DNA from: Candidatus Planktophila lacus
GTDB taxonomy: Bacteria; Pseudomonadota; Gammaproteobacteria; Steroidobacterales; Steroidobacteraceae
Assembly (NCBI GenBank): GCA_943331345.2
Contig: CALQLF020000006.1
Location: 1-64,000 of the forward strand
DNA length: 64,000 nt
Reading direction: 5' to 3'
Positions 1-64,000 of this stretch are shown here, piece by piece. Each line of letters starts with the position of its first letter. The first letter of the stretch is position 1. The position numbers and the translations under genes were made by a program. The notes beneath the pieces are model-generated. The model was not told the origin of the DNA. It was given only the letters and a program-made list of their open reading frames with translations, and ran no database searches.

Positions 1-450
1 CGGTTGTTCTCCACGGCGAACACCATTGGCCTCGGCGATGCCACCGGCCTGTACCACGGCACGCAGCAAATCAATCAAGGCCAGATGGACCGCTGGTCCA
101 TCGTCACCACGTTGAATTATCTGGAACACGAAGCGGAAGCCGCCATCGTCGTCAGCCGCGATGCCACCTACGACACGCCGGAAGGCCGCAAGACTGTCAT
201 GGCCATGGTTCGCGTGGCGGACATGACCCGCAATGCCTTCATGAACGGGGACATCTCCACCGTCATGAGCCCGCGTTCGGTCATCGCCTGGGCAGAAAAC
301 GCCCGCATCTTCGGCGACTTGGGTCTCGCGTTCCGCGTCACGTTCCTGAACAAGTGCGACGAACTGGAACGTGCCACGGTGGCGGAGTTCTACCAAAAGG
401 CCTTCGGGCAAGACCTGCCCGACGCCGTTACCCGCCGGAAGATTGTGTGA
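1..450 (+). CDS. cobS: Cobaltochelatase AAA+ subunit CobS, C-terminal part
   Basis: The gene begins before the window; only the last 149 codons are visible. The residues [10 protein letters not shown] near the window start, followed by [18 protein letters not shown], are characteristic of CobS, the BchI-like AAA+ subunit that works with CobT and CobN to insert cobalt in aerobic cobalamin synthesis. The Walker A and B region lies outside the window, so ATPase integrity cannot be judged. Its TGA stop overlaps the GTG start of the next gene (GTGA), which indicates a translationally coupled cobST pair. CobN is not visible here, so the pair may act with a distant CobN. The family call is strong. 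Confidence 0.9.
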
Positions 451-2312
451 ACGCGACGGCGCCACGCGCCGTGTCGGTGCTGCCGGAGCGCTACGAGCGC
501 GCGCTGGTGCAGTCGACGCGCGCGCTGGCGGGCGACGAACGCGTACAAATTCGCTTTTCGCCGCAAGGGCCGCGGCTGGATGGGCGCACCTTCTTGCTGC
601 CCATCCCCGCAAAGACGCTAGATGAGGCGGAATGGCAGAAGCTGCGCGGCCACGCTGACCGGTTGGCCTTGCGCTATGCGCACCACCAAGCCACCCTACA
701 TTCGCGCTATCGCCCCGCTGGGCTGCGTGCCCGCGAGGTTTACGACGCACTGGAAGATGTGCGCTGTCAGTCCATCGGTTCACAAGTACTAGCCGGCGTG
801 GAAAAAAACCTCGAAGCCGCCTGGCTAGATACGCTGGAACGCAATGGCGTGCTGAAGGGCCAATTCCTGCGTACCACCGGCGTGACGCAAGCTGTGGCAC
901 TGCTGGCGCGCGAAAAGATGACCGGCCGCCCTCCGCCGCCCGAAGCCGCTTCGCTCATGGCGAAGACGCGCGAGTTCATCGGGCCGCGTACGCTGGCTGC
1001 CCTCGGCAAGCTGGGCGATGCCGGCGCCGACCAGGAACGCTACGCTTTCGCCGCCCACGATCTCGTGAAGACGCTCGACTTGGGCTACGAGATTGGCGAA
1101 GACGTGGAAGAGAAGCGCAAGACGCGCGAAGCCCAAATGCAGGCCGTGCCCGGTGCCGGCGGCGAAGCACCGATGGCCGAGGCCTTGCGTGTGAAGGAAG
1201 GCCAAGGCGTCCTCGAAAACGACGACCCTATCGTGGCCGCAAAGCAGCCGCTGGAATCGCTGGATACAGGCGAAGACGAGCCCGTCGGCAAGCCGACCAA
1301 AGACGATGCCAGCGAACGCATGCTCCATCAGGAACTGGTGGATGACAGCGACCACCCGAACCGCAACTACCGCGTGTTCACGCGTGCCCACGACGAAATT
1401 GTCGAGGCACGCACACTGGCCGCAGAAGAAGAACTGGGCGAACTGCGCCTGAAGCTGGACCGCGAGTCGCGCGGATTGCAAAGCGTGGTGGCCAAGTTGG
1501 CCAATCGGCTCGAGCGCATGCTGCTCACCCAGCAACAACGCCATTGGAAATTCGACTTGGATGAAGGCCTGCTGGATCCGGCGCGCTTGTCGCGCATCAT
1601 CACGGACCCGCTGTCGTCGCTGTCGTTCAAGGAAGAACAAGAGTCGGATTTCAAGGACACCGTGGTGACCGTGCTGCTGGACAACAGCGGTTCCATGCGC
1701 GGACGCCCTATTCTGCTCACCGCGCTCTGCGCGGATGTGCTGGCTCGCACACTCGAGCGTTGCGGTGTGAAGGTGGAGATTCTGGGCTTCACTACCAGCG
1801 CTTGGAAGGGCGGCAAGTCTCGCGAGGATTGGTTGAAAGCCGGCGCACGCAGCAACCCAGGCCGACTCGGCGACTTGCGTTACATCATCTACAAAGACGC
1901 CGATGCCCCTTGGCGCCGGTCGCGCCGCGACCTGGCGCTGATGCTGCAGGAAGACTTGCTGAAAGAGAACATCGATGGCGAAGCGCTGCTGTGGGCCCAT
2001 GAGCGCCTGCTGGCGCGCCGCGAACAGCGCCGTGTTTTGATGGTCATCTCCGACGGCGTACCGCTCGACGAAGCGACGCTGTCTGCAAACGCAGGCAGCT
2101 TCCTCGAGCAGCATCTCCGCAACGTGGTGAAGTGGATAGAGACGCGCTCATCTGTAGAGCTGGTGGCAATCGGCATCGGCCATGACGTGACGGACTACTA
2201 TCAGCGTGCAGTAGCCATTGGAGGGCCCGAAGAACTGGGCGCGGCCATGATTGAACAGCTGGCCAGCCTGTTTTTGCCGCGCCAGCGGCACTGGCACGCT
2301 AAAGCGAGTTGA
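447..2312 (+). CDS. cobT: Cobaltochelatase VWA subunit CobT
   Basis: This 621-residue protein has the CobT layout: a helical N-terminal part, an acidic middle segment (roughly residues 230-320) and a C-terminal VWA domain. The MIDAS motif DNSGS begins at about residue 412 and should bind the metal needed for contact with the AAA+ partner CobS. The reading frame is open further upstream, but those codons overlap cobS; the GTG at 447 overlaps the cobS stop and gives the usual CobT length of a little over 600 residues. Role: part of the ATP-dependent cobalt chelatase in aerobic cobalamin synthesis. AAA+/VWA pairs also exist with other roles, but the sequence match to CobT is good. Confidence 0.9.
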
Positions 2313-2376
2313 GCGGACGAGTTCGGCTGGTGACTAAACGGATCGACAAAGCGGGCGTGATGGACAAGGTGAACGG

Positions 2377-3552
2377 ATGACCACTCTTAATCCTGCCCTG
2401 CCGACCACCATGCATGCCGTGTTGCTGAAGGCCCACGGAGGCTACGAACAGCTGGAGGTCCGCGAAGACGTGCCCGTGCCGCAACCGCAGGCCGGTGAGG
2501 TGCTCATTCGCATCGCTGCCGCTGGCGTGAATAACACGGACATCAACACGCGCATTGGTTGGTATGCCAAAGAGGTAGGATCAAGCTTGACGGTAGGAGC
2601 GAGCTTGCTCGCGACTGTCGGCAGCAAGCTGCCTCCCACAGGAGACTCAGCAGCTGCATCAGAACAGGCAACTGTGGGAGCGAGCTTGCTCGCGACTTCT
2701 TCGGAGTCCACTTCCTGGTCTGGCTCGGCTTTTCACTTCCCCCGCATTCAGGGTGCCGATGCCTGCGGGTATATCGTCGCCGTGGGCGCAGGCGTACCGG
2801 CCACGCGCATCGGTGAGCGCGTGTTGGTGGACCCTATCCTGCGCAGTGGCCGCTTCGGCAGCGCAGCAGCGCCGGGGTACTTCGGTGCGGATTGCGATGG
2901 CGGCTTTGCGCAGTACACCGCGGTGCCAGCAGAAAACGCCTGCCATATTGACAGCCCGTTGTCGGATATCGAGCTCGCCTCGTTTCCGTGCTCTTATCTA
3001 GCCGCGGAAACCATGGTGCATCGTGCCGGGGTGCGCGCCGGCGAATGCGTGCTTGTTACAGGGGCCTCTGGTGGCGTGGGCTCGGCGGCGGTGCAACTGG
3101 CACGGCGGCGCGGTGCGGAAGTGATTGCGGTCGCATCCAACAGCAAGGCCGAAGGCTTGCGCGCACTGGGTGCCAGTCAAGTCGTCGACCGCGGCGCTTC
3201 GCTGGTGGCGATGCTTGGGAAAGATGCCGTCGAGGTCGTCATCGATTGCGTAGGTGGTCCGCAGTTCCCGGAATATCTCGAGTTGCTACGTCCACGCGGC
3301 CGCTATGCCGTGGCCGGAGCCATTGGCGGGCCCATCGTGCCGCTAGACCTGCGCACGCTGTATTTGAAAGACCTGCGCTTGCTGGGCTGCACCATCGACG
3401 GGCCCGAAGTGTTTCGGCAACTGGTGGGCTACTTGGAGCGGGCTGAAATTCGCCCGCTCGTCTGTGGCACTTGGCCGTTGCGGGACATCGTGGCTGCGCA
3501 GGAGACATTCCTGCAGAAGACGCACCTCGGGAAGCTGGTGCTGACGATTTAG
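2377..3552 (+). CDS. Zinc-type alcohol dehydrogenase / quinone oxidoreductase with REP-encoded insert
   Basis: This 391-residue medium-chain dehydrogenase/reductase starts at an ATG following AAGGTGAACGG. An N-terminal GroES-like domain (EVLIRIAAAGVNNTDI near residue 41) precedes a Rossmann domain with the nucleotide-binding GASGGVG near residue 228. It should be an NAD(P)H-dependent oxidoreductase of unknown substrate. Between GWYAKEV and WSGSAFHFPR (residues about 72-107) lies a segment encoded by two REP-like palindromes, reading GASLLA twice in frame. That loop is variable in the family, so the protein may still fold. The TAG stop overlaps the stop of the convergent downstream gene. Confidence 0.8.
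   Translation: MTTLNPALPTTMHAVLLKAHGGYEQLEVREDVPVPQPQAGEVLIRIAAAGVNNTDINTRIGWYAKEVGSSLTVGASLLATVGSKLPPTGDSAAASEQATVGASLLATSSESTSWSGSAFHFPRIQGADACGYIVAVGAGVPATRIGERVLVDPILRSGRFGSAAAPGYFGADCDGGFAQYTAVPAENACHIDSPLSDIELASFPCSYLAAETMVHRAGVRAGECVLVTGASGGVGSAAVQLARRRGAEVIAVASNSKAEGLRALGASQVVDRGASLVAMLGKDAVEVVIDCVGGPQFPEYLELLRPRGRYAVAGAIGGPIVPLDLRTLYLKDLRLLGCTIDGPEVFRQLVGYLERAEIRPLVCGTWPLRDIVAAQETFLQKTHLGKLVLTI
2593..2696. repeat. Two REP-like palindromic elements inside a coding region
   Basis: The first unit (2593-2640) is an inverted pair, GTAGGAGCGAGCTTGCTCGC facing GCAGCAAGCTGCCTCCCAC. The second (2673-2696) is a single TGTGGGAGCGAGCTTGCTCG copy. The same element recurs between genes at about 8.74, 29.6 and 56.8 kb and inside another gene at 47.0 kb. 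Both units keep the host reading frame open. Confidence 0.9.
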
Positions 3553-4283
3553 TCCTGCGTCACTACTCGGGTATAAGTCCCGATGCACGTCAGCGGCGTT
3601 TTCGACACGCGGCAGATGGCAATGCGGTCCGGCGTTTCCGGCATCAGATAGAAGAAGGTGGTGTTGTCCGGCTTCAGCGGCGCACGCTGGCCCGCACAGT
3701 CGGGCTTGCCATTGGCGGCAATGGCAGATTTCACGAAGCCCAGTACTTGCTTGGTATTCGCAATGGTCAGCACCGCGTAAGCGCCTTCCATCACTTCTTC
3801 GCCGCTCTGTGAAACATAGCTGCCATCGGCGTGGTAGCTGTAGCGCTCACGGCATTTGCCGTCGCCACTCAAAAACTCCCATTCACCCGCCAGAGGGGCT
3901 GAAGTGGCAGGGGTGGGCGTTCCTTGTGCGCTAGGCAATGCGATGGTGTCCCAAAACACCACACCGGCGTTCGCGCTGAATTGCGCCATGACCGCGCCAC
4001 CGCCCTTGAATCGCAGGGGCCAAAAGCCGTGAGCGTTGAAGGGCACCCCCGCCTTGAACTCGCCCTGCAGCAAGCCGCCGTGCGAGGAGGTGAGAATGCC
4101 CGCCCCCTGCGCCTTGCCTTCCGTGCATTCGCCCTGCCAGCGGAACGTCGCGCCTTCCACAGTATTAGGGGCGGACACCTGGCAAGCCGTACCGGTAGAA
4201 GCGACCCACTCATCCGCGCGGGCAGTCGGAGTAGCGAGCGGCCCGAGCAGCAGCAGGGCACATGGCAGGCGTAGCAGGGACAT
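3549..4283 (-). CDS. Secreted protein of unknown function, MORN-like region
   Basis: This 244-residue protein begins with a signal peptide (hydrophobic LLRLPCALLLLGPLATP, likely cleaved after ARA near residue 23), so it should be periplasmic or exported. The segment around residues 45-85 (GECTEGKAQGAGILTS, LLQGEFKAGVPFNAHGFW) resembles MORN-type G-x-G repeats. The C-terminal half has four cysteines that could form disulphides. A GGAGA ribosome site precedes the ATG. It is convergent with, and shares stop bases with, the upstream dehydrogenase gene. No enzymatic motif was seen and no function is proposed. Confidence 0.7.
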   Translation of the reverse strand: MSLLRLPCALLLLGPLATPTARADEWVASTGTACQVSAPNTVEGATFRWQGECTEGKAQGAGILTSSHGGLLQGEFKAGVPFNAHGFWPLRFKGGGAVMAQFSANAGVVFWDTIALPSAQGTPTPATSAPLAGEWEFLSGDGKCRERYSYHADGSYVSQSGEEVMEGAYAVLTIANTKQVLGFVKSAIAANGKPDCAGQRAPLKPDNTTFFYLMPETPDRIAICRVSKTPLTCIGTYTRVVTQD

Positions 4284-4318
4284 GAACGGGTCTCCGTGGC
4301 GGAAAAACTAGGGTATTG

Positions 4319-4364
4319 TTTTACTCAGTACTTTGAGTAAAATTGTTCAATATGTTGAGTAAAA
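4319..4364. promoter_or_regulatory. Palindromic operator-like repeats over the start of the DUF4143 gene
   Basis: Inverted 9-bp arms TTTTACTCA (4319-4327) and TGAGTAAAA (4334-4342) are separated by 6 nt. A third half-site, TGAGTAAAA (4356-4364), overlaps codons 2-5 of the downstream gene. Three exact 9-mers at a start codon suggest binding of a regulator, possibly the product itself. No promoter boxes were assigned. Confidence 0.5.
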
Positions 4365-5563
4365 CGTCAACCCTTGGATTTCAAAGGGATTTATCCCGTT
4401 TGTTGGCTGTCCGCTTGGGGGAGCCGCGACGCTTCTTGCAGGCGGTAACGGGCCCGCGGCAGGTTGGGAAGACTACCGCGGTCCGGCAAGCAGCTACAAC
4501 GGCAGGCTTGTCGACGCACTACGTTTCCCTTGATGAACCCGGCCTCCGTGACGCCGCATGGGTAGCCGGGCAATGGGAAGTCGGTCGTTTAGCTGCCAGG
4601 GAAAGCGGTCGAGCCTGCCTCGTGTTGGACGAGGTACAGAAACTGCCGGGCTGGTCGGAAACGGTGAAACGTCTATGGGACGAGGACACCGCCAGCGGGC
4701 TCGCGTTGCAAGTCGTAGTGCTGGGCTCGGCTCCATTGCTGCTACAGCGCGGCCTCTCGGAGAGCCTGGCCGGCCGTTTCGAAGTGCTGCCAGCAACGCA
4801 CTGGTCCTACGCAGAGATGAAAGCGGCGTTCGGCTTCAGTCTCGAGGATTTTCTCTACTTTGGTGGTTACCCGGGAGCCGCTTCACTCATTAACGATCCG
4901 GAGCGCTGGCGGCGCTACGTACTCGATTCGCTCGTGGAAACGACGCTTTCTCGCGACGTGCTGCTGCTCACTCGCGTGGACAAGCCCGCGCTGCTACGCC
5001 AACTGTTCGAGCTGGGGTGCCGCTACTCCGGGCAGGTGCTGTCTTACAACAAGATGCTCGGTCAATTACAGGATGCCGGCAACGCCACAACGCTGGCGCA
5101 CTACCTTGGCCTTCTATCCCAGTCGGGGCTGATGTGTGGCCTGCAAAAGTTTGCCGGGCAAGCCGTGCGCAGTCGCGGCTCTATTCCTAAGCTGCAAGTG
5201 TTCAATACGGCGTTGCTCAGTGCCATCAATCCGCTGTCGCCCGCAGAAGCGCGCCGTGATGCCGGCGGTTGGGGACACCTAGTGGAATCTGCCGTCGGCG
5301 CTCATTTGGTTAACGCGGCGGCGCGTGGTGATTGCGAGGTGTTCTACTGGCGCGAGGCTAACCGTGAAGTGGATTTCGTGGTGCGCCGCGGGCAGGTGGT
5401 GGTAGGTATCGAAGTGAAGAGTGGCACCGTGCGTAGTGCCTTGCCCGGGCTCGATGCGTTCCGTAAGGCCTTCCGACCAAAGCACGTGATGCTGGTCGGT
5501 AGCGAGGGAGTGCCGCTCGAGGAGTTCCTCACGCGACCCGTCATCGAATGGCTGGTGCCCTAG
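4352..5563 (+). CDS. AAA-family ATPase with C-terminal DUF4143 domain
   Basis: This 403-residue protein belongs to the AAA_14/DUF4143 family of P-loop proteins. The Walker A motif GPRQVGKTT lies near residue 35 and the Walker B-like CLVLDEVQK near 92. The C-terminal half carries the DUF4143 domain, whose EVDFVVRRG ... GIEVKSG pattern resembles a PD-(D/E)xK nuclease fold. Cellular role is unknown; these genes are often found singly in accessory DNA. The start is uncertain: the ATG at 4352 is used, though an in-frame TTG lies at 4343 and neither has a clear ribosome site. Repeated TGAGTAAAA sites overlap the start and suggest autoregulation. Confidence 0.8.
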   Translation: MLSKTSTLGFQRDLSRLLAVRLGEPRRFLQAVTGPRQVGKTTAVRQAATTAGLSTHYVSLDEPGLRDAAWVAGQWEVGRLAARESGRACLVLDEVQKLPGWSETVKRLWDEDTASGLALQVVVLGSAPLLLQRGLSESLAGRFEVLPATHWSYAEMKAAFGFSLEDFLYFGGYPGAASLINDPERWRRYVLDSLVETTLSRDVLLLTRVDKPALLRQLFELGCRYSGQVLSYNKMLGQLQDAGNATTLAHYLGLLSQSGLMCGLQKFAGQAVRSRGSIPKLQVFNTALLSAINPLSPAEARRDAGGWGHLVESAVGAHLVNAAARGDCEVFYWREANREVDFVVRRGQVVVGIEVKSGTVRSALPGLDAFRKAFRPKHVMLVGSEGVPLEEFLTRPVIEWLVP

Positions 5564-5615
5564 CGCACCAGCGCGTTTTTTCTCGGCGCCGAACGAAGAC
5601 GGACACCCTGCTGCG

Positions 5616-7118
<1,503 letters not shown>

Positions 7119-7138
7119 CGCTATCGTCCTTTTCAGTG

Positions 7139-7891
7139 TCAGGCCCGGGCTACCCGGTGGCTGGTTTGTGCCAGTAGCCACTCCCGCACCAGCCGGTAGG
7201 CTTCCCGGCGCATGGCGGGGATGGCGTACAGGGTGTGAGTGGCTTCGGCCAGTGAATGGTATTGCAACGCACCCGGGCGAGCGGCGCTGATGAAATTTTC
7301 TGTTGTCTGGCAAGGAATCGTTTCGTCCCGACCGGCCGCCAGCAACTGCACCGGGCCCGAAAACGCCGCCAAGGCGGCCAAGGCGCGGCTGCCCGCAGGG
7401 CCCCGGGGGGTGGAGCGCCACGCTTTCGGGGAGCCGCTGGCGATGTAGGTGGCCACTGGAGGCCCGTTCAGGATCTCGTCGGGGTAATTTGCGGGTACGC
7501 GCAGCCCCAAACCGGCCACCGGGCGTTGCGTGCTGAGTAACAGGGCCAGATAGGCGCCGAAACTGGAGCCGCAGACGTACGGTGGAGTACTAACGTCCAG
7601 CCGGTCGTAGGCAGCCAACGCCTGCGCCAGAAACTGCGCAACGGTAAAGTCTTCCACCCTCCCCTCACTGCGCCCGTGGCCCGCAAGGTCGAAGGTCAGG
7701 CAGCGGAAGCCGTCGGCCACCAATTGCCGCGCCAAACGCACGTCGTTCGCGTCTTGTGCACCGCCCCAGCCGTGAATGAACAGTACAGCGCCTCGTACTT
7801 GGCCGACCGGCTCGAAGGCGCGACATGCCAAGGGCGTACCGTCAAAGTCGATGGTTCCGAGCCTTGGCAGCAAGCTACGTTTTCCCCGCAT
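7139..7891 (-). CDS. Alpha/beta-hydrolase
   Basis: This 250-residue protein of the serine-hydrolase fold has an oxyanion-hole region LFIHGWGG (residues 37-44) and the nucleophile elbow GSSFG with Ser110. Likely acid and base are D189 (AAGRDE) and H219 (AEATHT). No signal peptide is seen, so it should be cytoplasmic. Position just upstream of mmsA suggests cleavage of an ester or thioester in the same catabolic setting, but the substrate cannot be read from the sequence. It is transcribed divergently from the SDR gene at 7949, with 57 nt between the starts. Confidence 0.75.
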   Translation of the reverse strand: MRGKRSLLPRLGTIDFDGTPLACRAFEPVGQVRGAVLFIHGWGGAQDANDVRLARQLVADGFRCLTFDLAGHGRSEGRVEDFTVAQFLAQALAAYDRLDVSTPPYVCGSSFGAYLALLLSTQRPVAGLGLRVPANYPDEILNGPPVATYIASGSPKAWRSTPRGPAGSRALAALAAFSGPVQLLAAGRDETIPCQTTENFISAARPGALQYHSLAEATHTLYAIPAMRREAYRLVREWLLAQTSHRVARA

Positions 7892-7948
7892 GGTTTGTTC
7901 CGGGCCACTGCCCTAGAATCCATCGGCATTTTACCGACCTTCGTGGTG

Positions 7949-8731
7949 ATGAACGTGACTCGTACTGTTGTTATTACCGGCGCCGCCCAAGGTGTGGGTT
8001 TCGCCACCGCTACCCTCCTCGCCCAACAAGGCTGGCACGTGGTCCTCACGGACCTACAGCCGTTGGATGCCGCGCTCGGCAAACTGCGCGCCGCCGGCCA
8101 TTCGGTAGATGGGCTCTCGGGCGATGTTTCTTCCGAAGCCTTCGTGAAGACGCTGGCGGACCATGTGGCAACGACCCGCGGCGCGGCTGATGCGCTGGTG
8201 AACAACGCCGGTATCAGCTTCATTACGCCTGCGGAAGACACCACCGCCGAACAGTGGCAGCGCGTGATGAACGTGAACCTGCTGGGCCCGTTCCTGCTGT
8301 GCAAGCACTTGGGCGCACAGATGCTGGAGCGGCGCTCGGGCAGCATCATCAACGTCGCTTCTATTGCTGGTCTCCGGGGCGTTAGCCACCGCAGTGCTTA
8401 CAACGCCTCGAAGCATGGCTTGATTGGCCTGACGCATACACTGGCCGCCGAATGGGGTGGCCGTGGCGTGCGCGTGAACGCCGTGTGCCCAGGCTGGATC
8501 AAGACCGAAATGGACGAAGCGGACCAAGGCCCCGGCAACTACACGGATGCGGACATCAAAAACCGCGTGCCCATGAATCGCTTCGCCAGCCCGCAGGATG
8601 TAGCTGCGGCTATCGCTTATCTGGCGGACGCGAAAACCAGCGGCTTCGTGAATGGCGTGAGCCTACCGGTCGACGGCGGCTGGCTGGCGGATGCGAGCTG
8701 GGAAACGCTGCGCTTGCGCACGCGCGACTGA
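7949..8731 (+). CDS. Short-chain dehydrogenase/reductase
   Basis: This 260-residue classical SDR enzyme has the cofactor motif TGAAQGVG (residues 10-17), NNAG (85-88), and the catalytic Ser138, Tyr151 and Lys155 (YNASK). The C-terminal PVDGGW is typical. It should be an NAD(P)-dependent oxidoreductase with unknown alcohol or ketone substrate. The ATG at 7949 gives the normal N-terminus directly before the first beta strand; the longer open frame upstream overlaps the divergent hydrolase. REP DNA follows the stop, separating it from the convergent permease gene. Confidence 0.85.
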   Translation: MNVTRTVVITGAAQGVGFATATLLAQQGWHVVLTDLQPLDAALGKLRAAGHSVDGLSGDVSSEAFVKTLADHVATTRGAADALVNNAGISFITPAEDTTAEQWQRVMNVNLLGPFLLCKHLGAQMLERRSGSIINVASIAGLRGVSHRSAYNASKHGLIGLTHTLAAEWGGRGVRVNAVCPGWIKTEMDEADQGPGNYTDADIKNRVPMNRFASPQDVAAAIAYLADAKTSGFVNGVSLPVDGGWLADASWETLRLRTRD

Positions 8732-8740
8732 TGCTTTGTT

Positions 8741-8795
8741 GTGGGAGCGAGCTTGCTCGCGACATCTAAGAGTCGGGAGCAAGCTCCCTCCTACA
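8741..8795. repeat. REP-like inverted pair between convergent genes
   Basis: GTGGGAGCGAGCTTGCTCGC is followed after a short spacer by GGGAGCAAGCTCCCTCCTAC, an inverted pair. It lies between the stop codons of the SDR gene and the permease gene. In this place it may act as a bidirectional transcript end or mRNA stabiliser. Confidence 0.85.
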
Positions 8796-8808
8796 AAGCT
8801 CGCGACGC

Positions 8809-10161
8809 TTAGCCGCGCGCGCGACGCACCTGGTAGGCCAAGAGCACTACGACTACCGAAACCACGCTCGCCCAGAACTGGGTCGACAGCGCCGGCGTCA
8901 GCACCATGGCGAGCAACACAGCAACCATGGCGCCGATAGCGAAATAGCTGAGGTACGGAAAGCCCCACATGGGCAGCGCCGGCTTGTGGCCGTCAGCATC
9001 CGCTTGGCGCCGCAGACGAATCTGCGCCACCGCCATCGCGATATAGATGAACAAAATGATGGCGCCCGAAGCGTTCACCAGGAAAGTGAACACGCTTTCC
9101 GAAGCTGCCTGCGCGTAGAGGCCTAGAAAACCTGCCGCCGCACCGAGCAACACCGAACGTGAAGGGACTTTCTGCGCATTCGTCTTGACGAGCCAACGCG
9201 GCGCATCGCCCTTCTCTGCCAAGACGAACAACACCCGCGAGCAGATATAAAAGCACGAGTTCAAGCAAGACAGCACGGCTGTCAGGATGATGAAGCTCAT
9301 GATTTGGCTGGCGCCCGGAATGCCCATGACTTCCAAGGCATGCGTGAACGGCGATTCGGGCGCGTGGATGTCAGTCCACGGCACCACCGCCAGAATGAAA
9401 GTCAGCGACAGCACGTAGAACAGCATGATGCGGCTGATCACACTGGATGTCATTCGCGCCACCGCCTTCGCCGGTTCGGTCGATTCCGCCGCGGCAATGG
9501 TGACGATTTCCGCACCCATCATGGAGAAGATGACGGTAGTGACGGCGGCCAACACTGCCACCCAGCCCATGGGCGCGAAACCGCCGTGCGATACGAGGTT
9601 GCTGAGCGTGTTGCCGTTGGGTGAAGTGAAACCGAAAGCGTAAGCAGCAGCCACCAGCACGAAGGCGAGGATGGCGCCCACCTTGATGGACGAAAACCAG
9701 AACTCGAACTCGCCGTAAGAGCGTGCCGACATCAAGTTCACGCCGGTCATCAACAACATGAGGATGCCGCCGGTTTGCAGCTGCGTTAGTGCGATGAAGC
9801 CCAGATCGTCATGAAGAATTTTGGCGCCGGCAATCGCTTCAATGGGGATGACGATGCCCCAGAAGTACCAATAGAGCCAGCCGATGGAAAAACCCGCCCA
9901 GTTACCGAGGCCCGCGCGCGCGAATTCCGTGAACGAGCGGACGCCCTGCATGGACACAGCCATCTCGCCAAGCATGCGCATGACGAGCAGGATGAGCAGA
10001 CCCGTGATGGCGTAGCTGACTACCACCGCAGGCCCAGCCGTGGCAATGGCCGAACTGCTGCCCACGAAAAGCCCGGCACCGATGATGCCGCCAATGGTGA
10101 TCATGAACATGTGTCGCGGCTGTAGCGAGCGGCTCAGCGCGTTGTCGTTCTTGGTATCCAT
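8809..10161 (-). CDS. APC-family amino acid permease, GABA permease-like
   Basis: This 450-residue integral membrane protein has about 12 predicted transmembrane segments. The N-terminal PRHMFMITIGGIIGAGLFVG is the signature of the amino acid-polyamine-organocation family, and the first helix GGxIGxGLF is intact. Overall resemblance is closest to GabP/AnsP/ProY-type importers, which take up GABA or neutral amino acids with protons at the inner membrane. The exact substrate cannot be assigned. A GAGGG ribosome site lies before the ATG. The 95 nt between this gene and the end of yidC hold no recognisable gene. Confidence 0.85.
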   Translation of the reverse strand: MDTKNDNALSRSLQPRHMFMITIGGIIGAGLFVGSSSAIATAGPAVVVSYAITGLLILLVMRMLGEMAVSMQGVRSFTEFARAGLGNWAGFSIGWLYWYFWGIVIPIEAIAGAKILHDDLGFIALTQLQTGGILMLLMTGVNLMSARSYGEFEFWFSSIKVGAILAFVLVAAAYAFGFTSPNGNTLSNLVSHGGFAPMGWVAVLAAVTTVIFSMMGAEIVTIAAAESTEPAKAVARMTSSVISRIMLFYVLSLTFILAVVPWTDIHAPESPFTHALEVMGIPGASQIMSFIILTAVLSCLNSCFYICSRVLFVLAEKGDAPRWLVKTNAQKVPSRSVLLGAAAGFLGLYAQAASESVFTFLVNASGAIILFIYIAMAVAQIRLRRQADADGHKPALPMWGFPYLSYFAIGAMVAVLLAMVLTPALSTQFWASVVSVVVVLLAYQVRRARG

Positions 10162-10256
10162 GGCGGTACCCTCCCCTTCAGTATTTTTCTAGTTGCTCGA
10201 ACTCAGCGCCGGCAGACCCACGGTCCGCCGACGCCAGCCGTCACCCTTCACTGCAC

Positions 10257-11996
10257 TCAGGCCTTGGTCGGCGTCTCCCGCGCAACCACCCGGTTGATAT
10301 GCCACTGCTGCAGGATGGACAAGCCAGTGTTGGTAATCCAGTAGAGCAACAAGCCCGACGGGAACCAAGCCATGGTGACCGCCATGACCAAGGGCATGAA
10401 CGCAAACACCTTGGCCTGGATGGGATCCGCAGGCGCCGGGTTCAGTTTGAACTGCAGGAACATGGCACCGGCCATGACTATCGGCAGAATGTAATACGGG
10501 TCCATCGACGAGAGGTCGTTCAGCCAGCCGTAGAACGGCGCCTGACGCATCTCGACGCTTTCCATCAGCACCCAATAGAACGCGATGAAGAAGGGAATTT
10601 GCACCAGCATGGGCAAGCAGCCAGCGACGGGGTTGACCTTCTCGCGCTTGTACAACTCCATCATCTGCTTGCCGAGTTCTTCGCGGTTGTCCGCGTAGCG
10701 TTCTTGCAATGCCTTCATGCGCGGCTGGATGTTGCGCATGCGTGCCATGCTGCGGCCACTGGTTTCGGCAAGCTTGTAGAACACCAACTTGATGAGCAGC
10801 GTTACCAAGATGATGGTCAGGCCCCAGTTCGACACGAAGCCGTGCACGAAGCGAAGCACGTGGAACAGCGGCGTGGAGATGATGTAAAGACGCCCGAAGT
10901 CGACCGTGCGCTCCAGTTCAGGCGCGGTGGCCTGCAACTGGTCATGCAGTTTGGGGCCCATGTAGAGTTGTTGCTGCAACTTCGCCGTAGTGCCAGGCGC
11001 CACGCTACGCGACGGGCCTTGGGCTTGCAGCATGGCGTCATCGCCATTCACATGCAGTGAGTAACTCCAGGCTTCATCGCCGGGAGGCACGATAGCGGTG
11101 ACAAAATAGTGCTGCATGGCGGCGAACCAGCCGCCCTTGATCTGCTGCTGGAATTTACGGGCTTCATCGTCGTCTACCTTCAGCTTGCGGTACTTCTCGC
11201 CGTCCCAAACGGCCGGGCCACGGTACGCATAGGTTTCCGGGTTGAACATGCTGCTCTTCACCGGTGCGGCGCGGCGGAGAATCTGCGAATACGGCGCAAT
11301 GTTCACAGCAGCAGTCGAAGCGTTCTGAACTTCGCTTTCTACGGCAACAGCATATTGGCCACGCTTGAAGACGTACGTGCGCATCACCGTCAGGCCAGCG
11401 CCGTCGGTCCAGGTGAGCGGCACGCGCAGTTCGTTCTCGCCATCCGCCAAGCGGTAATTCGTGTTTTGCGCCGTGAACACCGCCAAGTGGCTGGGTTCCG
11501 GCTTACCGAGCGCAGCGGCACCCGTCGCCAAACCGCCTTGGTGAACGTAGCGGGTGGTATCGCTGGTGTTATCGAACAGCCGGACCTTCACGTCCGGGTC
11601 CTTCTTGTGCAGCGGGTAGTCCGGCAGGTCCAGCCCCACCAAATCGCCACCACGAGTGGACACGGTCAGGTCCAGCACGTCCGTCTTCACATGAATAAGC
11701 GTCGGGGCCGGCTCTGCGACCACTGCTACAGCCAGAGGGGCTGCGGCTGCGGTAAGGGCGGCCGCTTCAGCACCGGGGGCGGGCGCAGCAGGCGCTGTCG
11801 GAGCGGGTACACCCGCAGGCGCCGTCGGCACGGTCGGCACGGACTGCGCGAAGGCGTCCGTGGTCGGCGCGTTACCGGTAGCCGCCACTTCCACGGGAGC
11901 AGCGGGGTGGTCCTTCTGCCAGGCCGTGTAGTTCATGAACAGCAGGGAGACCAAGGCCGCCCAGAGGAAGGGGCGGAGGTTTTCTAACGACGGCAT
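10257..11996 (-). CDS. yidC: Membrane protein insertase YidC
   Basis: This 579-residue protein inserts and folds inner-membrane proteins, alone or with SecYEG. It has an N-terminal membrane anchor (LWAALVSLLFMNYTAW), a proline/alanine-rich linker (residues 35-90), the large periplasmic beta domain of Gram-negative YidC, and the conserved C-terminal core of five membrane helices with GCLPMLVQIPFFIAFYWVL. Length is near the gammaproteobacterial norm of about 550. It is the last gene of the rpmH-rnpA-yidD-yidC block. mnmE, which often follows, is replaced by a permease gene. Confidence 0.97.
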   Translation of the reverse strand: MPSLENLRPFLWAALVSLLFMNYTAWQKDHPAAPVEVAATGNAPTTDAFAQSVPTVPTAPAGVPAPTAPAAPAPGAEAAALTAAAAPLAVAVVAEPAPTLIHVKTDVLDLTVSTRGGDLVGLDLPDYPLHKKDPDVKVRLFDNTSDTTRYVHQGGLATGAAALGKPEPSHLAVFTAQNTNYRLADGENELRVPLTWTDGAGLTVMRTYVFKRGQYAVAVESEVQNASTAAVNIAPYSQILRRAAPVKSSMFNPETYAYRGPAVWDGEKYRKLKVDDDEARKFQQQIKGGWFAAMQHYFVTAIVPPGDEAWSYSLHVNGDDAMLQAQGPSRSVAPGTTAKLQQQLYMGPKLHDQLQATAPELERTVDFGRLYIISTPLFHVLRFVHGFVSNWGLTIILVTLLIKLVFYKLAETSGRSMARMRNIQPRMKALQERYADNREELGKQMMELYKREKVNPVAGCLPMLVQIPFFIAFYWVLMESVEMRQAPFYGWLNDLSSMDPYYILPIVMAGAMFLQFKLNPAPADPIQAKVFAFMPLVMAVTMAWFPSGLLLYWITNTGLSILQQWHINRVVARETPTKA

Positions 11997-12047
11997 GGTT
12001 GGGGTGACCCGAAAAAATACGGAAAAGTGGCGCGAAGGTTACCGCAG

Positions 12048-12320
12048 TTAGCGGTGGGGTTCACGCTTCTGGGGCACCGGGTCGTAACCGCCGGTGCAGA
12101 AGGGGTGACAACGGCCGAGGCGACGCAAGCTTAGCCACCCGCCGCGGAGCGCGCCGTGGGTCTGCAAAGCCTCCAAGGCGTACGCCGAGCAGGTGGGGTG
12201 AAAACGGCACGTGGAGCCACCTTTCAGCGGACTTAAAGCTACTTGGTAGCCCCGCACCAGGCGCCCCAGCAACCAAGCGGCCGGGGAGGGTGGTTGCGCC
12301 GGGGGGACTGGTTCGCTCAC
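12048..12320 (-). CDS. yidD: Membrane protein insertion efficiency factor YidD
   Basis: This 90-residue protein is recognised by the YidD core: [27 protein letters not shown] and GCHPF-like [14 protein letters not shown], with three conserved cysteines. It is a small inner-membrane-associated protein that helps Sec/YidC-dependent insertion. The frame is open further upstream, but the GTG overlapping the rnpA stop (GTGA) is the likely start and gives the usual family length. It sits between rnpA and yidC, the standard order. Confidence 0.92.
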
Positions 12321-12742
12321 TGGGAGCCCGACGGACCCGATGGGCTCGGGGCTTCCGGCGGACGCCGCGAGGTCGTCGCTAGCTGCCGAAACAGGCGCTC
12401 CAAGCTGGAAACGATGTCCGCATTGGCGGCATCGCGAACGCCGGGGCGGGCATTTACCACCACGTCCAAACCCGCCAGAGGGTGCTGGCATTCACGGAAG
12501 GTGTTACGGATGACGCGGCGGACCAAGTTACGGCGGACAGCGTTGCCGCACGACTTGATGCTGACCGCCATTCCCAGACGCGCCTGCGGCAGACCGTTGG
12601 AGAGGACAATGACGCCGAACAGGGAATCGCCTTTGCGGCGCCCGCCCTTATAGGCAGCTTCAAACTGTTTGCCCGCAACCAGCCGTTGCGCTGGCTTGAA
12701 CAGCAGGCGCGGCTTACCCGGGGTGGGGCTTTGGGGTTCCAT
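12317..12742 (-). CDS. rnpA: Ribonuclease P protein component
   Basis: This 141-residue basic protein is the protein subunit of RNase P, which trims tRNA 5' leaders together with the M1 RNA. The RNR motif is present as [18 protein letters not shown], and [16 protein letters not shown] is the usual N-terminal part. The C-terminus has a proline/serine-rich tail ([16 protein letters not shown]). The ATG at 12742 was chosen for the typical N-terminus; an in-frame ATG at 12781 is possible. It lies between rpmH and yidD and overlaps the yidD start. Confidence 0.93.
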
Positions 12743-12897
12743 GGGAGGATTATGGGCCTGAAGAACAGGCAGCGGCCACATCAGGCCACACTAGCGTTGG
12801 CAACGCGGCGAGAGTGCGGCGATGCCTTTTAAGCTGGACTTTAGAACTGGAGTAGGGCTGAAACGCAATGGCGCACAGCCCCAGCCAAAGCTTGGCC

Positions 12898-13032
12898 TTA
12901 TGGGCAGAGCTTCGCGCGGCCCTTGGCGCGGCGACGAGCCAGCAGCTGGCGGCCCTTCTTGGTGGCCATGCGGGCACGGAAACCGTGCGTACGGGCGCGA
13001 CGGACTTTGCTGGGCTGGTATGTACGCTTCAT
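12898..13032 (-). CDS. rpmH: 50S ribosomal protein L34
   Basis: The 44 codons read [18 protein letters not shown] followed by the [13 protein letters not shown] segment and a basic tail, which is L34. Length is the usual 44-46 residues. It is a structural protein of the large ribosomal subunit. It is the first gene of the minus-strand block rpmH-rnpA-yidD-yidC, divergent from dnaA across 135 nt. This is the conserved origin-region arrangement. Confidence 0.98.
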
Positions 13033-13167
13033 AGATCAGTTCCGGTGCAGGTTTCCCCACTCCCGGCCTGTAGACAAGTGGCAAGGCCGCCCAAGATAGC
13101 GCTGCAACCTCTTGATGTCAATCTGCGCGGTTCAGGTATCCTTCGCGCTTTAGGGAAGGATGAAACC

Positions 13168-14631
13168 GTGGGGCCTAGCCGTTTGTGGAGCCATTGCCTG
13201 CGCGCGCTGGAGGCGGAAGTCTCGTCGGCGCTATTTGGCATGTGGCTGCGCCCCTTGCAGGCCACGGAGACAGAAGGCCGTCTGCGGCTCTATGCGCCAA
13301 ACCAGTTTGTCATCGACTGGGTCAAGGAAAACGCGCTAGCGCGAATTGTCGAGTTGGCCGCGGAACTCACTTCCACTCCTGTTGAAGTCCATTTCGAGAT
13401 TGGCAGTCGCCCAGCGGCGGTCACTCCGGGGACGTCGGCGGAAACAGGTAACGCCGGTGCCGGTAGCTCGGGTACTGGTAACTCAGGCAGCGGCAACACC
13501 GGCTCTGGCAACACTGGCTCTGGCATGCCGGTGCCTACAGGACGCGCATTGGATGGCCTGGGCCAACCGCCGCAGCCCTTCGGCAAGGGTAGAAAAGCAC
13601 CGCAGCCCATTGGTGCGCGCATCAATCCGGAGTTCACCTTCGACAACTTCGTCGAAGGCAAGAGCAACCAGATGGCTCGTGCCGCTGCGCTGCAAGTAGC
13701 GGAAAATCCTGGCCGCGCATACAACCCACTGTTTTTGTATGGCGGCGTCGGCCTTGGCAAAACACACTTGATGCACGCCGTCGCCAACCAGATTCGCGCG
13801 TCCCGGCCAGGGGCCCGTGTAGCGTACGTTCACAGTGAAGGCTTCGTCGGTGACATGGTGCGTGCCTTGCAGCACAACACCATCAACGAATTCAAACAGG
13901 CCTACCGTACGGTAGATGCTTTGATGATCGACGACATCCAGTTCTTCGCCGGCAAAGACCGCAGCCAAGAAGAGTTCTTTCACACCTTCAACGCACTGCT
14001 TGAAGGCCAACAGCAAGTCATCCTCACTTGCGACCGTTACCCGAAAGAAGTCGTCGGGCTGGAAGAAAGGCTGAAAAGCCGCTTTGGCTGGGGGCTTACC
14101 GTAGCCATTGAACCGCCGGAGCTCGAGACCTGCGTAGCCATCTTGATGAGCAAAGCGCAGCAGGCGAGGGTGGATTTACCCGAAGAAGTAGCGTTTTTCA
14201 TTGCTAAGCGTATCCGCAGCAACGTTCGTGAACTTGAAGGCGCGTTACGTCGTGTGGTCGCGAACTCGCAGTTCACGGGGCGTCCCATCACGGTGGATTT
14301 CACCAAGGAAGCCTTGAAGGACTTGTTGGCGCTTCAGGAAAAACTGATCACGGTGGAGAACATTCAAAAGACCGTGGCCGACTACTTCAAGCTGCGCGTT
14401 GCGGACTTGCTCAGCCATCGTCGTAGCCGGAGCATTGCCCGCCCACGCCAGGTAGCCATGGCTTTGGCCAAGGAATTGACCAACCACTCCCTGCCAGAGA
14501 TTGGTGATGCGTTCGGCGGACGGGACCACACCACGGTGATGCACGCCTGCAAACGCGTGAAAGAATTGCGTGAAACAGAAACCCGCGTCGCCGAGGACTT
14601 TCAAAATCTCTTGCGTACACTCACTGGCTGA
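13168..14631 (+). CDS. dnaA: Chromosomal replication initiator DnaA
   Basis: This 487-residue protein has all four DnaA domains: N-terminal interaction domain ([21 protein letters not shown]), flexible linker, AAA+ domain with Walker A GGVGLGKT (residues 192-199) and Walker B LMIDDIQF, and the DNA-binding domain IV with the signature [14 protein letters not shown]. It binds DnaA boxes and melts oriC. The GTG at 13168 follows GGAAGGA and gives the normal N-terminus. The linker contains a glycine/serine/asparagine repeat ([13 protein letters not shown]) that is probably disordered. Confidence 0.98.
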
Positions 14632-14929
14632 GAGGCGCAGGGTTGTGGATAAGTCTGTGGAAAAACCGGGGACGAATTGTGCACTTGGAGTGGTGCAGCA
14701 GACAGTGGCAAGATAGGCCATGGTTCATCCACATCTCATCCACAGGATGCGCGCTGGATGCCAGAGGGTTTTCCAAAGCTTTATGCTTTGTACAAGTTTT
14801 TGATTTATAGACGCTTTTTTCATTCGCTAACAGAAAAGCGTCGCCTTAGTAATAACAACAACTCTTTATCTTCAATATCAAATCCTAGATATAGAAGAGC
14901 GGAGCCGGACCGAACACATAGGTGGCCAG
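14632..14929. other. oriC: Candidate chromosomal origin oriC
   Basis: The 298-nt gap between dnaA and dnaN holds two exact DnaA boxes on the minus strand: TGTGGATAA at 14644-14652 and TGTGGAAAA at 14656-14664, both matching the complement of TTWTNCACA. Two near-boxes TCATCCACA lie at 14725-14733 and 14736-14744, 11 bp apart. An AT-rich stretch follows at about 14780-14890, a likely unwinding element, in contrast to the GC-rich surroundings. This matches the dnaA-dnaN origin type; function is inferred. Confidence 0.8.
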
Positions 14930-16033
14930 ATGAAGTTTTCCGCGGAACGTGAGCAGATCCTGGGTCCCCTCCAGTCCGTCATGGGCGTGGTGGAACGGCG
15001 TCAGACCATGCCCATCCTGGCCAATGTGCTGGTGGTGGTTCGTGATGGCACCTTCGCTGTGACTGCCACAGACCTCGAGGTCGAGTTGGTGGCCCGGGGT
15101 GGCGTGAAGGTTGATCGCGAAGGCGACATCACCGTTCCGGGGCGCAAGTTCCTGGATATCGTGAAAGCATTGCCTGCTGGCCTGCCGGTTACCGTGGAAC
15201 TGAAAGCGGACAAAGTGGAAGTGAAGTGCGGCCGTAGCCGGTTCACGCTGTCCTCGTTGCCCGCCACGGAATATCCGACGGTTGAGGAAATCAACGCGAC
15301 GCAGACGTTGGAACTCGGACAAGCGGAACTGAAGCGTTTGCTGGAAAAGTGCAGCTTCAGCATGGCGCACCAGGACGTTCGTTATTACCTCAATGGCTTG
15401 TTGCTGGAGACAGACGGCAAGATGGTGCGCACGGTAGCTACCGACGGTCACCGTTTGGCACTTTGCGAACTGGAACTGGCCAAGCCGGCTGGTAGCGGCG
15501 GGGCACAGCAGGTCATCGTTCCGCGTAAGGGCGTTTTGGAATTGGCCCGCCTCATTGGTGGCGAGGGCGACGTGTTGGTGCAAGTGGGCGCTAACCACAT
15601 CCGCGTCCAAATCGGCGATATCCGGTTTACCTCGAAGCTCATCGATGGGCGTTTCCCAGAGTACGGGCGCGTCATTCCCGCGAACCCGAAGTACGTGGTG
15701 CGCTCCGGGCGTGACGAATTGCGCGGTGCTTTGCAGCGTATGGCCATCCTTTCCAACGAGAAATACCGCGGCATTCGCTTGGCGCTGGGTTCGAATCTGC
15801 TAACGCTGCAGGCACACAACCCGGAGCAAGAAGAGGCCGAAGAAGAGCTCGAGGTGGTGTTCGCGGGCGAAGGTTTCGAAGTAGGGTTTAACGTGAATTA
15901 CCTGCTGGATGCCTTGGCCGCCATCGATGGCGCGGAGGTGGAATTGGGCCTGACGGACGCCAATTCCAGCTGCTTGGTGCGTGCACCCGGCTCGAGCGCA
16001 CAGCGCTATGTCGTGATGCCAATGCGGCTCTAA
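14930..16033 (+). CDS. dnaN: DNA polymerase III beta clamp
   Basis: This 367-residue protein is the sliding clamp that tethers DNA polymerase III and other enzymes to DNA. The opening (MKFSAEREQIL), the VVRDGTFAVTATDLEVEL segment and the C-terminal RYVVMPMRL are diagnostic. Three clamp domains of about 120 residues fit the length. AGGTGG precedes the ATG. It follows the candidate oriC and precedes recF by 39 nt, the usual order. Confidence 0.98.
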   Translation: MKFSAEREQILGPLQSVMGVVERRQTMPILANVLVVVRDGTFAVTATDLEVELVARGGVKVDREGDITVPGRKFLDIVKALPAGLPVTVELKADKVEVKCGRSRFTLSSLPATEYPTVEEINATQTLELGQAELKRLLEKCSFSMAHQDVRYYLNGLLLETDGKMVRTVATDGHRLALCELELAKPAGSGGAQQVIVPRKGVLELARLIGGEGDVLVQVGANHIRVQIGDIRFTSKLIDGRFPEYGRVIPANPKYVVRSGRDELRGALQRMAILSNEKYRGIRLALGSNLLTLQAHNPEQEEAEEELEVVFAGEGFEVGFNVNYLLDALAAIDGAEVELGLTDANSSCLVRAPGSSAQRYVVMPMRL

Positions 16034-16041
16034 GCCGCATT
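16021..16041 (+). terminator. Hairpin at the end of dnaN
   Basis: AATGCGGCT, loop CTA, then AGCCGCATT forms a perfect 9-bp stem that contains the dnaN stop codon. There is no T-run and recF starts 32 nt later, so it may reduce read-through or stabilise the dnaN message rather than end transcription fully. Confidence 0.35.
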
Positions 16042-16072
16042 GGTTCAGCGGCATGGCATTTAGGCTGCGTCC

Positions 16073-17134
16073 ATGCCGCTAGTTTCTTTGCAGTTGGAAC
16101 GCTTCCGCTGCATTCACGAAGCCACGCTTAGCTTCGACAGCCGCTACAACCTCATTGTTGGCGCCAATGCCTCGGGTAAGACCAGTCTTCTCGAGGCGTT
16201 GTATTTTCTGGGCCGCGGTCGTTCGTTCCGCACCCGTCGTTTGGACCGTGTCATCCAACAGGGGCAAGCGGACTTCTTGGCCGTAGGCAAGGTGACCAAC
16301 GCACCGGTGACCACGACCTTGGGGCTGCGGGGTACTCGTGGCGCCACGGAAATTCGCGTCGGTGGCGTTGCGGCTACCAGTGCTGCTGAGTTGGCCCTGC
16401 ACTTCCCGCCTCAAGTCATTGACCCCGACGTTCATAAGTTGCTGGAGGAGGGTCCCACCCGCCGTCGCCGGTTCCTGGACTGGGGAGTGTTCCACGTGGA
16501 ACCTTTCTTCATGGATGCCTGGCAGCGTTACCACCGCGCTCTGCGCCAAAGAACCGCAGCGCTCAGGGTCGGCGCGGCAGGTGGATTGGGCGCTTGGAAC
16601 GCTGAATTGGCCATCGCGGGTGAATTGTTGGCAGAACGTAGGGGCGCGTACCTCGACTTGCTAGGGCCTTTTGTGACCGACATTGGCCAACGGTTGCTGC
16701 AGATGAAGGTGGAGCTTGCCTATCACCGAGGCTGGGCCGCAGGCGTGCCTTATGCGCAGGCGCTGGAGGAGGGTGGGGAGAGGGACCAACGCTATGGAAT
16801 CACCCACCTCGGTCCGCACCGCGCTGATATTGGGGTGAGGGTGGATGGGTTGGCCGCCAAAGAGCGGGTGTCTCGTGGTCAGCAGAAGTTGTTGGCCGCA
16901 GGGCTCATCTTGGCTCAAGTGGCGCTGCAGGAAACCTATACCGCCGGGCGAACGGCACTTTTGCTGGACGACCCCGCCGCGGAACTGGACCCGGAGAACC
17001 TGGGGAGGTTCGTAGAGGTAGTGCGAACCCTGCCAGTGCAGTTGTTTGTGACTTCCCTGCGCCAGGATTTGCCGGGGTTCGGGGTTCCTGGCGCCATGTT
17101 CCACGTGGAACGTGGGGCGGTTCGCGTAGCCTAA
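16073..17134 (+). CDS. recF: DNA replication and repair protein RecF
   Basis: This 353-residue SMC-like ATPase loads RecA at single-strand gaps with RecOR. The Walker A motif GANASGKTSLLEALYFLGRG is near residue 30, the signature SRGQQKLL is near 263 and the Walker B LLLDDPAAELD is near 300. RecF proteins are usually about 355-370 residues. Two parS-type sites are embedded in the coding sequence. gyrB, which commonly follows recF, is not next here. Confidence 0.96.
   Translation: MPLVSLQLERFRCIHEATLSFDSRYNLIVGANASGKTSLLEALYFLGRGRSFRTRRLDRVIQQGQADFLAVGKVTNAPVTTTLGLRGTRGATEIRVGGVAATSAAELALHFPPQVIDPDVHKLLEEGPTRRRRFLDWGVFHVEPFFMDAWQRYHRALRQRTAALRVGAAGGLGAWNAELAIAGELLAERRGAYLDLLGPFVTDIGQRLLQMKVELAYHRGWAAGVPYAQALEEGGERDQRYGITHLGPHRADIGVRVDGLAAKERVSRGQQKLLAAGLILAQVALQETYTAGRTALLLDDPAAELDPENLGRFVEVVRTLPVQLFVTSLRQDLPGFGVPGAMFHVERGAVRVA
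16488..16503. promoter_or_regulatory. parS: parS centromere site 1, within recF
   Basis: TGTTCCACGTGGAACC matches the ParB-binding consensus, with the 14-bp palindrome GTTCCACGTGGAAC intact. It lies in the recF coding sequence, 1.6-1.8 kb from the candidate oriC. ParB loading here would organise the origin region for segregation. ParA and ParB genes are not in the window. Confidence 0.85.
17097..17112. promoter_or_regulatory. parS: parS centromere site 2, end of recF
   Basis: TGTTCCACGTGGAACG has the same 14-bp palindromic core and overlaps the last codons of recF (FHVERG). It is 594 bp from site 1 core to core. Confidence 0.85.
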
Positions 17135-17176
17135 GTTTCCCTGAGGTCGCCTAAGGTCGGCTGGGGTTTGCCTAAG
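17129..17176. repeat. Three GCCTAAG repeats between parS sites
   Basis: GCCTAAG occurs at 17129, 17149 and 17170, so the copies start 20 and 21 bp apart, about two helical turns. Flanking bases are similar (GGTCGG, GGTTGG). The array lies between parS sites 2 and 3. Its function is unknown; helical phasing suggests a protein-binding array or old duplication. Confidence 0.5.
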
Positions 17177-17254
17177 GTTGGCTTAAGGCGGGCCGAGTTC
17201 CCTCGATTTTATCCGAGATTGCCCATGCCCGACTTTGTTGGCGGTGGGTGGTGA

Positions 17255-17270
17255 TGTTCCACGTGGAACA
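17255..17270. promoter_or_regulatory. parS: parS centromere site 3, downstream of recF
   Basis: TGTTCCACGTGGAACA is a perfect 16-bp palindrome and the best of the three sites. It lies just after recF, ahead of the TonB-C-like gene. Spacing to site 2 is 158 bp. Confidence 0.9.
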
Positions 17271-17285
17271 TTCACTATTAGGCTC

Positions 17286-18182
17286 ATGGAACCTGTAGCC
17301 ATGCGCGCCATCCAAAGTAAGATATTTGGGTCGTGGCTATTGCCAGTGCCATCTCCCATGCCATTGTCGGCCGACCATCCCTGTAAGGACTTCGCCTTGT
17401 TCCAGCCTCGCATCCGATTCATTGCTGCTTGCACCTCTCTGGTGCTGGCATCCGTTAGCGTTCCTTTCGCATCTGCGGCCGGAAGCTCCCCCGGGAAAAT
17501 ACAGGCCGCAGAGCTACCGACCGCTTCGGGAACCGAACTGGATTCCACACTTCCTGTGGAAGTGGAAAGCACCGGCCGCAAGGAAGTGGGGGCGGCAGGC
17601 GATGGGTGGTACGCCCGCTATCTTCGTGCTCCGCAAACGGTGGACTGCCTCGGCAATGCGGGTACCCAGTGCCGTGAGCAGCGCCTCGAGGTGACGAGTG
17701 AGGCCAAGACGGACCTCATCTGCAAGACGCTGGTTCCCTTGGCTGATGGCACGAACGACGAGCGCTCGGTCATGCTGCCTGCTGGCCGCACCAAGACGGT
17801 GGCAGAGGCCTTCCTGCCCACGGACCAGACGCTGAAGCTGCGAACCGTTTCTTGCAGCATTTTGCCTGCGCCCCCGGCGCTGGACCCGGCACCGCCCGCC
17901 GGTTGTCGTCCGGAAATAACGGCTGGGCCGGGGGTTGAGGCCTTCTACCCAGACGTGTCGCGCCGCTTGCAGCAAGAAGGCCCGGTAACGGTCTATTTCC
18001 GTTTGGACCAAGCGGAAGGCCAAGCCATGCAGATTCAGGTGGGGCAGAGCAGTTTGTCGCCTGAACTGGACCAAGCTGCCATGCTCTACATTGCCAACCA
18101 AACCTTCAAAGTGGCGTGCCCGGGGAACCAGTTCCGGCTGCGGGTGCGCTTCAAGTTGCAGGACGAAGTGCCCGCGCCGTGA
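17286..18182 (+). CDS. Exported protein with TonB C-terminal-like domain
   Basis: About 298 residues if started at the ATG at 17286; ATGs at 17301 and 17358 are also in frame. A hydrophobic stretch (FIAACTSLVLASVSVPFASAA) looks like a signal peptide or anchor, and the start at 17358 would give a more ordinary signal length. The C-terminal 80 residues (YPDVSRRLQQEGPVTVYFRL ... IANQTFKVACPG) resemble the TonB/TolA C-terminal fold used for contacts with outer-membrane receptors. No proline-rich periplasmic spacer like that of classical TonB is present. Its stop overlaps the GTG of the GST gene. Function is not known. Confidence 0.6.
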   Translation: MEPVAMRAIQSKIFGSWLLPVPSPMPLSADHPCKDFALFQPRIRFIAACTSLVLASVSVPFASAAGSSPGKIQAAELPTASGTELDSTLPVEVESTGRKEVGAAGDGWYARYLRAPQTVDCLGNAGTQCREQRLEVTSEAKTDLICKTLVPLADGTNDERSVMLPAGRTKTVAEAFLPTDQTLKLRTVSCSILPAPPALDPAPPAGCRPEITAGPGVEAFYPDVSRRLQQEGPVTVYFRLDQAEGQAMQIQVGQSSLSPELDQAAMLYIANQTFKVACPGNQFRLRVRFKLQDEVPAP

Positions 18183-18874
18183 TTGACCTTTATTACTGGC
18201 CAACCCCGAACGGCTGGAAGATCTCCATTGCCTTGGAAGAGATGGGGCTGCCCTATCGGGTAGTTCCGGTGGATATTGGTGCCGGCGACCAATTCAAGCC
18301 GGAATTCCTGGAAATCTCGCCGAACAATCGCATGCCCGCCTTGGTAGACCATGCGCCTGAAGGTGGTGGCGACCCTGTCCGGATTTTCGAATCTGGCGCC
18401 ATCCTCCTCTATCTTGCCGATAAAAGTGGCCAATTTCTTCCAAAAGACCTCCGGGGCCGCACTAGCGCAACGCAGTGGCTGATGTGGCAGATGGGTGGCC
18501 TAGGGCCCATGTTCGGTCAGGATGGGCACTTCAAGCTCTACGCCCCGGAAAAGCTTCCTTATGCCATCGACCGCTACGACCGCGAGTGTCGCCGGCTGCT
18601 AGGGGTGATGGATGGGCAGTTGCGAGCTACTCAAGATTGTCTGGCTGGTGCGTATTCCATTGCCGATATGGCCGTGTTCCCGTGGATAGTGACGGCCAAG
18701 CGCCGCGACATCGACTTGGCTGCCTACCCGGCGGTACAGAGTTGGTTCACGCGGCTGCGGGCTCGGCCGGCGGTTCAGCGCGGAATGGAACTGTTGAAGG
18801 GCCAACGGAACAACGCCGCCGTCGATGACCCGAAAGCACGAGAGATTCTGTTCGGCGTGAGGCCAACACCATGA
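18179..18874 (+). CDS. Glutathione S-transferase, YfcG-like
   Basis: This 231-residue cytoplasmic enzyme has an N-terminal thioredoxin-fold domain (IDLYYWPTPNGWKISIALEE) and the substrate-side motifs IFESGAILLYLA and QWLMWQMGGLGPM, typical of the YfcG/YghU-type disulphide-bond oxidoreductase GSTs. It should use glutathione for thiol-disulphide exchange or conjugation. The GTG start overlaps the preceding stop (GTGA), and its own TGA overlaps the next ATG, so three genes are coupled. The exact substrate is not readable. Confidence 0.85.
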   Translation: MIDLYYWPTPNGWKISIALEEMGLPYRVVPVDIGAGDQFKPEFLEISPNNRMPALVDHAPEGGGDPVRIFESGAILLYLADKSGQFLPKDLRGRTSATQWLMWQMGGLGPMFGQDGHFKLYAPEKLPYAIDRYDRECRRLLGVMDGQLRATQDCLAGAYSIADMAVFPWIVTAKRRDIDLAAYPAVQSWFTRLRARPAVQRGMELLKGQRNNAAVDDPKAREILFGVRPTP

Positions 18875-19482
18875 GTTCGGTAGAGTTCTTCTTCGACCTC
18901 TCCAGCCCCTGGACCTACTTGGCGTTCGTGAACCTGCAACCCGTGCTGCAACGGACCGGCGCCACCGCGGTGTACCGCCCCATTCTCGTGGGCGGTGTCT
19001 TCAACGCAGTGAACCCCGGTATGTACGCCGCGCGGGAAGACGCCAACAACCGGCGCGTGAAGCAAGCATTTCGGGTGATGCATGACTGGGCGGAACTGAG
19101 CGGCGTGGCGCTGCGGTTTCCTTCGCAGTGGCATCCGGCGCGCAGCGTGCTGGCCATGCGAATGGCGGCGGCGCTAGAGGCGGACCAGATAGGCCTGCAG
19201 CGGTTTGCCGCCGAGGCGTTTGCCGCTTATTTCCTTCGCGAAGAAAACCTCGACGACCCTGCCGTGTTGGCGGCTGCGGCCACGGCCGCGGCGCTGGATG
19301 GCGGCGCTTTGCTCGCCGCGGCTGCGATGGACCCGGTGAAGGCAAGGCTGCGCAGCAACACCGAAGAACTCATCGAGCGCGGTGGGTTCGGGTCGCCGTC
19401 GATGTTTGTTGGCGGCAAGCTCTTCTTCGGAAATGACCAGCTACCGGTGGTGGAACAAGAGTTGCTTCGGTCTGCGGATTGA
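18871..19482 (+). CDS. DsbA-family 2-hydroxychromene-2-carboxylate isomerase-like protein
   Basis: This 203-residue protein has the kappa-class GST/DsbA fold: FFFDLSSPWTYLAF at the start, with the serine S11 that binds glutathione in HCCA isomerases, and GGFGSPSMFVGGKLFFGNDQL near the C-terminus. Known members isomerise 2-hydroxychromene-2-carboxylate in naphthalene breakdown with glutathione, but no aromatic pathway genes are nearby, so the substrate is open. It overlaps the GST gene by ATGA, supporting a joint glutathione-dependent role. Confidence 0.82.
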   Translation: MSSVEFFFDLSSPWTYLAFVNLQPVLQRTGATAVYRPILVGGVFNAVNPGMYAAREDANNRRVKQAFRVMHDWAELSGVALRFPSQWHPARSVLAMRMAAALEADQIGLQRFAAEAFAAYFLREENLDDPAVLAAAATAAALDGGALLAAAAMDPVKARLRSNTEELIERGGFGSPSMFVGGKLFFGNDQLPVVEQELLRSAD

Positions 19483-19518
19483 ATTGAAAAAACCAATAAA
19501 AAACAGACGTTTAAATAT

Positions 19519-19779
19519 TCAATCACTGCGCTCGCTGCGGTCCGCTACATCATTGCATTGGCTGGCATAGGCCTCCAGCACGCGGCGCAACAAACGGTGG
19601 ACCGGCAACTTTGTCTGCGCCGCCTCCAGCCGGAAAAACTCCGCTGCCTCGCGGCTAAGTGCACACGTCACCTGCACGCTGTCTTCACGCGGGACCAGTT
19701 CGCGGGGGTGGGGCAGGGTGTCCTGCACTACCCGCAAACGCCCGCGGGGCTCAGCCGACAAGGCCGTTCTGCGCTTCAT
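19519..19779 (-). CDS. Antitoxin of a BrnTA-like module
   Basis: This 86-residue basic protein with a predicted ribbon-helix-helix part (VQVTCALSREAAEFFRLEA ... HRLLRRVLEAYAS) lies directly after, and overlaps by 29 nt, a BrnT-like toxin gene. It should neutralise the toxin and bind the shared promoter. The ATG at 19779 follows a GGGAGG ribosome site. The sequence is only loosely like known BrnA, so the partner assignment rests mainly on gene order. Confidence 0.65.
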   Translation of the reverse strand: MKRRTALSAEPRGRLRVVQDTLPHPRELVPREDSVQVTCALSREAAEFFRLEAAQTKLPVHRLLRRVLEAYASQCNDVADRSERSD

Positions 19780-20041
19780 AGAAGTGCCTCCCTTTCTTCC
19801 AGTAGCCCGCCGAAAGCAAAGTGATGCGGCCCTCCAGATAGTGGAACCGCACGGTAAGCACCAACCCGCCCACTCGTCCAAGGCAAAAGCAGCGGGGTTC
19901 CTGGTCGGTGTGGGCACCGTCCGCTACCAACACGCGGCGCGTGTCGAAGAAGGCCCATTGAGCGTCATCGAACGCAACGCCGTGCTGTCGGACGTTGGCG
20001 GCCTCGTGCCAGCCGTCCCACTCGAAAGTTCCGGTCATCAT
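19751..20041 (-). CDS. BrnT-family toxin
   Basis: This 96-residue protein has the BrnT pattern: FEWDGWHEAANVRQHGVAF near the start, GRVGGLVLTVRF in the middle and ITLLSAGYWKKGRHFYE near the end. BrnT is a RelE-fold ribonuclease that inhibits growth until bound by its antitoxin. Two ATG codons in tandem follow AAGGAGG, and the first is used. The toxin gene precedes the antitoxin gene, as in known brnTA. The 249 nt upstream must hold the promoter; tandem TCTAGCCTCGG repeats lie there at 20234-20255. Confidence 0.78.
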   Translation of the reverse strand: MMTGTFEWDGWHEAANVRQHGVAFDDAQWAFFDTRRVLVADGAHTDQEPRCFCLGRVGGLVLTVRFHYLEGRITLLSAGYWKKGRHFYEAQNGLVG

Positions 20042-20290
20042 CAGCCCTCCTTGGCGATGTTGCTGCTGCCGCAACCGGTAGTCGGTGCGTAGCCAAAGCA
20101 TTGCGCAGCATGGGCCAGGAAGGAAGCCGAGTATCAGGCGATAGCGCACGAAACAGCGCTGTAGCGCGGTAGAGCCGAACAAATTTCAACGACTACCGCG
20201 TGAAAAGGCCCAACCCGCCCGGGCGTCCCCGGGTCTAGCCTCGGTCTAGCCTCGGTTTAGCACGGGGCCTGAACGGGCGTGTTGGCAAAT

Positions 20291-20998
20291 TCACACGGGG
20301 ATGGCAGCGCCATTGACGAGTCGCGCGTCATCACTGCAGAGGAACAGGATGACCCGCGCAATTTCCTCAGGCGTCGGCCACTCAGCGTGGTTGGCATCTG
20401 GCATGGCAGCGCGGTTCGGGGCCGTGTTGATGATGCTCGGCAAAACCGAGTTGGCGCGCACGCCGGTGCCCTTCAGATTGGCGGCGGCCGAATCCACCAT
20501 GGCGACGGCCGCGGCTTTCGAAGCAACATACTCCGCAGCCGAAGCCACGTGCTGGACCGCGGCAACCGCGGCGATGTTGACGATGGCGCCACGACGCTGA
20601 GCAAGCAAGGTTGGCACTACAGTGCGTAACAAACGGTAACCGGACCGCAGGTTCAGCGCGAGCATCTTGTCTAGCGCATCCGCCGGCATCTCCCAAGGAG
20701 GGGAACCGGCTGCGTACCCACCAATAGCATTCACGACAGCGTCGAGTTGGCCATGGCGCGCAACGACGTCTGTGATGAAAGACTGCAGAACGGCTTCATC
20801 GAGCACATCGACCACATGCCCTTCAAGACGATGGCTGCTTTCGGCCGCGGCTAGTTGCAGCGCGTCGAACTCTGCTTGGCCGCGATAGGTGACCAGCACC
20901 GTCGCTCCCTCCGCCAGAAAGGCAAGACTGACGGCCTTGCCCAACCCGCCGGTACCGCCTGCTACCACGACCACTTGGCTGTTGAAACGTTGCTGCAT
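20291..20998 (-). CDS. Short-chain dehydrogenase/reductase lacking the usual serine
   Basis: This 235-residue SDR has GGTGGLG for cofactor binding (residues about 14-20) and the YVASK catalytic pair. The position that normally holds the catalytic serine reads NIAAVAAVQ, so the serine is replaced by alanine, as in some atypical SDR subfamilies. It may still reduce a carbonyl substrate through Tyr and Lys, or use a different proton relay. The ATG at 20998 gives the normal N-terminus; the longer frame upstream is not needed. Substrate unknown. Confidence 0.75.
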   Translation of the reverse strand: MQQRFNSQVVVVAGGTGGLGKAVSLAFLAEGATVLVTYRGQAEFDALQLAAAESSHRLEGHVVDVLDEAVLQSFITDVVARHGQLDAVVNAIGGYAAGSPPWEMPADALDKMLALNLRSGYRLLRTVVPTLLAQRRGAIVNIAAVAAVQHVASAAEYVASKAAAVAMVDSAAANLKGTGVRANSVLPSIINTAPNRAAMPDANHAEWPTPEEIARVILFLCSDDARLVNGAAIPV

Positions 20999-21087
20999 GA
21001 GGTGCTCCGCGAAGAAGGCTAGTGATGGGTGGGTTCGAGTGTGAAGCCGAGCAAGGGTAGCCAACACGCGCTGGCGACTAGCATTGC

Positions 21088-22113
21088 TCAGAGGCCCCAA
21101 GATTCGCCAGTGGCTACCTGTCCGCCAGGCGGAATACCAATGGCAGCACGGACCTCGTCCAGGGGTTGCGCCAATAAGCTCAACCAGTCCCATTGGGCCG
21201 AGTAAATATCGATCTTGGTTTGCGCTCCACGCGCGGCGGCCGTAGCCATCATCTCCGGGTCAAGGTGCGAGTGCACCGGCTCGAACACCCCGAGCTTGAT
21301 ACCTTGGTGCCACTGCAACAGCACCACGGCCAACCAACCGATACCCGCCGAAGCATTCGCCGCATTGAAGACGGCGGTGTAAACCTCGCCTTGCGGGGTG
21401 GTGTTGTAGCCAGAGAGCACATGGTGAACATCGTGGGAGCCGAGGAACTCGACGGGTAACGGTGACCCTGGTGTCCCCGGAACGTCAAAGTGGGCATCGT
21501 TGTAGAACGCGCGCATTTCGGCGCCTAACGACCCCGCCGGTGCATCTTGCATCAATTGGTGATAGCGCTCGATCATTGCCGGACGGGTTATGGAGGCTAG
21601 ATCGTGTCGCTCCATATGGGCGTCGATGACACCACGCTCGACAGCAATACGCTCAGACAAGAAGCGCCGGAACACGTCTGCCTTCGCAGCAGCAGCATTC
21701 TGGTTGGCAATTTGTTCCAGGTTCGCGGCCAAGTGGTCATCGCAGTCCAAAGCGTTCGCAATCCACCGAGCAGTTTGTACGGCGACTGGGTCGGGCTCCG
21801 GCGAAAACATCGCTACCAGCAAACCCGCATGCACGGCTTCTAGACGGTCTTTTTCCGTTTTGAGAGCCGCACGGATTGTCGCGAGTGCAGCTTGACCGTC
21901 GGGCCAGGGCTCATCGGCACCGAGCAGTGACGAGAAATTGAGAGAGTGACTGAAGCCGTGGCAGCCGGCACAGCCGAGCAGCCCTGCAAATTTCTTAACT
22001 AATTCCGCTCGATCGCCCTCGAAGGGCCGGCTGCCGTTGGCTGTCGCGACCAGCCGCATAACCCCAACGTATGCAAGACGTACTTCAGGCGTTCCAAATA
22101 CCAACAAGGCCAT
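21088..22113 (-). CDS. Coq4-motif protein
   Basis: This 341-residue protein carries a complete HDxxHx11E zinc motif (H227, D228, H231, E243) in LGSHDVHHVLSGYNTTPQGE. That is the hallmark of Coq4, which supports ubiquinone biosynthesis and binds zinc. The C-terminal half fits Coq4 length; the N-terminal 190 residues are helical and unassigned, with a CAGCH segment (residues 48-52) that resembles a CxxCH heme site but lacks an export signal. An in-frame GTG 6 nt upstream is an alternative start. It is divergent from a TehA-like channel gene. Whether it acts in quinone metabolism is inference. Confidence 0.65.
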   Translation of the reverse strand: MALLVFGTPEVRLAYVGVMRLVATANGSRPFEGDRAELVKKFAGLLGCAGCHGFSHSLNFSSLLGADEPWPDGQAALATIRAALKTEKDRLEAVHAGLLVAMFSPEPDPVAVQTARWIANALDCDDHLAANLEQIANQNAAAAKADVFRRFLSERIAVERGVIDAHMERHDLASITRPAMIERYHQLMQDAPAGSLGAEMRAFYNDAHFDVPGTPGSPLPVEFLGSHDVHHVLSGYNTTPQGEVYTAVFNAANASAGIGWLAVVLLQWHQGIKLGVFEPVHSHLDPEMMATAAARGAQTKIDIYSAQWDWLSLLAQPLDEVRAAIGIPPGGQVATGESWGL

Positions 22114-22284
22114 GGTCACACTCTCTACATCTGCAATAAACTACACCCGCAGACTGCCACCGAAGCAGCACTAACAGGGCTTTCACAGGGCGTTCGATTG
22201 CGCGAAACACAATCGTGCGACGATAGCGGTGCGTGCTTGTTATCGCAACCACTTACTGCGTCCTCAGAAAAAGGCTGCTAGCCC

Positions 22285-23265
22285 ATGTTCATGCGTCCCA
22301 TTAGTGTCCCGGTGTCTTTTTTTGGAATGGTGCTGGGGTTGGTCGGGCTTGGCGACTGCTGGCGCGTTGCCACGTTGGTCTGGGGGATGCCGGCGCAGAT
22401 TGCCCAAGGCGTCATGTTGCTTAGCTTCGCGCTATGGACAGTATTGATGCTGTTCTATATCGGCAAGTGGCTGCTGAACCGCGCTGAAGCATTGGCTGAA
22501 TGGCACGATCCACTGCAGAGTTGTTTTGTCGGGCTAGCGGCGGTTGCGACGCTGTTGGCTGGCATCGCCATAGCGCCACTCCATCATTCGCTGGCTTTTA
22601 TGCTGTTCGTCGTGGGTGCCACGAGCCAGCTTGCCTATGCCATTTATTTCACCGGACGCTTGTGGCGTGGTGAGCGCGCCGTGGGCACCATATCTGCGGC
22701 GCTCTATCTTCCGACGGTCGCAGGCAATTTTGTCAGCGCATTCTGTGCAGGGTATTTCGGTCATCCAGATGTCGGAGTGCTCTTTCTGGGCGCCGGGTTC
22801 GCCAGCTGGCTTTCGTTGGAGTCTGTCATCACCCACCGTCTTGCCCATCACGCCACGCTACCTGCACCGATGAGGCCCACTTTGGGCATCATGCTCGCCC
22901 CTCCTGCGGTAGGCTGCGTAGGGTACTTGTTTGTCACGGGTGGCCTTGGTGGCGGTCCCGCGGACCTGTTCGCGCAACTATTGCTGGGTTATGCGTTGCT
23001 GCAATTTGCTTTCCTGGCAGGTCTGTTGCGCTGGATTACTCGGCAGCCCTTCATGGCCTCTTATTGGGCGTTCAGCTTCGGCGTCACTGCGCTGGCTTTC
23101 GACAGCATCGTGTTCGTGCTGCGCGGACAGAAAGGTTTCATGGAATGGTTGTCGGTAGGGCTGTTCGGCTTAGCGAACCTTTTGATTGCGACGCTGGTGG
23201 CTCTAACCCTCTGGCGGTTGCTGACCGGTAAACTTCTGCCGCCGCCAATCCTTCAGCCGAACTAG
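22285..23265 (+). CDS. TehA/SLAC1-family (TDT) membrane channel
   Basis: This 326-residue integral membrane protein has ten predicted helices. It resembles TDT-family proteins: tellurite-resistance TehA, the malic acid transporter Mae1 and the anion channel SLAC1. The FxSxE-like WLSLESVITHRL and the SYWAFSFGVTALA segment, typical of TehA, are seen. It should move small anions or dicarboxylates across the inner membrane. The gene is divergent from the Coq4-motif gene across 171 nt; no tehB is adjacent. Confidence 0.8.
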   Translation: MFMRPISVPVSFFGMVLGLVGLGDCWRVATLVWGMPAQIAQGVMLLSFALWTVLMLFYIGKWLLNRAEALAEWHDPLQSCFVGLAAVATLLAGIAIAPLHHSLAFMLFVVGATSQLAYAIYFTGRLWRGERAVGTISAALYLPTVAGNFVSAFCAGYFGHPDVGVLFLGAGFASWLSLESVITHRLAHHATLPAPMRPTLGIMLAPPAVGCVGYLFVTGGLGGGPADLFAQLLLGYALLQFAFLAGLLRWITRQPFMASYWAFSFGVTALAFDSIVFVLRGQKGFMEWLSVGLFGLANLLIATLVALTLWRLLTGKLLPPPILQPN

Positions 23266-23292
23266 TACGGCTGCGTACTCTTCCGTCCGTTG

Positions 23293-23312
23293 TGCCACGG
23301 CATACCGTGGCA
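23293..23312 (+). terminator. Hairpin after the TehA-like gene
   Basis: TGCCACGG, loop CATA, CCGTGGCA forms a perfect 8-bp stem 28 nt after the stop codon. No T-run follows, so intrinsic termination is uncertain. The rest of the 150-nt gap up to 23415 shows nothing else recognised. Confidence 0.4.
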
Positions 23313-23415
23313 AGATAATGGTCGGTCGTAGCGGCCACTAATGCAGGGTTCCTGCAGACACCCGCCGCAGGGCGCACCGCAGTATTTTTATTTCCTTTTC
23401 AGTAGGTACTCCACC

Positions 23416-24441
23416 ATGCATCGTCGCGTCGTTCTTGCCCAGCGCCCCGTCGGCGTTCCCACGCTTGATTCGTTCCGCCTTGAGGATGGTCCCGTGCCCA
23501 CGGCGGGCGACGGCGAAGTGCTCTTGCAGACGCTTTACCTCTCGCTGGACCCCTACATGCGTGGTCGCATGAGCGATGGGCCGTCCTACGCCGAACCGGT
23601 AGCAGTCGGCGGCGTGATGGTCGGCGGCACCGTTAGCCGCGTACTGGAATCGAAGGCTGCTGGCTTTCAGGTGGGCGACGTGGTGCTCGGAAACACGGGT
23701 TGGCAAACCCATGCGGTGATGAAGCCGGGGGCCACGCCCATGAACTCGTTAGTGAAACTGGACCCGAAGCTGGCCCCGGCTTCCTGGTCGCTGGGCGTGC
23801 TCGGCATGCCCGGCTTGACGGCCTATGTTGGCTTGCTCGATCTGGGCCAGCCCAAAGCCGGCGAAACCGTGGTCGTGGCTTCTGCCACGGGCCCAGTGGG
23901 TGCCACCGTGGGGCAGATTGCCAAGCTGAAAGGCTGCCGTGTGGTCGGCATTGCCGGTGGCGCTGCGAAGTGCGACTTCGCCGTGAAGGAGCTCGGCTTC
24001 GATGCCTGCATCGACCACCATCGCGAGGACCTCGCCGCCGCTCTGGGCGAAGCCTGCCCGAAGGGCATCGACGTCTACTTCGAGAACGTGGGCGGCAAGG
24101 TGCTGCAAGCGGTGGTGCCGTTGTTCAATACCGGCGCCCGCATGCCCGTCTGTGGCGTCATCGCTTGGTACAACCTCACCCGTTTGCCGGAAGGCCCGGA
24201 CCTCACCCCTGTTCTAATGCGCAACATCCTGACCAAGCGCTTGAAAGTACAAGGCTTTATCGTTTCCGACCACTACGACCGGCTGGGCGCATTCCACCGC
24301 GACATGGCCGGTTGGGTGCATGCGGGCCAAGTGAAGTACCGCGAAGACCTGACCTTGGGATTGGAGAACGCCCCGGCGGCATTCCTCGGCCTGTTGAAGG
24401 GCAGCAACTTCGGCAAGGTAGTCGTGCAGGTGGCGGAGTAG
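23416..24441 (+). CDS. NADPH-dependent reductase, CurA-like
   Basis: This 341-residue protein belongs to the zinc-independent medium-chain reductases that include CurA (curcumin reductase) and leukotriene B4 dehydrogenases. LSLDPYMRGRMSD and GMPGLTAYVGLLDLG are the family signatures, and the nucleotide site is ASATGPVGATVGQIAK near residue 155. It should reduce alpha,beta-unsaturated carbonyls with NADPH. The ATG at 23416 is preceded by a weak AGTAGG. It appears to be a single-gene unit before the vapBC module. Confidence 0.88.
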   Translation: MHRRVVLAQRPVGVPTLDSFRLEDGPVPTAGDGEVLLQTLYLSLDPYMRGRMSDGPSYAEPVAVGGVMVGGTVSRVLESKAAGFQVGDVVLGNTGWQTHAVMKPGATPMNSLVKLDPKLAPASWSLGVLGMPGLTAYVGLLDLGQPKAGETVVVASATGPVGATVGQIAKLKGCRVVGIAGGAAKCDFAVKELGFDACIDHHREDLAAALGEACPKGIDVYFENVGGKVLQAVVPLFNTGARMPVCGVIAWYNLTRLPEGPDLTPVLMRNILTKRLKVQGFIVSDHYDRLGAFHRDMAGWVHAGQVKYREDLTLGLENAPAAFLGLLKGSNFGKVVVQVAE

Positions 24442-24492
24442 GCTTATTTCAGCTGTTTCATAGTGGTGGCGCAGGAATTCTTCGACTGCGTT

Positions 24493-24526
24493 AAAGTAAT
24501 ACTCTGCCTAAAAGGAGTATTACTTT
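24493..24526. promoter_or_regulatory. Perfect palindromic operator over the vapB start
   Basis: AAAGTAATACTC (24493-24504) and GAGTATTACTTT (24515-24526) are perfectly inverted 12-bp arms with a 10-bp spacer. The right arm covers the ribosome site and the first two bases of the TTG start codon. This is the expected form of a VapB/VapBC autoregulatory operator. Confidence 0.75.
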
Positions 24527-24785
24527 GGCTCACAAGCTCACTACCAAGGGGCAGGTCACCGTGCCGTTGAAAGTACGTCACCATTTGGGCATTGCGCCTG
24601 GCGACGCCGTGGACTTTCGCATTGCCGCGGACGGCTCCGTCCAAGTGGTACCAGCGTCGGCCACGTCCGTCGCGGCGCCACCCGACCGCTTCGGCGCACT
24701 GCAAGGACGCGCCACGGTCAAATTGTCTACGGAAGAAATCATGGCCTTGACCCGTGGCCCCGGCGCAGTTCCGGGAGACGGCTAA
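24525..24785 (+). CDS. vapB: AbrB-type antitoxin VapB
   Basis: This 86-residue protein has an N-terminal swapped-hairpin AbrB domain (KLTTKGQVTVPLKVRHHLGI ... DAVDFRIAADGSVQVVP), the DNA-binding part of many VapB antitoxins. The C-terminal half, with RFGALQGRATVKLSTEEIM, should bind and block the VapC nuclease. The start is a TTG, chosen because an AAAGGAG site precedes it and because it begins exactly at the AbrB domain. Its TAA overlaps the vapC ATG. The 12-bp palindrome over the start suggests self-repression. Confidence 0.85.
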   Translation: MAHKLTTKGQVTVPLKVRHHLGIAPGDAVDFRIAADGSVQVVPASATSVAAPPDRFGALQGRATVKLSTEEIMALTRGPGAVPGDG

Positions 24786-25192
24786 TGACGCTGGTTGACA
24801 CGAACGTGCTGCTGGACGTCCTGCAAGGTGACGTCGTCTGGGCTGACTGGTCCCGAGCTGCGTTGAACCTCGCTGCGGCTCAGGACACCTTGTTCATCAA
24901 CCCGCTGGTCTACGCGGAACTGTCGCTCGCCTTTGTCCGCATCGAAGAATTGGAAGCCGTGGTTCACGAGGCGGGCCTCGAGTACCGCGAGTTGCCGAAG
25001 GAAGCTCTCTTCCTCGGTGCGAAAGCCTTTCAGGCGTATCGTCGTGGGCAGTCTTCGAGAACCCGCGTACTGCCGGATTTCCTGATTGGTGCGCATGCTG
25101 CGGTTACCGGCGCCGCCCTGCTGACACGCGACCGCCGCACCTACCGAACATGGTTCCCAACGGTGCGACTGATAGCCCCCGAGATGGGCTGA
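24785..25192 (+). CDS. vapC: PIN-domain ribonuclease toxin VapC
   Basis: This 135-residue protein has the PIN-fold acidic residues D5 (VDTNVLLD), E45 (YAELS), D98 (PDFLIGAHA) and D116 (LLTRDRRTY), all intact. VapC toxins cut RNA, often initiator tRNA or rRNA, when released from VapB. The ATG overlaps the vapB stop (TAATG), so translation is coupled. The glycerol transporter operon begins 31 nt later on the same strand, so read-through from the TA promoter into it is possible. Confidence 0.88.
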   Translation: MTLVDTNVLLDVLQGDVVWADWSRAALNLAAAQDTLFINPLVYAELSLAFVRIEELEAVVHEAGLEYRELPKEALFLGAKAFQAYRRGQSSRTRVLPDFLIGAHAAVTGAALLTRDRRTYRTWFPTVRLIAPEMG

Positions 25193-25223
25193 CGCCGCCC
25201 TTGCACCCCCGTATCATCGGCAG

Positions 25224-26408
25224 ATGTCCGCCACGCCTCACCCCGCCGCGCTCGCTTTGAAACTGGAAGGGGTGGAGCAGCGGGTGGGGGCCGCTATCCA
25301 CCTGTACCCCTTGAACCTGGAACTGGTGCCGGGACAGTTGAACGTGCTGCTCGGTGCCACGCTCGCCGGCAAGACGTCGCTGCTGCGCCTAATGGCCGGG
25401 CTGGATGCGCCCACCGCTGGGCGAATTCATGAGGGTAGCCGTGGCGCTTGGCGCGACGTGACTGGCCTGCCCGTGCGGCAGCGCGACCTGGCCATGGTCT
25501 ATCAGCAGTTCATCAACTACCCGTCTTTGAGTGTTCGCGAAAACATTGCTTCGCCGCTGCGGCTGCGGGGCGTCGCGAAGGGCGAACTGGAACAGCGGGT
25601 AGCGACCATTGCGGAACAGTTGCGGCTGACGCCGTTTCTCGACCGACGTCCGGCGGAACTTTCCGGCGGGCAGCAACAGCGAACCGCCTTGGCGCGCGCC
25701 TTGGCCAAAGACGCCGGGCTGCTGCTGCTGGACGAACCGCTGGTGAACCTCGACTACAAGCTGCGCGAAGAACTGCGCGCCGAGTTGCTGCAGTTGCTGC
25801 GCGTGCGCAATACCACGGTGGTGTACGCCACCACGGAACCCCAGGAAGCGCTGCAACTGGGGGGCAATGTGGTGGTGATGGAAGCAGGGCGCGTGGTGCA
25901 AAGTGGGCCCACGCTGCAAGTATTCAGCCGCCCGGCTTCGCTGGCGGCCGCGCGAGCCTTCAGCGACCCGCCGTTGAATGTGCTGCCCGCGCGCTTTGAT
26001 GGCACGCGCGGAATAGCGACTTTGGCCAACGGTGCGGCCAACGGTTTGGCTAGCGGTCTGTCCGGCGGCCTAGAAGTAGCCTTGTCACCCGCGGCGGTCG
26101 CTGCGGTGCGCGCTACTGGAGTGAACGAGTTCCTGCTGGCCTTGCGTCCACACCAGTTGCATTCCGAGCCTGGCGGTTGCCGCAGCCTCACTTTGCAAGG
26201 CACCGTGGAGTTGGCCGAGATTAGCGGTTCAGACACCTATCTCCATGTGCATACCGCCGGCGGCGATGTGGTGGCGCAATGGCGTGGTATTCACCCCTTA
26301 TCACTCGGCTCGCGAGCCCATCTCTTTTTGGACCCGCGTGAGTTCTTTGGCTTCACCTGCGAAGGGGCAGCGCTGTTTGCCCCCACCGCGGCCGCGGGGG
26401 AAACCTGA
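25224..26408 (+). CDS. glpS: Glycerol ABC transporter ATPase GlpS-type
   Basis: This 394-residue ABC ATPase of the MalK/UgpC class is the first gene of a six-gene set in the order of the rhizobial glycerol importer glpSTPQUV. Walker A is GATLAGKT (residues 44-51), the Q-loop YQQFINYPS, the signature LSGGQ and Walker B LLLLDEPLVNLD are present. The H-loop histidine seems replaced: VVYATTEPQEAL stands where most family members have a THD/H segment. The C-terminal extension forms an OB-type regulatory domain. It should power glycerol uptake together with GlpT. Confidence 0.85.
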   Translation: MSATPHPAALALKLEGVEQRVGAAIHLYPLNLELVPGQLNVLLGATLAGKTSLLRLMAGLDAPTAGRIHEGSRGAWRDVTGLPVRQRDLAMVYQQFINYPSLSVRENIASPLRLRGVAKGELEQRVATIAEQLRLTPFLDRRPAELSGGQQQRTALARALAKDAGLLLLDEPLVNLDYKLREELRAELLQLLRVRNTTVVYATTEPQEALQLGGNVVVMEAGRVVQSGPTLQVFSRPASLAAARAFSDPPLNVLPARFDGTRGIATLANGAANGLASGLSGGLEVALSPAAVAAVRATGVNEFLLALRPHQLHSEPGGCRSLTLQGTVELAEISGSDTYLHVHTAGGDVVAQWRGIHPLSLGSRAHLFLDPREFFGFTCEGAALFAPTAAAGET

Positions 26409-27577
26409 TGGCGCGCATTGAACTGGTGAACGTAGGCCATGCTTACGGCGGTGCTGCTAACGCCGGCACCGAAACGCGCTGGGCCTTGCGGCCCATGACC
26501 ATGACTTGGCGCGATGGCGGTGCTTACGCCTTGCTCGGCCCTTCGGGCTGCGGCAAGACCACGCTGCTCAATCTCATTTCGGGTTTGCTCACGCCCACGC
26601 AAGGCCGCATTCTCTTCGACGGCAAGGACATTACGCAGCTGGGTCCGCGCGAACGCAACATCGCGCAGGTGTTTCAGTTCCCAGTGCTGTACGACACCAT
26701 GACGGTATTCGACAACCTGGCCTTCCCGCTGCGCAACCGCGGCTGGAAGGAAGCCGCAGTCCGTACGCGCGTGGGTGAAGTGGCAGAACTGCTGGACCTG
26801 GCCGCGGATTTGAAGCGGCGAGCGCGTGGCTTGCCGCCCGACGCGCAACAGAAGATTTCGTTGGGCCGTGGGTTGGTGCGAACCGATGTGGCGGCCGTGT
26901 TGCTCGATGAACCGCTGACGGTCATCGACCCGCACTTGAAGTGGCTGCTGCGGCGCAAGTTGAAGCAGATTCACCAGCAATTGAAGGTGTCGCTCATCTA
27001 CGTGACCCACGACCAAGTGGAGGCACTCACCTTCGCCGAAGAAGTGGTGGTGATGAACCATGGAGAAGTGTTGCAAGTGGGTACGCCGCAAGCGCTCTAT
27101 GAAGCGCCGGAGCACACGTTCGTCGGACACTTTATCGGTTCGCCTGGCATGAATTTCCTGCCTTGCAAGCTTGGCGCTAACGAAGCCCGAATGGGTGACG
27201 TCACACTGCCTATGGACGCCGAATGGCTTGCGCGTGCCGCTGCGGCAGGCACCGAACATCAGTTGGGGTTCCGCCCTGATGCTGCCGAAGTGTTGGCGGC
27301 TCCGGTCGCCAGCACCGCGGGTGCGGCATGGCAACCCGCGCGGGTACAGTCCTTCCAGCCCATGGGCACCCATAGCCTATTGCAGCTAGGTTTTGGCGGC
27401 GGCAGTGTCTGGGTGCGTGCCGCGGCAGCGTTCCAACCGGCGGGCGACTACGTGTGGCTGCGACCGTTGCCGGGAAAGCTCGCGCTGTTCGCGGACCAAC
27501 GGCTGGTCCCGCGAAGTGCCACTGAAGCGTCGATTGCTCCGCATGCGTCCACGCCTGAAGCAGGAGCCGCTCCATGA
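26408..27577 (+). CDS. glpT: Glycerol ABC transporter ATPase GlpT-type
   Basis: This 389-residue ABC ATPase overlaps glpS by TGATG. Walker A GPSGCGKTT, Walker B VLLDEPLTVIDP and the switch histidine YVTHDQVEAL are intact, but the ABC signature LSGGQ reads LPPDAQQK. With GlpS lacking the switch histidine, the two ATPases appear complementary, which suggests an asymmetric heterodimer with one full ATP site. The C-terminal 130 residues form the MalK-like regulatory domain. The role is energising glycerol import, by similarity of gene set. Confidence 0.85.
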   Translation: MARIELVNVGHAYGGAANAGTETRWALRPMTMTWRDGGAYALLGPSGCGKTTLLNLISGLLTPTQGRILFDGKDITQLGPRERNIAQVFQFPVLYDTMTVFDNLAFPLRNRGWKEAAVRTRVGEVAELLDLAADLKRRARGLPPDAQQKISLGRGLVRTDVAAVLLDEPLTVIDPHLKWLLRRKLKQIHQQLKVSLIYVTHDQVEALTFAEEVVVMNHGEVLQVGTPQALYEAPEHTFVGHFIGSPGMNFLPCKLGANEARMGDVTLPMDAEWLARAAAAGTEHQLGFRPDAAEVLAAPVASTAGAAWQPARVQSFQPMGTHSLLQLGFGGGSVWVRAAAAFQPAGDYVWLRPLPGKLALFADQRLVPRSATEASIAPHASTPEAGAAP

Positions 27578-28461
27578 AGCCCGTAAACCAGAAAGCCTGG
27601 CTGATGGTCCTGCCCGTGCTGCTGTGCGTGGCCTTCAGCGCGGTGTTGCCGTTAATGACGGTAGTGAACTATTCCGTGCAAGACATATTGAGCCCGACAC
27701 AAAAAGTGTTCGTCGGCCTCGAATGGTTCCGGGAAGTGATGCAGGACCCGGACTTGCATGGTGCCCTGCTGCGCCAACTCATCTTCTCCGCCTGCGTGCT
27801 GTTGCTGCAGGTTCCGCTGGGAATTGCCGTAGCCTTGGCTATGCCGGCGCAAGGCTGGCGCGCCTCGCTCACGCTGGTTCTGCTGGCGCTACCGTTGCTG
27901 GTGCCATGGAATGTGGTCGGCACGGTCTGGCAAATCTTTGCACGCGACGATATTGGTCTGATGGGCCAACTGCTGGCGCGCGCGGGCTTCGACTACAACT
28001 ACGCTTCCGATGCGAACGACGCCTGGAGTACGGTGTTGCTGATGGACGTGTGGCACTGGACTCCGTTGGTGGCATTGCTTTGTTACGCTGGCCTACGCGC
28101 CATTCCGGAGGCGTACTACCAAGCCGCGCGTATCGATGGCGCATCAAAGCTGGCGGTGTTCCGCCATATTCAGCTGCCGAAGCTGCGTGGCGTGCTGCTC
28201 ATTGCAGTGTTGCTGCGCCTCATGGACAGCTTCATGATCTACACCGAACCGTTCGTGCTGACTGGCGGCGGCCCCGGCAACAGCACCACGTTCCTGTCGC
28301 AATACCTCACACAGAAAGCTGTTGGCCAGTTCGACCTCGGTCCGGCGGCTGCCTTCTCGCTCGTGTATTTCCTCATCATTCTCGTCATGTGCTTTGTGCT
28401 CTTCAATTTCCTGAAGGCTGCCGAAGCGCCCGCGGATGCCACGAAAGGAAACGCACCGTGA
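27574..28461 (+). CDS. glpP: Glycerol ABC transporter permease GlpP-type
   Basis: This 295-residue inner-membrane permease has six predicted helices. The EAA loop that docks the ATPase reads EAYYQAARIDGASKLAVFRH. The N-terminal helix WLMVLPVLLCVAFSAVLPLM starts the membrane part. It should pair with GlpQ to form the glycerol channel. The ATG overlaps the glpT stop (ATGA), and its TGA overlaps the glpQ start. Confidence 0.88.
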   Translation: MKPVNQKAWLMVLPVLLCVAFSAVLPLMTVVNYSVQDILSPTQKVFVGLEWFREVMQDPDLHGALLRQLIFSACVLLLQVPLGIAVALAMPAQGWRASLTLVLLALPLLVPWNVVGTVWQIFARDDIGLMGQLLARAGFDYNYASDANDAWSTVLLMDVWHWTPLVALLCYAGLRAIPEAYYQAARIDGASKLAVFRHIQLPKLRGVLLIAVLLRLMDSFMIYTEPFVLTGGGPGNSTTFLSQYLTQKAVGQFDLGPAAAFSLVYFLIILVMCFVLFNFLKAAEAPADATKGNAP

Positions 28462-29330
28462 ACCCGTTAGCGGAGGCCACGCAGAATGCGCCTAGGCGTT
28501 TACCTGTGAAGTTGTTGGCGATGTTGCCGCGGCCCACGTTTGCCGGTGCCTTTCTGGTGCTGTACCTGTTCCTGACGCTGCTGCCGCTTTACTGGATGAC
28601 CAGTATGGCTTTCCGTACCAATGAAGCCATCTTGGGGAGCTTCGTGTGGTTTCCGGAAACTCTGAACTTCGCGAACTTCGCCACCATCTTCACGGACGAG
28701 TCTTGGTACAGCGGCTACTTGAACTCCATGACCTACGTGGCCATGAACACGGTGCTTTCCGTCACGGTAGCGTTGCCCGCAGCCTATGCGTTTTCGCGTT
28801 ACCGCTTTTTAGGCGACAAGCACCTGTTCTTCTGGCTGCTCACCAATCGCATGACGCCGCCTGCTGTGTTCCTGCTGCCGTTCTTCCAGCTCTACAGCAC
28901 GCTCGGCCTGATTGATACGCATATTGCCGTGGCCTTGGCGCACATGGTGTTCAACGTGCCGCTCGCAGTCTGGATTCTGGAAGGCTTCATGTCCGGCATT
29001 CCGCGCGAGATAGACGAGACCGCGTGGATTGATGGCTATTCGTTCCCGCGGTTCTTCGTGAAGTTGTTCCTGCCGCTTATCAAGGCGGGCGTCGGTGTTA
29101 CGGCGTTCTTCTGCTTCATGTTCAGCTGGGTCGAATTACTGTTGGCGCGTACGCTCACTTCGGTGGATGCCAAGCCCATCGCCGCCGTCATGACGCGCAC
29201 CGTTTCGGCTTCGGGAATGGACTGGGGAACTTTGGCCGCAGCCGGCGTACTTACTTTGGTGCCTGGCGCACTCGTCATCTACTTTGTCCGCCACTACATC
29301 GCGAAGGGTTTCGCCATGGGGAGGGTGTGA
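28458..29330 (+). CDS. glpQ: Glycerol ABC transporter permease GlpQ-type
   Basis: This 290-residue permease of the MalG class has a short cytoplasmic N-terminus, then a first helix (FAGAFLVLYLFLTLLPLYWM) and the EAA loop PREIDETAWIDGYSFPRFFVK. The GTG at 28458 overlaps the glpP stop (GTGA) and follows AAAGGA; a much longer open frame upstream only shadows glpT and glpP. It forms the second half of the membrane channel. The stop overlaps the next start. Confidence 0.88.
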   Translation: MNPLAEATQNAPRRLPVKLLAMLPRPTFAGAFLVLYLFLTLLPLYWMTSMAFRTNEAILGSFVWFPETLNFANFATIFTDESWYSGYLNSMTYVAMNTVLSVTVALPAAYAFSRYRFLGDKHLFFWLLTNRMTPPAVFLLPFFQLYSTLGLIDTHIAVALAHMVFNVPLAVWILEGFMSGIPREIDETAWIDGYSFPRFFVKLFLPLIKAGVGVTAFFCFMFSWVELLLARTLTSVDAKPIAAVMTRTVSASGMDWGTLAAAGVLTLVPGALVIYFVRHYIAKGFAMGRV

Positions 29331-29626
29331 TGGAAGAGCAGCCGCAGGGCCTGTTCGACTGGATGGCCTGGACGCCCGTGGTGGCGTATTTCTTCATCGC
29401 TATTGCCGTCATGTTGTTGGCTATGGGTATTTGGGAGAAGCTGTCGCCGACGGTAGAGCGTAAAGGGCTGTTGCCGCTCGTTACCACCCGCGGGGACCGC
29501 TTGTTCATTGGTTTGCTGGTGCTGGCATGGACTGTGCTCGGCACCGTAGGCTTCACAGATTGGGACCCGCGCATTGCGCTCGGCGTTGGCGTGGTGTTTA
29601 TGGCCGGCCTGCTGCGCTGGGGATAA
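29330..29626 (+). CDS. glpU: Small membrane protein GlpU (DUF2160)
   Basis: This 98-residue protein with three hydrophobic segments (VVAYFFIAIAVMLLAMGIW; LFIGLLVLAWTVLGTVGF; IALGVGVVFMAGLLRW) matches the DUF2160 proteins found in glycerol ABC operons. The biochemical role is not established. The ATG overlaps the glpQ stop (TGATG) and follows GGGGAGGG; a GTG one codon earlier is also possible. It is followed by a cluster of REP elements before glpV. Confidence 0.85.
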   Translation: MEEQPQGLFDWMAWTPVVAYFFIAIAVMLLAMGIWEKLSPTVERKGLLPLVTTRGDRLFIGLLVLAWTVLGTVGFTDWDPRIALGVGVVFMAGLLRWG

Positions 29627-29631
29627 TGGTT

Positions 29632-29740
29632 GTTGGAGGGAGCGTGCTCCCGAATCATTGTAGGAGCGAGCTTGCTCGCGACTCTTTCCTGTAGGAGCGA
29701 GCTTGCTCGCGACGGTCGCCAGCAAGCTGCCTCCTACAGG
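29632..29740. repeat. Cluster of three REP-like elements between glpU and glpV
   Basis: A diverged unit GGAGGGAGCGTGCTCCC (29635-29651), a single GTAGGAGCGAGCTTGCTCGC (29660-29679), and an inverted pair at 29688-29740 with 10-bp outer arms CCTGTAGGAG and CTCCTACAGG. Strong RNA stems would form between the transporter-core genes and the binding-protein gene. Confidence 0.88.
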
Positions 29741-29800
29741 TTCAGGTTCGGCAGTATGCTGCTACCTCTATGGAATTCGATGTGCTCGAGGGGGACTTTG

Positions 29801-31552
<1,752 letters not shown>

Positions 31553-31578
31553 CGTGTTGAAGTTCTGGCGATAACTGA

Positions 31579-31607
31579 GCGGGGACGCTGAATAAGCGGT
31601 GCCCCGC
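31579..31607 (+). terminator. Hairpin after glpV
   Basis: GCGGGG and CCCCGC arms enclose an inner GCT-AGC stem; the element lies about 30 nt after the glpV stop. No clear T-run follows. It is a possible transcript end for the glycerol operon. Confidence 0.35.
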
Positions 31608-31619
31608 CCGCGGGAGCAT

Positions 31620-31709
31620 GAACTTGGCGGCGATTCCACAAGGAATCGACCGCCATTTTCTTTGGTGGGGGCGATACGGTGAGCTTCTGGCAAGGAGGCC
31701 ACCGATGTT
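31620..31709. repeat. 90-nt leader repeat, copy 1, upstream of the HigBA-like module
   Basis: This 90-nt sequence is repeated at 32357-32446 with 85 of 90 bases identical and no gaps. It contains a hairpin (GGCGGCGATTCC with GGAATCGACCGCC, 4-nt loop) followed by ATTTTC, then a conserved stretch GTGAGCTTCTGGCAAGGAGG. The hairpin looks like a terminator, or part of a structured RNA on either strand. Confidence 0.85.
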
Positions 31710-31737
31710 TAAAACCTTGGCGGCGCGACAATCAAAA

Positions 31738-31764
31738 ATTATCGACCTTCGGTAATTCGATAAT
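31738..31764. promoter_or_regulatory. Palindrome over the HigB-like toxin start
   Basis: ATTATCGA (31738-31745) and TCGATAAT (31757-31764) are perfect 8-bp inverted arms with an 11-bp spacer. The right arm runs into the ATG at 31763. This fits an autoregulatory TA operator. Confidence 0.6.
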
Positions 31765-32056
31765 GATAAGATCGTTCGTCGATGAGCGGACAGCTGCCCT
31801 GTACCGAAAGGAAGCCAACCGTCATACCCAAGCAGTTGCTCCCGGGCTACGGTCAGCCGCAGCACGAAAACTGCACTATCTGCAGGCGGCGACGCGGCTT
31901 GGAGACTTGCTCGTTCCCCCTGGTAACCGGTTGGAGGCGTTGAAAGGTGACCAAAAAGGCCGGTACTCAATCCGCGTCAACGGCCAATGGCGCATCACGT
32001 TCGTCTGGAAAGACGGTGGTGCCGAGGAAGTTGCTTTCGTTGACTATCACCAATGA
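31763..32056 (+). CDS. higB: HigB/RelE-family toxin
   Basis: This 97-residue protein has the RelE-fold pattern of HigB: MIRSFVDERTAALYRKE at the start, RLGDLLVPPGNRLEALKGD in the middle and YSIRVNGQWRITFVW near the end. These toxins cut mRNA at the ribosome. The ATG at 31763 is chosen because it matches family starts; the frame is open upstream through the 90-nt repeat. The antitoxin gene overlaps by 17 nt, and the toxin-first order is typical of higBA. Confidence 0.88.
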   Translation: MIRSFVDERTAALYRKEANRHTQAVAPGLRSAAARKLHYLQAATRLGDLLVPPGNRLEALKGDQKGRYSIRVNGQWRITFVWKDGGAEEVAFVDYHQ

Positions 32057-32324
32057 CACGCCGCCGCAGGAGCCTACTCATCCGGGAGAGATGCTTCTTG
32101 AAGAATTTCTTCGTCCTACCGGTGAGACGCAGGTGGCTTTCGCAGCGCGTATTGGCTGGACGACGGCTCGCCTCAACGAGGTGATTCGTGGCAAGCGCGG
32201 CGTAACAGCCGAAGCTGCCCTCGACCTTGCTGCGGTGCTCGGCACCTCGCCAGAGCTGTGGTTGAACCTGCAAATGATGTGGGACTTGCAGGCAGCGCGG
32301 AAACGCCGAAATCGGCGGAAATAA
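32040..32324 (+). CDS. higA: HigA-family antitoxin (XRE)
   Basis: This 94-residue helix-turn-helix protein opens with the HigA signature THPGEMLLEEFLRP, followed by the HTH (VAFAARIGWTTARLNEVIRGKRG) and SPELWLNLQMMWDL. It should bind the toxin and repress the operon. The start is inferred as a TTG at 32040, inside the end of higB, because no ATG or GTG precedes the conserved region at the right distance. Confidence 0.85.
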   Translation: MTITNDTPPQEPTHPGEMLLEEFLRPTGETQVAFAARIGWTTARLNEVIRGKRGVTAEAALDLAAVLGTSPELWLNLQMMWDLQAARKRRNRRK

Positions 32325-32356
32325 ACGAGTATTCAGCGCCCCTTCACTGGAACCAC

Positions 32357-32446
32357 GAATTTGGCGGCGATTCCGCAAGGAATCGACCGCCATTTTCGTT
32401 GATGGGGGCGATAAGGTGAGCTTCTGGCAAGGAGGCCACCGATGTT
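32357..32446. repeat. 90-nt leader repeat, copy 2, upstream of the TacAT-like module
   Basis: This is the second copy of the sequence at 31620-31709, with five substitutions only. The hairpin core is unchanged apart from one loop base. Downstream lies an unrelated toxin-antitoxin module, so the repeat is not part of a gene duplication. Confidence 0.85.
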
Positions 32447-32472
32447 GACAACCCAAAAACGCGAGACGATAG

Positions 32473-32495
32473 TTGTGTATCGAATCGATACACAA
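32473..32495. promoter_or_regulatory. Perfect palindromic operator of the TacA-like antitoxin
   Basis: TTGTGTATCGA and TCGATACACAA are perfect 11-bp arms around a single central A. It lies 12 nt before the GTG start of the antitoxin. This is the expected binding site for a ribbon-helix-helix repressor. Confidence 0.75.
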
Positions 32496-32507
32496 AACGG
32501 AGTCGTT

Positions 32508-32780
32508 GTGCGTACTGCCCCCATCAACCTGCGCGCGCTTCCCGCTCAACGCGACCTCATTGACCAGGCCGCGGCCGCGCAGGGCAAAAGCCGTTCCGAC
32601 TTCATGTTGGAAGCCGCGTGCGCGCGGGCCGAGGAAGTATTGCTCGACCAGACATTCTTCGTGGTCGATGAGCAGGCTTTCCGTGCGTTCCGAGAAATAC
32701 TGGATGCACCGCCGACCGGAAACCCCGGATTGGCGAGGTTGATGGCAGTGGTGCCACCATGGCCGGCCGGGGAACACTGA
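32508..32780 (+). CDS. TacA-like antitoxin (DUF1778)
   Basis: This 90-residue DUF1778 protein has an N-terminal ribbon-helix-helix (INLRALPAQRDLIDQAAAAQGKSRSDFMLEA) and a C-terminal toxin-binding tail (EVLLDQTFFVVDEQAFRAFREI). It should neutralise the acetyltransferase toxin encoded next. The GTG at 32508 follows GGAG and lies just beyond the palindromic operator; the open frame before it would translate the operator itself. It overlaps the toxin gene by 22 nt. Confidence 0.87.
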   Translation: MRTAPINLRALPAQRDLIDQAAAAQGKSRSDFMLEAACARAEEVLLDQTFFVVDEQAFRAFREILDAPPTGNPGLARLMAVVPPWPAGEH

Positions 32781-33262
32781 AGCTCGCGGCTGCTCCAACC
32801 CCGCTGACGCCCGACCACGATCTCTCTTCGTTTAGCAGTGGGGTGCCGGCGCTGGATGATTGGCTTCGCCGCCGCGCCTTGGCTAATCAATACAGCGGTG
32901 CCAGCCGCACGTTCGTGGCCGAAGATGCAGCGGGCCAGGTTCTAGGGTTCTACTCGCTGGCCGCAGGTGCGGTTGCCCATGCGCTAGGCACTGGAGCGGT
33001 TCGCCGCAACATGCCGGACCCTATTCCGGTCATCGTCCTGGCTCGGCTGGCCGTGTCAGTACAGTTCCACGGACTTGGTCTGGGAGCAGCCCTGCTTCAG
33101 GACGCCGCATACCGCTGTCAACGCGTCGCGGAACACGCCGGCGTCCGCGCCATGCTGGTTCATGCGTTGGACGAACGTGCCGCCGCGTTCTATCGATATC
33201 ACGGATTTATTCAGTCGCCCGTGCAGCCGATGACGCTGATGCTGGCTATGCGGCGTCCTTAG
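32759..33262 (+). CDS. TacT-like GNAT acetyltransferase toxin
   Basis: This 167-residue GNAT protein opens with PLTPDHDLSSFSSGVPALDDWLRRRA, the usual entry of TA-linked acetyltransferases. The acetyl-CoA loop lies in LARLAVSVQFHGLGLGAALL, and the conserved AAAFYRYHGF is near the end. TacT toxins acetylate the amino group of aminoacyl-tRNA and stop translation. The overlap with the DUF1778 gene supports the pairing. The catalytic tyrosine is probably in FYRYHGF. Confidence 0.88.
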   Translation: MAGRGTLKLAAAPTPLTPDHDLSSFSSGVPALDDWLRRRALANQYSGASRTFVAEDAAGQVLGFYSLAAGAVAHALGTGAVRRNMPDPIPVIVLARLAVSVQFHGLGLGAALLQDAAYRCQRVAEHAGVRAMLVHALDERAAAFYRYHGFIQSPVQPMTLMLAMRRP

Positions 33263-33294
33263 ATTCGCATCACCCCATCGAACCCGGGACCGCA

Positions 33295-33780
33295 TCAGTT
33301 GATGATGCAGTCCTCGAGACGAGGGGCGCTGATAATTTCCCCTGCGCCGGTGCAAGTCAGCGTGACGCTGTTGCCCTTGGTCAGAGCAATAGCTTTCTGC
33401 TCTTGGCTGGGGTCGATTTCTGCATGAACCGACAGGAATTGATTGGTGCCTTGCAGACCAATCACTGTATCGTCCGTGACATCCTTCGTGATGCTGTCGA
33501 CGACACCAGAAACTGTTAGTTTCTTGCCTTTATATTTGGCATCTGCAGCTGCTTCGTTGCTGTCATAGGCAGTGGCCAGTTCGAAGGCGGAAATCGTGAT
33601 AGCCGGTTCGGTGGGTGCGGCGGAAGCGGTTTCGGTACTGGCGCCAGCCCCGGCGCTCGCGTCGGCGTTACCACCCGAGCTGTGCTTATTGTTGGAAGCA
33701 GCACCGATGACGATCAGCGCGATAACCCAAAACCACCACTTCTTGTAAACAGGCTTCTTTTCCGTAGCGGCTTCGTTCAT
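33295..33780 (-). CDS. Membrane-anchored OB-fold (tRNA_anti-like) protein
   Basis: This 161-residue protein has one N-terminal membrane helix (WWFWVIALIVIGAAS), a low-complexity Ala/Ser/Thr/Glu linker (residues about 37-60) and a C-terminal domain resembling tRNA_anti-like OB folds: AYDSNEAAADAKYKGKKLTV followed by SGVVDSI. Such proteins are common as small envelope proteins of unknown function. Two cysteines near the C-terminus (LTCTGAG, EDCIIN) could pair. It is convergent with the TacT-like gene. Confidence 0.7.
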   Translation of the reverse strand: MNEAATEKKPVYKKWWFWVIALIVIGAASNNKHSSGGNADASAGAGASTETASAAPTEPAITISAFELATAYDSNEAAADAKYKGKKLTVSGVVDSITKDVTDDTVIGLQGTNQFLSVHAEIDPSQEQKAIALTKGNSVTLTCTGAGEIISAPRLEDCIIN

Positions 33781-33931
33781 GTGGCGTACTCCCTGTAGAT
33801 TATTGATTTGCTGGCATCAACACGTTGGAACCAGATACGCCTGAATGCTGCGTGACACGCTTGCCCGCAGTCAAAAACGTTCGATGGTTCCAGATGGTGT
33901 GCAAATCATGGGAAACAGCCGCGCGAGACAA

Positions 33932-33951
33932 GCCATGCAATTTCGCATGGC
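33932..33951. terminator. Hairpin near the end of the aminotransferase gene
   Basis: GCCATGC, loop AATTTC, GCATGGC forms a 7-bp stem, 35 nt beyond the aminotransferase stop in its direction of transcription. No T-run on either side. The rest of the 205-nt gap shows no recognised gene. Confidence 0.35.
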
Positions 33952-33985
33952 GTGAATGAGTGGCACTAAGTCAGCTGCTGGCCTC

Positions 33986-35164
33986 TTAGCCCGCCAGCTT
34001 CTCTATCAGCCGCCGGATACGCACACACGCTTCGCGCAGCTGCTCTTTCTCCACCGTCAGCGCCACGCGCACGTGGCCAGCGGCAGCGCCCAGGCCGAAG
34101 CTTTCGCCAGGCATTACCACCACGTTGGCTTCGTCCAGCAGGCGCCAGGCGAACTGTTCACCGTTCAGCCCCGTGGCGCGCACGTCCACCATCAGGAACA
34201 TGCCACCTTCCGGCATACGCACGTTGGTGTGGCGGCAGCCTTCAAAGGCACTCACCACGGCTTCGGCGCGTCCGCGCAGGCTGGCGCGGAAAGCTTCCAC
34301 TTCCGGGTGGTGGCCCGTGAGTGCTTCCGCGAGCGCGTCTTCCAGAAACGGCTGCGAGCCAAACAATATGGCCTCAGCCACGGACAGCAGCCGGGGCATG
34401 GCCGTTTCGGGCGCCGCCACCCAGCCCGCACGGAAGCCTGGCAGCAGATGCGATTTCGAGATGGACGAAACGGCCAGCGTGCGTTCGCGCAGCTGGGGCC
34501 GGTCGAAGGGCGAACAGAAGCGGCCACTGAAGGTGAGGTCCGCATAGACCTCGTCCGACAGGATCCAAAGGTCGTGGCGTTCGCACACGGCGCCGATGGC
34601 ATCTACTTCTGCTTCGGAAAGCACGGCACCCGTCGGGTTGCTCGGTGTATTCAGTAGCAGCACGCGGGTGCGTGGCGTAATGGCCGCTTCCAAGGCTTCG
34701 GGTGTCAGATGGAACCCAGCCTCAGGCGACGTCTGCACGGGTACGAAAGTGGCACCGCTGGCAGCGACGAGCCCTTCATATGTCGCGTAGTAGGGGTCCG
34801 GGACAATCACCTCGTCGCCGCTCTCCACCACCGTCATGAGGCTGGTATAGAGGCCGTTCTGGGTACCGGCGCAGTACAGCACTTGCTCTGGCGAAACAGC
34901 CATGCCGGAACGTTCCGCCAAATGGCGCGCTACGGCCTCGCGGGCCCCCGGCTCGCCTTGCGGACTGGCGTAGCGCGTACGGCCTGCATACATGGACTGC
35001 ACAACACGGTCCAGCACGCGTGCCGGGGGCGGCAAGTCCGGCTCACCGATGGACAACATGATGACGGGCTGCCCGGCACGGGAGCGTTTCTGACCTTCGA
35101 AGTGGACTTCCCATTTGGCGGCGCCAAGGCCAGCCAAGCGGTCGGAGAGGGAAGCAAAGCGCAT
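33986..35164 (-). CDS. Class I/II PLP aminotransferase, arginine:pyruvate transaminase-like
   Basis: This 392-residue fold-type I aminotransferase has the PLP lysine K237 in SSISKSHLLPGFRAGW, N176 (NTPSNPTG), D204 and Y207 (SDEVY). Its overall pattern (GAAKWEVH near the start, GGMFLMVDVRATGL near the end) is close to AruH, which transfers the arginine amino group to pyruvate. Other aspartate-type aminotransferases share these motifs, so the substrate is tentative. Next to it on the same strand is a short unknown gene. Confidence 0.75.
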   Translation of the reverse strand: MRFASLSDRLAGLGAAKWEVHFEGQKRSRAGQPVIMLSIGEPDLPPPARVLDRVVQSMYAGRTRYASPQGEPGAREAVARHLAERSGMAVSPEQVLYCAGTQNGLYTSLMTVVESGDEVIVPDPYYATYEGLVAASGATFVPVQTSPEAGFHLTPEALEAAITPRTRVLLLNTPSNPTGAVLSEAEVDAIGAVCERHDLWILSDEVYADLTFSGRFCSPFDRPQLRERTLAVSSISKSHLLPGFRAGWVAAPETAMPRLLSVAEAILFGSQPFLEDALAEALTGHHPEVEAFRASLRGRAEAVVSAFEGCRHTNVRMPEGGMFLMVDVRATGLNGEQFAWRLLDEANVVVMPGESFGLGAAAGHVRVALTVEKEQLREACVRIRRLIEKLAG

Positions 35165-35197
35165 GGGGTTCAGCCTTGGGGCAGGAAAGCGCGCAGT

Positions 35198-35998
35198 TTA
35201 CCGAATAGCGGGCAGCGGCATCGTTTCATCCCATTCGGCATAGGCCAGAAAACTGCGCGCTAAGCCGGCTTCTTCTAGATAACCGCCTAGCCCGTTGCTT
35301 AGGTGCAGGGCGTGCTGCTTGCCGTAAACCACCGCGCGAACATTGGGAATGGGGACTACTTCTTCCCGTGATTTGCCGTATTTACGACGCAGCTCCGTAT
35401 AGCGGGGCCAACGCCAGTCCACCTCTGCTCGCCAGTGCAGGTGCAGGCGCTTGCCGGAACTGTCGACGCGCGCGCGGTAGCCGAGGCGCCCCCAGTACAG
35501 GCCGAAGAAGCTGTCGGGGTCGGAGCTGCTGGCCATGTAGAACTGGGGCGTCCATTGGTAGCCGTCTCCGCCCACTTTCGCGCCGCGGGTAAGCGCCGCA
35601 CGCTTGCGGGCCTGTTGGCGAAGCTTGCCGGTTTGCTTAAGCACTACCCGCGAACCGAGAAACAAACGCGCATTGACCTCCAGCGCTTGCCCGCTGGCCG
35701 CCAAGTAATGCTGCATCAAGCGACCCGACTGCCGAATGGGCGGCAAGTGCCGAGCACCCGTGGCCATGGCGGAGTAGAGGTCCACCAAATAGCGCTGGTC
35801 CTCTTGCGATACCGGTTTGCCGCGCAAGATTTGCCGCTCGATGGCATTGGTCCGTGCTTGCACCGCCTCCACGCCACGGCCGGTACCAAGCGTCCACGCC
35901 ATGCCGAGCTGCTGACCGGGGAATTGCCAACGGATATAACCGGCCGCGCCCAGAAGGCAGACGACGACTAACCAGAGAACGAACTTGCCGCGAAACAT
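35198..35998 (-). CDS. Conserved-looking protein of unknown function
   Basis: This 266-residue protein has an N-terminal membrane anchor or signal (FVLWLVVVCLLGAAGYI) and no recognised domain. It has a positively charged middle (KLRQQARKRAALTRG) and an aromatic-rich C-terminal half (FFGLYWGRLGYRARV, HWRAEVDWRWPRY). It should sit in or beyond the inner membrane. It is followed at 33 nt by the aminotransferase gene on the same strand, possibly co-transcribed. No function is proposed. Confidence 0.6.
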   Translation of the reverse strand: MFRGKFVLWLVVVCLLGAAGYIRWQFPGQQLGMAWTLGTGRGVEAVQARTNAIERQILRGKPVSQEDQRYLVDLYSAMATGARHLPPIRQSGRLMQHYLAASGQALEVNARLFLGSRVVLKQTGKLRQQARKRAALTRGAKVGGDGYQWTPQFYMASSSDPDSFFGLYWGRLGYRARVDSSGKRLHLHWRAEVDWRWPRYTELRRKYGKSREEVVPIPNVRAVVYGKQHALHLSNGLGGYLEEAGLARSFLAYAEWDETMPLPAIR

Positions 35999-36012
35999 GG
36001 AGTACTGGCTAC

Positions 36013-36588
36013 CTAGGTGTTACGCAAGAAACGCTTTGCGACCCAGCAGCTCTCGGTGGGAGCGCTCGCTGCAGTTTCGCGGCTGATGTGTACCCAGCCG
36101 TTCTGCTCATTGAGGCGCTGCACCTTGGTGTCGCGCAAGAGCCGCCGAACAACGCGTGCCTGACCATTGGGCGCCGCGCGGCACTTCAGCGCCTTGGCGG
36201 TGACTGTAGCCGTTGGCAGTACGAGCACCGCAGACGCCGCCCTCTCCGTTGGCAACGGCGTGCTGAAGCCGGCATCCGCAGGCCCGCCAATGAGCCGCGC
36301 CAACCCCAAGACGCCAAACACGATGACCACCAAAGTGCCGCAACCGATGGAGCTACCCGCGGCCGGCGTTGTCGCGTTAGTGGCACTCGGTTCCGCGCCT
36401 TGGTTACGCGTCAGCATCTCGCTGTAGGAAATGCCCGTACCGGGAATGCCGACGGTAGTGCGTATGCCGCGCTTGCCGAAGTTCATGGTGAAGCCGCGGC
36501 CACCCACGCTGGCGCTTACCCCACGCGTGCTGAAATTCAGGCGAATGCCTGGCAACAAGCGAACCGAACGGCGAAAACGGAAACCCAT
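36013..36588 (-). CDS. DUF4236 protein with C-terminal SH3-like domain
   Basis: This 191-residue protein begins with the DUF4236 signature (MGFRFRRSVRLLPGIRLNFS ... RGIRTTVGIPGTG). A single membrane helix (IGCGTLVVIVFGVLGLARLI) lies near the middle, and the C-terminal 70 residues resemble a bacterial SH3 domain (ALKCRAAPNGQARVVRRL ... GWVHISRE). The layout suggests a membrane-tethered cell-wall-facing module, but no role is established. The ATG at 36588 begins the domain exactly; an upstream extension is possible but unlikely. Confidence 0.7.
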   Translation of the reverse strand: MGFRFRRSVRLLPGIRLNFSTRGVSASVGGRGFTMNFGKRGIRTTVGIPGTGISYSEMLTRNQGAEPSATNATTPAAGSSIGCGTLVVIVFGVLGLARLIGGPADAGFSTPLPTERAASAVLVLPTATVTAKALKCRAAPNGQARVVRRLLRDTKVQRLNEQNGWVHISRETAASAPTESCWVAKRFLRNT

Positions 36589-36716
36589 GGCGCATGGTAA
36601 GCGTAATACCCAGCACGGGAAAAGTGCGGTGCCCGCGTGCGTTGCCTTGCCGTCATGAGAAACTACTTGAACAGCCGCCACGCTGGGCAATGCAACGCGC
36701 CTTGGAGTACACGCCG

Positions 36717-37016
36717 ATGATTCTGGAAATGGCCCGCATTCAAATCGACCCTGCCCGCAAGAGCGAATTTCTGGCGGCTGTCGCCCAAGCCGCACCCTTG
36801 TTTCAGGCTGCGGCGGGCTGCCGTTCCATGCGCATCGCTCCCGTGGTGGAACATGCTGCGCAATTCATGTTGCTTGTGGAATGGGAAACGCTGGCAGACC
36901 ATATGGAAGGCTTCCGCAACTCTGCGGCCTTCCAGCAATGGCGTGCGCTGGCAGGCCCGTTCTTTGTGGCACCGCCGGTAGTGGAACACGCAGAAACCGG
37001 GCCCAGCTTTTTCTAA
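36717..37016 (+). CDS. Antibiotic biosynthesis monooxygenase-family protein
   Basis: This 99-residue ferredoxin-like protein has the ABM pattern: MILEMARIQIDPARKSEFLA, then FMLLVEWETLADHMEGFRNS and the terminal GPFFVAPPVVEH. Members are small dimeric monooxygenases or heme-degrading or quinone-oxidising proteins. No cofactor residues can be singled out. It lies 32 nt before the first retron-region gene on the same strand; co-transcription is possible but it does not belong to the retron on present evidence. Confidence 0.75.
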   Translation: MILEMARIQIDPARKSEFLAAVAQAAPLFQAAAGCRSMRIAPVVEHAAQFMLLVEWETLADHMEGFRNSAAFQQWRALAGPFFVAPPVVEHAETGPSFF

Positions 37017-37048
37017 GGCTCACGCCTTGAGCCACCGCCCCTCGCAAC

Positions 37049-38095
37049 ATGAGGGGCATGACCACCATCATTCGCACGAAAGCCGAAGAAGACGATCCTT
37101 ATCCGCGCGCCGAGCGCCCGTCGGACATCCCCGTATCGGTAGCCATGGCTTATGCCGCCTGGGGCTACGCCATGCTAAACGGGGACCCGCTGCTAGCGGA
37201 CCAACTGGAAAGATTGCTGCTGGCGGCTGGTGCCCTGGGGTCTGCGGCCAACCACATCGACGCCGCAATCGCCACGGCTGGCGAAACCAGCTTTCCCTTC
37301 GAGCGCAGCCCCCTGGACATTGCCGTGGCCAAACTAGTGGCCTCGGCTTCCGTAGCGCAAGAATTCCGTCTCTATAGTCTGCGCAGCGTGGATATCGCTG
37401 GCTACCTGCTGAATAGAGGCGGGCGCGCGGAATACATCGGCAGCAAGCGCCAGCATCAGGTGCGGCATGCGCGCTGCACCGAAATATTGCCGCCGCGCAC
37501 CGCGGCTTCAGCGGGCGTAGCGCTAACGCGCGGCAGCCCTTGGGACTACTTCCTGCAAACGGATTTCAGCTCGTCCACGCAACTACGTTATTCATTGGGT
37601 GCTGCTTGTGCTCGCTACAAGCCTTTCGATCACCCCATGCTCCACACCACGCAACTCACGTTTTTCGGTGAGGGTGCCACGCCCGCACGGATAGACCGTT
37701 CTGTATCGGTAAAGCTCGTGCCTGCCGTCAAGGGCGTCTACGGCATGGTCTGCCTGCACGAAGCCGACTTGCTCCGCCTGCATGCTGGCCTTGCGGAAGC
37801 TAGTTGGGTCCATTTGAGCACCACGGGCTATTCCTTGCTGGCGCGCGTGCCGAACCTCGAGATTGATGAAAACCGCCAACAAGCGCGCTTCAATCCTCGC
37901 CGGTCGCTCCGGGAACTCACCGGTCTTGGCGATTGTTACTTCGTGAATTTACCCCGGCTACTGGCTCTGGAGCTGGTCTGGCGCCATCGCTGGTTTGCGC
38001 CGGCGCGAGTGGAGCACTGGCTGGCCCTCACCCAAGAAGCCGGTGAACGCGTTGCAGAAGAAGTGGCAGAACAAGAGGGGTGGCTCATGCCTTGA
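37049..38095 (+). CDS. Retron-region protein A, unknown family
   Basis: This 348-residue protein matches no family I recognise. It lies just before the retron RNA and RT gene. Its C-terminal third resembles that of the gene after the RT (41446-42486): LHAGLAEASWVHLSTTGYSLLAR (split here as LHAGLAEASWVHL and LLARVP) aligns with MHACSMQEAWVHL and CRVP, and WRHRWFAP aligns with QRYWWFAA. The two are therefore likely divergent paralogues. The N-terminus has a helical region (VAMAYAAWGYAMLNGDPLLA). It may be an adaptor or target-recognition part of the system; this is inference. An in-frame ATG at 37058 is a possible alternative start. Confidence 0.7.
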   Translation: MRGMTTIIRTKAEEDDPYPRAERPSDIPVSVAMAYAAWGYAMLNGDPLLADQLERLLLAAGALGSAANHIDAAIATAGETSFPFERSPLDIAVAKLVASASVAQEFRLYSLRSVDIAGYLLNRGGRAEYIGSKRQHQVRHARCTEILPPRTAASAGVALTRGSPWDYFLQTDFSSSTQLRYSLGAACARYKPFDHPMLHTTQLTFFGEGATPARIDRSVSVKLVPAVKGVYGMVCLHEADLLRLHAGLAEASWVHLSTTGYSLLARVPNLEIDENRQQARFNPRRSLRELTGLGDCYFVNLPRLLALELVWRHRWFAPARVEHWLALTQEAGERVAEEVAEQEGWLMP

Positions 38096-38130
38096 GCCTC
38101 TAGCCTTTCATACTCACAGCCTATGGTTTG

Positions 38131-38330
38131 CAGCCCCCCTTTCCCTTTCAGACTCACCTGGTGTTTCGCCAGGAATGCGCAAGCCTGCCCTGTTCCGGCG
38201 CTAGCCGAGCAGTCCGTCACGAAGGGGTCGGTGCTGCCCCGCAAGTTGCGGGACGCAACGACCCCTTCGTGCCGTACCGCCCGTCTTTCACCGGAGAGCT
38301 CGTTGTTGAAGTGAAGGGAAAGGGGGGATC
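38131..38330 (+). ncRNA. Candidate retron msr-msd RNA
   Basis: The ends are complementary: a1 CCCCCCTTTCCCTT (38134-38147) and a2 AAGGGAAAGGGGGG (38314-38327), 14 bp perfect, extendable by one G-U pair. Next to a1 is a msr-type stem with a UUU loop, CCTGGTG-TTT-CGCCAGG (38157-38173). The msd part has a perfect 13-bp stem, CACGAAGGGGTCG (38218-38230) with CGACCCCTTCGTG (38259-38271), capped by CCCGC-AAGTT-GCGGG. The RT gene starts 8 nt after a2. This is the expected order a1-msr-msd-a2-RT. The branching guanosine is not certain; G38151 or a close neighbour is a candidate. Confidence 0.85.
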
Positions 38331-38335
38331 TGCTT

Positions 38336-41300
38336 ATGGTTATCCAGTCGCCTCATAGGGAGCTTCCGAAAATCTCGGAAGTTGAAGCAGCCCTGCTGGC
38401 TGCCGTCAATTCGCTGCCAGTGCCTCGCGCTGCCGAGCGCCTGTTCAATTTGGCGAGCCGCCCCGCAAGCGAAACCAGCCCGGAGGCTTGCGGCGAAGAA
38501 GTGCTCGGAGAACTGCTGGTCCAACACGACCCGTACGAACCAGGTTTTGCTGAAAGGCTGGACCAAGCCTTGCCGTTTGGCAGCCCGGCGGCAGTGGGCG
38601 GTTTGCTGCAGTTGTTTCCTCAGCACTCGCCAGTGGTCGCGTTGCGGCAAGTGTGGGCGGTCGCCGCCGCGCGTCCGGTCATGGCCGCGTTCTTGGCACG
38701 TGGCGTGCTGTCTACGCCAGTGGCGGCGGCCTTCCCGCATCTCGTTCCCGAAATGCGCCGCTTGGTTGGGCTGGCGCTCGAAGTGGGCCCTCGGCGGTAC
38801 CACGGCACCACAGAGTTGGGCTCGGGTCCGCTTCGCGATTCGTATTTGGCAAAGGCCTTGGTGGAATGCCTCGAAGACGAGTTCCGTATTCCTTCGCTAG
38901 GTGGTTGGAACGAAGCCAAGCCAGGCCTTCGGCTGCGGTTCCAGTGGGCCGCCATGGCGCACCGGTCCAAAGACGCAAAAGAACTGCTTGAAGCGGCAAC
39001 TAACATCATCGGTGTGACTGTTTACTTGATGGAGCGCGAACTATCGCGCGCAGCCAAGGCATGGAGCAATGCAGGCCAGCCGCTGCGGCAGTTGCCGGCT
39101 TTACAAAGCGTCTATCTGCCAATGCGTGTTCAACGCTGGCTACAAGAATCGCAAACCCTTCGCGAACTGGTGCTCAAGGGCGCTCCCACGCCGTATTTGC
39201 GTTGGTCTCGCAAGCAACAAGCAGCACGCTTTGGCACCGAACGTTTGGTGGAGCAAGCCAAAGTGGCCCTGCAGTGCGCAGACTTTCGCCGCGCCGGCCA
39301 AATTCTCCTTTCCATGGTGGGCGGCCCCCTAGCAGACAAGGTGCTGCGGGAAAAACTCACATGTCCACCGCGTATGAACGTGCCGGCCACGCCGCCAGTG
39401 GCGCCATCCGCCGCTCGCGCCTACCAACGCTGGTCCCCCATGGCGCCGGAAGCCGCGGCGCTCTGGCAGAAACGGGTACCGAACGTGCGGCTGCCGGCAT
39501 GGTGGTCGTGCAGCGTGGATGAAGTGGTCGCAGGGCTAGCCGCGAACCAGTGGTCCTGGAGCGCTTTTTCGTCGATGGAAAAAGCGCGTCTGCAGGCCAG
39601 CTGGAAACCTGCGCATGAGCAATTGCTGGTATCAGCAAATGTGTTCGCTGCAGTTCCACTTAGCTCGAAGGTCTGGCGGTCTGCCGGGGCCAGCGCCGTG
39701 TTCGGCCTAGCTCGGTCCTCCAATGCCGCGTTTGCGCCCCTGTTGCGCAAGGTGCTGCTGGGCATGGAAGATGCGCGGCCGCTGTTGGCGCATGTTGCCC
39801 AAAGCACGGACCCACAGAGCCTACGGGCTGAATTCGCAGAACTCATGGCTGTCTTGCAGCCAGCGGCCAAGGAGGGCCGCGAACAGTTGTCGTGGTTCCG
39901 CTGGGAAGCGCCGCTTATTGGTACGCCGGAATGGCACCAAGCACCAGAATGGATGCGTGAAGCCAAACGCTTTTTGGCGGGCATGCCCGGTTACTTGCGG
40001 CGCGGCGGCAAGCCGCTGCACCTGCCAGGCTTCGTTGCCGTCTTCGAAGAGGAAATAGTGGCCAGTGCATGGCCTGCACCGGCAATAGCGCAAGTACTGT
40101 TGCAATGGACAAAAGTGCAGCCGCAATCAGCACGTCAACTGTTGGGGCGGTTGCCAGTGCCAGTGCTCACGGCTCTCCTTCAGCACCGTCGGCTTCCCGC
40201 CGGTTTGGCAGAAGTGGCTGCGCAGTATCTCAACGCAGCCGGCCTGCCGGTTTCCGAAGCCCAGCTGGATGCTTTTCGTCTGCGTACCCCGGAAACATTG
40301 GACCACGTGGCAGTGGCCTTGTGGCGGCAGCCTCTTCTGAAAGACAAAGCTCACCGCTGGCGCCACAGCTGGAACCTGTTGCCCGGGCAAGATTCGCTGC
40401 GTGACGATTGCCGCATGCTGCTGGCCAGGCGGCAGGCGCGTACGGTGGTGGCGCTGGCGAAAGAACTGGGCGCGGAACGTTTTCAGGCCGCGGCACTACG
40501 CGTAGCGCATCAGTTGGTACCCTTCAGCCGCGGGGAAGCGGCTTTGCTTGAAATCAGCGCACCCCTTCTCCCGGAAGAATTGGGAGCGCTATGGGTAGCG
40601 CTGGCATGGTGCCGGCGAGTAGCGGGTCCCGGGCACCTGCTCGACCACACCTACCGTCGCTACACACTGCCCAAACCCTCTGGCGGCACCCGGGTCATTC
40701 ACGCGCCGGCCTGGCCCGTGAAAGTAGCGCAGCGTGCGGTGTTGCGGGCTTATCTCGCGCCGCTAGGCGCCCATGCTTCCGCGTGCGGGTTCGTGGCCGG
40801 TCGCAGCATCTGCGACAACGCGGTACCGCACGTCGGTCAACGCGTGGTGGCGAACGCCGACGTGCGGCAGTGTTTTCCGAGCGTTAGTTGGCAACGTGTC
40901 CTGGGGGTGCTCCGTCGAGACCTGCAGCCCGCGCTTTCATCAACGGCTATCGGCCTGCTCCTAGATCTAGTAACCGCCGAAGGCGCCTTGCCCATCGGTG
41001 CGCCAACGAGCCCGGCGCTGTTGAACCGCGTTCTGTTGCGGTCCGACGAAATCCTTACCGAGTTGGCCGCTAGCCATGGTGTTCAATACACGCGCTATGC
41101 GGACGACCTAACCTTCTCCGGCGATGGCGCCGCCGTGAAAATGCTGGGCCACGCCAAGCGTGTGCTGGGGCAAGTGGGGCTGGAGTTGGACCCCAAGAAG
41201 ACGAATATCTTCCGCCGTGGCCGCCGCCAAACGGTTACCGGCTTGACCGTGAACGACCGCGTATCGGTGCCGCGCAAATTACGCCGCGAACTGCGTGCTG

Positions 41301-41449
41301 CTGTTCACGCCATTGAAAATGGCCGCGATGCTCACTGGCATGGTCTGCCGCAATCGCTAGCCAGCATGCGTGGCCGTTTGGCGTTCCTCGCCATGGCGCA
41401 CCCTGCAGAAGCACAAGCCCTCAGGGAAAAACTGGAGGCCGCGAAATGA
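38336..41449 (+). CDS. Retron-type reverse transcriptase with large helical N-terminal extension
   Basis: This 1037-residue protein ends in an RT domain (about 773-1037). It has the retron motif NAxxH as NAVPH (828-832), the palm FPSV segment, LPIGAPTSPALLN, the catalytic YADD (921-924) and the retron VTG (967-969). Both catalytic aspartates are present. Retron RTs are usually about 300-400 residues, so the N-terminal 770 residues are exceptional; they look like an all-helical repeat (ARM/HEAT-like) array with no motif I can name. The ATG at 38336 follows the G-rich a2 arm, which may double as ribosome site. Its stop overlaps the next ATG. It should make msDNA from the RNA just upstream. Confidence 0.9.
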   Translation: MVIQSPHRELPKISEVEAALLAAVNSLPVPRAAERLFNLASRPASETSPEACGEEVLGELLVQHDPYEPGFAERLDQALPFGSPAAVGGLLQLFPQHSPVVALRQVWAVAAARPVMAAFLARGVLSTPVAAAFPHLVPEMRRLVGLALEVGPRRYHGTTELGSGPLRDSYLAKALVECLEDEFRIPSLGGWNEAKPGLRLRFQWAAMAHRSKDAKELLEAATNIIGVTVYLMERELSRAAKAWSNAGQPLRQLPALQSVYLPMRVQRWLQESQTLRELVLKGAPTPYLRWSRKQQAARFGTERLVEQAKVALQCADFRRAGQILLSMVGGPLADKVLREKLTCPPRMNVPATPPVAPSAARAYQRWSPMAPEAAALWQKRVPNVRLPAWWSCSVDEVVAGLAANQWSWSAFSSMEKARLQASWKPAHEQLLVSANVFAAVPLSSKVWRSAGASAVFGLARSSNAAFAPLLRKVLLGMEDARPLLAHVAQSTDPQSLRAEFAELMAVLQPAAKEGREQLSWFRWEAPLIGTPEWHQAPEWMREAKRFLAGMPGYLRRGGKPLHLPGFVAVFEEEIVASAWPAPAIAQVLLQWTKVQPQSARQLLGRLPVPVLTALLQHRRLPAGLAEVAAQYLNAAGLPVSEAQLDAFRLRTPETLDHVAVALWRQPLLKDKAHRWRHSWNLLPGQDSLRDDCRMLLARRQARTVVALAKELGAERFQAAALRVAHQLVPFSRGEAALLEISAPLLPEELGALWVALAWCRRVAGPGHLLDHTYRRYTLPKPSGGTRVIHAPAWPVKVAQRAVLRAYLAPLGAHASACGFVAGRSICDNAVPHVGQRVVANADVRQCFPSVSWQRVLGVLRRDLQPALSSTAIGLLLDLVTAEGALPIGAPTSPALLNRVLLRSDEILTELAASHGVQYTRYADDLTFSGDGAAVKMLGHAKRVLGQVGLELDPKKTNIFRRGRRQTVTGLTVNDRVSVPRKLRRELRAAVHAIENGRDAHWHGLPQSLASMRGRLAFLAMAHPAEAQALREKLEAAK

Positions 41450-42486
41450 GTGCCTGGCGACACTACGCGCAGAAACAACGCCAAGCCATGGTGCAGGTGC
41501 CATTGGCGGCTACGTACTTGGCGGTTCGTCTCCTCCAGGAAGAGCCTGAAGCCGAACCTTTGTTGGCCGACTTGCTCAAGTATCTACGTACCGCTCTTGG
41601 TTCGTGCTCGTCGGGTGGACACTCCGTCGTTCATGCCGTCTTGGCTGCGCGTCGTGCTGCCATCCCGCTGGACCGCAACGACCTCGACTGCTTGTTCGCC
41701 GCGGGGGCACTGGCCGACGGAACTGTCAAAAATCGGTCGTTTCGTTGTCAGGAGCAGCTACTCGGCTTGGGCTACTTCGATCTCGAGCGCGCCACGTATG
41801 TCGCTACGCTGGCAGACCGCGACTATCGATATACAACACCAGCGCACGAATTCCTTCGCCCAGGCGGCTTCGAACAATTGCGGCCGCTGCTGGCAGGGAC
41901 TCAAAAGCCGAAGTGTGGTCTTGTTACGCATGAAGGCTCGCCGTCTTTGTTGGCATTGGACTTCAGCGCGGAATGGCTGGAAGCCACGCGCCAGAGCCTT
42001 GAACAAGCCATCACGTCAGCCGATGGCCTCAAGGTGGAATGTCGTCTCTATGTTCGTAGTGCCGCTACCCGCGCTGAAAAAAAATTCAAGTCCCACTCCA
42101 CGGTAACGCTCTCTCTGCAGCCACTGAACGCCGGGCTTTTCGCGCTAACGCAGGCAACCCCAGAATGGCTCATGGGAATGCATGCCTGTTCCATGCAAGA
42201 AGCGTGGGTACATCTGGATTGTTCCGTGTTCCGCATGGTTTGCCGTGTGCCAGACATCTCGGCGCCGGTAGCGCTTGTTCCGGCGCATGGTTTTTCGCCG
42301 CACCAGTGGTTCCTGCAGTGCCTCGGTATACCGGAAACCTGCTGCGCTTACATCCCCCACAAATGGATAGAGCCGCTAACGCAACGCTATTGGTGGTTCG
42401 CCGCCACCGAACCAATCATCTGGTTGGTAAACACCGGTGCACTCAAATCTGAACTGAAAACTGCTGAGGGAATGCTGCGCTCATGA
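41446..42486 (+). CDS. Retron-region protein B, paralogue of protein A
   Basis: This 346-residue protein overlaps the RT gene (ATGA) and the MoxR gene (ATGA), so it is locked into the operon. No known family is recognised. C-terminal segments (MHACSMQEAWVHLDC, CRVPDI, YIPHKWIEPLTQRYWWFAA) align with the protein encoded before the RNA, and the N-terminal 100 residues (VPLAATYLAVRLLQEEPEAE) could match the helical N-terminus there. Two related but strongly diverged subunits suggest a heteromeric adaptor. Function is not known. Confidence 0.75.
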   Translation: MSAWRHYAQKQRQAMVQVPLAATYLAVRLLQEEPEAEPLLADLLKYLRTALGSCSSGGHSVVHAVLAARRAAIPLDRNDLDCLFAAGALADGTVKNRSFRCQEQLLGLGYFDLERATYVATLADRDYRYTTPAHEFLRPGGFEQLRPLLAGTQKPKCGLVTHEGSPSLLALDFSAEWLEATRQSLEQAITSADGLKVECRLYVRSAATRAEKKFKSHSTVTLSLQPLNAGLFALTQATPEWLMGMHACSMQEAWVHLDCSVFRMVCRVPDISAPVALVPAHGFSPHQWFLQCLGIPETCCAYIPHKWIEPLTQRYWWFAATEPIIWLVNTGALKSELKTAEGMLRS

Positions 42487-43469
42487 AACCGTCCCGTCTC
42501 GACACGGTCCTCGAATCTTTGCTCGACCAGCGTTGGCCATCGTTCATTTGGGGCCCGCCCGGCGTTGGCAAGAGCTCGTTGGTGCATTCCATTGCCCGGC
42601 GTCGTTCGCTGCCCGTCGTGGACCTGCGTGCGTCCCTGCTGGACCCCACCGACCTGCGCGGCATCCCGGCCATTCAGGATGGGCAGGCCGTATGGTGCCC
42701 GCCGGCGTTCCTGCCGCGCGCGGGCCGCCCGCCCGGCATTCTGTTTCTCGATGAAATCAACGCGGCGCCGCCGATGGTGCAAGCCAGCTTGTACCAACTG
42801 GTGCTCGATCGCCGCGTCGGCGAATACGAACTCCCCGATGGCTGGTGGATTGTTGCCGCCGGCAATCGCGCGCAGGACCGTGCTGTGACGTTCCGCATGT
42901 CCAGTGCGCTGGCGAACCGCTTCGTGCACTTGCAGTTCGAAACCGATATCGACGACTGGCGGGCGTGGGCGCTTGCTCACAGCATCACTCCGTTGGTGGT
43001 CGGGTTCCTCGGCGTGCGTCCGGCGCTGCTGCAAGAAGAGCCCGGCGACAGCGCTGCGTTCGCCACGCCGCGTTCTTGGGAAATGGTCTCGGACGTGGTG
43101 AAGCGCTTCGGTAGTGTGGCGCAATGTCGGGACGTGTTGCCCGGCATCATCGGTGAAGGCGCTGCCGTGGAATTCGTGAAGTTCGCCAAGCAAGCGCTGC
43201 ATGAAGACCAATTGCGCGCCATCGTAGCGGACCCGGAGGGCGCCGTCATACCAAAGGCCCTCGACGAAATCTACGTCATTACTTCCTGGTTCGCGTACCA
43301 CGGCAAAGACCCCGCAGTCGCCAAGGCGGCCGCCCAGTTGCTCGGACGTTTGCCGCCGGAGTTTGCCGTAGTGATGGCGCGCGACATGCTGAAGGCCAGC
43401 CCGGCTTTCGTTCGTGAACTGGGTTACAAAGCCTTCTTGAAGAGCCATGGCCAACTCCTTCTCGGCTGA
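42483..43469 (+). CDS. MoxR-family AAA+ ATPase of the retron operon
   Basis: This 328-residue AAA+ ATPase has Walker A GPPGVGKSS (24-32, K30), Walker B GILFLDEIN (D90, E91), sensor 1 in VAAGNRAQDR and an arginine finger candidate in SSALANRFVHL. MoxR-type ATPases work with VWA proteins to remodel or activate targets, and a VWA protein is encoded directly after, overlapping by 23 nt. Here the pair probably forms the effector or regulator of the retron system. That role is inferred from gene order only. Confidence 0.88.
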   Translation: MKPSRLDTVLESLLDQRWPSFIWGPPGVGKSSLVHSIARRRSLPVVDLRASLLDPTDLRGIPAIQDGQAVWCPPAFLPRAGRPPGILFLDEINAAPPMVQASLYQLVLDRRVGEYELPDGWWIVAAGNRAQDRAVTFRMSSALANRFVHLQFETDIDDWRAWALAHSITPLVVGFLGVRPALLQEEPGDSAAFATPRSWEMVSDVVKRFGSVAQCRDVLPGIIGEGAAVEFVKFAKQALHEDQLRAIVADPEGAVIPKALDEIYVITSWFAYHGKDPAVAKAAAQLLGRLPPEFAVVMARDMLKASPAFVRELGYKAFLKSHGQLLLG

Positions 43470-44661
43470 AGCGGTGGCGCTGCAGGTGCAGCGCGCCCGC
43501 ATTCGGCTTGCTCTCTCCAAGCCGTTTCTCGCATCGGCCGTGCTGCGGCTGCCGTTGGTGCCTGTTCTGGGCTCCAGATGGTGCCCGACCGCAGCCACGG
43601 ATGGTTACCACCTCTTCTACAACCCAAAATGGGTAAGCGGGCTTTCCTCTTACGAAACCCGTGGCTTGCTGGCGCATGAAGTGATGCATGTGGTGTTTGG
43701 CCATGGCGAACGTCGGCAGAACCGGCCGCCGCGGCGCTGGAACATTGCCTGCGACCACGCTATTAACCTGATGCTGCTGGAGCAGGGCTTCCGCTTGCCC
43801 GCGGATGGCATGGCAGATGCCAGCTATGCTGGACTGACAGCCGAGCAAATCTACGAACAGTTGCCGGAAGACGACGACGCAAGCAGCCGCCGTAGCCCGC
43901 ACGGGGGAGATGTCGACTGTGAATCGGGGTTGGTTCCGGAAATCGGCGTCGATTTGGTTAGCCCCGACCATCCTTCTGTGCGCCCGTTACGTACGGCAGA
44001 TGCACCCGATATTGAGCGTATGCGGGAAATCCGCGCGGAGTTGGCCGCCGAAATTGGCACGAAACTTCAAGGGTCCGCGGCCGGGGCGTTCCAGCGCGAG
44101 CTTGGCGCCCTGCAACAGTCCCGTATCGACTGGCGCGCCCTGCTGCGCGTGTGGCTGACCGATAGGCTGAAGTCCGATTGGTCCAGCTTTCCCTTCAGCA
44201 AGAAGCATCTACACCGCGGCTTGTTCCTGCCTTCGCTCGGCGTGGAAGCCCCGCGCGAAGTGGTGTTCGCCATCGACACCTCGGGCTCCATGGATGACCA
44301 AACATTGGCCAAGTTACTCGGCGAACTACGGGCGTTTCGCGAAGCGTTTCCGTGCCGCGTCACCTTGCTCCAGGCGGACGCCGCCATCCAGGAAGTGCGG
44401 GTATTCGAAGCCATGGACGGCGTAGAAGTACCGCAACGCATGGCCATGAAAGGTCGCGGCGGCACGGATTTCCGCCCGGTGTTCCAATGGCTGGCGCGGG
44501 AAGCGCCTGACGCGGTGCTGCTTTACGCCACGGACGGCTTCGGTGCCTTCCCCAAGAGCGCCCCGCCATCGCCAGTGCTATGGCTGTTAACCACACCGCA
44601 TGTCGATGCCACGAAAATCCCTTTCGGTGCCTGCGTGGAAATTCCGGCATCTATTTCGTAG
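43447..44661 (+). CDS. DUF2201-type metallopeptidase-like protein with VWA domain
   Basis: This 404-residue protein joins an N-terminal zinc metallopeptidase-like domain and a C-terminal VWA-like domain, the DUF2201 layout. The zinc motif HEVMHVVFGH (H77, E78, H81, H86) is intact with the third histidine. The VWA MIDAS DTSGS begins at D277, and the later GRGGTDFRP is the usual second MIDAS loop. It should partner with the MoxR ATPase. If the protease is active, its activation by msDNA or phage sensing would be an attractive effector mechanism; this is speculation. Confidence 0.85.
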   Translation: MANSFSAEAVALQVQRARIRLALSKPFLASAVLRLPLVPVLGSRWCPTAATDGYHLFYNPKWVSGLSSYETRGLLAHEVMHVVFGHGERRQNRPPRRWNIACDHAINLMLLEQGFRLPADGMADASYAGLTAEQIYEQLPEDDDASSRRSPHGGDVDCESGLVPEIGVDLVSPDHPSVRPLRTADAPDIERMREIRAELAAEIGTKLQGSAAGAFQRELGALQQSRIDWRALLRVWLTDRLKSDWSSFPFSKKHLHRGLFLPSLGVEAPREVVFAIDTSGSMDDQTLAKLLGELRAFREAFPCRVTLLQADAAIQEVRVFEAMDGVEVPQRMAMKGRGGTDFRPVFQWLAREAPDAVLLYATDGFGAFPKSAPPSPVLWLLTTPHVDATKIPFGACVEIPASIS

Positions 44662-44778
44662 CTGCCTTGCATGCTAAGACGGTACTCCACGTCGTGGCTG
44701 CCGGGTAAGGGCTGCTAAAGTAGGTCTGCCCTGTTGCGAGCGGCAGCGGTTCGTTAACCGGCAGATGCCGGATATTTC

Positions 44779-44820
44779 ATGAGGCTGAATCCATGAGACT
44801 GGTTCAATGAGACTGGCAAC
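44779..44820 (+). repeat. Three 14-bp tandem repeats carrying ATG codons
   Basis: Units start at 44779 (ATGAGGCTGAATCC), 44793 (ATGAGACTGGTTCA) and 44807 (ATGAGACTGGCAAC). Each begins with ATG, in three different frames. Only the third is in frame with the following enzyme. Confidence 0.7.
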
Positions 44821-45757
44821 GGTTCGTTCTTCAGGCCGTGACGGCAAATTGGTCAAAGTGTCGCAAGACGGCAAGACCTATGCCGATGCCAGCGCCATCG
44901 CTGCCACGCTGCAGGACGCTATCGAGCGCTGGGACGTGGTTGCGCCACAGCTGGCCGCCCTGCCGGAAGGAACGCGGGACCTGCGTGAAGCCGAGTTGCT
45001 CGCACCGTTGCCGCGGGCCTGGCAATGGTTGGACGGCTCTGCTTTTGCTAGCCATGGCGACCTCATGAATAGCCTGTTAGGCATCAAAGTGGAACGCACC
45101 GGGGTTCCGCTCATGTACCAAGGCATGTCCGACACCTTCCTTGCGCCCACAGCAGATGCTCACTTCCCCAATGAAGATCTGAATATCGACTTCGAGGGCG
45201 AGTATGGCGTAGTGGTCGATGCGGTTCCCATGGGCATCAGCGCCGCCGAAGCGCTCGGACACATCAAGTTATTGGTGCAAATTAATGACTGGTCACTGCG
45301 CAAGCTAGCGCTGCCGGAAATGAAGACGGGCTTTGGCTGGGTAGGCGCGAAGCCTGCTTGCAGCATGGCGCCCTATGCTGTAACGCCGGATGAGCTAGGA
45401 GAACAGTGGCGCAACGGGCGAATCTGTCTGGACCTCGAGGTATCGTGGAACGGCGCACGCTTCGGCAACGCTAACGGTGAGCCGATGGAATTCGGCTTTC
45501 ACGAACTAGTAGCGCATGCAGCGCGCACGCGCCAGCTCGTCGCCGGAACCGTCATTGGCTCCGGTACTGTGTCCAACACGAATTTTCGCGAGATTGGCTC
45601 TTCTTGCATCGCCGAGCGCCGCGGCATCGAGCTGATGGACGAAGGCAAGGAGCGCACAGGCTTCATGCGCTTCGGTGACCGGGTAAGAATGGAAGCGCAT
45701 ACGGCCAACGGCGCAGCGCCGTTCGGCGCCATAGACCAGCGCGTCGTTCAGGCTTAG
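44807..45757 (+). CDS. Fumarylacetoacetate hydrolase-family protein
   Basis: This 316-residue enzyme has the FAH fold: LMYQGMSDTFLAP, the metal-binding DFEGEYGVVV (the acidic residues of the FEGE motif), QINDWSLRKL and GTVIGSGTVSN. Members hydrolyse or decarboxylate beta-diketo acids using Mg2+ in tyrosine and aromatic breakdown. No other tyrosine genes are nearby, so the substrate is open. The ATG at 44807 is the third of three tandem ATGs but the only one in frame. It begins 145 nt after the retron operon and may be outside it. Confidence 0.85.
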   Translation: MRLATVRSSGRDGKLVKVSQDGKTYADASAIAATLQDAIERWDVVAPQLAALPEGTRDLREAELLAPLPRAWQWLDGSAFASHGDLMNSLLGIKVERTGVPLMYQGMSDTFLAPTADAHFPNEDLNIDFEGEYGVVVDAVPMGISAAEALGHIKLLVQINDWSLRKLALPEMKTGFGWVGAKPACSMAPYAVTPDELGEQWRNGRICLDLEVSWNGARFGNANGEPMEFGFHELVAHAARTRQLVAGTVIGSGTVSNTNFREIGSSCIAERRGIELMDEGKERTGFMRFGDRVRMEAHTANGAAPFGAIDQRVVQA

Positions 45758-45780
45758 CTACGAAGCGCCCCAACCGGGAG

Positions 45781-47346
45781 CTAGTGCTTCGCAGCAGGGG
45801 GAGCGGGATTAACGCCCGCCGCCAGCAGAGCCCGCACTACGCCATCGGTCCAGCCGAAGCCTTCGTAAAGCGGATATTCACTACCACCACCGGTGCCGGG
45901 CGTCTCCACGTTGTACTTTTCCACCATTTTTCCGGTGGTCGCAACGCCGCGTTGAACATTCGCAACGTAACGCTCGCCGATGGATTGGGCGAGCATGTTT
46001 TCGTCATACTTCCGCAAGCCCTCGAACGCTATCCATTGCAAGGGCGCCCAACCATTGGGCGCGTCCCATGGCTGCCCGGTCTTCACGAGCGTGGTGCGTA
46101 GTCCGCCGGGTGCCAGCAGCTGCTTCTCGGCTATCCGGGCCATAGCGTGAGCGTGTTCCGGGCTGGCAGCGCCAGTGAATAGCGGATACATCGCCGCTGC
46201 GGTTAGCACTACCCGCGGACGAGCCAGCCGCAAGTCCCAATCGGTGTAATAGCCACTCACCGGGTCCCACAAGTAGCGCTCCATGGCATTACGCCGGCGG
46301 TCTGCCAGCGCTTCGAAGCGTGCCGTACAGGCGCGGTTATGGGCGGCGTGGCACTGCGCGGCAATGCTACGCTCCAGCCCATACAGCAGGCTGTTCAAAT
46401 CCACGGGCACCACGTTGGTGGTATCGATGGTGGCAAGGGTCTTGCCATCGGCGAACCAGCGACTACTGAGTTCCCAGCCACTCTCGGATGCCGCTCTCAC
46501 GTCACGCCAGACTTGGGCGCCTACCCGCGCTGAGCCGTTCACCAACGCAGTGTCTTCGCGGAACTTTTCTTCGCGAGGCGTCGCGCGCTCGTCCCAATAG
46601 CGGTTCAGCGGTGTGCCGTCAGGCATGTTCACTACCCGCCCGCCTGACATCCAGAAGGCATGCTCGGTGCGCAGCGCTTGCAGCCGACGGCGCTGCGTCT
46701 CGCGGTCGGTAGCGGCGGCGAGCTCCACCATCAAATACAAAAAAGGCGGCTGAGAACGGCTGAGGTAATAACTGCGGTTGCCATTTGGCACGTGGCCGAA
46801 CCGTTCCACCAGTGAAACAAGATCGTCGACGGTGGCGTCGACCACCTGCTGCTGTTCATTCGCTGGGGCGCCCAGCAGCGTGAAGTAACTATCCCAGTAG
46901 TACAACGCGCCAGAACGCGCACCGGTCAACAGATACGGGGCTGACAGTTCCTGCAACGAACTACCGTCAACCGCCGCTGTCGGTACCATGCTGGAGCCTT
47001 GTGGGAGGGAGCTTGCTCCCGATCCTTCAGGCAATACGAAATTTGCCAGTACGAACATGCGCAACGCATCGTCTTTTGAAAACTTCCCGGCTGCTGCCCC
47101 TGCCAGGTAATCGTGCAGGATATCCGCTGCTGGTCGTTTGGGTATGGCGTCTACAAAGGTTTTACCGTCAACGAACAAGTGGCGTAGTTGCACCTGTTCG
47201 AACAACACTCCGAACAGTTCTGCAGGTGACGCCGGATAGAGCGCAGATGGAGCAGCAGGTGGGCTTGCAGCATGCGTGACGGGCAGGCAAGGCCAGAGCC
47301 CAGGGAGCAATACAGCAACCAGCGAGAGGCGAACCGGAAGCGTCAT
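45781..47346 (-). CDS. treA: Periplasmic trehalase with in-frame REP insert
   Basis: This 521-residue GH37 enzyme splits trehalose into two glucoses in the periplasm. A signal peptide (LSLVAVLLPGLWPCLPVTHA) precedes YYWDSYFTLLG, PNGNRSYYLSRSQPP, ESGWELSSRW, QPWDAPNGWAPLQ and GGGSEYPLYEGFGWT, all typical. Residues 108-116 (GSGASSLPQ) are encoded by a REP-like element, and the segment before PYLLTGARSGALYYWDSY is about 25 residues shorter than usual. The normal PGGRFxExYYWDSY reads TGARSGALYYWDSY, so residues near the substrate pocket are changed. Activity cannot be assumed. Confidence 0.85.
   Translation of the reverse strand: MTLPVRLSLVAVLLPGLWPCLPVTHAASPPAAPSALYPASPAELFGVLFEQVQLRHLFVDGKTFVDAIPKRPAADILHDYLAGAAAGKFSKDDALRMFVLANFVLPEGSGASSLPQGSSMVPTAAVDGSSLQELSAPYLLTGARSGALYYWDSYFTLLGAPANEQQQVVDATVDDLVSLVERFGHVPNGNRSYYLSRSQPPFLYLMVELAAATDRETQRRRLQALRTEHAFWMSGGRVVNMPDGTPLNRYWDERATPREEKFREDTALVNGSARVGAQVWRDVRAASESGWELSSRWFADGKTLATIDTTNVVPVDLNSLLYGLERSIAAQCHAAHNRACTARFEALADRRRNAMERYLWDPVSGYYTDWDLRLARPRVVLTAAAMYPLFTGAASPEHAHAMARIAEKQLLAPGGLRTTLVKTGQPWDAPNGWAPLQWIAFEGLRKYDENMLAQSIGERYVANVQRGVATTGKMVEKYNVETPGTGGGSEYPLYEGFGWTDGVVRALLAAGVNPAPPAAKH
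47001..47025. repeat. REP-like element inside the trehalase gene
   Basis: GTGGGAGGGAGCTTGCTCCC is a single element with palindromic GGGAGCTTGCTCCC core, read in the antisense direction of the window by trehalase codons 108-116. The frame is kept. Confidence 0.85.
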
Positions 47347-47378
47347 GGTCAATCCATCCTTGCAGCACGCTAACGGGG

Positions 47379-48272
47379 TCATGACGAACGCGGTGGCCGG
47401 CCGATATTCACCCGCCCCATGAAATTCGTGGCGATGCCACCGCTGCCTATGATGAGCGCGATGCCAAGCCACGCCGCCAGCCCCGGATGTTCATGCCACC
47501 AGAGCATACCGATGAGCGTCGTGAAAACAATCTGCGCGTAGCCCAGCAACGAAACCATCAATGCATGCCCTTGCTGGTAGGCAAAAGTTAAAAATACCTG
47601 GCCGAGAGCACCCGCCAAGCCCATCGCGAGTACGCTTAGGCTGGCTTTCAAACTAAGTTCGTCGGGATGGCTGGAGACATACCCTGGGGTTGCCGCGAGC
47701 ATGACGAAAAACGAAAACCACGCCACGGTTCGCCATGCCGGCTCGTTTAAGCGAGCGAGCGTGCGTATATGCATTGCCGCCGCGACTGTCATGAACGCAG
47801 AGAGCAGGGCTGCCGCAACACCCAGCCACTGGGTGGAACTAAAACTGGGTTGCACCAGCAGCAAGACGCCCAAGAAGCCGGCAGCCAAAGTGCCCAGTAC
47901 CGCCAACGACGGACGCTGACGCGCTTGCACCAGCATGACGGCTGCCAACAGCAAAGGCGACGTATAGATAAGCGTGATGGCCGAAGCCAGCGGCAGCAGT
48001 ACCACTGCGCCAAAATAGGCGAAGACGCCGACGATGCCAATGACGCCGCGCAGGATCTGTGCCTTCCAGTGCACGGTCTTCATGGAATCGCCATGAAAGT
48101 GAAGTACGCACATAGCCAGCAACCACGCGATGATGCCGCGGTAGAACACGGCTTGTGTGAACGGCACGCCAAGTTGCATGCAAACTTTTACCAGTGCCGA
48201 CATCACTGCGAACGACAGGCTGGAAGCCAGCATCCATAGCGATGAACGCAGGGTGCTCGAGGAAACAGTCAT
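47379..48272 (-). CDS. EamA/DMT-family transporter
   Basis: This 297-residue inner-membrane protein has ten predicted helices in two EamA halves; the first half contains RGIIAWLLAMCVLHF and the second FLTFAYQQGHALMVSLLGYAQ. DMT transporters export or import small metabolites, and some members take up S-adenosylmethionine or export amino acids. The substrate cannot be read. It lies 32 nt upstream of the trehalase start on the same strand. Confidence 0.85.
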   Translation of the reverse strand: MTVSSSTLRSSLWMLASSLSFAVMSALVKVCMQLGVPFTQAVFYRGIIAWLLAMCVLHFHGDSMKTVHWKAQILRGVIGIVGVFAYFGAVVLLPLASAITLIYTSPLLLAAVMLVQARQRPSLAVLGTLAAGFLGVLLLVQPSFSSTQWLGVAAALLSAFMTVAAAMHIRTLARLNEPAWRTVAWFSFFVMLAATPGYVSSHPDELSLKASLSVLAMGLAGALGQVFLTFAYQQGHALMVSLLGYAQIVFTTLIGMLWWHEHPGLAAWLGIALIIGSGGIATNFMGRVNIGRPPRSS

Positions 48273-48328
48273 CGAACGATATCTCGCTTGAACGATGGCA
48301 TCACAGCCCTATGCCAAAAACGGTTGTA

Positions 48329-49528
48329 TCACCGCCAGTTAAGGTAGGCCGTGATGATGATGGCGTTGGCGAAGTCGATGAAGAAAGCCCCTACCAACGG
48401 TGCCACAAGGAAGGCGCGCGGCGCCGGCCCGTAGCGGTCGGTCAGCGTACGCATCACCGCCATGGCATTGGCGGTGGTACCCAGCATGAAACCGGTAAAG
48501 CCGCCGGCCATGACGGCGGCGTCGTAGTCGCGACCCATAAGCCGCGGCACTAGCCAGCGGGCCACCAGGACTACCAGCAGTGTCTGCAACAGCAGGTTCA
48601 CCAGCAAAGGAGTAGCCAACCCTGCCAGCTTGCCCAGTTCGAGTGTCATGAGTGCCATGGCTATGAATAAAGGCAGCGCCAAGTTGCCGAAGGTCTCGAC
48701 GGCTGCCAGTGGTAATGGCCAGCCTGCTGCATCGGCCACGTTGCGCACTACGGCCGCAACCAGCATGGCTCCTACATAGGCAGGGAGGGTGATGCCGAGA
48801 GCCGTGAAACCCGCACTGACAAACGTACCCGCCCACATAACCGCTAGTACCAGCAAGATGCCTTGCATGGCGCTGTGTGGTGCTGTGGTTGAACTGCTCC
48901 GGTTGGTTTCGTTGCTTGCGCTCAGCATGTCCGGGGTTGTCCCCAGCTTCGCGCCAGAAACTGGGTTTTCGCCGTGCCGCTGATCACGGAGCACGGCGCC
49001 GGCCACGGGTCCGCCCACCAATCCGCCCAGCACGATGCCACCCATGGCGGCGATGATACCGATGGCCTCGGCGCCGCTGACGCCCGCATGCTCGAAGGCC
49101 GGCGCGAACGCCAGTGCCGTGGCCGGCCCACCCGCCAGCGTGGCGGTGCCGGTAAGCACGCCGAACAACAGCGGAAGACCGAAAAAGCCCGCTACCGCCA
49201 TGCCCAGCAGCCCTTGGCCAATCGACAGCGCAGTGGCCAACCCCAGAAACAGCAATACCTGTCGGCCACCTGCACGCAGTAGCGGCAGACTGGCGCCGAA
49301 CCCGAGCGAAGTGAAGAACGCTATGAGTAATGGCGATTTCAGCGTGCTGTCGAAGGCTGGCGGCGCCACTCCTAACGCGGGGAACAGCAGAACGACGACC
49401 GCCACCGCCAGCCCCCCAAGGACCGCTGCCGGCAAGTTCAGCCGCACCAGCACCGGTACGGCGCGGCGCAGCCCTTCACCGGCCACGAGGGCACCGCCGG
49501 CTAGAGTGAGCGTTTGTATGGCATCCAT
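48329..49528 (-). CDS. gltS: Sodium/glutamate symporter GltS-family
   Basis: This 399-residue permease of the ESS family imports glutamate with sodium. Twelve hydrophobic segments and the paired GLTG/GG-rich re-entrant loops are visible: LTGTATLAGGPATALAF in the first half and AGGFTGFMLGTTANAMAVM in the second. The ATG at 49528 gives the normal N-terminus MDAIQTLTLA. It is transcribed in the same direction as the DMT gene, 56 nt upstream of it. The 35-nt gap to the stop of the M1/ABC gene leaves no room for a separate promoter. Confidence 0.9.
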   Translation of the reverse strand: MDAIQTLTLAGGALVAGEGLRRAVPVLVRLNLPAAVLGGLAVAVVVLLFPALGVAPPAFDSTLKSPLLIAFFTSLGFGASLPLLRAGGRQVLLFLGLATALSIGQGLLGMAVAGFFGLPLLFGVLTGTATLAGGPATALAFAPAFEHAGVSGAEAIGIIAAMGGIVLGGLVGGPVAGAVLRDQRHGENPVSGAKLGTTPDMLSASNETNRSSSTTAPHSAMQGILLVLAVMWAGTFVSAGFTALGITLPAYVGAMLVAAVVRNVADAAGWPLPLAAVETFGNLALPLFIAMALMTLELGKLAGLATPLLVNLLLQTLLVVLVARWLVPRLMGRDYDAAVMAGGFTGFMLGTTANAMAVMRTLTDRYGPAPRAFLVAPLVGAFFIDFANAIIITAYLNWR

Positions 49529-49563
49529 TCTGAGGATGTTACCGCCCCGGGAGTGGGTGTGGG

Positions 49564-52500
49564 CTATTCCACCTTCGTCAGATTGTCTTCCGAGTTGCGG
49601 TCGATCCACTTGTTGTAGGGGTCAATCCCCGCGAACTTCGGGCGCTGCGCGGAACGCAGAACGACTTGCTGCGTGCCAGTCCGTACTGCGTGGCGCTCCA
49701 CTCGCAGTACATCACGCTTGGTATAGCCCTTCTGTCCGGGCTCTACAGTGAATAGCCCGACGTCGATAGCTGCGGCCAATGGTGCATCCGTTTCCTTACC
49801 CTTGCCGTCCGCATGGAACTTCCGGGCATCGACAGTGAACGTGGTTTCCCACTGCCCATCCGGTAAACGGCGGGTTTTGGCGGCCGTCGCCTTCAAGTCC
49901 ACCAGCGTGATCTTCTCGAACAAGTCTTCAATCAGTTCCTGGTGTTCGGGGCCCGCTTCGGCCTTGAACAAGGCAACGAGGTCCGAAGACTTCGGATAGG
50001 GCGCTGCCTTGAAGGCATATTGCGCGAGCAACTTGCGTAGCGCCCGATTAACCGCAGCTTCGCCTATCTGGTCCTTCAGCAAGTACATGACCAGAGCGCC
50101 TTTGCGGTAGTGGATGTAGCCTTGGTTCTCCACGCGGTTCAGCGGCAACTCTTCTACCACTTCGCCCCCACGCGAACGCAGGTAGCGGTCGAGTTCGAAC
50201 TTCAGGAACTTGCGAATCTGCTCTGGGCCGTACTTGTGTTCCATCACCATGATGGCGGAGTACTGCGCCAGGGTTTCCACCAACATGGACCCGCCTTGCA
50301 TGTCGGCAGCAATCACCTGGTGCCCCCACCATTGGTGCGCTACTTCGTGCGCGGTCACGTAAGTCACCATGTCGATTTTATCTTCGTCACGGTAGTCGGC
50401 GATGAAGCCGATGCCTTCCGAGAACGGGATGGTGTTGGCGAAACTCTGCGCAAATGTAGCGTAGGCCGGAAACTCCAGAATGCGCACCTGCCGAAATTGG
50501 AACGGGCTGAATTCCCGCGTGAAGTAATCCAACGAATCCTGCATGCCGGCGAGCATACGGTCGACGTTCCACGCGTGGGCCGGGTCGTGGTAAACCGCTA
50601 GCTCCACGTCGCGCCAACGGTCGCGCTTCACGGCATAGCGTGCGCTTTGCATAGAGAAGAAATGTTGAATAGGCGCTTCGGTCCGGTAGTGAACGGTACG
50701 ACGTCCGTTGGCGGTCTGGTCCGATACCAGGTAACCAGGGGCTACTGGTATCTGGTCGGCTACCGTGGACAACGTGATATCCAGGTCCACCCAGTCGCTA
50801 TCGCGACGCAGCCCGTTGTATTGGCGCGCCGAATCGTCTTCCAGCTTCGCTGGACGCAGCTCCACTGGGAGCCCGTACTTACGCCGCTTGCTGCGGTCTT
50901 GCAGCACCATGTCGCGGCTCATCCCGAGCGTTGGCGTCAGTTCGGCATTGTTCAAGAAGGTACCGTTGCCCACCACGCGGGTGTCGTTTCCGCGGTTGCG
51001 GAATCCGCGTTGTTCGCGAACGCTGTGGAAGGCCAGCGTCCGCTTCTCCCCGGGCTGCAAGGGCTGCGCGAAGCTATAAATCTGATACTGGAATTTCGCG
51101 AAGTCCTGCGTCAGTCGCGCACCCTGAACCTCGAGCTTCTCCATGCGTACGTCGTTGGGCCAACGCACATGGACGGCCGCTAGCGGAGCGCTAGTGCGAT
51201 TTTCAAAGCTATAAGTGCCATCCGCCACAGCACGCGATTCATGCGGGTACAAGTCGACCTGCAACTTCACCGCAGTGATACGGGGCTGCGGCACTTTCTC
51301 GAAGGGGAGCAGGGCTTTCTCGTAATCGGCCGTCCACTGCTCTTCATCGAGCGCAGTACGGTACGGGTTCAGCACATGCGTGTTGTGATGAATGAACACA
51401 CCCAGCGCGCCCATGACCAGCGCTGCAACTAGCGCGATGGCGCCGGGCAAACCGCGTAGCCGGCGTGGCAAAGACAGCAGCCGAACCTTCAGCGTACCGA
51501 GAGCGCCGCGGCGCCACAGCGCATGCGTGAGCACTACCAAAATGATGGCAAAAGCAATCCAGTAGGCGCGGAACCAAGCGTCGAATGCCGCAAACTGACC
51601 CTGCCCGTTCATGTCGGACAGCGGTACCGGCAAACCGCTCGAATACTGGTAGAGGTTGTCCTCCAGACCAACACGGTCCATGACGCTTCGTGAAACTACG
51701 AACAACATCATGAGCATCCAGCCCATGAACTTGTGCGGCACCAGCACCTGCAGGAATACGGCGAGCACCGCCATGAGCAGGCTGAAAACCGTGAAGGGCA
51801 GGATGTACCACTGCAGGTAGTGCAGCAGTTCGAAGTGGGGGAAGCCCTTGATAGCCTGCATCGTTACGGCGGCGAGCGTACTGGAAGCTACCGTTGCCAA
51901 AAGCACTAGTGCAATGGCGAGAATTTTCGGTAGCACGAAAGTCCAGTCGGGCGCCGGCGTCGCATCGATAATTTCATGGAGACGACGGTCTCGGTTGCCC
52001 CATACCAATTCGCCGGCGTAGTAGACCGCGATGATGAGCGGAATGATGGTGAAGCTGCCGATGAGCGCTTCCACCATCACGCGGGTTACTGGATAGATGG
52101 TGTTGTCGTAGAGTTGGTCGGCGTACCACAGTGCGCCACCCGCGTTGAAGAAGCCGACGGCCAGTAACACCACGAACGCGGGGCTGCGAAAACAAGCTGC
52201 CATATCAAACCGCGTCAGCGCCACCAACTGCGCCCAAGCAGCATGGGTCGACCTGGCACTGCCACGCGTGGCGGGCGTCGTGGCAAGTGGCGTGGCAAGT
52301 GGCGTGGCAAGTGACCTATCCCGGGCCAATGAGGGCTGCCCGGCTGTTGCCTGCTGAAAAACCACTGCCGACTGGGTTTCTGCTTCTACGCTCTTTTTGG
52401 CCGCCTTTTGTGGCTTTCCCTCCACCTTGAACAAGCGATAGGCCAAAGCCAGTAGCGCGAAAGACACCGTGAACCACAAGACGCGGTTCCACAACATGAC

Positions 52501-53223
52501 TCCTTCGAGCGGTATGAGCCGTGTGTTGCGGTCCGCTGCCGTCCAGTATTTGGTTAGCTGCGACATGGCACCGAGGCCGAAGGGATCGATCATCGCCACC
52601 AAAGTTTCGTTACCCGGCTGGTCCAGCGAACCGGTGGCGACGAAAAACAGCACCAGAAAGACGATGACGCCCACATAGGTAGTGAGCATGGAGCGCGTAG
52701 CCGTGGCTAAAGCGAAGAAGCCCGCGCCCATGACGAATAGCGTTGGCACACACAGCACGAACAACGTGTAGAGGTACATGCCAAGACGTACGGGCCCCAG
52801 AGTTTCCGGGTCCACCCATGGCATGGCAGCGCCCACGAGGTTGCCGAGCGGCACCGCCGTGAACAACAACACAGCGGCACCGAAGGCACCTACGAAGCGG
52901 CCGAACAAGTAGTCGAACTTGCTTACGCGCGTGGAATGAATGAGCGCGGCGAAGCGTGTCTCGTCATCGCGCACCACCACGTTCGCCACGAAAGCGACGA
53001 GGATGAACAGCGCGAAGACGCACATGATCATCATCGCTTGCGTCACGGCATACGGCGAGTTGACGAGGACATTGCCTCCTTCGCCAATGTTCACGGTGTC
53101 CGAGGCGGCCGCACCGAAAGTGAAGAGAAAGAACAGGAAACTGGTGACAGCAAACGCTGGACCGGAGGCCTGGTAACGGAATTCGAACGCCGCGATGCGG
53201 CCGAACATGCCTTTCGTTCCCAT
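49564..53223 (-). CDS. ABC permease fused to M1-family aminopeptidase
   Basis: This 1219-residue protein combines an ABC-2-type permease half (about residues 1-600, with two sets of membrane helices split by a hydrophilic loop) and a C-terminal M1 metallopeptidase domain facing the periplasm. The zinc site is HEVAHQWWGH (H959, E960, H963) with a glutamate in LVETLAQYSA; the spacing to that glutamate is one residue longer than the classic x18. The GAMEN-type exopeptidase motif is not evident. It pairs with the ATPase encoded 10 nt upstream. Substrate unknown; coupled transport and peptide processing is an inference. Confidence 0.88.
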   Translation of the reverse strand: MGTKGMFGRIAAFEFRYQASGPAFAVTSFLFFLFTFGAAASDTVNIGEGGNVLVNSPYAVTQAMMIMCVFALFILVAFVANVVVRDDETRFAALIHSTRVSKFDYLFGRFVGAFGAAVLLFTAVPLGNLVGAAMPWVDPETLGPVRLGMYLYTLFVLCVPTLFVMGAGFFALATATRSMLTTYVGVIVFLVLFFVATGSLDQPGNETLVAMIDPFGLGAMSQLTKYWTAADRNTRLIPLEGVMLWNRVLWFTVSFALLALAYRLFKVEGKPQKAAKKSVEAETQSAVVFQQATAGQPSLARDRSLATPLATPLATTPATRGSARSTHAAWAQLVALTRFDMAACFRSPAFVVLLAVGFFNAGGALWYADQLYDNTIYPVTRVMVEALIGSFTIIPLIIAVYYAGELVWGNRDRRLHEIIDATPAPDWTFVLPKILAIALVLLATVASSTLAAVTMQAIKGFPHFELLHYLQWYILPFTVFSLLMAVLAVFLQVLVPHKFMGWMLMMLFVVSRSVMDRVGLEDNLYQYSSGLPVPLSDMNGQGQFAAFDAWFRAYWIAFAIILVVLTHALWRRGALGTLKVRLLSLPRRLRGLPGAIALVAALVMGALGVFIHHNTHVLNPYRTALDEEQWTADYEKALLPFEKVPQPRITAVKLQVDLYPHESRAVADGTYSFENRTSAPLAAVHVRWPNDVRMEKLEVQGARLTQDFAKFQYQIYSFAQPLQPGEKRTLAFHSVREQRGFRNRGNDTRVVGNGTFLNNAELTPTLGMSRDMVLQDRSKRRKYGLPVELRPAKLEDDSARQYNGLRRDSDWVDLDITLSTVADQIPVAPGYLVSDQTANGRRTVHYRTEAPIQHFFSMQSARYAVKRDRWRDVELAVYHDPAHAWNVDRMLAGMQDSLDYFTREFSPFQFRQVRILEFPAYATFAQSFANTIPFSEGIGFIADYRDEDKIDMVTYVTAHEVAHQWWGHQVIAADMQGGSMLVETLAQYSAIMVMEHKYGPEQIRKFLKFELDRYLRSRGGEVVEELPLNRVENQGYIHYRKGALVMYLLKDQIGEAAVNRALRKLLAQYAFKAAPYPKSSDLVALFKAEAGPEHQELIEDLFEKITLVDLKATAAKTRRLPDGQWETTFTVDARKFHADGKGKETDAPLAAAIDVGLFTVEPGQKGYTKRDVLRVERHAVRTGTQQVVLRSAQRPKFAGIDPYNKWIDRNSEDNLTKVE
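52280..52313. repeat. 12-bp tandem repeat in the ABC/M1 gene
   Basis: The unit GTGGCAAGTGGC occurs almost three times. Read on the minus strand it encodes the repeated tetrapeptide LATP in the hydrophilic loop between the two membrane sets (residues about 304-314). It keeps the frame, so copy number could vary harmlessly. Confidence 0.75.
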
Positions 53224-53233
53224 CTTGGTAGCC

Positions 53234-54112
53234 TCAGGCGACGCGGCGCTGGGCGGACAGCGTGCTGAAGTACACGTCTTCCAAGCCGGCCGCGGCTGGC
53301 TCGAACCCTTCGCCCGGCGGCTGGTCCGCGACGACGTGAATCAGCGTCTTGCCGCCCAGCAAGCGAGTGGAGATGACCTGAAACGCGGCTTGGTGTTCAG
53401 CCAGTTGCGCTTTGCTGATGCTCTTGCGCCAGATGCGGCCTTCGACGCCCGCAATCAGTTCGTGGGGTGCGCCCGTGCCGACAATGCGGCCGCCAGCAAG
53501 GATGGCCATGCGTGGGCACAGGTCCTTCACGTCATCGACGATATGCGTCGACAAGATGACCACCACGTTCTCGCCAATCTCCGACAGCAGGTTCAGGAAG
53601 CGGTTGCGCTCTTCCGGGTCCAGCCCGGCGGTGGGCTCGTCGACGATGACCAGCTCCGGGTTCCCAAGCAGCGCTTGCGCGATGCCGAAGCGCTGACGCA
53701 TGCCACCGGAGAAGCCGGCGAGGGCTTTTTTGCGCACGTCCCAGAGGTTCACTTGCTGCAGTAACGCCTCCACGGCGGCCTTGCGTTCACCGCGGACGGT
53801 CAGCCCTTTCAGCACCGCCAAGTGGTCGAGCATGTCGTAGGCGCTAACGCGTGGGTAGACGCCGAAGTCTTGCGGCAGGTAGCCAAGCCGGGCGCGCAGT
53901 TCGCCGGGGGAAGCGAGGACATCCAAGCTGCCGAAACGGATGGCGCCGGAAGTGGGGACTTGCAGTGTGGCGATACAGCGCATCAGCGAAGATTTGCCCG
54001 CGCCGTTGGGCCCTAGCAGCCCGAACATGCCCCGGGGAATTTCCAGCGTGACTCCATCCAGAGCGCGCGTGCCGTTGGGGTAGACGTGGGTGAGCTGTTC
54101 GATGTGCAGCAT
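53234..54112 (-). CDS. ABC transporter ATPase partner of the M1-fused permease
   Basis: This 292-residue ABC ATPase has Walker A GPNGAGKSS, Q-loop YLPQDFG, signature FSGGMRQR and Walker B LVIVDEPTAGLDP. It belongs to the CcmA/NatA-like export class. The ATG at 54112 begins MLHIEQLTHVYPNGT, the natural start; the longer open frame upstream is not used. It is followed at 10 nt by the permease-peptidase gene, so the two form one transporter. It is divergent from the hydroxyacid dehydrogenase gene. Confidence 0.92.
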   Translation of the reverse strand: MLHIEQLTHVYPNGTRALDGVTLEIPRGMFGLLGPNGAGKSSLMRCIATLQVPTSGAIRFGSLDVLASPGELRARLGYLPQDFGVYPRVSAYDMLDHLAVLKGLTVRGERKAAVEALLQQVNLWDVRKKALAGFSGGMRQRFGIAQALLGNPELVIVDEPTAGLDPEERNRFLNLLSEIGENVVVILSTHIVDDVKDLCPRMAILAGGRIVGTGAPHELIAGVEGRIWRKSISKAQLAEHQAAFQVISTRLLGGKTLIHVVADQPPGEGFEPAAAGLEDVYFSTLSAQRRVA

Positions 54113-54296
54113 GGCGAAAAGTCCTTTCGGACCGGCCCGAGTCACCGCGGCACGCCCACACAGACGTTCTGCCGTGGCACCCTGCCAATCCTTGGTATTG
54201 GTGTTGTAGTTGAGTATAACACCTCGAGATAACGCTTCTGCAAGCGCTCTTGTCTGTCGGGTGAAGGTAAACTCGTCCGTCTCGAAGGAGCCCCGC

Positions 54297-55463
54297 ATGC
54301 AGCCCGCCGCCGTCAATGACTTCCGCGAATTGGCACGCCGCCGCCTGCCGCATTTCCTCTTCGAATACATGGATGGCGGGTCCTATTCCGAGGTCACTCT
54401 GCGGCAGAACATCGCGGACCTCGAGCGCGTGGCCTTGCGGCAGCGGGTGCTGACCGATGTTTCCACGCTCGACCTGACCACCGAATTGTTCGGCCAGTCT
54501 CTGGCCCTGCCGTTGGCCTTGGCCCCTGTGGGTCTTGCCGGTCTCGCGGCCCGGCGCGGGGAGGTGCAGGCCGCGCGCGCCGCCGAGGCGCATGGGGTGC
54601 CGTTCTGCTTGTCTACGGTGTCAGCCTGCTCGTTGGCCGAGGTGGCGCGGGGCACCACGAAGCCGTTCTGGTTTCAGCTGTACATGGTCCGCGACCGCGC
54701 CTTCATGCAAAGCCTGCTCGACGAAGCGCAAGCCTTGGGCTGCAACGCGCTGCTGTTCACTGTCGATCTGCCCGTGCCCGGCTCGCGCTATCGCGATGTG
54801 CGTTCCGGGTTGACGGGCTCCCCCGGTTTAAACGGCAAGTTGCGCCGCCTGCTGCAGGTCGCTGCGAAGCCCGGCTGGGCCTGGGATGTGGGTGTCATGG
54901 GCCGCCCGCACCAGCTGGGCAATGCGGCGCAGGTGGTCGGCGGGAACGTGGTGCTCGAAGACTTCTTCGCCTGGATGCGTGGCAACTTCGATGCTTCCGT
55001 GACTTGGCGCGACCTCGAATGGGTTCGTTCACGCTGGTCCGGGCCCATCGTGCTGAAGGGAATACTCGACGTCGAAGATGCCCGTATGGCGGCCGATGCC
55101 GGCGTGGAAGGCATCGTGGTGTCGAACCACGGTGGCCGGCAGCTCGATGGAGTACCCTCCACGGCTGCGGCTTTGCCGGGTATTGCTGCGGCGGTGGGCG
55201 ACCGATTAACCGTGTTGGCCGACGGCGGCGTGCGTTCCGGGCTGGACGTGTTTCGCATGCTGGCGCTCGGGGCGAAGGGCGTGCTGCTCGGGCGCGCTTG
55301 GGCCTATGCACTGGCCGCCGGCGGCGAAGCCGGCGTGGCGCACCTGCTGCGTTTGTTGGAAGCGGAACTGCGCGTCGCCATGGCGCTCACCGGTTGCACC
55401 CGCGTGCGGGATATCGGGCCCGAAATGCTGGTTCTGCCACCGCACGGCAGCAAGGCGCTGTAA
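54297..55463 (+). CDS. lldD: FMN-dependent alpha-hydroxy acid dehydrogenase, LldD-like
   Basis: This 388-residue membrane-associated flavoenzyme oxidises L-lactate or a related 2-hydroxy acid and passes electrons to quinone. The FMN/substrate motifs are present: FLFEYMDGGS near the start, FWFQLYMVRDR, and the catalytic histidine in VSNHGGRQLDG with ADGGVRSGLDVFRMLALGAKGVLLGR. The ATG at 54297 follows GAAGGAG. Related enzymes act on mandelate or glycolate, so lactate is likely but not certain. Confidence 0.88.
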   Translation: MQPAAVNDFRELARRRLPHFLFEYMDGGSYSEVTLRQNIADLERVALRQRVLTDVSTLDLTTELFGQSLALPLALAPVGLAGLAARRGEVQAARAAEAHGVPFCLSTVSACSLAEVARGTTKPFWFQLYMVRDRAFMQSLLDEAQALGCNALLFTVDLPVPGSRYRDVRSGLTGSPGLNGKLRRLLQVAAKPGWAWDVGVMGRPHQLGNAAQVVGGNVVLEDFFAWMRGNFDASVTWRDLEWVRSRWSGPIVLKGILDVEDARMAADAGVEGIVVSNHGGRQLDGVPSTAAALPGIAAAVGDRLTVLADGGVRSGLDVFRMLALGAKGVLLGRAWAYALAAGGEAGVAHLLRLLEAELRVAMALTGCTRVRDIGPEMLVLPPHGSKAL

Positions 55464-55481
55464 AACGTCTGCCTGCAACGT

Positions 55482-55506
55482 CGTTTCGCCCCCTAGCGCG
55501 CGAAAC
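55482..55506 (+). terminator. Hairpin after the hydroxyacid dehydrogenase gene
   Basis: GTTTCGC and GCGAAAC form a 7-bp stem around a loop of about 11 nt, 20 nt after the stop. It is followed by TTCTTGATGG with no clean T-run. A possible weak terminator. Confidence 0.35.
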
Positions 55507-55571
55507 TTCTTGATGGTGCTTACCTTGGGCACGGTCGTATCATCGTCCAGCACCCTTTTTCGGAGCTTCCC

Positions 55572-56819
55572 ATGGATTTCAGCCGAACCGAACGCGAACA
55601 CCACTGGATAGATAGCGTCCGCACCTTCATGCGCGAGCAGGTGGTGCCGGCGGTTCCGGTGTACGACGCCCAGATGGAAGCGTTCGGCCAAAACCGCTGG
55701 CAGGTGCCGGCTGTGCTCGAAGACCTGAAACAAAAGGCGCGCGCGGCGGGCCTGTGGAACCTCTTCATGCCGCCGGCGCATGGTGCCTTCCATGTGGAAA
55801 CCAGCTTCCGCTTCGAAGGGCCCGGCCTTAGCAACCTCGAATACGCCGGCTGTGCCGAGGAAATGGGCCGCATCACTTGGGCTTCGGAAGTCTTCAACTG
55901 CTCCGCGCCCGACACCGGCAATATGGAAGTGCTGCAGCGCTACGGCACGCTGGCTCATAAGGAACAGTGGTTGCGGCCGCTGATGAACGGCGAGATCCGC
56001 TCGGCGTTTCTGATGACCGAGCCCGATGTGGCTTCTTCTGACGCCACCAACATTGCCACTTCCATCGTGCGCGATGGTGACGACTACGTCATCAATGGCC
56101 GCAAGTGGTGGTCTTCCGGCGTCGGAGACCCGCGCTGCGCCATCTTCATTGTCATGGGTAAGTCCAACCCTGGCGCGCCCACGCATTCGCAACAGTCCAT
56201 GATTCTAGTGGCGCGCGATACGCCGGGCGTGAAGGTGCTGCGGCATTTGCCAGTGTTCGGCTACGACGATGCCCCGCACGGACACTGCGAAGTGCTGCTG
56301 GATAACGTGCGCGTGCCCGCTACGAACCTGCTGCTGGGCGAAGGCCGTGGCTTCGAAATTGCGCAAGGCCGGCTCGGGCCAGGCCGCATTCACCATTGCA
56401 TGCGCAGCATTGGTGCTTCGGAAGTGGCGTTGGAAAAAATGGTACGGCGTTTGCTTTCGCGCACGGCCTTCGGCAAGCCCATCGCCGAACATTCGCTGTG
56501 GGACGAGCGCATTGCCGAGGCGCGCACGGGCATCGAGATGGCGCGCCTACTGTGCTTGAAGGCGGCCGATGCCATGGACCGCGGCGGCAACAAGGCTGCA
56601 CAAGCGGAAATCGCCATGATCAAAGTGGTGGGCCCGAACCTTTCCACGCGCATCATCGACTTGGCCATTCAGGCCTATGGTGGTGCGGGTGTTACCACGG
56701 AAGCCGGCTTGGCAAAGATGTACGCGGAGCAGCGCACGCTACGCTTGGCCGACGGTCCCGATGAAGTGCACAACCGCAGCATTGCCAAGCTGGAACTGAA
56801 GAAGTACCACCAGCGCTAG
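55572..56819 (+). CDS. Acyl-CoA dehydrogenase
   Basis: This 415-residue FAD enzyme has the family motifs: [32 protein letters not shown], the [24 protein letters not shown] segment and [30 protein letters not shown] (here divided: QAYGGAGVT and [13 protein letters not shown]). It opens the alpha-beta bond of an acyl-CoA and passes electrons to ETF. Chain preference is unknown. It resembles ACAD10/11-type bacterial enzymes. The preceding 108 nt contain a hairpin but no gene. Confidence 0.9.
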
Positions 56820-56830
56820 GGATTTGCCAT

Positions 56831-56904
56831 TGTGGGAGGCAGTAGTGCTTTGTGGGAGGCAGCTTGCTGCCGACTCCAAGAGTCGCGAGCAAGCTCGCTC
56901 CTGC
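56831..56904. repeat. REP-like cluster between convergent genes
   Basis: TGTGGGAGGCAGTAGTGC, TGTGGGAGGCAGCTTGCTGC and the inverted GCGAGCAAGCTCGCTCCTGC follow each other between the acyl-CoA dehydrogenase and soxG stops. The first unit is truncated. Confidence 0.85.
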
Positions 56905-56917
56905 AGCCGAACATGAA

Positions 56918-57436
56918 TCAGCCGCCGCGGTACTCGAGCGCGGCATCTTCCAGCCAAGCCGCTACCCACTGCGCAATGCTGCGGTCCGTATAAAACCGCA
57001 GCGCACCACCTTCCAACGATTCGAGCATGATGTTCGCGTGCTGCAGCAAGGTCTGCGCGCACTGCCCGGGCGCGAACACGCGCGGGTGCAGGTCCAGGCT
57101 GCAGCCCTTGGCGAGCATCTCGCGCGCCTTCGGGCCGCCCACTTCGAACACCACGCGGCCTTCGCTTACGTCTGCTACGTGGTGCAGCGTGGCGCCGCAA
57201 GCGCGAGCGGCGCGTGCTGCTACTTCAGCAGCGGGCAGCTGTTCCACTACCCATTCGTTAGGGCCAAGCCACAGCACGCGTACGCCTTCACCCTTGGCCA
57301 CGGTGTTGGGCGTTACCGGCCAAGGCAAGCCGAACTCTCGCCCGAGGGCCGCGTATTCGTGGCCTTCGGGAAACTTCAGCCGCAGGATGCAGACCTGCAA
57401 AGTGGTGGGACGAAAATGGACCAGCGGCTCAGTCAC
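56918..57436 (-). CDS. soxG: Sarcosine oxidase gamma subunit
   Basis: This 172-residue protein is the gamma subunit of heterotetrameric sarcosine oxidase, recognised by GPNEWVVEQLP, HHVADVSEGRVVFEV and GCSLDLHPRVF. It is needed for assembly of the complex and contacts the folate side of SoxA. The start is a GTG at 57436 that overlaps the soxA stop by 8 nt; the open frame further upstream lies within soxA. It is the last gene of soxBDAG. Confidence 0.92.
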   Translation of the reverse strand: MTEPLVHFRPTTLQVCILRLKFPEGHEYAALGREFGLPWPVTPNTVAKGEGVRVLWLGPNEWVVEQLPAAEVAARAARACGATLHHVADVSEGRVVFEVGGPKAREMLAKGCSLDLHPRVFAPGQCAQTLLQHANIMLESLEGGALRFYTDRSIAQWVAAWLEDAALEYRGG

Positions 57437-60284
57437 GGAGACGGTCTCCCTGCGGGTCGTAGGCGCACAACGGCGCGATGCGGGCCTTGAAGGGCTTGCC
57501 GCCCGTAACCACCTCCAGCACTTCACCGCTGCGGGCATGGCCGCCGCGCACCATGGCCATGCCGACCCAGCGCCCGAGGGTGGCGCTGTAGACGCCCGAA
57601 GTAATGTAGCCCTCGCTGCCGCTGCTCACGGTGGCGCCGCGCAAGTGGCGGCCGGGGCGGAGTTCTGCACCGTCGATGGGCTCGAGGCCGACCAACTGGT
57701 AACGGTCCGGCGCCAAGTTCGCCGTGCGAGTGAGCGAACGACGCCCGATGAAGTCCACGTCGCGCTTCAGCACTTGGCTCCAGCCGATATCCTGCGGCGA
57801 AGTGGTGCCGTCGGTGTCAGCGCCAATGTGCAAGTAGCCCTTCTCGGTACGCAGCAACATCCACGCTTCGATGCCGATAGGTGCAATGCCATGCGCGGCG
57901 CCCGCTTCCATGCAGCGCTGCCACAGCCCAGCGACAGCGCTGTTGGCTACGTTGATTTCATAAGACACTTCGCCGGTGAAGCTGACGCGACACACACGCG
58001 CCGGCACGCCGCCGAAGTGGCCGTCGCGGAAGCTCATGTGCGGGAACGAAGCGGCATCGCAGGGGAAGTCCACGCCAACCGCTTCCACCACGGCGCGTGC
58101 CTTGGGGCCGGTGAGCGTGATGACAGCGATGCTGGTGGTGATGGGCGCCACGAGCACGCGGGCATTCACCCATTCGCACTGTAGCCATTCCTCCATCAGG
58201 CCGGCGATACGCGTCGCACCACTGGTGGTGGTGCCGACCAGGAAGCGGTCTTCCGCAAGGCGCGCCACTACACCGTCGTCGATGACCACGCCAAGCTCAT
58301 TCAGCATCAAGCCGTAACGCAGCTTGCCCACCTTCAGCGTGGAAACCGTGTTGCAGTAGAAGCGGTCGAGGAACCACGCTGCATCAGGCCCGCTCACTTC
58401 AATCTTGCCAAGCGGCGAGCCGTCGAAAATGCCGACGCCTTGGCGTACCGCCAGCGCTTCGCGTTGTTCGGCAGCGTGCGGGTCTTCGCTAGGCTGCAGG
58501 TAGTACGCCGCGCGCATCCAGCCGCCATATTCCTCCAGCGCACCGCCGTTCGCGGTATGCCAGTCGTGCAATGCCAAGCGACGCACTGGGCGGAACAGTT
58601 CGTTGCGCTGGCGCCCGCCGAGAGCGCCCATCGCCACTGGCGTATACGGAAAGCGATAGCGCGTGGTGCCGACGGCATCGGGCGTACGGCCCGTCACTTC
58701 GCCCATGTGCGCCAGCGCGTTCACGTTCGAGGTCTTGCCCTGGTCGGGCGCCATGCCAAGCGTGGTGTAGCGCTTCAGATGTTCCACCGAGCGGAAATTT
58801 TCTTGCGCGGAAAGCTCGATGTCGTTGGCGGTGACGTCATGCATGAAGTCGATGAAGGCTTTGCCGCTGCCGCGAACGGTCCACAGCGGCGTCATGGGCG
58901 TGTCCACGCCGGCAGCATCGCCTACCGCGTGCACTGCTTGCACGGCGGCGCCGGGGCGGAACTGCGCATGGGACGCATCCCATTCGAGCTTGCCACCAGA
59001 CTGCGAGAACAAGTGCACGGTCGGTGAATGCCCGCCGGACATGGCCAGCACGTCAGCAGACAAATTCAGCGTACGCGTCTTGGCGCCACCCTCAGGGCCA
59101 ACGCGAACCTTCACGCTGCGCAGCGCGGGCCGACCGTTGGTGCCGTAGACCACAGCGTCCGTGTGTACGGTGAAGCCTGCCGCACGCGCCGCCACTGCCG
59201 CAGCAGGCGCGGCACGGCTGTCGACGATGGCCACCACTTCACCGCCCGTGGCAGCGAAAGCTTGTGCCGTGGCATAGGCGTCGTCGTTGTTGGTGAACAC
59301 CACTAGCCGGTCGCCGGCGCGCGTGCCGAATTCACCGAGATAACGGCGCACCGCCGTGGCCAGCATGACGCCCGGGCGGTCGTTGCCCGGAAATACCAGC
59401 GGGCGTTCCAGCGCACCGGTAGCCACCACGACGCGCCCGGCACGCACTTGCCACAAGCGTTGGCGCGGTAAGTGCTTCGGCGCATTTGGGCCCAAGTGGT
59501 CGGTTACGCGCTCCACGAGCGTAAGCGCGTTGTGGTCCCAGTAGCCGGCGGCCGTGGTGCGCGGCAGTGCCGTGGCGCCCGCGGCATCCAATGCGGCGAG
59601 TTGTTCGTCTACCCAGTGGCTTGCGGCACTACCGGCCAGCGCCTTGCCTTCAACGGTGCAGCTGTCCCACAGCAGGCGCCCACCGAAGCGCGGCTCTTGC
59701 TCGCAGACAATGACGCGCTGGCCTTCGGCCGCGGCATTCACAGCCGCTGCCAAGCCAGCAGGACCACCGCCAACAACCAACACATCGCAGTGCGCGTAGT
59801 GGGTTTCATAGCGCGAAGGATCTGGTTCCGTGGAGGGCCGCCCAAGGCCAGCCGCACGGCGGATATGGCCTTCGAACAGGTGCCAGTCCGGCCACATGAA
59901 GGTCTTGTAGTAGAAGCCGGCAGTAAGGAAGCGCTCGAACGGACGCAGCACGGCGCCAATATCGAACGCGGCCGAAGGCCAGCAGTTCACAGCGCGGGCC
60001 ACCAGCCCCTCGTAGAGTTCCACTTCCGTGGCGCGCAGGTTGGCGGTGCTCCAATCGCCTTCGCCTACTTGCATCAGCGCGTTGGGCTCTTCCACGCCAG
60101 CGGCCAGCAAGCCACGTGGCCGATGCAGCTTGAACGAACGACCCACCACGCTGACGCCATTGGCAAGCAGTGCAGAAGCGAGGGTGTCGCCCGCATGGCC
60201 GGTGTATGCGCGGCCATCGAAGGTAAAGCGCAGCGGACGGCTGCGGTCTACGCAGCCACCGCTGGCCAAACGCGAACCACTCAT
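57429..60284 (-). CDS. soxA: Sarcosine oxidase alpha subunit
   Basis: This 951-residue subunit has an N-terminal ferredoxin-like domain (FTFDGRAYTGHAGDTLASALLANG), an NAD-binding Rossmann region (VLVVGGGPAGLAAAVNAA) and a C-terminal aminomethyltransferase-type folate-binding domain. It carries the NAD and tetrahydrofolate sites of the complex that oxidises sarcosine to glycine, H2O2 and 5,10-methylene-THF. The ATG at 60284 overlaps the soxD stop (ATGA). Length is normal for the family. Confidence 0.95.
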   Translation of the reverse strand: MSGSRLASGGCVDRSRPLRFTFDGRAYTGHAGDTLASALLANGVSVVGRSFKLHRPRGLLAAGVEEPNALMQVGEGDWSTANLRATEVELYEGLVARAVNCWPSAAFDIGAVLRPFERFLTAGFYYKTFMWPDWHLFEGHIRRAAGLGRPSTEPDPSRYETHYAHCDVLVVGGGPAGLAAAVNAAAEGQRVIVCEQEPRFGGRLLWDSCTVEGKALAGSAASHWVDEQLAALDAAGATALPRTTAAGYWDHNALTLVERVTDHLGPNAPKHLPRQRLWQVRAGRVVVATGALERPLVFPGNDRPGVMLATAVRRYLGEFGTRAGDRLVVFTNNDDAYATAQAFAATGGEVVAIVDSRAAPAAAVAARAAGFTVHTDAVVYGTNGRPALRSVKVRVGPEGGAKTRTLNLSADVLAMSGGHSPTVHLFSQSGGKLEWDASHAQFRPGAAVQAVHAVGDAAGVDTPMTPLWTVRGSGKAFIDFMHDVTANDIELSAQENFRSVEHLKRYTTLGMAPDQGKTSNVNALAHMGEVTGRTPDAVGTTRYRFPYTPVAMGALGGRQRNELFRPVRRLALHDWHTANGGALEEYGGWMRAAYYLQPSEDPHAAEQREALAVRQGVGIFDGSPLGKIEVSGPDAAWFLDRFYCNTVSTLKVGKLRYGLMLNELGVVIDDGVVARLAEDRFLVGTTTSGATRIAGLMEEWLQCEWVNARVLVAPITTSIAVITLTGPKARAVVEAVGVDFPCDAASFPHMSFRDGHFGGVPARVCRVSFTGEVSYEINVANSAVAGLWQRCMEAGAAHGIAPIGIEAWMLLRTEKGYLHIGADTDGTTSPQDIGWSQVLKRDVDFIGRRSLTRTANLAPDRYQLVGLEPIDGAELRPGRHLRGATVSSGSEGYITSGVYSATLGRWVGMAMVRGGHARSGEVLEVVTGGKPFKARIAPLCAYDPQGDRLRD

Positions 60285-60574
60285 GGCTTGGCTCCGGCAA
60301 CGCTTGCGGGCACGGGGTCCGTCATGCCGTATACAGCCACAATCTCGTGAGTGACGGTGTTGCGGGCCACGTTGAACCACTGTCGGCAGCCGTTGACATG
60401 CCCCCAGCGTTCCAAGTGCACGCCTTTCGGGTTCTGGCGCGTGAACAAGTAATCGCCCCAGGTAGCTTCGGCTACTTCGTGCCAAGGCTCCGGGCGAACC
60501 ATGTGGGACTGGCCACCGCACTGGAACTCGGGTTCGTCGCGGGGGCCGCACCAGGGGCAAGGTATGCGCAACAT
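60281..60574 (-). CDS. soxD: Sarcosine oxidase delta subunit
   Basis: This 97-residue zinc-binding subunit has CPWCGPRDEPEFQCGG, with three cysteines and a nearby histidine (H24) for the zinc, followed by the conserved WGDYLFTRQNPKG and ERWGHVNGCRQWFN. It stabilises the SoxAB core. Spacing is 9 nt after soxB, and its stop overlaps soxA. Confidence 0.95.
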   Translation of the reverse strand: MLRIPCPWCGPRDEPEFQCGGQSHMVRPEPWHEVAEATWGDYLFTRQNPKGVHLERWGHVNGCRQWFNVARNTVTHEIVAVYGMTDPVPASVAGAKP

Positions 60575-60583
60575 GCAAAGGCC

Positions 60584-61837
60584 TCAGTGCGGAATGCCGG
60601 ACGCGGCGGCTTCGTCGACCAGCGCGCCGGTGTGGAAGCGCTTCAGCGCGAAGGGCGCGGCAATGTCGTGGGCGCGGCCGGTGGCGATGTGGTGGGCCAG
60701 CATCCAGCCACCCACCGGAATGGCCTTGAAGCCACCCGTGCCCCAGCCGCAGTTGATGAACAAGCCGGGAACAGGCGTTTCGCCCAGGATGGGGCTGGAG
60801 TCGTGCACCACATCCACGATGCCGGCCCATTGGCGCAGCAAGCGCACGCGGCCGATGGACGGCAATTGGTCTGCCACAGCACCGAGCACATGCCGCAACA
60901 TGGGCGTGTTGCCGCGCTGCGCATAAGACAAGTAGTGGTCCAGCCCACCGCCAATAACCAAGCCACCCTTGTCGGACTGGCTGAAGTACATGCCGGTGCC
61001 GAAGGAAGTCATGACCGTGTCCATCACCGGCTTCAGCGGTTCGGAAACAAAGGCCTGCAGCGCATAGCTGGACACGGGCAAGCGGAAACCCGCAAGGCCC
61101 GCAATGACGCTCGAATGGCCTGCCACCGCCATACCGACTTGTTCGGCACCGATGTAGCCAAGGTTCGTCTCGACGCCAACCACGCGGCCTTCCGCCGACT
61201 TGCGGAAACCCGTGACCTCGCAGTTCTGCAAGATATCCACGCCGAGCGCCGAAGCGGCGCGCGCATAGCCCCAAGCCACGGCGTCGTGGCGGGCCGTGCC
61301 GCCGCGGGGCTGCACGAAACCACCGAGCACGGGGTAACGCGCATCGGGTGCCGTGTTCAGCAGCGGAATGCGTTGCTTCACTTCTTCGCGTGTGAGCATG
61401 AAGGCGTCGATGCCGTTCAGGTTCATGGCGCCCACCCAGCGGTGACCGGCTTCCATGTCGTGGCGCGTATGCAGCACGTTCATGACACCGCGTTGGCTGA
61501 ACATGACGTTGTAGTTCAGGTCCTTTGACAGGCCTTCATACAAGCGCAGCGAAAAATCGTAGAGCGCGGCGCTTTGCGGGTAGTAGTAGTTCGAGCGGAC
61601 AATGGTGGTGTTGCGGCCGGTGTTGCCGCCACCCAGCCAGCCACGCTCCAGCACCGCCACGTTCGTGATGCCGTGGTTCTTGGCGAGGTAGTAGGCGCAG
61701 GCCAAGCCATGGCCGCCGCCACCGATAATCACCACGTCGTAACGCGGCTTCGGTTCCGGGGAGCGCCAGGCAGGCTCCCAGCCACGGTGGCCGGTAAGCC
61801 CTTGCCACAGCATGTTCCAGGCGTTGTAGCGCTTCAT
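60584..61837 (-). CDS. soxB: Sarcosine oxidase beta subunit
   Basis: This 417-residue FAD/FMN flavoprotein has the dinucleotide-binding motif VVIIGGGGHGLACAYYLA and the ERGWLGGGNTGRNTTIVRSN segment. It holds the non-covalent FAD and the covalent FMN where sarcosine is oxidised. The histidine for covalent FMN attachment is probably in TARHDAVAWG. The ATG at 61837 is the normal family start. It is the first gene of the operon; the 194 nt upstream are shared with the divergent quinone oxidoreductase and contain two TGCGCGCA palindromes 28 bp apart. Confidence 0.95.
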   Translation of the reverse strand: MKRYNAWNMLWQGLTGHRGWEPAWRSPEPKPRYDVVIIGGGGHGLACAYYLAKNHGITNVAVLERGWLGGGNTGRNTTIVRSNYYYPQSAALYDFSLRLYEGLSKDLNYNVMFSQRGVMNVLHTRHDMEAGHRWVGAMNLNGIDAFMLTREEVKQRIPLLNTAPDARYPVLGGFVQPRGGTARHDAVAWGYARAASALGVDILQNCEVTGFRKSAEGRVVGVETNLGYIGAEQVGMAVAGHSSVIAGLAGFRLPVSSYALQAFVSEPLKPVMDTVMTSFGTGMYFSQSDKGGLVIGGGLDHYLSYAQRGNTPMLRHVLGAVADQLPSIGRVRLLRQWAGIVDVVHDSSPILGETPVPGLFINCGWGTGGFKAIPVGGWMLAHHIATGRAHDIAAPFALKRFHTGALVDEAAASGIPH

Positions 61838-62031
61838 CCGCAGGGCAACCTCTGGCGAGCGGGCAGGTGAAAACAAGGGCAGAAGATTAACACACGCCGC
61901 GCGTGGCGCGGGCAACCGCCACTGCTGCTGCGGGCGCATGCAGTGCGCGCATTGGCTTAGCGAAAAATGCGTGCGCGCAGGCCTGCAGTCCTGCGAAGAT
62001 TCGCGCTGCACCCGCCACCTAACGGAAGCCC

Positions 62032-63006
62032 ATGAAAGCCATCCTTTGCCGCCAGTACGGTCCGCCCGAGACGCTCACCCTGGAAGAAGTGAAGTCCCCG
62101 TTGCCCGGCCGGGGGCAGGTGGTGGTGAAGGTGCATGCCGCAGCGGTGAACTTTCCCGACACGCTGATCATTGAGAACAAATACCAGTTCAAGCCGCCCC
62201 TGCCGTTTTCGCCGGGCGGCGAAGTGGCGGGCACTATCGCTGCGCTCGGCGAAGGCGTCACCGGCTTCCAGCTGGGCGACCGCGTGCTGGCCGTGTGCAC
62301 TTGGGGTGGCTACGCCGAAGAAGTGGTGGTGCCGGCGCCGGCCGTAACGCCCTTGCCGGAAGGCGTGCCCTTTGATGAAGCCGCCGCGCTGACATTGGCT
62401 TATGGCACCACGTACCACGCGCTGAAAGACCGCGCCGAGCTAAAGCCCGGCGAAACCTTGCTGGTGCTGGGCGCTGCCGGCGGTACGGGGCTGGCTGCGG
62501 TGGAGTTCGGGCGCCTGATGGGCGCGCGCGTTATCGCCGCTGCTTCCACGGAAGAAAAGCTGGCGGCGTGCCGTGCTGCCGGTGCGGATGAATGCATCAA
62601 CTACGCCACCGAAGACCTGCGTGAACGCCTGAAGGCGCTGACGGCTGGCAAGGGCGTGGATGTGGTGTACGACCCGGTGGGCGGCGCCTACACGGAAGCG
62701 GCCGTCCGCAGCATGGCCTGGAAGGGGCGTTTGCTGGTCATCGGCTTCGCTGCGGGTGATATTCCGAAGATTGCCCTGAACCTCACCCTGCTGAAGGGTT
62801 GTTCGATTGTGGGCGTGTTCTACGGCGCGTTTGTGCAGGCCGAACCGCAGCGCTGCGCGGCGAACCTGCAGGAAATGCTACGCATGGTGGCCGCGAGGGA
62901 ACTGCGGCCGACAGTGACCGAACACCACCCCTTAGCCGACGCCCCAAAGGTCCTGCGGGCCTTCCAGGAGCGCCGCATCATCGGCAAGGTAGTGCTGGTG
63001 CCCTGA
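62032..63006 (+). CDS. NADPH:quinone oxidoreductase family protein
   Basis: This 324-residue zinc-independent medium-chain reductase has MKAILCRQYGPPETL at the start, GGEVAGTIAALGEGV and the NADPH site LLVLGAAGGTGLAAVEFGRLMGA (given here as LLVLGAAGGTGLAAVE). It should reduce quinones or unsaturated acyl compounds with NADPH. It is divergent from soxB. No zinc-binding cysteine cluster is present. Confidence 0.9.
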   Translation: MKAILCRQYGPPETLTLEEVKSPLPGRGQVVVKVHAAAVNFPDTLIIENKYQFKPPLPFSPGGEVAGTIAALGEGVTGFQLGDRVLAVCTWGGYAEEVVVPAPAVTPLPEGVPFDEAAALTLAYGTTYHALKDRAELKPGETLLVLGAAGGTGLAAVEFGRLMGARVIAAASTEEKLAACRAAGADECINYATEDLRERLKALTAGKGVDVVYDPVGGAYTEAAVRSMAWKGRLLVIGFAAGDIPKIALNLTLLKGCSIVGVFYGAFVQAEPQRCAANLQEMLRMVAARELRPTVTEHHPLADAPKVLRAFQERRIIGKVVLVP

Positions 63007-63293
63007 AGCATCGGCCGAATGGAGCATGCCCTGATCCGTCGCGCGGCGAAGCCTCGCGGCACCGGATGACAAATGCGCCGTGGCGGCGTCCGCCTGCGAC
63101 ATGGCGAACGCCGTGGTGAGGGCGGCGGCCCAGCGGGCGGCGGGGGTAGGGTGCTTCATGGCCTAATGTTTGCCGGGCAAAAAGTAGCTTGGAAATACGG
63201 GAATCCCTGAAAGTAACCCCTATTTGTGACAATCTTGGTGTATGTGTTGGCAGTTGTGCCACCAACTTTCTAGCTTTGGACGGGTACTTCCCT

Positions 63294-63842
63294 ATGTCGG
63301 ATGAGGATGCAGAACTGGTACTGCAATGCCGCGCGGGCAACCGCGAGGCGTTTACGGTACTGGTCCTGCGCCACCAGAAGACGGTTTACAACGTCGCTCT
63401 GCGTGTTCTGGGTCACCCCGAGGACGCGCGCGACGCGACGCAGAATGTGTTTCTCAAGGTTTTCGAACATCTGGACAGTTTCGACCCCCGCCACCGTTTT
63501 TTCAGTTGGGTTTACCGCATCGCCTTGAACGAGGCGATCAACCGCCGTAGCCGGCGCCAGCAACCCACCGAACTGACGGGCGAAGAGCCGGACCAAGTTC
63601 CCGGCCCGGAAGCGGTGGTGGCGGGCGAGCAGACGGGCAAAGCCTTGGAAGGTGCGCTGCAGCGCTTGGTGGCGGAGCAGCGCGAAGTGGTGGTGCTACG
63701 CCATGTGGCAGAACTGAGTTATGAGGAGATGGCTGAGGTGTTGCAGGTGCCCGAAAAGACCGTGAAGTCCAGATTGCACAGCGCGCGCATGCGCCTGCGC
63801 GAACTGCTGGCTGAAGAGCACGGTCCGGTGGGGGCACCATGA
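63294..63842 (+). CDS. ECF-family sigma factor
   Basis: This 182-residue RpoE-like sigma factor has region 2 (DAELVLQCRAGNREAFTVLV ... VFEHLDSFDPRHRFFSWVYR) and region 4 (REVVVLRHVAELSYEEMAEV) with VPEKTVKSRLHSARMRLRELL as the -35-binding helix-turn-helix. It directs RNA polymerase to stress or envelope promoters. The ATG at 63294 is chosen from domain start; no clear ribosome site is seen. It overlaps the likely anti-sigma gene (ATGA). The 287 nt before it hold only an antisense open frame with a signal-like start that I do not accept as a gene. Confidence 0.88.
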   Translation: MSDEDAELVLQCRAGNREAFTVLVLRHQKTVYNVALRVLGHPEDARDATQNVFLKVFEHLDSFDPRHRFFSWVYRIALNEAINRRSRRQQPTELTGEEPDQVPGPEAVVAGEQTGKALEGALQRLVAEQREVVVLRHVAELSYEEMAEVLQVPEKTVKSRLHSARMRLRELLAEEHGPVGAP

Positions 63843-64000
63843 CCGACCCAAGGCTACTTGCGCTGCTACACGCCGAACTCGACGGCGACTTGGATGCGGC
63901 CGGCCAAGCGGAACTGGCCAGCCACTTGGCTACCGACCCTGAACTGGCCCGCTTGCGCGCCGAACTGGCTGCCGTGGATGTGGGCTTGGCCGCCTTGCCC
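63839..64000 (+). CDS. Likely anti-sigma factor, N-terminal part
   Basis: The gene runs off the window end; 54 codons are visible (MTDPRLLALLHAELDGDLDA then an alanine/leucine-rich helical part). The overlap with the sigma gene (ATGA) and the DPELARLRAELAAVD pattern are typical of cytoplasmic anti-sigma domains. No zinc-ligand cysteines are seen in the visible part. The function rests on gene order. Confidence 0.65.
   Translation, partial: MTDPRLLALLHAELDGDLDAAGQAELASHLATDPELARLRAELAAVDVGLAALP

Follow-up and report, generated by a model that had tools for sequence, protein, structure and literature searches.

An earlier note on the stretch of DNA analysed here (64,000 nt, hereafter the window) had read a set of inverted repeats in front of a long reverse transcriptase (RT) gene as the msr-msd RNA of a retron. 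The locus raises two questions: whether this interval is indeed a retron RNA, and what the genes around it contribute. Retrons are bacterial reverse-transcriptase systems that usually serve in anti-phage defence. In their RNAs the a1 stem closes inwards on a priming guanosine, set in TAGC or one of its known variants; there is also an msr part with one to three hairpins of about 7-10 bp and loops of 3-10 nt, and an msd part with one long hairpin of about 10-50 bp. We give a probability of roughly 0.85 to the joint reading that positions 38130-38333 are a retron msr-msd RNA in an operon with partner genes (Table 1). Taken by itself, the first part of this reading, that the interval is a retron RNA, is close to certain. 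The RNA is an ordinary, well-supported retron RNA, and the operon is the more notable finding.

Table 1. Features of the retron RNA and its operon, in window coordinates
Feature	Position	Strand	Remarks
orfA, 348 aa	37049..38095	+	No family assigned; distant paralogue of orfC
a1 arm	38130..38150	+	Core 38134-38148, inner CA 38149-38150, outer GCAG 38130-38133
Predicted priming (branch) guanosine in CAGA	38151	+	Putative position; AG invariant in the eight-row alignment
msr hairpin CCUGGUG-UUU-CGCCAGG	38157..38173	+	7 pairs, one G-U; putative RT recognition
msd hairpin	38218..38271	+	13 perfect pairs enclosing an inner hairpin; counterpart stem covaries in relatives
AGUGA segment, inner end of a2	38310..38314	+	A, G and T invariant in eight rows; putative start of the msd template
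a2 arm, purine-rich	38312..38333	+	38312-38327, outer CUGC 38330-38333
Retron RT, 1037 aa	38336..41449	+	PADLOC RT_XIII, E 5.6e-73; Pfam RVT_1
orfC, 346 aa	41446..42486	+	Gene at the equivalent operon place in relatives
MoxR-type AAA+ ATPase	42483..43469	+	Pfam AAA_5, E 9.4e-12
VWA protein with N-terminal putative metallopeptidase (DUF2201_N + DUF2201)	43447..44661	+	Pfam E 5.8e-37 and 5e-24

Architecture and covariation of the RNA

The pairing elements on which the earlier note built its reading are all present. The 14-bp arms are CCCCCCTTTCCCTT from 38134 and AAGGGAAAGGGGGG from 38314, each occurring once on the + strand of the window. Between them lie the UUU-loop stem, a 7-bp stem that supplies the msr feature of a retron, and the long msd hairpin, a perfect 13-bp stem in which CACGAAGGGGTCG (38218-38230) pairs with CGACCCCTTCGTG (38259-38271) around an inner hairpin. 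According to the available portion of PMC6868368, the ends of retron msr-msd RNAs are complementary over about 8-30 nt; here the complementarity extends over 14 bp exactly, or 16 bp with one bulge, and it covaries. Past that one bulged U, the a1/a2 helix can be extended to CA/UG (38149-38150 with 38312-38313), adjoining G38151, an extension that the alignment of relatives suggests, and the outer GCAG and CUGC segments are paired in the predicted fold. The CAGA at 38149-38152 is the context given for the priming guanosine of retron Eco2 in the same portion of PMC6868368; the relatives have CAGG or TAGG, which are not among the contexts named there.

Several measures set this fold apart from its surroundings. 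Among perfect 13-bp stems whose loop measures 3 to 40 nt, this is the sole example in the whole window, and the 215-nt region has a fold energy of -108.5 kcal/mol compared with -79.9 (sd 4.7) for shuffled versions (z -6.07), none of 200 shuffles being as good. Because exact 14-nt arm pairs at similar spacing were found at three places in the window (eight overlapping matches), the 14-nt repeat taken alone is not convincing evidence. When the a1/a2 geometry was moved across the window at intervals of 50, 2 of 1270 places scored at least as high as the real one, a count that may include overlap with the real site. The recurrence of such arms would favour reading the pattern as repeats paired by chance or as an intergenic terminator. 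That reading has a negligible probability: the same RNA plan is found in ten relatives, with compensatory changes, and no terminator-like site was detected in 38096-38335. A search for sigma-70-like promoters found none in 36700-44900. No Rfam family reached its gathering score anywhere in the window. With E allowed up to 10, the interval 38050-38400 gave six weak matches, all far under that threshold, and the best of these, to BTH_s19 on the minus strand (E 0.0026, 20.7 bits versus 153), was given no weight.

Covariance analysis across homologous loci, where a lack of compensatory changes would have counted against the earlier note, uncovered such changes in the a1/a2 arms, the msr hairpin and the msd stem, and the RNA fold is under selection. 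This covariation, together with the neighbouring retron-type RT, supports the proposal that the interval is a retron RNA. An RNA of the same plan accompanies ten relatives of the RT. It is complete in eight loci (the window, L002, L006, L007, L008, L114, L115 and L123) and truncated at the 5' side by the contig end in three (L003, L111 and L124, where L124 denotes the complete contig of L004; L001 is the window's own locus). With contigs that break off within the RT gene, L009, L010 and L117 fall outside the RNA comparison.

In the eight-row alignment, whose row ends were trimmed to arms previously chosen for pairing and whose two near-duplicate pairs reduce it to about six independent samples, 91.2% of the cells of the a1/a2 helix and msr hairpin are paired, both sides change in 13 of 22 pairs (25 cells), and the covariation score is 0.417. 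None of 500 shuffles came as high on any of these, while 20 of 500 equalled the number of further pair types, the weakest of the five measures. With the partner shifted by 1-3 columns, pairing fell to 45-57%. RNAalifold, given the eight rows, itself picked the a1/a2 helix and the msr hairpin, plus weaker helices, with an overall covariation term that is slightly unfavourable (+1.14 kcal/mol). The msd stem was aligned in six rows (L124, L114, L115, L111, L003 and L006), four of them near-identical and together worth about three independent samples; it is 90.9% paired, changes on both sides in 11 of 22 pairs, and was equalled by 0 of 500 shuffles on all five measures.

Pairing six a1 arms with six a2 arms in all combinations gave own-partner scores of 37.5, 32, 16, 32.5, 40 and 34, with 25 for the best wrong pair; the failing score of 16 belongs to L007, where bulges break the arms. 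This cross-pairing took the place of a duplex-energy test with mononucleotide shuffles, which discriminated poorly (shuffles as good, out of 500: window 20, L002 16, L006 50, L007 420, L008 2, L114 5, L115 4, L123 1, and 0 to 120 for type XIII loci). When only the msd region was tested for its longest helix, the result was strong for the window, L008 and L123 (0 of 200 shuffles as good) and for L114 (4 of 200), and weak for L006 (35 of 200) and L007 (25 of 200). A covariance model of the family matched L124, which lay outside its training set, with E 1.6e-15; L003 (E 5.4e-32) and L111 (E 1.9e-35) were likewise untrained but are close to the rows L114 and L115. Invariant columns occur in runs chiefly at the AG that follows a1, within the triloop hairpin core and at the AGU that precedes a2. 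Between the window and L002 the RNA differs at 3 of 196 positions (98.5% identical), and the operon genes are 77.5-88.2% identical.

A motif scan directly upstream of the RT found no RNA in L004 or L005. On the full contig of L004 (L124), the covariance model places the RNA at 1-150 and the RT begins at 4266, a separation of 4.1 kb; on L005 it gave no match within 3.7 kb upstream. The stretch of L124 between RNA and RT (150-4266) holds what by eye looks like an island of toxin-antitoxin-like genes (GNAT with DUF1778-like, HipA-like, PIN with VapB-like and ParD-like). A retron operon broken up by intervening genes, with a HipA kinase, is described in the available part of PMC12548924. Other departures from the common plan were also seen. 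L008 seems to have two tandem retron RNAs (3541-3733 and 3845-4026) upstream of a single RT, with a second GGUG-UUU-CGCC hairpin at 3566 that has its own arms, AAGAGGTGG and CCACCTCTT, and an AAGUGA segment. The L003 RNA carries an additional 27 nt before a2, and L003 and L111 come from one genome bin, whose two copies of the system resemble each other and may be strain variants.

The a2 arm overlaps the purine tract before the RT start, as had been pointed out, and only 8 nt separate its end at 38327 from the start codon at 38336. The further suggestion, that pairing with a1 hides the ribosome site, held in three of the four loci tried: when a1 was masked, the predicted openness of positions -20 to -5 rose from 0.13 to 0.39 in the window, from 0.22 to 0.31 in L006 and from 0.18 to 0.34 in L114. 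In L008 it did not hold, openness dropping from 0.17 to 0.10. These predictions hint that RNA folding may be coupled to RT translation. They would also suit a cis-acting leader RNA that controls RT translation only, without msDNA. We regard such a leader as very improbable, since a simple leader would not need the msd and msr hairpins, which also covary, the L008 site stays closed without a1, and the RNA of L124 lies kilobases away from its RT.

A retron RT related to type XIII

The enzyme encoded downstream is a retron RT. It consists of an all-helical N-terminal region (about residues 1-757) and an RT domain (about 770-1035) with the motifs NAxxH (828-832), YADD (921-924) and VTG (967-969). 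In a ten-row RT alignment that includes the window, NAxxH, YADD, T968 and G969 are invariant and V967 is nearly so. An AlphaFold model (mean pLDDT 79.1, pTM 0.44) is almost wholly helical to about residue 757. The best Foldseek match of the RT domain is retron Eco2 (Ec67), which is not known to have a MoxR or VWA partner, and in a second structural search the first 14 of 50 entries were all retron RTs (Z 21.1-16.8). Of 16 validated retron RTs, 14 have NAxxH (region X) and 14 have VTG (region Y) according to PMC6868368, and the CAGA priming context is common to Eco2 and the window. Eco2 is an RT-Toprim fusion, as stated in the accessible text of PMC12405507, whereas the window RT is fused to a helical region.

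PADLOC ranks RT_XIII first, and all of the best 25 of 53 matches are RT models. This prompts the question of whether the locus is a canonical type XIII retron, which consists of an RT, a WGR/HEAT-ARM protein and a SWIM protein (WGR_XIII, HEAT-ARM_XIII, SWIM_XIII and RT_XIII in PADLOC-DB 2.0). The match to RT_XIII, the nearest RT model, covers only profile positions 144-422, or 279 of 469. Type XIII models found no match among the other four operon proteins of the window, and HHalign detected no profile similarity between the helical RT N-terminus and five WGR proteins. Searched by tblastn, WGR and SWIM queries found nothing in L001-L010, L111, L114 and L115, all of the family except L123; among these, L003, L009, L010 and L111 have hardly any sequence on the upstream side of the RT, the expected place of such genes. 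The same queries matched 27 other stretches, including the query's source and some overlapping fetches. In one of the type XIII-like loci, L013, three genes match WGR_XIII, SWIM_XIII and RT_XIII strongly.

The RNA also speaks for a connection. Counting only scans of the right strand, 8 of 12 loci resembling type XIII have a GGYG-NNN-CGCC msr core ahead of the RT (found in L011, L012, L014, L015, L021, L093, L102 and L107; absent from L013, L017, L025 and L095), a count that excludes L094 and L096, for which the wrong strand was scanned. This shared hairpin core suggests common descent of the RNAs. Run on the type XIII loci, the covariance model of the family gave no strong match, the best being L011 at E 0.023.

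The tree of RTs agrees with both kinship and separation. The family comprises fourteen RTs (the window, L002-L010, L111, L114, L115 and L123), which form one clade with an SH-aLRT of 96 in a 91-row tree. They part from the 19 RTs with a SWIM partner (SH-aLRT 97), both sets lie inside one larger RT group (SH-aLRT 95), and 58 rows belong to neither set. The tree was built by a quick method with SH-aLRT support only, and it excluded overlapping fetches of one place, the partial L117, matches spanning <216 query residues, and L039, which duplicates L101. The contig scan behind it had kept the best 80 of 82 RT relatives, and more were added from genome searches. Because the WGR and SWIM partners were not found in the loci searched, the msr core is shared and the type XIII RNAs were not found strongly, we conclude that the window system is a sister variant of type XIII, not a member, and that assigning it to canonical type XIII is improbable. 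It differs from type XIII in the fusion of the RT to a long helical region, in its partners (MoxR, the VWA-metallopeptidase and orfC) and in its own clade. The only mention of type XIII found in the literature concerns a strain of Variovorax to which PADLOC assigned one (PMC11953036), and the main text of myRT (PMC8934634), as far as available, contains no VWA, SWIM or WGR.

The RT family is uncommon in the genomes searched. In the window's order it was found in 1 of 196 genomes at E 1e-40, the window's own, and in the family of L006's genome in 3 of 399 at 1e-60, L006's genome included; the genera of three members yielded 4 of 15, 3 of 21 and 1 of 32, members included.

The partner genes

The operon is conserved among the relatives. 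MoxR lies on one side or the other of the RT in all 13 loci whose contig extends there, although in L003 and L111 only its first 31 residues are present, and the VWA gene is found in all 11 loci whose contig reaches it, in L006 as a short end piece. The contig of L005 stops within the RT, and L007 has a different gene order, with MoxR-VWA upstream of the RT. An orfC-like gene was recognised by sequence match in the window, L002, L003, L004, L006, L010, L111, L114, L115 and L117, and by position only or at low identity in L007, L008, L009 and L123 (12-14% identity to the window copy in L007, L008 and L009). The partner genes very likely belong to the retron system.

The motif residues of the MoxR-VWA pair are retained. 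The Walker residues of MoxR are invariant in 10 of 10 rows, HExxH and DxSxS of the VWA protein are invariant in 9 of 9, and the MoxR AAA+ gene adjoins a VWA gene with a MIDAS-type DxSxS, the arrangement of a MoxR-VWA pair. Against PADLOC, MoxR gave two short, weak IetA matches only (E 9e-4 and 1e-3). The two genes on either side of the RNA and RT, orfA and orfC, are 24% identical (blastp, E 8e-12), and at E 0.01 neither matched a family in Pfam, PADLOC or NCBIfam. No confident fold match was obtained for orfC by Foldseek (best E 8.6e-3, low probability) or a second search (best Z 3.6). Among the relatives, orfA has a clear match only in L002; L003, L009, L010 and L111 reach little or nothing upstream of the RT. 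A DNA methyltransferase accompanies the RT in L003, L007, L008, L010, L111, L114, L115 and L117 (tblastn) and, by reading of its motif, in L123, with Pfam N6_N4_Mtase in L008 and L010; none was seen in the RT-MoxR interval of the window, L002, L004, L006 or L009.

The VWA protein has relatives well beyond this operon. Cupriavidus, Burkholderia and Paraburkholderia plasmids carry genes of the same VWA (DUF2201) family in 66 records, at 33-37% identity in the 15 listed. In one plasmid region the VWA gene adjoins one for an annotated ATP-binding protein, and, in contrast to the window, the two regions examined have no annotated RT. Since the relatives in these two regions stand without an annotated RT, the VWA-metallopeptidase is a general module that extends beyond retron operons. 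In 339 Burkholderiales-type genomes there were 13 with VWA matches, mostly of lower similarity, and identities of 54-60% occurred only in the three with the retron RT.

The locus was also compared with L002 (a record named Janthinobacterium lividum) over 34700-44806. The left-flank gene at 34700-35164 is 98.9% identical and the next gene 85.6%, after which similarity is poor up to 37048, and it falls again directly after the VWA gene. The operon looks exchanged or fast evolving. Because the left flanks match so closely, L002 and the window genome may be near relatives.

Proposed mechanism and significance

The sequence makes it very probable that the locus produces msDNA. In the mechanism that we propose, the RT would recognise the triloop hairpin of the msr. 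Priming would take place on the 2'-OH of G38151, where the a1/a2 helix ends, and the msd hairpin would be copied from about 38311 leftwards to a stop near 38215, yielding a branched RNA-DNA whose DNA part is roughly 95 nt long. On the model of other retrons, the complex of msDNA and RT would keep the partner module (orfC, MoxR and the VWA-metallopeptidase) silent. A phage that damaged or modified the msDNA would then free the module, whereupon MoxR could remodel the VWA protein and its protease could stop the cell. Defence by this protease route, which draws on analogy, is a tentative proposal with somewhat less than even odds.

A different division of labour, compatible with the retron reading, is that MoxR and the VWA protein are chaperones for maturation of the RT complex, the toxin being orfC or the helical N-terminus of the RT. 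NorQ-NorD, a MoxR-VWA pair, is required for cofactor insertion into another enzyme (PMC9976466, in the part available), and orfC is a protein without assigned family that has a paralogue in the window. A pure adaptor, however, would not need the HExxH that is invariant across the VWA proteins, and we consider the chaperone role unlikely, if still a serious candidate.

The pairing of MoxR with a VWA protein recalls the MoxR-vWA conflict systems of PMC7159879, whose available text proposes the couple as a thresholding device in counter-invader systems. In those systems the RT is a diversity-generating RT, and retrons are mentioned once in that text, as relatives. No link between a retron and MoxR, VWA or a metallopeptidase was found among the literature matches listed, which does not imply absence from print.

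Returning to a module of effectors under retron control, we suggest, at a strength short of an even chance, that the locus may represent a retron type outside PADLOC-DB 2.0, in which an RT with a helical scaffold makes msDNA that gates a MoxR motor and a VWA-zinc-metallopeptidase. The part that effectors play in other retrons would here fall to a proteolytic AAA+ executioner, and the methyltransferase encoded in the operon of several members could mark msDNA or host DNA. In this operon a MoxR-VWA-metallopeptidase module is joined to a retron. Should the partner genes prove to be the effector, protease-based arrest of infected cells would be a further mode of action of retrons, and the DUF2201-type VWA genes of plasmids would gain a testable function.
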